Positions 1 through 25,624 of a DNA stretch of 25,624 nt are shown piece after piece; the first letter of the stretch is position 1; each line of letters starts with the position of its first letter. The DNA is from a virus: positions 1 to 25,624 of IMG/VR virus record IMGVR_UViG_3300030106_001688. One strand, 5' to 3'. Made by a program: the position numbers and the translations under genes. The notes under the pieces are model-generated. The model was given only the letters and a program-made list of their open reading frames with translations, made no database searches and was not told the DNA's origin.

Positions 1-117
1 GGGTCTTGTCCTACTCTAGCAGAGGTACGCAAGCGAGACCCGACAATGAACGAAAGCAAGTACGCATCCTACAAGCGAGGATGGCTACAAGTTAAAAACA
101 AAAAAGAAACCAAGTGA
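1..117 (+). CDS. C-terminal fragment of an unknown small protein (cut by window edge)
   Basis: Frame 1 is open from the first base to a TGA at 115-117, giving 38 residues rich in Lys, Arg and Glu and ending in KKETK. An in-frame ATG at 46 could start a 23-residue peptide, but it has no convincing Shine-Dalgarno sequence. The reading frame therefore more likely belongs to a gene that begins before the window. It points the same way as the replication genes that follow, and a 60-bp gap separates it from the next gene. I do not recognise it, and the fragment is too short for a function call. Confidence 0.4.
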   Translation, partial: GSCPTLAEVRKRDPTMNESKYASYKRGWLQVKNKKETK

Positions 118-177
118 GCAGCCTAGCCTTAATACCAGTTCCTTCTAGTTTAGCTACTTACTATAGGAGTAAACACA

Positions 178-474
178 ATGAGTAAGAATAAGGGAGGTTG
201 GGATAAATTTATGGCTGATGAGAGTTTATTTGATTTGAAGGTACGTAAACTAATTGTCAAACGGTTAGAACCGTTTATGGAAAGTTTAAATATTGAAAGC
301 GATGAAGAGCTACTTATTGCTTGTGTTTCATTGCTAACAACTTCAATCAGATTGTTGTACCAACTAGGTTTAAGTAGAGAAGAAGTCGAACACAAATTAC
401 TCAACACACTGGATCTTGTTTGGGTAATTTCTGAGTTAGTAGATTCAATGCCAACTGATGGGAATATACACTAA
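178..474 (+). CDS. Hypothetical 98-residue helical protein
   Basis: The 98-residue ORF starts with ATG eight bases after a clear AGGAG Shine-Dalgarno (165-169). The composition suggests a mostly helical, acidic, soluble protein, with no signal peptide, cysteines or obvious motif. A hydrophobic helical stretch (LLIACVSLLTTSIRLLYQLG) lies at about residues 45-64 and could be a dimer interface. Its TAA overlaps the ATG of the next small ORF (TAATG), so the two are probably translationally coupled. I do not recognise the family. Its place at the head of the rightward block suggests an early phage gene of unknown role. Confidence 0.7.
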   Translation: MSKNKGGWDKFMADESLFDLKVRKLIVKRLEPFMESLNIESDEELLIACVSLLTTSIRLLYQLGLSREEVEHKLLNTLDLVWVISELVDSMPTDGNIH

Positions 475-599
475 TGGAAATAACTATAAAGCTCGATGAC
501 CATGATACAAACGATAAGCATGTTGATAAGTTTTTGAAACTTTTGGAGAGGCTTATAATCATATTAGAAGATGAACCGGAGGGTGGTGATGACGGATGA
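474..599 (+). CDS. Small acidic protein, 41 residues
   Basis: A short ORF starts at the ATG that overlaps the previous stop codon (TAATG) and ends with TGA at 597-599, after the start of the next gene at 589. It encodes 41 residues with an Asp/His-rich N-terminal part, a leucine/isoleucine-rich helix (FLKLLERLIIILEDE) and an acidic C-terminal tail. The stop/start overlaps on both sides fit a coupled operon and are the main reason to accept such a short gene. There is no recognisable domain. It could be a small binding partner or inhibitor, but that is only a guess. Confidence 0.5.
   Translation: MEITIKLDDHDTNDKHVDKFLKLLERLIIILEDEPEGGDDG
578..583 (+). promoter_or_regulatory. Shine-Dalgarno GGAGGG that decides the zinc-ribbon start
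   Basis: GGAGGG lies five bases before the ATG at 589. The alternative in-frame ATG at 571 lies upstream of this site and has no good ribosome-binding sequence of its own. The start at 589 is therefore preferred. Confidence 0.6.
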
Positions 600-768
600 T
601 TTACGTACGAACACTTGTCCTAAATGTAAAGCTACATCTGAGCAAGTGCTTAACATGGAGACAGGTAAACGAGTCGGTTGGTACTGTTTGAAGTGCCACC
701 ATTTTGAAGAAGCCATATTGCGTGAAACAGTTATAACAGAAGCTGACATAAAGAAAGTACATATATAA
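589..768 (+). CDS. Small zinc-ribbon protein
   Basis: The 59-residue product has two CxxC knuckles, C10-P-K-C13 and C33-L-K-C36 followed by two histidines, separated by 19 residues. This is the layout of a zinc ribbon. Single zinc ribbons of this size occur in phages as transcription or translation modulators or as replication accessory proteins, but nothing here picks one of these. The start at 589 is preferred over 571 because of the GGAGGG just upstream. It overlaps the preceding 41-residue ORF by 11 bases and ends 10 bases before the nuclease gene. I am confident in the metal-binding fold but not in the function. Confidence 0.7.
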   Translation: MTDDLRTNTCPKCKATSEQVLNMETGKRVGWYCLKCHHFEEAILRETVITEADIKKVHI

Positions 769-778
769 GGAGAGGAAC

Positions 779-1201
779 ATGTTATATGAATACAAATGTA
801 TTATTCGATCTATTACAGACGGTGATGGGCTACGTGTGGACATCGACTTGGGTTTTGGTGTTGTGCTGCGTGGTGATGATGGCAGGGGCGTTAACATTCG
901 CCTTTTTGGAATTGACGCACCCGAATCTCGCACACGAAATAAACAGGAGAAACTACATGGCTTACTCGCAAAACAATGCCTCATCAAGGAATGTAAAGTT
1001 GGAGAAACATATATCCTTAGAACGAAAGAGAGGGGCAAGTTTGGTCGATGGTTGGGAGACATCAAAACGTCAAAGGGATGGATTACGAAGTTCCTTCTCC
1101 AAGCAAAGCTGGCTGTCCCGTACGAAGGACAGAATAAAAAAGCAATTAAAGAAGCTCACGAAAAGAACCGACAAGAACTAGTGAAGATGGGGTTACTATG
1201 A
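779..1201 (+). CDS. Thermonuclease-like (SNase family) endonuclease
   Basis: The 140-residue protein matches the staphylococcal nuclease fold (Ca2+-dependent phosphodiester hydrolysis of DNA or RNA). Visible signatures are the ITDGDGLRVDID start of the barrel (residues 12-23), RLFGIDAPES (41-50) and GKFGRWLGDI (86-95). By alignment, R41, E49 and R90 correspond to catalytic Arg35, Glu43 and Arg87 of the S. aureus enzyme, so it should be active. There is no signal peptide, unlike secreted SNases, so it probably acts in the infected cell, perhaps in host DNA breakdown or recombination. The start is supported by AGGAG at 768-772. It shares ATGA with the next gene. A fully overlapping frame (786-1181) is treated as a shadow. 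Confidence 0.85.
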   Translation: MLYEYKCIIRSITDGDGLRVDIDLGFGVVLRGDDGRGVNIRLFGIDAPESRTRNKQEKLHGLLAKQCLIKECKVGETYILRTKERGKFGRWLGDIKTSKGWITKFLLQAKLAVPYEGQNKKAIKEAHEKNRQELVKMGLL

Positions 1202-1500
1202 AACTACTTACTATACTAACAGCAATTACATTTTATTTGGTTTCACCTGTAACTGTGGCCGAGTGTCACTACTTATGGGTAGACCATGATTACAATCCAA
1301 GCACTCCTCCTATACAGAAACAAGTCTGTGAATCCCCCATAGACTTACCTGCATTGCCTGATATATCCACACCTCCTATTCAAACACCAACAGTCCCACC
1401 TATCTCTTCGCCTTATATACCACCTATTGGTAATACTAGTTGTCGAGATGAGTTGGTATACCGAGATGGCGAATGGGTTACCGAGATGGTTTGTTACTAA
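1198..1500 (+). CDS. Secreted proline-rich four-cysteine protein
   Basis: The 100-residue product begins with a typical Sec signal peptide: M-K-L-L, a hydrophobic core, and probable cleavage after VTVA at residue 21. The mature part has C23, C44, C82 and C99, enough for two disulfides. Between them is a proline-rich linker with repeated TPP/VPP/IPPI motifs (about residues 34-78). The residue before C23 is Glu, so there is no proper lipobox and it is probably a soluble periplasmic or exported protein rather than a lipoprotein. It is coupled to the nuclease gene by an ATGA overlap and sits directly before the DNA polymerase. This is an odd place for an envelope protein. Possible roles are superinfection exclusion or inhibition of an envelope enzyme; neither is shown by the sequence. 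Confidence 0.7.
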   Translation: MKLLTILTAITFYLVSPVTVAECHYLWVDHDYNPSTPPIQKQVCESPIDLPALPDISTPPIQTPTVPPISSPYIPPIGNTSCRDELVYRDGEWVTEMVCY

Positions 1501-1503
1501 GGA
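1499..1503 (+). promoter_or_regulatory. Shine-Dalgarno AAGGA for DNA polymerase
   Basis: AAGGA is separated by five bases (TGAGT) from the ATG at 1509. The other in-frame starts fit less well: the ATG at 1503 overlaps this element, and the one at 1473 lies inside the upstream gene. Translation of the polymerase most likely begins at 1509. Confidence 0.5.
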
Positions 1504-1508
1504 TGAGT

Positions 1509-3371
1509 ATGGACATAATAACTGTAGATTTTGAAACTTATTACAGTAGGCAGTTTTCTTTAAGTAAGTTGACTACTGAACAGTATATCCGACGACCTGA
1601 TTTTGAAGTCATTGGGTTGGGGGTGAAGGTGAACAATGGACAGACAGTTTGGTTAAGTGGAGAACATGATGCTATCAAAGAATACCTCCACAAAAACTAT
1701 GACTGGGAGAACAGTGCTTTACTGGCTCATAACACTATGTTCGATGGTGCTATTCTTAGTTGGATCTTTGATATTCACCCTAAGTTACTACTTGATACAT
1801 TGTGTATGGCGCGTGGGTTACACGGTGTGGAAGTGGGTGGCTCACTGAAACATCTTTCTGAGATGTACGGTATTGGTGAAAAAGGGGATGAGGTAGTCAA
1901 CGCTCTGGATATGCGACGTAAAGATTTTACTGAAGAAGGGCTTTCCAAGTACGGCGACTATTGCATACAAGATGTAGAACTGACGTATAAGTTGTTTGCC
2001 ATATTCATAAAAGTGTTCCCCAAGAAAGAACTCAAAGTTATTGATATGACCCTGCGTATGTTTGTAGAGCCTAAACTGAAATTAGATGTGGCTAAACTGG
2101 AGGATCACTTAGACACGCTGCAAGAACAGAAAGAAAAGCTTTTAGAAGAATGTGGGATTGAGAAAGAAGAGCTGATGTCCAATCCTAAGTTTGCTTCTGC
2201 GTTGGAAACATTAGGAGTTACACCTCCTCTGAAAACAAGTGTGCGTACAGGCAAAGAAACGTTTGCCTTTGCTAAAAACGATGAAGCTTTCAAAGCCTTA
2301 CAGGAACATGACGATGCGCGAGTGCAAGCCCTAGTAGCTGCACGGATAGGTTTGAAGAGCACCCTAGAAGAAACACGTACTGAAAGGTTCATTAGTATTG
2401 GACTGGGTGGAGCTTTACCCGTCCCTATTCGATACTACGCTGCCCATACAGGGAGGTGGGGAGGGTTAGATAAAGTAAATTTACAGAACCTACCCTCACG
2501 AGGACCAAACGCGAAAGTGTTGAAGTCCTGTATTTGCGCTCCTGACGGCTACACTTTAATCGAAGCTGACTCTGCACAGATAGAAGCACGAGTGCTGGCG
2601 TGGTTAGCGGAACAAAATGACCTAGTGACTGCCTTTGAAAAAGACGAAGATGTTTATAAGAAAATGGCGGCAAGCATTTACAACAAGAAGGTAGAGGAGA
2701 TTGACAGCGCCCAGCGTTTTATTGGTAAGACCACAATTTTAGGGGCTGGTTACGGGATGGGGGCAGTACGATTTCGAGCACAACTTTTAGGTATGGGTGT
2801 AGAGGTTGACGAAAAAGAATGTCAGCGCATTGTTAAGGTGTACAGAGATACCAACAGTAATATAACTAAGTTGTGGAGGGCAGCTCAAACTGTTTTGGGT
2901 GGGATGTTACAGAATAATAACCACGTACTTGGTCGTAAAAAAGTACTTACGGTGATGTCCGAAGTTAATGGTATCCGTCTACCTTCTAACTTAATTATGC
3001 GCTATGAAGATCTTAAATCTGAGACTACGGAAACAGGTACAGAGTACTCGTATAAGACTAGACGAGGGCGCGTTAATATTTACGGGGGTAAGGTAATAGA
3101 GAACGTATGCCAAGGTATTGCGCGTTGTATCATGTCAGACCAGATGTTAAGGATATCAAAAAGATACCCTATTTTACTTACTGTACACGACTCTGTGGTA
3201 TGCTGTGTCCCAGATAACGAAGTTGACGAGGCTGCGGCGTACGTTGATTCGTGTATGCGTTACACACCGGACTGGGCAGAGGGACTTCCAGTGCGTGGTG
3301 ACGTGGATGTAGGAAAAAACTATGGAGAATGTACAACATGGGTAAACCCGCATGGTCTTTTAGTGGCTTAA
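1509..3371 (+). CDS. polA: Family A DNA polymerase with 3'-5' exonuclease domain
   Basis: The 620-residue replicative polymerase contains the exonuclease motifs D7-x-E9 (VDFET), N..FD79 (HNTMFDG) and Y151-xxx-D155, so proofreading should be active. The polymerase motifs are also present. Motif A is DSAQIEAR with D354. Motif B is R403-xxx-K407-xxx-L411-G-xx-Y415-G. Motif C is VHDS with D561. Both catalytic aspartates are present. Two positions are unusual: the residue equivalent to E. coli Pol I Phe762 is Leu (L411, codon 2739-2741), and the usual HDE of motif C is HDS. There is no 5'-nuclease domain, as is common in phage PolA. The start at 1509 follows AAGGA at the right spacing; 1503 and 1473 are alternatives. 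The 3' end overlaps the PD-(D/E)XK nuclease gene. Confidence 0.96.
   Translation: MDIITVDFETYYSRQFSLSKLTTEQYIRRPDFEVIGLGVKVNNGQTVWLSGEHDAIKEYLHKNYDWENSALLAHNTMFDGAILSWIFDIHPKLLLDTLCMARGLHGVEVGGSLKHLSEMYGIGEKGDEVVNALDMRRKDFTEEGLSKYGDYCIQDVELTYKLFAIFIKVFPKKELKVIDMTLRMFVEPKLKLDVAKLEDHLDTLQEQKEKLLEECGIEKEELMSNPKFASALETLGVTPPLKTSVRTGKETFAFAKNDEAFKALQEHDDARVQALVAARIGLKSTLEETRTERFISIGLGGALPVPIRYYAAHTGRWGGLDKVNLQNLPSRGPNAKVLKSCICAPDGYTLIEADSAQIEARVLAWLAEQNDLVTAFEKDEDVYKKMAASIYNKKVEEIDSAQRFIGKTTILGAGYGMGAVRFRAQLLGMGVEVDEKECQRIVKVYRDTNSNITKLWRAAQTVLGGMLQNNNHVLGRKKVLTVMSEVNGIRLPSNLIMRYEDLKSETTETGTEYSYKTRRGRVNIYGGKVIENVCQGIARCIMSDQMLRISKRYPILLTVHDSVVCCVPDNEVDEAAAYVDSCMRYTPDWAEGLPVRGDVDVGKNYGECTTWVNPHGLLVA
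3324..3327 (+). promoter_or_regulatory. Shine-Dalgarno GGAG that decides the nuclease start
   Basis: GGAG lies 10 bases before the ATG at 3338 but only one base before the in-frame ATG at 3329, which is too close for initiation. The start at 3338 is therefore favoured. The site lies inside the polymerase coding sequence. Confidence 0.45.
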
Positions 3372-4015
3372 AGACATTTGAGCAATGCCCTAAAAAATAC
3401 TACCACACTAAAGTAGTGAAGGATTACGAAGAAGATTTTAATACGGAAGCCATACTTTATGGTAACGAGTTTCACGAAGCGGCAGAACAATATGTAAGCG
3501 GTGAAGTGGAGGAACTAGACCCGCGTTTTGATTATGCGTTAGCCGCGCTTAATAAACTAAAGGCCATGAAAGGTGAGAAACTTTGTGAGTACAAAATGGG
3601 GTTGACTGAAAACTTTGAGCCTTGTGGGTTTTTTGATAGTGACGTGTGGTTTAGAGGTGTTTCTGATTTAACCATATTAGATAGAGAAAACGGTGTAGCT
3701 AGAGTCATTGACTATAAGACGGGTAAGTCTGCTAAGTATGCAGATACAGGACAACTAGAGTTAATGGCGTTAGCTACATTTAAACATTTTCCAGAAATTA
3801 AAATAGTAAAGACTGGGTTGTTTTTTGTTGTATGCAACGCCTTCATTAAAGAAACGTACGTAATAAAAAATGAGGCTACGTTGTGGAAAAAATGGCTTGA
3901 AAAGTATGGGAAGTTAGAGAAAGCGTTAGAGGTAGATGTTTGGAACGCTAACCCTACAGGGTTGTGTCGCGCTTGGTGCGTGGTACTTGAATGTCCACAT
4001 AACGGGAAGAGGTGA
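3338..4015 (+). CDS. PD-(D/E)XK exonuclease, RecB/Cas4-like
   Basis: The 225-residue protein has the ordered motifs of the RecB/Cas4 branch of PD-(D/E)XK nucleases. These are SFSGLKTFEQCP at the N-terminus, the GNEFHE histidine (H46), D110 in GVSDLT, the catalytic D125-Y-K127 in VIDYKTGK, and Q-LELMAL after it. Cysteine C17 together with C210, C214 and C219 near the C-terminus (CRAWC..LEC) resembles the four-cysteine Fe-S arrangement of Cas4 and AddB. It probably processes DNA ends during recombination or replication, working with the polymerase and SNF2 helicase. The gene starts inside the end of polA (34-bp overlap), and the GGAG site favours 3338 over 3329. Confidence 0.87.
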   Translation: MGKPAWSFSGLKTFEQCPKKYYHTKVVKDYEEDFNTEAILYGNEFHEAAEQYVSGEVEELDPRFDYALAALNKLKAMKGEKLCEYKMGLTENFEPCGFFDSDVWFRGVSDLTILDRENGVARVIDYKTGKSAKYADTGQLELMALATFKHFPEIKIVKTGLFFVVCNAFIKETYVIKNEATLWKKWLEKYGKLEKALEVDVWNANPTGLCRAWCVVLECPHNGKR

Positions 4016-4017
4016 AT

Positions 4018-4287
4018 ATGCCGTATAAAAATCCTAAAGATAGAAAGAAACAAGTTAACAAACCTAAGAACAGTAAAGCGTTTAAAGCACGTATGGAACG
4101 TCAACGTGCAAGACAAAAAATGGATAGAGAGGGTGTTGATAAAAACAAAAACGGCAAAGCCGATAAGCGGGAAGGGAAAGACATCAGCCACAAAAAAGCT
4201 TTGAGTAAAGGTGGTAAAAACAAAGACGGTGTGAAGATAGAAAGCCGTAGTAAAAACCGTTCCAGAAACTACAAGAAAAAGAAATAG
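4018..4287 (+). CDS. Small highly basic HNH-like protein
   Basis: The 89-residue protein is very rich in Lys and Arg. Its C-terminal half (residues 54-83) has the pattern DISHKKALSKGGKN followed by SRSKNRSR. This resembles the compact HNH endonuclease-like proteins common in phages, where D/S-H-xxP-L-S-x-GG-x-N is followed by a second Asn. H58, N68 and N80 would be the candidate metal and catalytic residues. The expected Asp before the histidine is Ser, the Pro is Ala, and the Asn usually found in the NLR-type strand is missing (KDGVKI). It may be a weak or inactive nuclease serving as a DNA-binding protein. ATG 4018 with AGAGG at 4008-4012 is preferred over the GTG at 4012. Confidence 0.6.
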   Translation: MPYKNPKDRKKQVNKPKNSKAFKARMERQRARQKMDREGVDKNKNGKADKREGKDISHKKALSKGGKNKDGVKIESRSKNRSRNYKKKK

Positions 4288-4289
4288 AT

Positions 4290-5837
4290 ATGCAAATAGT
4301 AGATAACAGAGGCTTGCTTCTGCGGGTTCGCAATCCCGATAAAATAACAACGGCTATCCCTTCTAGCCAACAAGTCAATAACACTGACGTACTTGTTAGG
4401 TGGGGGGTAGACGAAGCGACAGTACTGAAGAACCTAAACGTTAAGAACGTACCGTCTCCCATTTTAGGCAAGAGTAAATATGATTGGCCCGGAAGGTATA
4501 AACCGTTTGAGCATCAAAAAACTACAGCTTCTTTCCTAACGATGAACCGTAGGTCTTTTTGTTTTAACGAGCAAGGGACGGGCAAAACAGCTAGTGCTAT
4601 TTGGGCTTCGGATTTTCTGATGCAAGAAAACCTTATTAAACGTGTTTTGATAATATGTCCTTTGTCTATCATGGACTCAGCATGGCGGTCTGATTTGTTT
4701 AACTTTGCTATGCACCGCACTGTAGATATTGCACATGGTCCTAAGAAAAAACGCCAAACAATTATCAATGGCGATGCAGAGTACATGATTATTAATTATG
4801 ATGGGGTAGAGATAGTTAAAGATGATATTGCTAGCGGAGGCTTTGATTTAATTATTGTAGATGAAGCTACTCATTATAAAAACGCTCAATCTAAACGCTG
4901 GAAAGTTTTAGCTAGTATTGTAAAACCTGAAACTTGGTTATGGATGATGACCGGAACTCCGGCTGCACAATCCCCAATAGATGCTTATGGTCTAGCTAAA
5001 CTTGTTAATCCTAAATCTGTTCCTAGGTTTTTTGGGTCATTTCGTGAATCGGTAATGCAAAAGGTCTCTCAATTTAAATGGGTTCCCAAACCTAATGCGA
5101 CAGAGACAGTGTTTACCGCACTTCAACCTGCCATACGTTTTACAAAGGAACAGTGTTTAGATTTACCAGAGATGACTTATGTTAAACGTGAAGTAGAACT
5201 CACCCCTCAACAGAAAAAATACTACGATATCTTACGTAAACAAATGATGGCAACTGCGGATGGAGAACAAATTACTGCGGCTAATGCAGCAGTCAACATG
5301 AATAAACTTTTGCAGATTTCATGTGGCGCGGTCTATACCGATAGTGGCGAGACTATCGAGTTTGATATAAAGAATCGGTACAAAGTACTGAAAGAAGTTA
5401 TTAACGAGTCTAGCCAGAAAGTACTTATCTTTGTTCCGTTCAAACACGTCATTGAGTTACTTAAAGAAAAACTCTTTAAAGACGGGATTAGCAACGCTGT
5501 CATTTCAGGAGGGGTGTCAGCTAATCGCAGGACTGAAATATTTAAAGCCTTTCAGAACACGGCCTCACCTAGAGTTCTTATCATACAACCCCAAGCTGCT
5601 GCACATGGAGTCACCCTTACTGCGGCTAACACTATAGTGTGGTGGGGTCCAACGGCTTCACTGGAGACTTACGCTCAAGCTAACGCACGAGTCCATAGGT
5701 CAGGACAGAAGCACCCCTGTACCGTAGTACAGCTTCAAGGACCACCAGTCGAGAGACGGATGTACAGGATGTTAGACGAGCGAATAAACGTGCATACACA
5801 AATAATAGATTTATATAAGGATGTACTTGAATTATAG
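4290..5837 (+). CDS. SNF2-family DNA translocase/helicase
   Basis: The 515-residue superfamily 2 ATPase has all main motifs. These are a Q-like PFEHQKTTASFL, Walker A NEQGTGKT (K99), Walker B IIVDEAT (D191-E192, a DEAT box), motif III MMTGTP (221-224), and the C-terminal RecA-like lobe ending in GVTLTAANTIVWWGP and ARVHRSGQ (R467, R470, Q473). The HRxGQ motif is typical of SNF2 proteins. No separate HNH or HARP domain is fused, and the length is that of a minimal phage SNF2 protein. It likely remodels or unwinds forks and recombination intermediates together with polA and the RecB-like nuclease. The ATG at 4290 is two bases after the previous TAG and has only a weak ribosome site, suggesting coupling. 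Confidence 0.93.
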   Translation: MQIVDNRGLLLRVRNPDKITTAIPSSQQVNNTDVLVRWGVDEATVLKNLNVKNVPSPILGKSKYDWPGRYKPFEHQKTTASFLTMNRRSFCFNEQGTGKTASAIWASDFLMQENLIKRVLIICPLSIMDSAWRSDLFNFAMHRTVDIAHGPKKKRQTIINGDAEYMIINYDGVEIVKDDIASGGFDLIIVDEATHYKNAQSKRWKVLASIVKPETWLWMMTGTPAAQSPIDAYGLAKLVNPKSVPRFFGSFRESVMQKVSQFKWVPKPNATETVFTALQPAIRFTKEQCLDLPEMTYVKREVELTPQQKKYYDILRKQMMATADGEQITAANAAVNMNKLLQISCGAVYTDSGETIEFDIKNRYKVLKEVINESSQKVLIFVPFKHVIELLKEKLFKDGISNAVISGGVSANRRTEIFKAFQNTASPRVLIIQPQAAAHGVTLTAANTIVWWGPTASLETYAQANARVHRSGQKHPCTVVQLQGPPVERRMYRMLDERINVHTQIIDLYKDVLEL

Positions 5838-5855
5838 ATTAAACTGCACTATATT
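5827..5855 (+). promoter_or_regulatory. Candidate sigma70-type promoter
   Basis: TTGAAT (5827-5832, 4/6 match to TTGACA) is followed after 17 bases by TATATT (5850-5855, 5/6 match to TATAAT). It overlaps the end of the SNF2 gene and sits in a 53-bp gap, one of the few gaps in this block. It would drive the genes from 5891 onward. AT-rich phage DNA gives chance matches, so this is tentative. Confidence 0.35.
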
Positions 5856-5890
5856 ATAAGAAACACCATAAAAGTAGGAGATAATTAACC

Positions 5891-6295
5891 ATGACAGACA
5901 CTGTTGTGAGCGCCCTTGACGACTACGTTTCAGTTTACATTAAATTGCGGGACAAGAAGGCTGAGTTAGCAGCAGCTTTTGCAGAGAAAGAAAAAGAGAT
6001 AAACAGACGGCTTGATATCATTAAAGGCCAGTTCTTAGCGCATTGTAAGGAGAACGGAGTAGAGTCTGTGAAGACTTCTTCTGGTACGTTTTGGCGTTCC
6101 CAGAAAACTAGGTTTTGGACGGGAGATTGGGAGGCTTTTAATAATTTTGTATTAGAGCATGAAGCAGTCGATCTTTTAGAGAAACGAATTCATCAGGGAA
6201 ACATGAAACAGTTCCTTGAGGAAAACCCGGAGACATTACCGCCGGGATTAAACACAGATAGTGAATTCACCATTACGGTACGGAGGAAAAAATGA
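5891..6295 (+). CDS. Coiled-coil protein of the replication block, unknown function
   Basis: The 134-residue protein has a long charged helix at about residues 15-50 (LRDKKAELAAAFAEKEKEIN), predicted as coiled coil. A beta-rich part follows, containing SVKTSSGTFWRSQ, a helical stretch with D-W-E-AFNNF, and a C-terminus PPGLNT..FTITVRRKK. The combination of a helical hairpin and a G-T-aromatic beta region recalls small phage proteins of Gam-like or recombination-associated type, but I cannot name the family. The start is backed by TAGGAG about ten bases upstream. It is the first gene after the possible promoter and is coupled to the HTH gene by ATGA with GGAGG before it. Confidence 0.7.
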   Translation: MTDTVVSALDDYVSVYIKLRDKKAELAAAFAEKEKEINRRLDIIKGQFLAHCKENGVESVKTSSGTFWRSQKTRFWTGDWEAFNNFVLEHEAVDLLEKRIHQGNMKQFLEENPETLPPGLNTDSEFTITVRRKK

Positions 6296-6540
6296 GTGAG
6301 TTAGATAATTATGTTCCTGTGGAAGATGTGGCTGACCACCTGTCTGTAAAGGTCAGCACTATTCGGCAGTGGGTGAGTAAGGGGTTTATCCCTAAAACTA
6401 CTTATATAAAAGTGGGTTACACCTACCGATTTAGCATTCCGGCTGTTGTTGAAGCTCTCAAGCAGGAGGGAGTTGGTAAGGAGGGGGATCAAATTACAGA
6501 GCAGTTAGAGTTACCTTTTGATGAGGATGAAGATGTATGA
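6292..6540 (+). CDS. Excisionase/MerR-like helix-turn-helix protein
   Basis: The 82-residue protein has a winged HTH of the excisionase or HTH_17 type at residues 8-55: VEDVADHLSVKVSTIRQWVSKG, then a wing with YTYRFSIPAVVEAL. The C-terminal tail is acidic (ELPFDEDEDV). Such proteins bind DNA to regulate transcription or bend DNA for recombination. No integrase or recombinase is in the window, so a regulatory or replication-related role is as likely as excision. It starts at an ATGA overlap with a strong GGAGG and itself overlaps the next gene by ATGA, so expression is tightly coupled to its neighbours. Confidence 0.78.
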   Translation: MSELDNYVPVEDVADHLSVKVSTIRQWVSKGFIPKTTYIKVGYTYRFSIPAVVEALKQEGVGKEGDQITEQLELPFDEDEDV

Positions 6541-7337
6541 CCGACCCTCTTGATAGTTTAATGAGTGAACTACAACCAAAAACTAAAGCTATCAAGCCTG
6601 TGGTAGATATAGAACCTACTGAAGTGATGGACGATCCTGACCAACTACGTTTGAGTCTCCGAAATAAAGTATTCCGTATCGTAGGGGGTGTTGAGGAAAA
6701 GCTAGGTGAAGGGCCGTTGAAGGTTGTTGTAGTTAAAACCGCTTCCGTATCACGCATTTATTACGAGAACGAATATGTTAGTGGGGAAACGAAACCTCCT
6801 ACCTGTTGGTCTTCAAACGCTAATTCAGGAGTGTCAGCTAAAGAAGTTCCATCAGAGAAAAGACAATCTGTTGCATGTTTTAATTGCCCTCAAAACGTTA
6901 GAGGGTCGGGGCAGGGAGTCTCTAGGGCTTGCAGGTTCCAACAACGAATTGCTGTAATGCTAGCTAGTGATGAAGGGGTTTTAAAACCTGACCAAGCTTA
7001 TCACCTCCCGTTACCAGCTACGAGTGTTTTTGGTAAAGATCAAAAAAAGATGGGACTACAAACTTATGCACGTTTGATTGATTCTCAAGGAGCATTACTT
7101 TCTACAATTATGACCGAGATAAGTTTTGATAGTGATAGTGATATACCTAAATTATGTTTTAGACCTTTTCGAGTATTAGAAGAGGAAGAAATTGTTTTAG
7201 TAAAAAAAGTTCAAAGTGACCCTTCTACTAAAGCATTAGTTACATCTATCCCTAAACTGTACGGAGGCAACGACTTTAACATGGATGATGTGTTTGATGT
7301 TGTTGAAGGAGAAGGGGTGTATGTAAAAAACACGTAG
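6537..7337 (+). CDS. Four-cysteine replication-block protein, unknown family
   Basis: The 266-residue soluble protein has C90, C114, C117 and C132 in the spacing CX23CX2CX14C, the last three within ACFNCPQN and SRACRF. It is probably a zinc-binding site in an otherwise mixed alpha/beta protein with acidic ends. It is encoded directly upstream of the SSB-like gene and downstream of the HTH gene (ATGA overlap). Both context and the zinc knuckle fit a DNA-binding replication or recombination accessory protein, such as a second ssDNA-binding protein or a helicase loader. I do not recognise a named family, so the function remains inferred from position. Confidence 0.68.
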   Translation: MTDPLDSLMSELQPKTKAIKPVVDIEPTEVMDDPDQLRLSLRNKVFRIVGGVEEKLGEGPLKVVVVKTASVSRIYYENEYVSGETKPPTCWSSNANSGVSAKEVPSEKRQSVACFNCPQNVRGSGQGVSRACRFQQRIAVMLASDEGVLKPDQAYHLPLPATSVFGKDQKKMGLQTYARLIDSQGALLSTIMTEISFDSDSDIPKLCFRPFRVLEEEEIVLVKKVQSDPSTKALVTSIPKLYGGNDFNMDDVFDVVEGEGVYVKNT

Positions 7338-7351
7338 TACCGTAAACCAAC

Positions 7352-7369
7352 TTAGCTTTTATAAGCTAA
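7352..7369 (+). promoter_or_regulatory. Small AT-rich inverted repeat before the SSB-like gene
   Basis: TTAGCTT-TTAT-AAGCTAA is a perfect 7-bp inverted repeat with a 4-base loop, in the 67-bp gap between the four-cysteine gene and the SSB-like gene. No U-tract follows, so it is not a classical terminator. It could be an operator, an mRNA 5' stabilising hairpin, or a protein-binding site. Confidence 0.35.
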
Positions 7370-7404
7370 TGCTAAATTAACTAACCTTAAATGAGAGTGC
7401 GAAT

Positions 7405-8094
7405 ATGAGTAAACCAACTTATAAATTAACAAACGTAGAAGCCCTTTACCCTAAGTTAGACCAACCTTATCACTTCGATAAGAAAGCTGGTAAGAATGGT
7501 AAGGGGGCAAGTGTTCCTTGCGAAGCTACTGCTCAAGGTGCTAACTATAGCACTAACTTTAAAATGACTGGAGCGCAAGCTAAAGATTTGTTTAAAGCAA
7601 TGCTTGCCGCTTACAACGAAGCTAGGGAAGACGGTTGGCCTGATTTAACAATGCCTTTTACGAAGGATGAAGACAAGATGTTTATCGGTAAGGCTAAGAT
7701 AGACGCTTCCTATAACAGTCCTCCTAAACATTACGATTCCGTTAATACTCCTTTGGACAGCGGGTTTCAACTAACTACGGGGAGTACCATCAGTTTGTTC
7801 ATGCAGTTAATTCCGTATAACGGGCAGATGGGTAATGGTGTATCTCTACGATTACGTGCGGTACAAGTTATTAAGTTTAAAGAGTATGTTGCTGCATCTC
7901 CTTTTGATGTAGAAGAGGGATTCACGCAAGGGGGTGCTTCAACCACTACCGATGATTTAGATAGTGTATTCGATGTGGAAGCTGTCGAAGAGGAAGAAGT
8001 TGCAGAACCTAAAGTTAAAGTATCCAAAAAGAAAAAAGAAGCTCCTAAAGATAATGTCGATTTAGCTTCATTGTTAGATGGTTTTGATGACTAA
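7405..8094 (+). CDS. Single-stranded DNA-binding protein, gp2.5/DUF2815-like
   Basis: The 229-residue protein resembles the DUF2815/T7 gp2.5-type OB-fold SSBs. It opens with YKLTNVEALYPKL. A core strand GSTISLFMQLIPYNG is followed by GVSLRLRAVQVIKF, the typical end of the OB barrel. A long acidic and lysine-rich linker ends in DLASLLDGFDD. The acidic C-terminal tail with an aromatic residue is the usual handle by which SSBs contact polymerase and helicase. It would coat ssDNA at the fork and recruit the polymerase and primase-helicase encoded around it. It has its own gap upstream with an inverted repeat, and a hairpin follows it, consistent with being expressed at a different level from its neighbours. 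Confidence 0.82.
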   Translation: MSKPTYKLTNVEALYPKLDQPYHFDKKAGKNGKGASVPCEATAQGANYSTNFKMTGAQAKDLFKAMLAAYNEAREDGWPDLTMPFTKDEDKMFIGKAKIDASYNSPPKHYDSVNTPLDSGFQLTTGSTISLFMQLIPYNGQMGNGVSLRLRAVQVIKFKEYVAASPFDVEEGFTQGGASTTTDDLDSVFDVEAVEEEEVAEPKVKVSKKKKEAPKDNVDLASLLDGFDD

Positions 8095-8104
8095 AATAAA
8101 AACA

Positions 8105-8122
8105 GGGCATCTTCGGATGCCC
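8105..8122. terminator. UUCG-capped hairpin, possible partial or bidirectional terminator
   Basis: GGGCATC-TTCG-GATGCCC is a perfect 7-bp GC-rich stem closed by a C(UUCG)G tetraloop, in the 54-bp gap after the SSB-like gene. On the + strand it is followed by GAACCTCTTT, a poor U-tract, so it would be at best a partial terminator, or an mRNA stabiliser or processing site. Read on the minus strand, the stem is followed by TGTTTTTATTTT, a good U-tract. That makes it a credible intrinsic terminator for leftward transcription coming from the virion block. Confidence 0.65.
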
Positions 8123-8148
8123 GAACCTCTTTCAGGTATAAATAAATT

Positions 8149-11040
8149 ATGGACACCAAACAGTTTCTTAGTACTGTATTGGGCGATGACGGGTATTATT
8201 GTGTAGCAGGAAAAAAGAAAGAAGGGTCGATGAATCAACAGTTCCACGACTCTTTAGATTCTGTTACTGGAGCCGCGAACGATTTTGATGAAGACGGGCA
8301 TGATGTTTATTTTGCGTTAGCTTCTTTTGTCGAAAAAAACCGCAAAGCTACAAACGTGCGGAGTTTGAAATCGTTATTCTTGGATATAGATTGCGGGGTA
8401 GATAAACCTTATCAGACTCAATCAGAAGCGTTAAAGGCATTACGAACGTTTCGGAAAGCGTACACCTTACCTCGTCCTTTTGTTATAAATTCAGGGCGCG
8501 GTCTGCATGTATACTGGGCGCTTGATAAATCTTACTCTCGTGATGAATGGGAGCCTGTAGCACAAACACTTAAAGCGACGTGTTTACAGGATGGTTTAGA
8601 AATAGATGCAGGTGTAACAGCGGATGCGGCTCGTTTACTTCGTGTGCCAGATACTCGTAATTTTAAAGGAGAGCAACCATTACCTGTAGCCGTTGTTTCC
8701 GAAGGGGAAGCAGGGGTAGATCTTGAGTTGTTTGCTAATAAACTCCCTAGCAGTTTAATACCAGTTCCCTCTAGTAGTAACTCTTCTAAGGAAGATCTGG
8801 AGGATATGGAACGAGCTAAAGGGTATGCAAACTACAGGTATAGGTTTGAGAACATTGTACTTAAAATAAAAGAGGGAGTAGGGTGCGCTCATATTGAAAG
8901 AGCTATACGTAACCCTAACGATTTAACTTATCCTGAATGGTTACACGTATTATCCATAGCCAAACGCTGTGACAAGGATGGGGTAGAGGAGGGAGTCTTA
9001 CCTGCGGTACATTTGATTTCTAAACTTGCTGATGCGTACGACTCAAAAGAAACACAAAAGATTTCTGATTCCATTAATGATCCGCATACGTGTGTTAGGT
9101 TTGATGAAGAGTATCCTAACTTGTGTGAGAATTGTCCACATAAGGGTGTAATAAAAAGTCCCGTCGCTTTATGCCGAGAAACAAGATTAGCCGAGGATGA
9201 TACACAGCTAATTCAACTTCCTGTAGAAATTAAAACTGAAGTAGAAGCAACAGGAGGGGTAAGTAAGGTAGAAGTAAAAGAGAGAAAGGTAACGATACCG
9301 GAGTATCCTCCATCTTATGAGAGACCTAAGAATGGTGGGGTGTTAAAGATCTCTAAAGATACTGAGGGTGGTACAAAAGAAGATCTTATTTTAGATAATA
9401 CTTTGTACTTATCGAAACGAATGATAGAAGGGGAAATACCTTCTTATGAAATAAGACATATTACTCCCCATGAAGGAGAACGTTCCTTCCTAGCAACACA
9501 AGCTGAATTAACTGCTAGAGAAAGCTTTCGTAATGTAATGAACTCACATGATGTATTAGTTATGAATGATAAAGTAAAAGGCGGTATGGATTACGTAGGG
9601 GCTTGGATGAAAAAGTTGAGGGATGCTGGTCCTGCAATCCACGTTAAGACACAATTCGGATGGACTGAATATCATAAATCTTTTGTGTTAGGGGATAAAG
9701 AAATATTCGCTGACACAGTTAAAGAGAATCCTGCGGGGATGCGAACAGCTCAATACATTCCTATGTTCAAACCGAAAGGGTCGTTAGAGGAATGGAAGAA
9801 ACTTGCTAGCTTTTATGACCAAGAAGGTTTTGAACAGCACCAATACATGTTTGGGTTAGCTTTTGGTTCTCCACTTATGGAGTTTATTTCTGGAGTGCAT
9901 GGCGCTATCTATAACTTGACAAGTACTGAAACGGGGATAGGTAAAACTACGGGGATGTGGGGAGGGGCATCTGTATGGGGTAACCATAAGCAATTAGTCC
10001 TTATCGGTAAAGATACTGATAATTCAGCGTGGAACCGAGCAGAGATAATGAAAAACCTTCCACTCTATGTAGACGAAGTGTCTAATTTTAAAGGAGAACA
10101 AGCGAGTGATTTTTGTTACTCCATCAGTGACGGAGTGCAGAGGAATCGTTTAACCAATGAAGGTCAAAACAAGGAGCGGTTTAGAGGGGAGGTATGGGAT
10201 TTAAGTTGTGGTACTACAGGCAATAGTAGTTTGATTCAGATAGCATCGGATTATAGATCGTCTCCCAAGGGAGAAGCGGGGCGGGTGGTAAGTGTTACGG
10301 CTAAGAAACTACTTAAAGGTGTAGAAGATACGTTACGGGCTAATGCACTTAATGATAAATTAGCTGCTAATTATGGATGGGCTGGACCGATTTTCATCCA
10401 ACATGTTATTAAACATAAAGGTGATGTTGAAAAACTTGTTCACGATACCCGTACTGCAATGATAAAAGAATTGAAGAGTGAGGCGCAGGACAGGTTTTGG
10501 GTAGCTCAAGGGACTACCACTTATGCAGGGTGTGTAATTGCTCACAAGATTGGACTTATAGACTGGAACTTAGAGGCTCTTTGGGATTGGATAATAAATA
10601 CCATACTTGCTCAGAAATATGGTTTACAGGAGATGGACATGGATATTAACGATGTAGTAGCTCAATTCTATATGGATAATGCCCGTGGGATATTGCGGAT
10701 TTCAAGTACCGCAGACGCGAGAGACCCGCATACTGGGGAGGCATTTGAGCATGTAGAGGCTAAAGATAACCCTAACCATAAGTTTATAGCTAGGCACGAA
10801 ACCGATACAAACAAACTTTACCTTCGCATCGCTCCTTTTAAAGAATGGTGTAGTAAACATAAATACGAATTCAATACGATAAAAAATATAATGGTGGCGC
10901 AAATGAATGGTAAGTCGGTAAAGAAACACATGGGTAAAGGGACTTTATATAAGATGGGGATGGCGCACGTACTGGAATGCACTCTCAATAACGATTTTGC
11001 TTTAGAGACAGGACTTTTAGATGAGGCTGAGTCGAAGTGA
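8149..11040 (+). CDS. Primase-helicase (AEP-type primase plus DUF927-like ATPase)
   Basis: The 963-residue two-part enzyme starts with an archaeo-eukaryotic primase-like domain. It has LFLDIDCG (D79, D81) and the NSGRGLHVYW strand with H120, the usual metal and nucleotide residues of AEP/PrimPol enzymes. A cysteine cluster follows (C315, C326, C329, C342; CX10CX2CX12C) that probably binds zinc. The C-terminal ATPase has Walker A TGIGKTT (K599) and Walker B LPLYVDEV (D642-E643), then a likely sensor segment with DLSCGTTGNSS, matching DUF927-type helicase domains. It would unwind the fork and make primers, and no DnaB-like helicase is seen elsewhere. The ribosome site is weak (AGG twelve bases upstream). 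The 3' end overlaps the next gene by 20 bp. Confidence 0.85.
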   Translation: MDTKQFLSTVLGDDGYYCVAGKKKEGSMNQQFHDSLDSVTGAANDFDEDGHDVYFALASFVEKNRKATNVRSLKSLFLDIDCGVDKPYQTQSEALKALRTFRKAYTLPRPFVINSGRGLHVYWALDKSYSRDEWEPVAQTLKATCLQDGLEIDAGVTADAARLLRVPDTRNFKGEQPLPVAVVSEGEAGVDLELFANKLPSSLIPVPSSSNSSKEDLEDMERAKGYANYRYRFENIVLKIKEGVGCAHIERAIRNPNDLTYPEWLHVLSIAKRCDKDGVEEGVLPAVHLISKLADAYDSKETQKISDSINDPHTCVRFDEEYPNLCENCPHKGVIKSPVALCRETRLAEDDTQLIQLPVEIKTEVEATGGVSKVEVKERKVTIPEYPPSYERPKNGGVLKISKDTEGGTKEDLILDNTLYLSKRMIEGEIPSYEIRHITPHEGERSFLATQAELTARESFRNVMNSHDVLVMNDKVKGGMDYVGAWMKKLRDAGPAIHVKTQFGWTEYHKSFVLGDKEIFADTVKENPAGMRTAQYIPMFKPKGSLEEWKKLASFYDQEGFEQHQYMFGLAFGSPLMEFISGVHGAIYNLTSTETGIGKTTGMWGGASVWGNHKQLVLIGKDTDNSAWNRAEIMKNLPLYVDEVSNFKGEQASDFCYSISDGVQRNRLTNEGQNKERFRGEVWDLSCGTTGNSSLIQIASDYRSSPKGEAGRVVSVTAKKLLKGVEDTLRANALNDKLAANYGWAGPIFIQHVIKHKGDVEKLVHDTRTAMIKELKSEAQDRFWVAQGTTTYAGCVIAHKIGLIDWNLEALWDWIINTILAQKYGLQEMDMDINDVVAQFYMDNARGILRISSTADARDPHTGEAFEHVEAKDNPNHKFIARHETDTNKLYLRIAPFKEWCSKHKYEFNTIKNIMVAQMNGKSVKKHMGKGTLYKMGMAHVLECTLNNDFALETGLLDEAESK

Positions 11041-11239
11041 TATTTCTCCTGACGGGGTAAGAATAATTATAGATTGGGATACTTTTGTCGTAGGGACTTC
11101 GATATTTATACCATGTGTAAACGCTAAACAAGCGATGAAAGATGTAGTATCGGCTAGTGGGTTAACAAGAAGTAACTTAATAAAACGAGTTTGTATAGAG
11201 AAAGGGAAGTATGGAGTACGTGTTTGGCGGGTTAGTTAA
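11021..11239 (+). CDS. Hypothetical 72-residue protein at the end of the replication block
   Basis: The 72-residue protein has a pattern IIIDWDTFVVGTSIFIPC, then a helical region, and a C-terminus KGKYGVRVWRVS. The IDWD..VG.S.FIPC and GKYGVRVWR segments look conserved in design, and I believe similar small proteins occur in other phages, but I know no function. The basic C-terminal half could bind nucleic acid. It starts inside the primase-helicase gene without a clear ribosome site, so translational coupling is likely. It is the last rightward gene, and its stop overlaps the end of the leftward virion block by 8 bases. Confidence 0.68.
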   Translation: MRLSRSDISPDGVRIIIDWDTFVVGTSIFIPCVNAKQAMKDVVSASGLTRSNLIKRVCIEKGKYGVRVWRVS

Positions 11240-14200
11240 AATCTTGATACTCTGCTCGTGATTCTAATAACATGTTTATGAAACGTTCATTAGTTACGTT
11301 ACCACCTAATATCTCTGCAATCTTTGAACCTCTAGCCCGTGTTTCAAGCGATTGCTGTAAGCTATCATCATCTATAGCCACGACACGATGCTTTTGATTA
11401 AAAGCTTTAATGTCTTTCTTTACTTCTTCTTTTCCAGCTTCGTCTTCATTACTATGAGCAAAAGCATACCTATCAAGTAACGCACTTCTCATATCTATTA
11501 TACCGTTCACTACGCGACGATCTCTCGCTAACCTATCCTGCGCTGCACGAAGTTCGGCAGGTCGGAAGCCTATAGCTTCTCTAATAGCATCCCCCACAGT
11601 AACATCTGAAATGATAGGGTCACCTCGTGTAGTTTCATAAGCTCCTGCCCCAAAGTTTCGTGTAGCCTTTTTAACATTAGAGAAAGCAGTGGGTAGTAGT
11701 CCTTCTATAGCTCGTTCATTATTTTTAGGATCATCATCCAAAAATAAACGGTATCCGTTTTCTCCTAGGCGGGTGGCTATACCTATTGTTGGGCCACCGT
11801 AGGTTTCTAACGCAGAACTTAAAAAGTCTTCATTACGATAGTTACCGGGGTCTCTCACTAACAAGTTAGTCAAAGCAATACGGTCAGTAACATCAACACC
11901 AAATTTTTCAGCTAACATCCCGTAGTACCAACCATCTCCTATTGTCTTAGCTACTATGGTATTAGCATCGTCTTCATCTTCGTCTAGGAATAGATTGGCA
12001 ACCGCCGCAGCTACTCCATAGAACGGAATACCTTTTGCTCCTACTAAAGCTCCCCCTACAAGGTTGGTGTATATAAAGGCACTCCGTAGCGCACGATCTT
12101 CTTCTATTTGTTCTGGTGTACGTGCAACTCCTCTAGCTTGTCGGGACATTGCTTTGAGCATACGCATCTGAATATACAATACTTGAGCAGGAAAACGTTT
12201 GAACTGATAGATCACCGCCCCCGCTCCAGTTTGCGCCCAGCGAGGAGCAGTAGCTAAGAGTGCTGAACTGTTAGCATATTCCATAAATTCAATAGCTGTC
12301 TTTGCGGCTTCTGGCCCGAACTGTGCTATTTCTGTTTCGGACATATCCTTTATTTTTTTAGTGGGTTTACCCTTGTTGGCTTCTGCATACGCTTTTTCTA
12401 CTTCTAAGATATACGAACTAGCCGCAGTAACTTGCCGGATAGCACGTTCAGAGTGGTTAAAAATAAAACTGGACACGTACGCCAACTTGTTAAGGAATGG
12501 GGCTGCTGGATTGTCATAGTCAGCGTTTTCTGAAGCGATAGTACGAGTGTCTAACCCTAGCTCCTGAAAACGCTCAACAAGAAACTTTAAAGGTCCACCT
12601 TCTTTGTTAGTAAAGCTAAACCCACCAAACTCCGATACATCACCTATCTCTCCTTGTGGAGTAATACCCTCCCGTGTGACATCTCCGAAAGATTGAGTGT
12701 ACATAGTCAGCGCACGGGCCATTGCCGAAGTTGCTTTAGCACCACCAAACTTACCGGATAAGAGTGGACCTACTATCATCGGTAGCGTAGACATGTTTAC
12801 CGCAGCAGAAGACACATTAAAACCTAGTGTATAGATAAAAGAACTTTGACGGAGCCTACGCGCCCAGTTGGGTAAGTTAGGATTTTTAACAAACTCCAGA
12901 TAACTTGGTAGCTTTCCTACCTGTCTGTTGGTTTCGTCTTTAGTTCCTACTAACGCTAATGAAATATCTCGCACCCAAGCACGGTCTCTACTATTTGCAT
13001 TGGCTGGTAAACTAGCTTCGTCTTTTATTTTATTAGCCGCATTGGTAAGGTCAACTTCATAAGATAAGTTAGTAAAACTATTAATCAGTTTAGGAAAAGC
13101 AGTTTCAAATGTTTTTAAAGCGTTGGTTTCATATCCAGCATACCCTTTACGTTGTTGATGCCCTTGCACTAAACCCTGTTCAGGAAGTGATTTCAGTAAG
13201 ACATCATTAACAAGTTCTATAGCCTGTTGTGGTATCTGAACTTCTCGCTGAGTTTCATTACCAGCAGTGTCGGTTTCTGTAATAGTGACTGGCTCTTTAA
13301 GAGAGTCCAATAGTTTTACTAGGAATGCTGTGGGGACATTAAACCCCTCCACCGACATATCAGGACGGGGTTTAGGTTTGATTGATCCTGTAACCACATT
13401 AGGGTTTTCCTCCAACCTTCTTATGGCGATCTTACGTTCGCCGGGAGTGGTATGTGCGCTTACGCCGTACTCAGTAGTGCCTTCAGGAGTTTTATATTCA
13501 AACTCTACCCAGTAGTCTCCTTCACGGTCTAGTTTAAAATAAGGCTCTATCGTCCCCGCACTAAGAATCTTTCTAAATGCTCTTTCTCTAACTGTCTCTT
13601 TAACTACTTCTTCTAACCCTAAACCATCTAATTTGTTGTCTATAGATTTCAGTATCTTTTGGTTCATGTTTTTGTACATATCTCGCATATCACGATATGC
13701 AGCTTGTTGTTGTGGACTCAAGCTATTGTACAGTTCACGCACCCGGTCATACTCAGTAACTCGTTCAGGAGTTGAGTTAAGTTTTTTAACTCCCGCAAGT
13801 ACGTTGGTGCGATCTAAAGCTTTAACCGCAGCGTCACGATCTGCTTCGGTTTTAAACGTAACGTTTTCTACAAACTCACCGTCCTTTCCAGTGTAGCTAT
13901 ATCCGAACTGTTCATAACGACTTTTGGGTTTAGTAGGGTCTACTTCTTCTATAGTACTGCGTCCCACTAACTCATTAAATATATCAACGGCTTTGCTATC
14001 TCTGCTAAACGCTGCCCTAAAATCTTTTAATTTGTTACTGAACTCTTTAGTAAGTTCGTTACGTGTTCCATCTTGTTTTTTAATAACTTCTTGAAGACCT
14101 CTAGCGGCTTCGTAAAAAGTTTGAAGGTCGGGGTTTGCTTTTACAAGGTCTACTAGATTATCTAAAGTCATTCCATTGATTAGGGTCATACGACTAGTAT

Positions 14201-17200
14201 CGTTATACTGCTCTGCTTTACCCCAAATAAAATCTCTTGCATCTTGTAAGGTTTTAATTTTAGCGAGTTTCGTACCTCCCGCTAACATTTGATGTACTGC
14301 ACGAGCTTCGTTATTGTTAGCGAGGTCTTGAGGTACAGTAGTCGCATTACGAGTATCTAACGACTCTGCTATGAGCGTGTTTATATAGTCTACTGCTTCC
14401 TGATCTTTCCCTTTAACAGAAACCGTAGGCATACCCAGTAAAGTTCTTATAGCGTTAGTGAAACGTTGCCATGCAGTTAGCTTAGAAGTAGTAGGTAATG
14501 CAGCTAAATCAGCTCTGAAAGAAGGGTTAGTGTAAGCTTCGGCAACAAAATCTTTTAACGTTTCTGTCCCGTAACTTTCCGGTAACTTGTTCTTAACTTC
14601 GTTAAACAACTTGGTCAACTGTTTAGTAACGGGGTGTGCGGGATTGTCCAACGTCTTAGAAGTAACTGCATGTGCTGCTTCATGTAATAGAGTGTGCGAG
14701 TTTAAAGGTTGTGCTAAATTTATTTCAATCTTGTTTTGTGCAGCGGTATAGTTACCCGCAAACTGATCCCCACGGGGGTTAGTTAGTCCGTCTACAAATT
14801 CGATACTTGTATCTTTTATGGCGTTAGCAAGAATACGTGCTGTCCTACGTATTTCACTGTTAGGAGTATCTATTGCTAATTGTTCTAATGCTCCTTTCAC
14901 ATCTCCATCTAATACTTTGTCATTAACCGTTTCCGAGACTAAAGGCATGGTAGCTGAGACAGCATCGGAACGCAGGTAGTCTACTACTCCCCCAAGATCC
15001 TCTAAGGTTGCACTTTCCAACCCATCCTGAGTAGCTACTACTTCTTCTAACACTTCTTCAGTTAACTTATCATCTTGTCTTTTTTCGCTTTTTACGTAGT
15101 TCCTGTCTAATTCTTCTTTTAACCGCTCATTTTCTAGCCTACGTTCATTTTGTTCTAACCAAGCTTCTGCGCTTAGTTCTTGGCGTTCATAGAAAGTTTG
15201 ATACTCTGTTAGTTTTTCATTAGCTTCAGGACTGAGATTTTTCTGTACCCATTGAGTAGCAGCTTTGGCACGACGTAATTCTTTTTGAGCTACATCTCCG
15301 GGGGATACTTGAGCCAATGTAAACGGGTAAGCGCCTTCAAAAGCTATAGTGCGAAGGGCTTGATCTGTGTCCGTAGTTGTCTGCATGTAATAAGATACCG
15401 ACGCGGCTGGAGTGTACTTATCTCTATTGGGGAGAGCTTTGTTTTTTCGTCTGGCTAACTTTGTTTCATCCGTATCAGGTAAGACAGCAACAGATACAGG
15501 AGGTTGCGGTGCAGTAGCTATTCTATTTGTTGGTGCGTCAGTAACTGTTTCAGTAGTAACTGTCTCGGTTGTTGTATCCACCGCAGGAGTAGGAACTACC
15601 CCTGTCTCTAAATAAGTTTTTATAGTTTCCCTAGTGTTTTTAGAGGCTTTTGGGTTGTTAGATAAAGTTGTTAGTGCTGCACGTACCTCATCGCTTCTTA
15701 CATCTTGGTTTTGCAGAGATTTCCGTTTACGGATAGGCGCACTAGGAGCAATATTTAAACTATCGAAAAAATCAGTTGTGGGTAAGATTTCGTTAGCTTT
15801 TCGTTCTTTCTCTAGCCGTACCGCTTCACGTCGTCGCGCTTTTGCTCCAGCTTCAGGGACTATAGATTCTAGGCCGCTCCCCTGTTCATCGACATCAGCT
15901 TTTGTTACTCCTTTTGCTTGTGCAACTTCGTAAGAACGTTGAGTGATTGCCTGTCGTTCAGTATCTGTGGGGGTAGTATTCCCTATACCTGCATCGGCTA
16001 AAGCTTTAGAAAACGCTTTTTCTGTATTAACCTGACTTGTCGTGTCGGTCTCAGCTAGGACTTTTGCTAGTATTGGCCCTCTTTTAGCTTGCGTTGTTTC
16101 TTCACGACTCTTATCTAAACGTTGTTGTACCTCTCTTAACTCAGCTTCAAACTGGGCTACTTCTGCTGCTTCTAACTTATCCGCTTTAGCTTTAGCTACC
16201 TTTGCTTTAGCTGCCTCTTCTTCAGCTTCTATTGCGGCGTACGCATCTTCATCTAATAACGCTTCTACTTGTTGAGTTTCTTCTAGGTCAGCAATTAAAT
16301 CGGTTTCTGGAGTGGGAGGTGTAGAGGCTGCTGTAGCGCGATTCCGTATTATGTCAGCTTCGGCTTCTACTGCTGCGTTAAATGCGTCAGGGCTAAGAGG
16401 TGCGTCACTGTACCGATCCCTTACGGTAGTTTCAGCTTGCTCCCTTATTTCTACTTCTATAGGGTCTTCTGCCGTTACCCCTGCAAGGTCTTCTACGTCC
16501 ATTAATTGTTCAGGTTCTGGACCTTGAAAAGTTTGTTCTGCCGCAGCCCTTTCTTCTGTTAAAAAGTCACGAGTTTCACCTACAGGAACTTGTGCCATTG
16601 CTGTTTCTGCCGCTTCAGCTTCGGCTTTAGTTATTGCGGCTTGTTCTTCTTCAGCAGCAGCTTCGGCTCTTCTAGCGGCGCGGCGTTGTTGGCCCGGAAT
16701 GATAGCTTCGGCAATACCTTGTAGAAGGCCACCCACTCCTGCACCCATACCAAAGGATTCACCAGTGTCAGTAAACACGCCGCGTTCTGGATCGTATATA
16801 CCACGCTGAATAAGATTCTGGCCTACTTCACTGATAGCCTCTTGGATACCTTCGTCAATAGCCGCTTTACCTACACGGCCTAACGGTGCTCTTTCCGTAG
16901 CTTGAGATATCTTTCGAATTATATTACCACTTAGTTCTTCGGCTACCTCATCGGCATTCTTACCTAAGACTTTCCTAAACCTGTTGACGATTCTAGCAGG
17001 ACCGAATATTTCCATTGCGCCCGGAATTGTACCTAACGCAGCGGCTTTACTTATCTCGTCTTCAGTAGCTCCTGCTGCTATAGCGCGTTGCGCTGCCTCT
17101 CCTGATCCTGCGGTAATACCTGTTAGCACTCCTGCGCCAATACCTATCGCACCAAAGGGAGCAGCCGCAAGGAACGGTAAGGTAGAACCCCCGGCTCTTA

Positions 17201-17585
17201 CAAAATCAAGATACTTACTGTCTTCATAGGCTTCACCGGGAGCAAGAGCTTCCTGTACTCCACTACCAATTTCAGCAATACGAGCACGAGCTGCTTGTTC
17301 GGCTTCTTCAGGAAGGATAAAAGATGCGCCTGTAGCCGCAGATTCTACGAGTCCCGCAGCTCCACCAAGAAGAGCCTTACCTGTTTCCAGCCCATACCCT
17401 AGTAATGAAGTTTCTTCTTCAGGTTCAGGTTCAGGTTCAGGAACAACAGGTTCGACAGGAGTGGGTTCAGGAGTGGTTTGACCTCGTAAATCTTTTATAG
17501 CGTCTGCAAGTTTTTGAGCAGCATAAGTATCTCCTGCGGCATGGGCATTTTTTAACGCACTACTCAGTTGCTCAATATCTGCCAC
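11232..17585 (-). CDS. Giant virion/ejection protein with metallopeptidase motif
   Basis: The 2117-residue protein has an N-terminal helical motif (residues 1-33, SALKNAHAAGD..AAQKLA) and a Pro/Glu-rich linker (38-58). Glycine/alanine hydrophobic segments (60-90, 132-162) and long Ala/Glu/Lys coiled coils (about 310-560) follow. LLHEAAHAV carries a zinc-binding HEXXH (H968, E969, H972), with a possible third ligand E1016 in FVAEAY, as in gluzincin-type proteases. The C-terminal part (about 1570-2100) with FNVSSAAVNMSTLPM and membrane-like stretches resembles the large polyvalent protein domain LPD38, from memory. Such proteins are carried in the capsid and injected with the DNA. It starts with GTG and has no good ribosome site, consistent with low copy number. 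It is the last gene of the leftward block. Confidence 0.85.
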   Translation of the reverse strand: MADIEQLSSALKNAHAAGDTYAAQKLADAIKDLRGQTTPEPTPVEPVVPEPEPEPEEETSLLGYGLETGKALLGGAAGLVESAATGASFILPEEAEQAARARIAEIGSGVQEALAPGEAYEDSKYLDFVRAGGSTLPFLAAAPFGAIGIGAGVLTGITAGSGEAAQRAIAAGATEDEISKAAALGTIPGAMEIFGPARIVNRFRKVLGKNADEVAEELSGNIIRKISQATERAPLGRVGKAAIDEGIQEAISEVGQNLIQRGIYDPERGVFTDTGESFGMGAGVGGLLQGIAEAIIPGQQRRAARRAEAAAEEEQAAITKAEAEAAETAMAQVPVGETRDFLTEERAAAEQTFQGPEPEQLMDVEDLAGVTAEDPIEVEIREQAETTVRDRYSDAPLSPDAFNAAVEAEADIIRNRATAASTPPTPETDLIADLEETQQVEALLDEDAYAAIEAEEEAAKAKVAKAKADKLEAAEVAQFEAELREVQQRLDKSREETTQAKRGPILAKVLAETDTTSQVNTEKAFSKALADAGIGNTTPTDTERQAITQRSYEVAQAKGVTKADVDEQGSGLESIVPEAGAKARRREAVRLEKERKANEILPTTDFFDSLNIAPSAPIRKRKSLQNQDVRSDEVRAALTTLSNNPKASKNTRETIKTYLETGVVPTPAVDTTTETVTTETVTDAPTNRIATAPQPPVSVAVLPDTDETKLARRKNKALPNRDKYTPAASVSYYMQTTTDTDQALRTIAFEGAYPFTLAQVSPGDVAQKELRRAKAATQWVQKNLSPEANEKLTEYQTFYERQELSAEAWLEQNERRLENERLKEELDRNYVKSEKRQDDKLTEEVLEEVVATQDGLESATLEDLGGVVDYLRSDAVSATMPLVSETVNDKVLDGDVKGALEQLAIDTPNSEIRRTARILANAIKDTSIEFVDGLTNPRGDQFAGNYTAAQNKIEINLAQPLNSHTLLHEAAHAVTSKTLDNPAHPVTKQLTKLFNEVKNKLPESYGTETLKDFVAEAYTNPSFRADLAALPTTSKLTAWQRFTNAIRTLLGMPTVSVKGKDQEAVDYINTLIAESLDTRNATTVPQDLANNNEARAVHQMLAGGTKLAKIKTLQDARDFIWGKAEQYNDTSRMTLINGMTLDNLVDLVKANPDLQTFYEAARGLQEVIKKQDGTRNELTKEFSNKLKDFRAAFSRDSKAVDIFNELVGRSTIEEVDPTKPKSRYEQFGYSYTGKDGEFVENVTFKTEADRDAAVKALDRTNVLAGVKKLNSTPERVTEYDRVRELYNSLSPQQQAAYRDMRDMYKNMNQKILKSIDNKLDGLGLEEVVKETVRERAFRKILSAGTIEPYFKLDREGDYWVEFEYKTPEGTTEYGVSAHTTPGERKIAIRRLEENPNVVTGSIKPKPRPDMSVEGFNVPTAFLVKLLDSLKEPVTITETDTAGNETQREVQIPQQAIELVNDVLLKSLPEQGLVQGHQQRKGYAGYETNALKTFETAFPKLINSFTNLSYEVDLTNAANKIKDEASLPANANSRDRAWVRDISLALVGTKDETNRQVGKLPSYLEFVKNPNLPNWARRLRQSSFIYTLGFNVSSAAVNMSTLPMIVGPLLSGKFGGAKATSAMARALTMYTQSFGDVTREGITPQGEIGDVSEFGGFSFTNKEGGPLKFLVERFQELGLDTRTIASENADYDNPAAPFLNKLAYVSSFIFNHSERAIRQVTAASSYILEVEKAYAEANKGKPTKKIKDMSETEIAQFGPEAAKTAIEFMEYANSSALLATAPRWAQTGAGAVIYQFKRFPAQVLYIQMRMLKAMSRQARGVARTPEQIEEDRALRSAFIYTNLVGGALVGAKGIPFYGVAAAVANLFLDEDEDDANTIVAKTIGDGWYYGMLAEKFGVDVTDRIALTNLLVRDPGNYRNEDFLSSALETYGGPTIGIATRLGENGYRLFLDDDPKNNERAIEGLLPTAFSNVKKATRNFGAGAYETTRGDPIISDVTVGDAIREAIGFRPAELRAAQDRLARDRRVVNGIIDMRSALLDRYAFAHSNEDEAGKEEVKKDIKAFNQKHRVVAIDDDSLQQSLETRARGSKIAEILGGNVTNERFINMLLESRAEYQDFN

Positions 17586-17590
17586 GTTTT

Positions 17591-17614
17591 TATTGCTCTA
17601 GTTATATTGCTCTA
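17591..17614. repeat. 10-bp direct repeat at the junction before the giant gene
   Basis: TATTGCTCTA occurs at 17591-17600 and again at 17605-17614. It spans the stop codon of the 672-residue gene and the spacer before the GTG start of the giant gene, where no Shine-Dalgarno sequence is visible. Part of it encodes the last residues of the upstream protein, so the repeat may be coincidental. Confidence 0.4.
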
Positions 17615-19616
17615 ATATCGCTTCAAGTTCAGGATCTTCACTACCACTTCCAACACCTAGTATTTGATTTTTTGCAGCAGTATAGGCTTTGTTAAGGCTG
17701 TTTATTGTGCTTTGTTTTGTAGCCTCATCCATCGTAAAATCTCCATTTACTTCCGCTATAGCTTCTGCAATATCTACACCTATTTTTGCAATACTCTCAT
17801 CTACTCTACGTTGATACTCTTTATTGTCTCTAATGTTTAATCCTTTTTCTCGTAGCTTTGCTAACTCGCTAGACGCTTGAGTAGTAAGAGCAGTTATACT
17901 AGTCCTTGCATTTTGTATAGCCGCTGAAGTCGCACTGGACGCTTCTACATTACTAAGGTTAGCTAGACTTTGTAGGGCAGTATTCATCTCCGCCGAGAAA
18001 GTCTTAGCTAGTTCAGTACCTGCCCCAAACGCTTTCTCTCTGGCAGCTCTATCCATTCCTAATGTCTCTAGCTCTGAAGCAATCGGGAGAAGTGCTTTTT
18101 CTGCTTCTATGTCCCTGACCCTCTTATCAAACGCTGTTCGTGCAGCAGCACCTCTATTGCCAGCTCCGATGATACCTCCCGGTCCTGAAAGGTTACCTAA
18201 GATAGAGTTTATCTTTTGCTGTCTCAATACTTCTGGGTCTAACTCGGCAGCTAACGCTTGAGTCTGTGTATCAGCCGCTTGTTGCCTTAATGCTCTTTCC
18301 CTATCAGAAAGACCATAAAAATCTAAAGCATCCTGTCTACGTTGCTTTTCTTCATCAGTACGGTCTCTTCCTAAAGCATCTTCAGCGTACTCTGACACAA
18401 TCTCTGTTAAAGCTGATTTACCGGGTTCAACATCAATTTCGTTTATGCGAGTTACAATATCCTCAACTACGTCCGAGGTCTCGCCATTGGTTGTAGGATT
18501 TCCCTCACCACCCGGTAGATCTGAACCCTCTTTAAGATATTCTGTACCCACTGTTTCAACCGCATCCCCATCTGAATCACTACGGGTAACTAACTGGCCA
18601 CCAAGGATTAATTCATCCGAAGGAGCACTTTCACCCAAAACATAGCTAAGAGCCTCATCTAAATTTGCCCCTTGACCTATTAGAGAAGAGTACGCTTGTG
18701 CTTGATCGACGGTTAAATTTCTTAAAGCATCACGTCTTGCTTCTTGTGCTTGTTCGGCAGCAGCTCGTTCTGCGTAAAATTGACTTGCCGTTGAACTATA
18801 AGGCACTACGTCACCATACCTACCTGTGGAAATTATTTCCTCATCTACTACGCTTCCATCAGGTCCAGCAAAAGCTACAATCCCACCGCCAGCCATACCT
18901 TGAGATGTCGTTGTTCCCTCATACGAGCGTATAGCTTCTTCAATTCTTTGTATTTCTTCAGCGGATGCGCCTTGAGCAATGCGTGTTTCTTTAAGGTCTC
19001 TAAGATATTGTAAATGTTGTTCAGGGGTCATCCCTTCTGTAGGGGAACTAAATTGTCCTGAGAAAAACCCTCTTGCTCTATCTAGTAAAGACTTCTTTTC
19101 CTCCACTTCAGTACCTTGAGCAAACCCAACAATCCCGCCTTGTGCAGCTTTTACCATATTAGGAGCTGGCATACCTGCTACGCCTTGCATAGGTGGGCGT
19201 ACAGAAGATTGTTGTCCTGCCATAGGTGGACGCTGTTGAGGCATCATAGGTGGACGTGGTTGACCCATCATAGGAGGACGCGGTTGACCCATCATAGGTG
19301 GCCGTGGCTGGCCCATCATAGGACGCGGTGGAGTGCTTTGTTGTACACGAGCTAATGCTCCTGCTATTCCATCTAATGCTTGTTGTTGTCTTTGTTGTAA
19401 GACTGTAGCGGAGGTGGGTTTCCCAGCTTGTGCTAGTAACTGATCCGCACTATCAATTAAGTTAGTAGCTTCCTGTATGTTAAGAGCTGCCTCTGTTGCA
19501 GGAGGGAGACCTAATGCTTCTAATCCTTCGCTCGACACTAGTTCAGAAGCCGCTGCCATACGAGGGTTCTGTTGTGCGGCTGAACTGGCTATTTGTAAAT
19601 CTGCTATTCCGGTCAT
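17598..19616 (-). CDS. Probable internal virion protein with Pro/Met repeats
   Basis: The 672-residue protein is rich in Ala, Gln and Glu with long helical regions. It carries a tandem repeat MMGQPRPP (about residues 100-130) and two copies of a G-G-I-V-x-F-A motif, AAQGGIVGFAQG at about 157-168 and AGGGIVAFAGP at about 240-250. Toward the C-terminus there are amphipathic helices (residues about 440-640) such as ALRQQAADTQTQALAAEL. No enzyme motif or signal peptide is visible. Its position between the 318-residue protein and the giant ejection protein suggests an internal or ejection protein that exits the capsid with the DNA. A strong GGTGGGA ribosome site lies seven bases before the ATG. 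Function is inferred from context. Confidence 0.72.
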   Translation of the reverse strand: MTGIADLQIASSAAQQNPRMAAASELVSSEGLEALGLPPATEAALNIQEATNLIDSADQLLAQAGKPTSATVLQQRQQQALDGIAGALARVQQSTPPRPMMGQPRPPMMGQPRPPMMGQPRPPMMPQQRPPMAGQQSSVRPPMQGVAGMPAPNMVKAAQGGIVGFAQGTEVEEKKSLLDRARGFFSGQFSSPTEGMTPEQHLQYLRDLKETRIAQGASAEEIQRIEEAIRSYEGTTTSQGMAGGGIVAFAGPDGSVVDEEIISTGRYGDVVPYSSTASQFYAERAAAEQAQEARRDALRNLTVDQAQAYSSLIGQGANLDEALSYVLGESAPSDELILGGQLVTRSDSDGDAVETVGTEYLKEGSDLPGGEGNPTTNGETSDVVEDIVTRINEIDVEPGKSALTEIVSEYAEDALGRDRTDEEKQRRQDALDFYGLSDRERALRQQAADTQTQALAAELDPEVLRQQKINSILGNLSGPGGIIGAGNRGAAARTAFDKRVRDIEAEKALLPIASELETLGMDRAAREKAFGAGTELAKTFSAEMNTALQSLANLSNVEASSATSAAIQNARTSITALTTQASSELAKLREKGLNIRDNKEYQRRVDESIAKIGVDIAEAIAEVNGDFTMDEATKQSTINSLNKAYTAAKNQILGVGSGSEDPELEAILEQYN
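19242..19313. repeat. 24-bp tandem repeat (3 units) encoding MMGQPRPP
   Basis: Three adjacent 24-bp units start CATCATAGG and differ at a few positions; a fourth partial unit begins at 19314. They encode tandem MMGQPRPP in the 672-residue virion protein. The units are in frame, so copy number can change without breaking the gene. Confidence 0.85.
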
Positions 19617-19619
19617 ATT

Positions 19620-20576
19620 TTATCCCACCTTTGCCACACTACCATCGGCCATTACAACGTCTGTAGTTGTTGGTTGTTCTTGAGGAGGTTTAGCTCCCAA
19701 ACTCATCAACAAGCTATAAATATCTTGACCTCCGCTAAATGCCCCTGCTAATGCTTCTAGCCCTGAAGGTTGGTAATACGAATAGCTTTGCGTTTCGAGA
19801 GGAAGTCCTTGTAAAAGAGACTGCATATACTGTACTTGCTTGTAAGGAAAATCCCGCTCTTCTTTGAACTGTGCGTAATCGGCTGCAATTCCTTCACTGG
19901 TAATGCCTCTTTGCTCCGCTCCCGCATCTAATTGTGCGCCAAGTGCTTGTAATCCATAGGTTCTATCACGGTTATACAAGTCAGCAGCTTTATCATAGGC
20001 TTGCTCATAACCCCGTCCAGTAATCTCAGCTAAGTTTTGTAACGCACCACTTCGTAGTTCTCCTTCAGCTACACCTTGTCTACTACCTCCATAAGCTCCG
20101 GCTTGAGCATACTGACTCTGTAAATCACGTTGGGCTTTTTGATAATCTCTCTGCGCTTGCGCGTACTGTGGTGCAAGAGCTGCTTCTAAATAAGGATTCA
20201 TGTACTGCTGTACCATGTTACCCGAAGCCGAGGTGTAGTCGGGTGTTTCACCCGCAGCAAGTTGTTCGGCAGTAAGGGGTGTATACCCTGCGCCAGTAAA
20301 AGATCCTGTGGAAGCTTGGGGTAGTTGAAGTGCGCCTAAACCTTGAAACGCCGTTGATTGTAAATCAGAAGCCCCTGCGGTTAATGGACCCATGTAGGCT
20401 TGATAAGGCGTAGAAGCTATAGCTTCCCCTCGCCCTAACATTTCGGTGACATAAGGACCAGCCCAACTAGACAAAGAAGATTCTTCTGCCCTTGCTTGCC
20501 CTAGGCCGGGATTTAAACCAGCGTTAGCGTTTGCCGCAGCCGCAGCAGCGACTTCTTGAGGTGTGCCGTTTGCCAT
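19620..20576 (-). CDS. Probable internal virion (ejection-like) protein
   Basis: The 318-residue protein is rich in Ala, Gly, Gln and Tyr. A central helical region (about residues 125-215) contains YMNPYLEAALAPQYAQAQRD, QAGAYGGSRQGVAEG and repeated Q/D-rich helices, and the C-terminus is glycine-rich (EALAGAFSGGQDIYSLLMSL). This pattern of Ala/Gln helical rods with AYGGSR is typical of virion-internal or ejection proteins of podovirus-like phages. No catalytic motif or signal peptide is seen. AAGGAA precedes the ATG by six bases. It lies nine bases after the preceding 211-residue gene in transcription order, so the two are one operon. Confidence is high for a real gene, moderate for the role. 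Confidence 0.75.
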   Translation of the reverse strand: MANGTPQEVAAAAAANANAGLNPGLGQARAEESSLSSWAGPYVTEMLGRGEAIASTPYQAYMGPLTAGASDLQSTAFQGLGALQLPQASTGSFTGAGYTPLTAEQLAAGETPDYTSASGNMVQQYMNPYLEAALAPQYAQAQRDYQKAQRDLQSQYAQAGAYGGSRQGVAEGELRSGALQNLAEITGRGYEQAYDKAADLYNRDRTYGLQALGAQLDAGAEQRGITSEGIAADYAQFKEERDFPYKQVQYMQSLLQGLPLETQSYSYYQPSGLEALAGAFSGGQDIYSLLMSLGAKPPQEQPTTTDVVMADGSVAKVG

Positions 20577-20585
20577 AGTTATTCC

Positions 20586-21221
20586 TTACGCTAAATATTT
20601 GTTAGGGTTTATTTCTTTACCCTGTTTAGGGTTACCAGTACGGTCCTTACGTACTCGTTCCATCATGCTGTATAAGTTCTGCGCTCCTGCATCGGAATTA
20701 CCGTTACCTAAATGACTTACTACGTCTGCCGGAATGACAAATTCCCCATCGCTTAAAGCAGCGGGTTGAGAATTACCTATCATAGCAGGAACTTTATCAG
20801 CCATACCATCTGTGGAGCCGCCCAAGTAGTAGCCGTTATGGGGTAAAGAGGCTAAACCCCCTGCTGCAAACTCTCCTTGTGGTACGTAAACTGTATCCGT
20901 AAAATACCGCCGTCCACCACTTCCGGGTCGTCTATCAGGAGCAAAAGCGTCACCTGTCATTGGGACTTGTTCTCGCTCTACTGTATATTTAGGAATACCG
21001 CCTTGGTATCCGGTAATATTATTTTCTTCAGCCCCTAGACCAAAAAAGTCAGATAGCGTCTGAGAATTACCTGCTCGACTAGCCGCAAAAGCCGTTAAAG
21101 CAGGGATAAGAGCTGAGTAATCTACACTCCCATCATCGGTAGTAAAATAGTCAATTACGTTAGAACCTATATTTGTACCGAAATCTAGTATTCCAGTGCC
21201 TAAACCTCTTAGCCAATCCAC
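20586..21221 (-). CDS. Small glycine-rich virion-block protein
   Basis: The 211-residue protein has an N-terminal region LRGLGTGILDFGTNIGSNVI and a glycine/tyrosine-rich middle (FAAGGLASLPHNGYYLGGST). The C-terminal block, PAALSDGEFVIPADVVSHLG then NLYSMMERVRKDRTG, reads as a conserved motif found, to my recollection, in many phage virion clusters without known function. Translation starts with GTG at 21221, with GGGAGG seven bases upstream, right after the stop of the preceding gene. It is probably structural or assembly-related, but I cannot assign a named component. The GGLA/GGI style motif is shared with the 672-residue neighbour. Confidence 0.7.
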   Translation of the reverse strand: MDWLRGLGTGILDFGTNIGSNVIDYFTTDDGSVDYSALIPALTAFAASRAGNSQTLSDFFGLGAEENNITGYQGGIPKYTVEREQVPMTGDAFAPDRRPGSGGRRYFTDTVYVPQGEFAAGGLASLPHNGYYLGGSTDGMADKVPAMIGNSQPAALSDGEFVIPADVVSHLGNGNSDAGAQNLYSMMERVRKDRTGNPKQGKEINPNKYLA

Positions 21222-21222
21222 T

Positions 21223-22758
21223 TTAACGCCTCCCTATGATGCGTTGTATTTCGTTAATAAGATCATAATCAATCTTACCACCTTTTGCTGCGGTTATTGT
21301 GGGAGCAAATATACTTTCTCCCCCTATATCATACAGATAGTCTATTAAAGCTAAATCTCCTGATTCTACGTCAACAAATGTCCCTGTACCTCTAGGAGCT
21401 ATTCCAGCAATAAGTTGTTCTATAGGGCTAATCCCTTCACCACCCGGTCCTTCACCACCCGGTCCTTCACCACCCGGTCCTTCACCACCTGTACCTGTAC
21501 CCGGACCTGTAGGGTCAGTACCATCAGGAACACAAACACCTGCTGCATTACGTGTCTGACCGGGAGGACATGCACCCGGATCATCAGAGGGGTATGCACA
21601 AACACCTTCAGCATTACGTACCATACCGGGAGGACATGCACCGGGAGGACCACCACCGGGAGGACCACCACCAGTAGGATCAACACCACCAGTAGGATCA
21701 ACACCACCAGTAGGATCAACACCACCAGTAGGATCAACACCACCAGCAGCGGCTGTAACGTTACCCGTACCCATTACCTCTGCGGCTGGTAAATCAAATG
21801 CGCCTGACGGACCCATAATACCGATTAAAGTAGGTATTCCTGTTATAGGATCAGCAGGTCCAACTTTAGCAACTTTGTTCCCATTTGCATCAACTACATG
21901 CTCTGCAACAACTGTATCCCCTATCATCTCAGGGCGTACGGAATATGTACCTCCGTCTACTACGTTTACGTCACTTACGTCTCCAGCAGGGAATTTCGTT
22001 CCATCAGTAGTAGAAACAAAGACATTTTCGGTAGCGTCATAGGTAAAAACTTCAGCAACGTCAGAAGATGCCCCTCCAGCAGGAGTAGCAGCAGAGGTAT
22101 CTGTAGTGTCGATAGTGTCGGTAGTGTCGGTGGTTGTCACGACATCAACAGGGTCTGCTTTACCCCCACCTCCGCTTTTACCTCCTCCACCTCCGCTTGG
22201 ACTCCCACTCATACCACCCAACACAGTAGCGAGTACTGAAGATGTATCTGCTGTTGACGCTGACGAACTACTTGAATCATCAGGAACGATTGTGTCCCTT
22301 CCCACAAAACCATCTTTGTCAGTCTTTGTCCGAACATCCAGTGTGTCAGGATCGTGGTCTATTTGGGCGATGGTTAGTACTTCAGACCCAGCAATACGTT
22401 TTTGCTCGTCCGTCATATCTGATTTAAAAATTTCGTCAAGTTGCTTAAACGCTGCATCTCTAATTGAAGCTGCAACCGACTCGGCACTTACCCCACCCGT
22501 ACCCGAAGCAGCAAGATAATTTAAGGTGTCAACTGCGGTATTAAAGTCAGATGTTGCGTCAGTATTTGAAGCCATCAACGCATTTAAAGCATCTAAATTA
22601 GCGTTTACATCTGTACCTACACCTGTTGGTATAAGTGCGTTAATTGCTCCTACAATATCTCCGTAGTCTCTATCTAATAACGTACTCGTTTCTACATTAG
22701 CTAACGGGTCTGTTCGACCCCCGACTACGCCTTCACCTTCTCTTAACTCTGCTGGCAT
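21223..22758 (-). CDS. Virion-block protein with Gly/Pro/Cys repeats
   Basis: The 511-residue protein has a helical N-terminus (about residues 20-140) and an acidic, Ser/Thr-rich middle. Its repeat region comprises four GGVDPT copies (341-364), GGPPG units, two CPPGxxRNAxGVC modules (373-388 and 395-410) and GGEGP units (about 423-442). The repeats are flexible and collagen-like, with cysteines that could make disulfides outside the cell. A short C-terminal domain containing FDVES-like strands and LINEIQRIIGRR ends the protein. This could be a fibre or a surface-exposed virion protein. The gene starts with ATG two bases after the upstream stop. No enzyme motif is visible. Confidence 0.7.
   Translation of the reverse strand: MPAELREGEGVVGGRTDPLANVETSTLLDRDYGDIVGAINALIPTGVGTDVNANLDALNALMASNTDATSDFNTAVDTLNYLAASGTGGVSAESVAASIRDAAFKQLDEIFKSDMTDEQKRIAGSEVLTIAQIDHDPDTLDVRTKTDKDGFVGRDTIVPDDSSSSSASTADTSSVLATVLGGMSGSPSGGGGGKSGGGGKADPVDVVTTTDTTDTIDTTDTSAATPAGGASSDVAEVFTYDATENVFVSTTDGTKFPAGDVSDVNVVDGGTYSVRPEMIGDTVVAEHVVDANGNKVAKVGPADPITGIPTLIGIMGPSGAFDLPAAEVMGTGNVTAAAGGVDPTGGVDPTGGVDPTGGVDPTGGGPPGGGPPGACPPGMVRNAEGVCAYPSDDPGACPPGQTRNAAGVCVPDGTDPTGPGTGTGGEGPGGEGPGGEGPGGEGISPIEQLIAGIAPRGTGTFVDVESGDLALIDYLYDIGGESIFAPTITAAKGGKIDYDLINEIQRIIGRR
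21434..21493. repeat. 15-bp tandem repeat (about 4 units) encoding GGEGP
   Basis: Three identical units CCTTCACCACCCGGT (21434-21448, 21449-21463, 21464-21478) are followed by a fourth, diverged unit to 21493. On the coding minus strand they give repeating GGEGP. Because the unit is a multiple of three, expansion or contraction keeps the frame. Confidence 0.9.
21531..21641. repeat. Duplicated 45-bp module encoding a CPPG...GVC cysteine motif
   Basis: Two imperfect 45-bp copies (21531-21575 and 21597-21641) each start CACAAACACC and end GGAGGACATGCAC. They encode paired ACPPGxxRNAxGVC motifs. The two cysteines per module, eleven residues apart, suggest a small disulfide-bonded loop. Confidence 0.75.
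21667..21738. repeat. Four perfect 18-bp tandem repeats encoding GGVDPT
   Basis: ACCACCAGTAGGATCAAC is repeated four times without change (21667-21684, 21685-21702, 21703-21720, 21721-21738). Perfect identity at the nucleotide level, including synonymous positions, indicates recent duplication. The next bases diverge at 21747. Confidence 0.95.
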
Positions 22759-22760
22759 GG

Positions 22761-23654
22761 TTACCCGTCTATCAACACGCCTTCAAACGAGGCGCTTATC
22801 TGGTTATTGTTTGTAGTCGCTATGGCGCGACACTCAATGTCTGTTTTTGCTGGTATAGCCAAGGGGTAAGCAAACGGTGCTATTGTGGTATTGCTTTCCA
22901 ACACTTGGATAAACCGTGTTCTAAATGCGTTAGTAGCGTGTTCCCGTGTCTTGAGCTTAACAGTCACAGAATTAGTGGCCGAAGCTATGACTGCGGTAAA
23001 CGCTATCTCATCTATGTACAAAGTCTTACTCGCAGGTACTGTGTAGACGGCCATCTGCGTCTGGTTAGAATCACCAAAACTAGCGTACACAGTAGGTGGC
23101 ACACCCGCTGTTGCTCCAGTTGTACCGACATAAATTGTACCTGCACTTGCCCCGTTTGAGCCAGTAGTAAGTGCGTAAGCTTTTAGTACCCTTAAATATT
23201 CTTTAGTAGTTATTACCTGCGTTTGGCCGTTCATTGAAATGTCTTCTTCGATCTGCAAGTAATTAGCATCCAGACCCTGTACCCGTATAGTACGCACCCC
23301 AGTACCCGTGCTGGCTACATCGTTGGTGTCACTACTAGATATATAGACTTCTCCGGCTGCACCGGGGTATGTGATGTTACCCCCTTCTGACCACACCGTT
23401 TCTTCCGTCGTATCTACATCAGCATTGAAACCAAATCTATACAAGGAAGCTGCACCAGTCACTGTGCCTTGCGCTACTCTTAAACCGTATGGGACTGTAT
23501 TTGCCACAGCGTTCCTCAATGCGTTGTCTATCTGGTTGAAATATAGACGTAAAATGTTATTAAAACGATCTACATAACTTCTACTGTATGTTTCTGGGCC
23601 AGTAGGTAAAGCTGGCGCAACTACTCTGTTACTGCTATCTGTTGAAGTAGGCAT
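22761..23654 (-). CDS. Beta-rich structural (fibre- or decoration-like) protein
   Basis: The 297-residue protein has an N-terminal helix SYVDRFNNILRLYFNQIDNA (about residues 26-45). I recall this segment from other phage virion proteins. The rest is beta-strand-rich and Thr/Val/Ser-rich, with segments such as VRTIRVQGLDANYLQIEEDI, TIYVGTTGATAG and LYIDEIAFTAV. This composition fits a virion beta-sandwich or fibre domain. There is no enzyme motif. The ATG overlaps the stop of the upstream gp10-like gene (TAATG), so the two are translationally coupled and probably made in similar amounts. Tail fibre, head decoration and tail accessory protein are all possible. Confidence 0.72.
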   Translation of the reverse strand: MPTSTDSSNRVVAPALPTGPETYSRSYVDRFNNILRLYFNQIDNALRNAVANTVPYGLRVAQGTVTGAASLYRFGFNADVDTTEETVWSEGGNITYPGAAGEVYISSSDTNDVASTGTGVRTIRVQGLDANYLQIEEDISMNGQTQVITTKEYLRVLKAYALTTGSNGASAGTIYVGTTGATAGVPPTVYASFGDSNQTQMAVYTVPASKTLYIDEIAFTAVIASATNSVTVKLKTREHATNAFRTRFIQVLESNTTIAPFAYPLAIPAKTDIECRAIATTNNNQISASFEGVLIDG

Positions 23655-25531
23655 TAGCGTCTACCATCAGGACGCATATCTAAGCGTGGAGAACCTAACT
23701 GCCAAGCTACCCCCTCTGCTGTAGACTCCATCTTAAAAGCAATTTGTCTACCTCGCACTCGTAAGTACACCTGTCCTGTAAACTGTTCTATCGGCACTGT
23801 AGCTGACCGTGTTACCGTAGCTGAAGAGTTACCCCCCTCAGATAACGGGCTGTTGTACCCTGATCCTGAGTTAGCCATAGGCGAAATAGTCATGGTAGCT
23901 GCTGGACTGGCTGCACTGGAACCATCAAAAGTCACATCAGGCAGCATACGGTTGATTAGCACAAAGCTATGCCCATCATCTAAATCAAACTCAGACGAGG
24001 TAATAGAGGCAGTAATAGCGGCTGTTACACCTGTTTGTTTGTCATCGTTGCCTTTCTCGTGGTCTACCAAGTTGTTGCTGTACGTAGCGGCTATGGGCCT
24101 ATCTCGCAATCCTGAGTCTAGCCAAGCAGTTCGGGCTAGTGTGCCGTAATACCAAATATCTTCTTGGTAGTTATAAACTACGTAACGGTCATTAGTAGTT
24201 TCTCCAGCAGACGGGTAGAACCACCAGACTTCGTTGAACCCTTCATTAGTCCCTGCAACAATTTGCCCAAACTGAGCATCGTTAATGTCATTAAATACAT
24301 AGCGTTTGACGTTACAAGGCAGTGTCATTACTGTACCGTCATATCTGTAGAACTTGTCCTTACCCATCCAGTAAGCTGCGCTACCCGTAAAAGCTACAGC
24401 GTTTTGGCTGGCAATAGAGATGTTATTACCCATTAACTGGGCATTCCACACAATATCCCCACCTAAATACTGCATGGAATAAACAGCCGAATCCGTCCAC
24501 ACCAATACTTCTTGACGGGCCTGAACCACCGCTATGATTTCTGTACCGTGGGAGACTCGCAAACTACCTGCTGTAAGGTTGCCTGTAAGTGGGTTCCAGT
24601 TAAAAACATTTTCTTGGTCTGACCAGCGTATGAGCATGGGGTCTTGCACGACTTCGTTTATTTCATTAGTCCCAAAACAAAAAGCAAACCTAAATATATC
24701 CGACACACTTGCTATATTAGCTATAATAGGCACACCATCTGAAGCAGGGTAATTAGTAGTATTAATTACCTTACCTCGTGTAGAAACACCTGTACTTGCT
24801 GCCCAGTAACACAAAGGCCCACCCCGATAAGCAAAAAACAAATCTTCACCAAAGTTAGATTGGCTCCAAAGCCTGATAGGAGAAGTAGTTATACCACCAT
24901 TACCCCAAGTGCCTTGCCCCCATGTCCCTGCACCCCAACCAGTAAACGGTACACCTGTAGCTGACCCTGTGTTTAGTTGGTATGCACCTACTGTAGAAGC
25001 CCCACCGTTGCCTGTATCTCCTGCACTAGCACTGACCGCAGCAGTTATAGTGTAAGAGTCATCATTAACTACACTGACTATTTCGTATTCAATGTTAAGA
25101 ACAGCCGCTGTTATGTTACCCCCCAAACTCACCGCACCTGAGTAAGTAACAAAATCACCTACAACAGCTCCATGAGCTGTATCTGAAACAGTAAGCGTAG
25201 GGGAGCCATTAAGGGCAGCAAAGGTTACATCTCCTGCTGCTGTAGTTTCTCTAATAGGTGTAACGTCATTGTATGCCCCACCACGTTCTATGTAGTATTT
25301 AAGATGGGTTCCCACACTTATAAGGTTTTGTTTGCCTAACGTTACCCAGTTCCATAGCGAACGACATACTCCCAGAAACGTGTTTGCTGAAATACGTTCC
25401 CACCCCCCAATCTTCTCAGGCATACCCTGACGAAACCGGACTTTATCAGACTCATACCACCCACCCTCTGTAGTGTAACGAGTGTTTTCGCGGTTAACTC
25501 CCGGTTTTAATTGAAGTTTTTTAAGTGGCAT
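23654..25531 (-). CDS. Probable tail hub protein, P22 gp10-like (packaged DNA stabilisation)
   Basis: The 625-residue protein starts LKPGVNRENTRYTTEGGWYESD. Toward the C-terminus it has propeller-type segments, including QEVLVWTDSAVYSMQYLGGD, AYWMGKDKFYRYDG and NEVWWFYPSAG followed by DRYVVYNYQEDIWYYG. These are typical of a widespread podovirus family that I associate with the P22 gp10-type tail stabilisation proteins, which plug the portal and connect the needle or fibres. The match is from remembered sequence style, not alignment. A Gly/Ala/Trp-rich insert (about residues 95-215) contains GWGAGTWGQGTWGNGG. GGAG precedes the ATG by five bases. Other short-tail adaptor roles remain possible. 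Confidence 0.7.
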   Translation of the reverse strand: MPLKKLQLKPGVNRENTRYTTEGGWYESDKVRFRQGMPEKIGGWERISANTFLGVCRSLWNWVTLGKQNLISVGTHLKYYIERGGAYNDVTPIRETTAAGDVTFAALNGSPTLTVSDTAHGAVVGDFVTYSGAVSLGGNITAAVLNIEYEIVSVVNDDSYTITAAVSASAGDTGNGGASTVGAYQLNTGSATGVPFTGWGAGTWGQGTWGNGGITTSPIRLWSQSNFGEDLFFAYRGGPLCYWAASTGVSTRGKVINTTNYPASDGVPIIANIASVSDIFRFAFCFGTNEINEVVQDPMLIRWSDQENVFNWNPLTGNLTAGSLRVSHGTEIIAVVQARQEVLVWTDSAVYSMQYLGGDIVWNAQLMGNNISIASQNAVAFTGSAAYWMGKDKFYRYDGTVMTLPCNVKRYVFNDINDAQFGQIVAGTNEGFNEVWWFYPSAGETTNDRYVVYNYQEDIWYYGTLARTAWLDSGLRDRPIAATYSNNLVDHEKGNDDKQTGVTAAITASITSSEFDLDDGHSFVLINRMLPDVTFDGSSAASPAATMTISPMANSGSGYNSPLSEGGNSSATVTRSATVPIEQFTGQVYLRVRGRQIAFKMESTAEGVAWQLGSPRLDMRPDGRR

Positions 25532-25533
25532 AA

Positions 25534-25624
25534 CTACTCCACGTATTCCCCTGTTTTAATTAAGTCAGTAAGCTCTAATGCTCTACCACCCACTTGTTTA
25601 GCCCAACGTGAGTCTAGGAACTCA
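25534..25624 (-). CDS. C-terminal fragment of an upstream virion-block gene (cut by window edge)
   Basis: On the minus strand, an open frame enters from the window edge and ends with TAG at 25534-25536. Its last residues are EFLDSRWAKQVGGRALELTD followed by LIKTGEYVE. Its stop is three bases before the ATG of the gp10-like gene, which carries GGAG overlapping this stop, a typical coupled junction. The fragment looks like a real helical C-terminus but is too short to identify. It is likely another head or tail gene. Confidence 0.6.
   Translation of the reverse strand, partial: EFLDSRWAKQVGGRALELTDLIKTGEYVE

Follow-up and report, generated by a model that had tools for sequence, protein, structure and literature searches.

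A strongly conserved zincin-like metallopeptidase domain in a giant, probably ejected protein of an uncultured aquatic tailed phage

The window examined here, a stretch of 25,624 nucleotides from an uncultured aquatic tailed phage, encodes a giant protein with a short HExxH motif near its middle, and the question that this locus raises is whether the motif marks a genuine zinc protease domain and, if so, on what such a domain could act. A sequence-only reading had described a leftward open reading frame of 2117 residues in which H968, E969 and H972, together with E1016, would form a metallopeptidase site, and this reading frame is indeed present, with each of the four residues at the position given (Table 1). 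The segment HTLLHEAAHAVT comprises H964, H968, E969 and H972; given the composition of the protein (11 histidines among 2117 residues), the number of HExxH motifs expected by chance is 0.005. Homologs of about 2000-2400 aa are encoded in many viral contigs, and one scan of genome contigs found no relative.

Table 1. Positions of the giant protein, its domains and candidate active-site residues, and the neighbouring genes in the window
Feature	Position	Strand	Basis
Giant protein, 2117 aa, final gene of the leftward structural operon	11232..17585	-	ORF, GTG start
N-terminal region, residues 60-300, conserved, rich in Gly and Ala; a single segment (135-159) is strongly hydrophobic	16686..17408	-	Block conservation and hydropathy
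Linker, residues 301-870, low-complexity, variable	14976..16685	-	Column conservation
Zincin-like metallopeptidase domain, residues 876-1060	14406..14960	-	AlphaFold2, VIA-align to N4 gp50 C1, hhalign to N4 family, conservation
H964, near-invariant, four residues before HEAAH	14694..14696	-	77/77; 107/115
HEAAH motif, H968-H972	14670..14684	-	HExxH kept in 48/49 ORFs fetched by C-terminal patterns
Y1005, putative catalytic tyrosine	14571..14573	-	111/115; M34-like spacing to D1012 (7 residues)
D1012, likely third zinc ligand	14550..14552	-	D/E in 114/115; aligned with E of N4 gp50, 9sfn_G and PhiM1 gp48
E1016, ligand of the sequence-only reading, more likely second shell	14538..14540	-	E/D in 114/115 close homologs
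LPD39 domain, residues 1159-1320	13626..14111	-	Pfam PF18858, E 3e-9, above cut-off
PLxRFG C-terminal domain, residues 1348-2090	11316..13544	-	NCBIfam NF032893, E 2.3e-65
ORF of 72 aa, flanked by the DUF927/primase gene and the giant gene	11021-11239	+	8-base overlap with the end of the giant gene
Gene of 672 aa, upstream; product probably co-ejected, placed like T7 gp15 / N4 gp51	17598..19616	-	Function inferred from position
Probable DNA ejection protein, 318 aa	19620..20576	-	PHROG 4287 'DNA ejection protein', E 1.8e-9

The first relatives of the giant protein were fetched with patterns of which the HExxH motif was no part; HExxH is present in all those whose sequence covers the region, and H968, E969, H972, D1012 and E1016 are conserved. 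When the set was widened to 77 distinct sequences, H964, H968, E969, H972 and E1016 proved invariant and, within this set, the histidines are kept in all sequences fetched by a downstream pattern only, as is E1016 in all six fetched by HExxH only. Moreover, among 49 ORFs that were selected by C-terminal patterns alone and have 400 aa or more ahead of the match, 48 contain HExxH at a distance of 283-363 residues upstream of the C-terminal match. Such retention in homologs picked without the motif exceeds chance conservation and indicates that the motif is real; as the sequence-only reading would have it, the histidines and the glutamates are not freely lost. The presence of HExxH in all members of a set of 115 homologs results from the way in which they were selected and is not counted as evidence. 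The exception among the 49 ORFs (L141) has other sequence at the place of the zincin, and the motifs of L142, L146/L179 and L150, all counted among the 48, are divergent and may belong to other zincin clades. L150 has a different segment, of the HELAH type, in place of the usual zincin. The ORF of another locus, L157, starts shortly ahead of the domain; its HExxH is missing although the downstream EFASEALTN is retained, which has the look of a disrupted reading frame or an assembly error. Across 48 full-length sequences, residues 1001-1025, downstream of the motif, form the best-conserved block of the whole protein.

The AlphaFold2 model of residues 865-1110, for which 15 sequences were used as input, has a pLDDT of 72 overall and 84-95 in most core blocks. 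Its elements (in model numbering) are a helix (46-58), three strands (63-67, 80-83 and 88-92), the HExxH helix (99-115) and two further helices (121-136 and 146-155), the last of which bears both D1012 and E1016, so the order typical of zincins, namely, helix, three strands, HExxH helix and acidic helix, is found in the model. A Foldseek search with this model retrieved nothing at an E-value of 0.001 or better, the top rows being lethal-factor-type zincins with E-values of 0.2-0.7. In the VIA-align comparison, the best match was to residues 2124-2366 of N4 gp50 (Z 7.8, 170 residues, rmsd 4.2), a score that is middling by the scale of this program yet clear of the next row, the SprT-like protease 6mdx (Z 5.4), which was followed by lethal-factor-type zincins near Z 4.4. 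Residues 2124-2375 of N4 gp50 make up its C1 domain, with a conserved HExxH (PMC12633501), and hhalign linked the zincin region to the N4 C-terminal domain with a probability of 96.9 and an E-value of 2e-10, with the HExxH motifs aligned. Scans of Pfam, PHROG and NCBIfam yielded no peptidase name for the giant protein and, in particular, no Pfam peptidase family scored above its cut-off, which counts against a peptidase. Taken together, the element order, the top match to the C1 domain of the N4 vRNAP and the conserved motif support a strongly conserved metallopeptidase domain of the zincin type, of a kind known from other giant injected phage proteins, and the zinc-protease domain is very probably real.

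Apart from the HExxH helix, a zincin site requires a downstream acid, and both candidates lie within the segment YGTETLKDFVAE at residues 1005-1016. In the 115 close homologs, positions 1012 and 1016 are each acidic in 114, position 1012 being E in 101 and D in 13. Position 1016, chosen for the third ligand in the sequence-only reading, is thus acidic among close homologs, but in distant ejection proteins, it is W, Q or Y. Profile alignments place the invariant E of the NEFMAW motif of N4-type proteins opposite D1012 and its W opposite E1016; KELVAW of 9sfn_G and HEFISQ of PhiM1 gp48 fall in the same register, with the acid at 1012, and EELGAY of the Klebsiella phage SopranoGao protein, with Y at 1016, fits this register by eye. 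Because position 1012 is E in these distant relatives whereas position 1016 varies, D1012 appears likelier than E1016 to be the third zinc ligand, with E1016 in the second shell. In M34-type zincins, the catalytic tyrosine lies seven residues ahead of the glutamate ligand, the same distance as that from Y1005 to D1012. The window protein has an aspartate at position 1012 instead of the commoner glutamate, which counts against an active zincin. All in all, judging from its residues, the domain is most likely catalytically competent.

The sequence-only reading also placed the motif between coiled coils and a C-terminal membrane-like region, and this was only partly right: residues 300-870 form a variable low-complexity linker (column conservation mostly 0.15-0.4 over 48 full-length sequences), and the sole strongly hydrophobic stretch of the protein, at 135-159 (Kyte-Doolittle 1.8), is N-terminal, whereas the same scan found no C-terminal segment above 1.4. 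Downstream of the zincin, LPD39 is present in 29 of 29 diverse family members; this domain was rated potentially enzymatic in 2017 (PMC5512222), so the zincin may be tied to a second, uncharacterised catalytic domain. The PLxRFG part scores 221 bits against a cut-off of 100 for NF032893, which places the protein in this family, and has a PHROG DarB-like match (E 2e-34); other DarB-like giants end in the same C-terminal block. The AlphaFold model of residues 1100-2117 reached a pLDDT of only 62, too poor for its PDB matches to carry meaning; the C-terminal alignment (n=18) was too diverse to serve as a search query. A YQFKRF segment at residues 1783-1804 weakly resembles residues 1097-1118 of T7 gp16 (hhalign E 0.13), a likeness that may be due to chance or to a common C-terminal element.

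The gene neighbourhood points to a role in ejection. A homolog of the 672-aa gene lies directly upstream of the giant gene in the closest loci, with gaps of -7 to 17 bases; a search of eight large contigs for the 672-aa protein, run without a positive control, gave no match. On the other side, downstream of the giant gene and converging on it, the 72-aa ORF, which has homologs in 86 related loci, is kept in 76 loci and a 963-aa DUF927/primase gene in 78. Gene order and homology together suggest that the giant protein is probably located in the virion and ejected from it.

Zincins in giant injected phage proteins are not without precedent, and the giant protein joins these. Zincin-like metallopeptidase (MPTase) domains in polyvalent proteins were described in 2017 (Iyer et al., PMC5512222), and no domain is commoner in polyvalent phage proteins than the zincin (PMC5512222). 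With LPD39 above its cut-off and the MPTase domain recognised by profile and fold, the window protein can be classified as a polyvalent protein, its transfer into the host being predicted from homology and context. Like other such proteins (PMC5512222), it is a giant multidomain protein in which an acidic helix comes after the HExxH zincin, with an LPD39 domain, a structural-gene context and predicted delivery but, unlike them, it has no detected domain of the methylase, helicase, ART or polymerase type; in this clade of uncultured aquatic phages, nothing in the protein is recognisable as a domain besides the zincin, LPD39 and PLxRFG. It shares with the 4369-aa PLxRFG protein of SopranoGao the C-terminal 800-900 residues, made up of LPD39 plus PLxRFG (hhalign E 2e-74), and the SopranoGao protein also has an HExxH about 200 residues upstream; however, the window protein is half as long, and within the comparisons made, the N-terminal half shows no relationship. 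Among cultured phages, the best match to the zincin part itself comes from Rhizobium phage RHph_TM27A, in a protein of 2307 aa.

The similarity in layout to N4 gp50 (9pnt; PMC12633501) extends over a hydrophobic NTD, a linker, the C1 zincin and a large, mostly helical C-terminal part, and in both cases the gene closes the structural block and adjoins those for co-ejected proteins, although the profile comparison linked the C1 zincin only and detected no homology to N4 C2. Unlike N4 gp50, the giant protein lacks an RNA polymerase domain: its Pfam hits include no polymerase family, and beyond the NTD, linker, zincin and C-terminal domains, there is no room for one. A search for RNA_pol in eight related contigs, run without a positive control, had no hit. 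Identification as an N4-type vRNAP was rejected, as no single-subunit RNA polymerase was found. Homologous HExxH domains are also present in two T7-gp16-class ejection proteins with solved structures, PhiM1 gp48 (L123:2198-5989; 8vb2, PMC11440229) and the internal virion protein PDB 9sfn_G (profile E-values of 0.0024 and 4e-6, respectively), but these proteins are shorter (1263 and 1337 aa), have E1016 replaced and show no PLxRFG match in the profile search. The position of PhiM1 gp48, a tetrameric ejection protein, in the virion core has been solved (PMC11440229), and the words 'peptidase' and 'protease' are absent from the text of that paper (PMC11440229). T7 gp16 itself, compared by hhalign as a single sequence, gave no zincin match.

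The reading that we consider reasonably probable is that the giant protein is the largest ejection protein of this phage, a PLxRFG/LPD39 polyvalent protein with an active zincin that cuts its own chain or co-ejected proteins. Its architecture, that is, a hydrophobic N-terminal region, flexible linker, zincin, LPD39 and PLxRFG, would amount to that of N4 gp50 without the polymerase. Zinc would be held by H968, H972 and D1012, E969 would serve as the general base and Y1005 as the transition-state stabiliser, and E1016 and H964 would support the site. Probably, the protein is packaged and ejected along with the 672-aa and 318-aa proteins, and the peptidase would act during or after delivery, the likeliest substrate being its own chain, for instance, the linker, with release of the LPD39-PLxRFG part, or else a co-ejected protein. 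The length of the linker makes self-cleavage plausible, and the complete active site favours an enzyme. Polyvalent zincins have been proposed either to process themselves, before delivery or after it, or to act on proteins of the host (PMC5512222); on the other hand, the N4 gp50/vRNAP, which has the same domain, is packaged uncut (PMC5512222), and this counts against self-processing.

Three other readings have to be weighed against cleavage of phage proteins. The zincin could act after ejection on a host protein involved in defence, the envelope or takeover, which we regard as possible but doubtful. That the entire active site is so strictly conserved is in keeping with selection on an enzyme, host-directed cleavage has been named as a possibility (PMC5512222), and a kinship with effector-type metallopeptidases is apparent from weak matches of homologs to the Pfam families Tox-MPTase4, ATLF and DUF6782; yet nothing points to a host target, and the domain is kept clade-wide, with little of the rapid change of an arms-race effector. 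The stronger version, an ejected active zinc protease that works at the first step of infection on a specific host target and is conserved across a large clade of uncultured aquatic phages, seems unlikely. Conservation also bears on the idea of a pseudo-peptidase whose role, structural or regulatory, would lie in packaging or in folding the C-terminal part, with HExxH kept for stability of the fold or the metal site. Encapsidation in N4 requires the C-terminal part (PMC5512222), which also acts as a repressor of the polymerase (PMC12633501); moreover, position 1016 is lost in N4, 9sfn_G and PhiM1 gp48, and N4 has no tyrosine at the Y1005 spacing. In the present clade, however, H968, E969, H972, D/E1012, Y1005 and E1016 are all kept with hardly an exception, and a purely structural metal site has no need of E969 or Y1005, so we judge inactivation, too, to be improbable. 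Finally, it is very hard to credit that the HExxH domain belongs to an alpha-ketoglutarate-dependent HExxH oxygenase or another metal enzyme that is not a peptidase: domains of this oxygenase type are known, but the one in the VIA-align list, 8s5f (Z 3.3), ranks far below N4 C1, the SprT-like protease and the lethal-factor-type zincins.

Three papers on such proteins (PMC5512222, PMC12633501, PMC11440229) report neither an activity nor a substrate for a polyvalent zincin. Unlike N4 or PhiM1, the clade described here keeps every active-site residue and is thus well suited to asking whether ejected zincins are enzymes.
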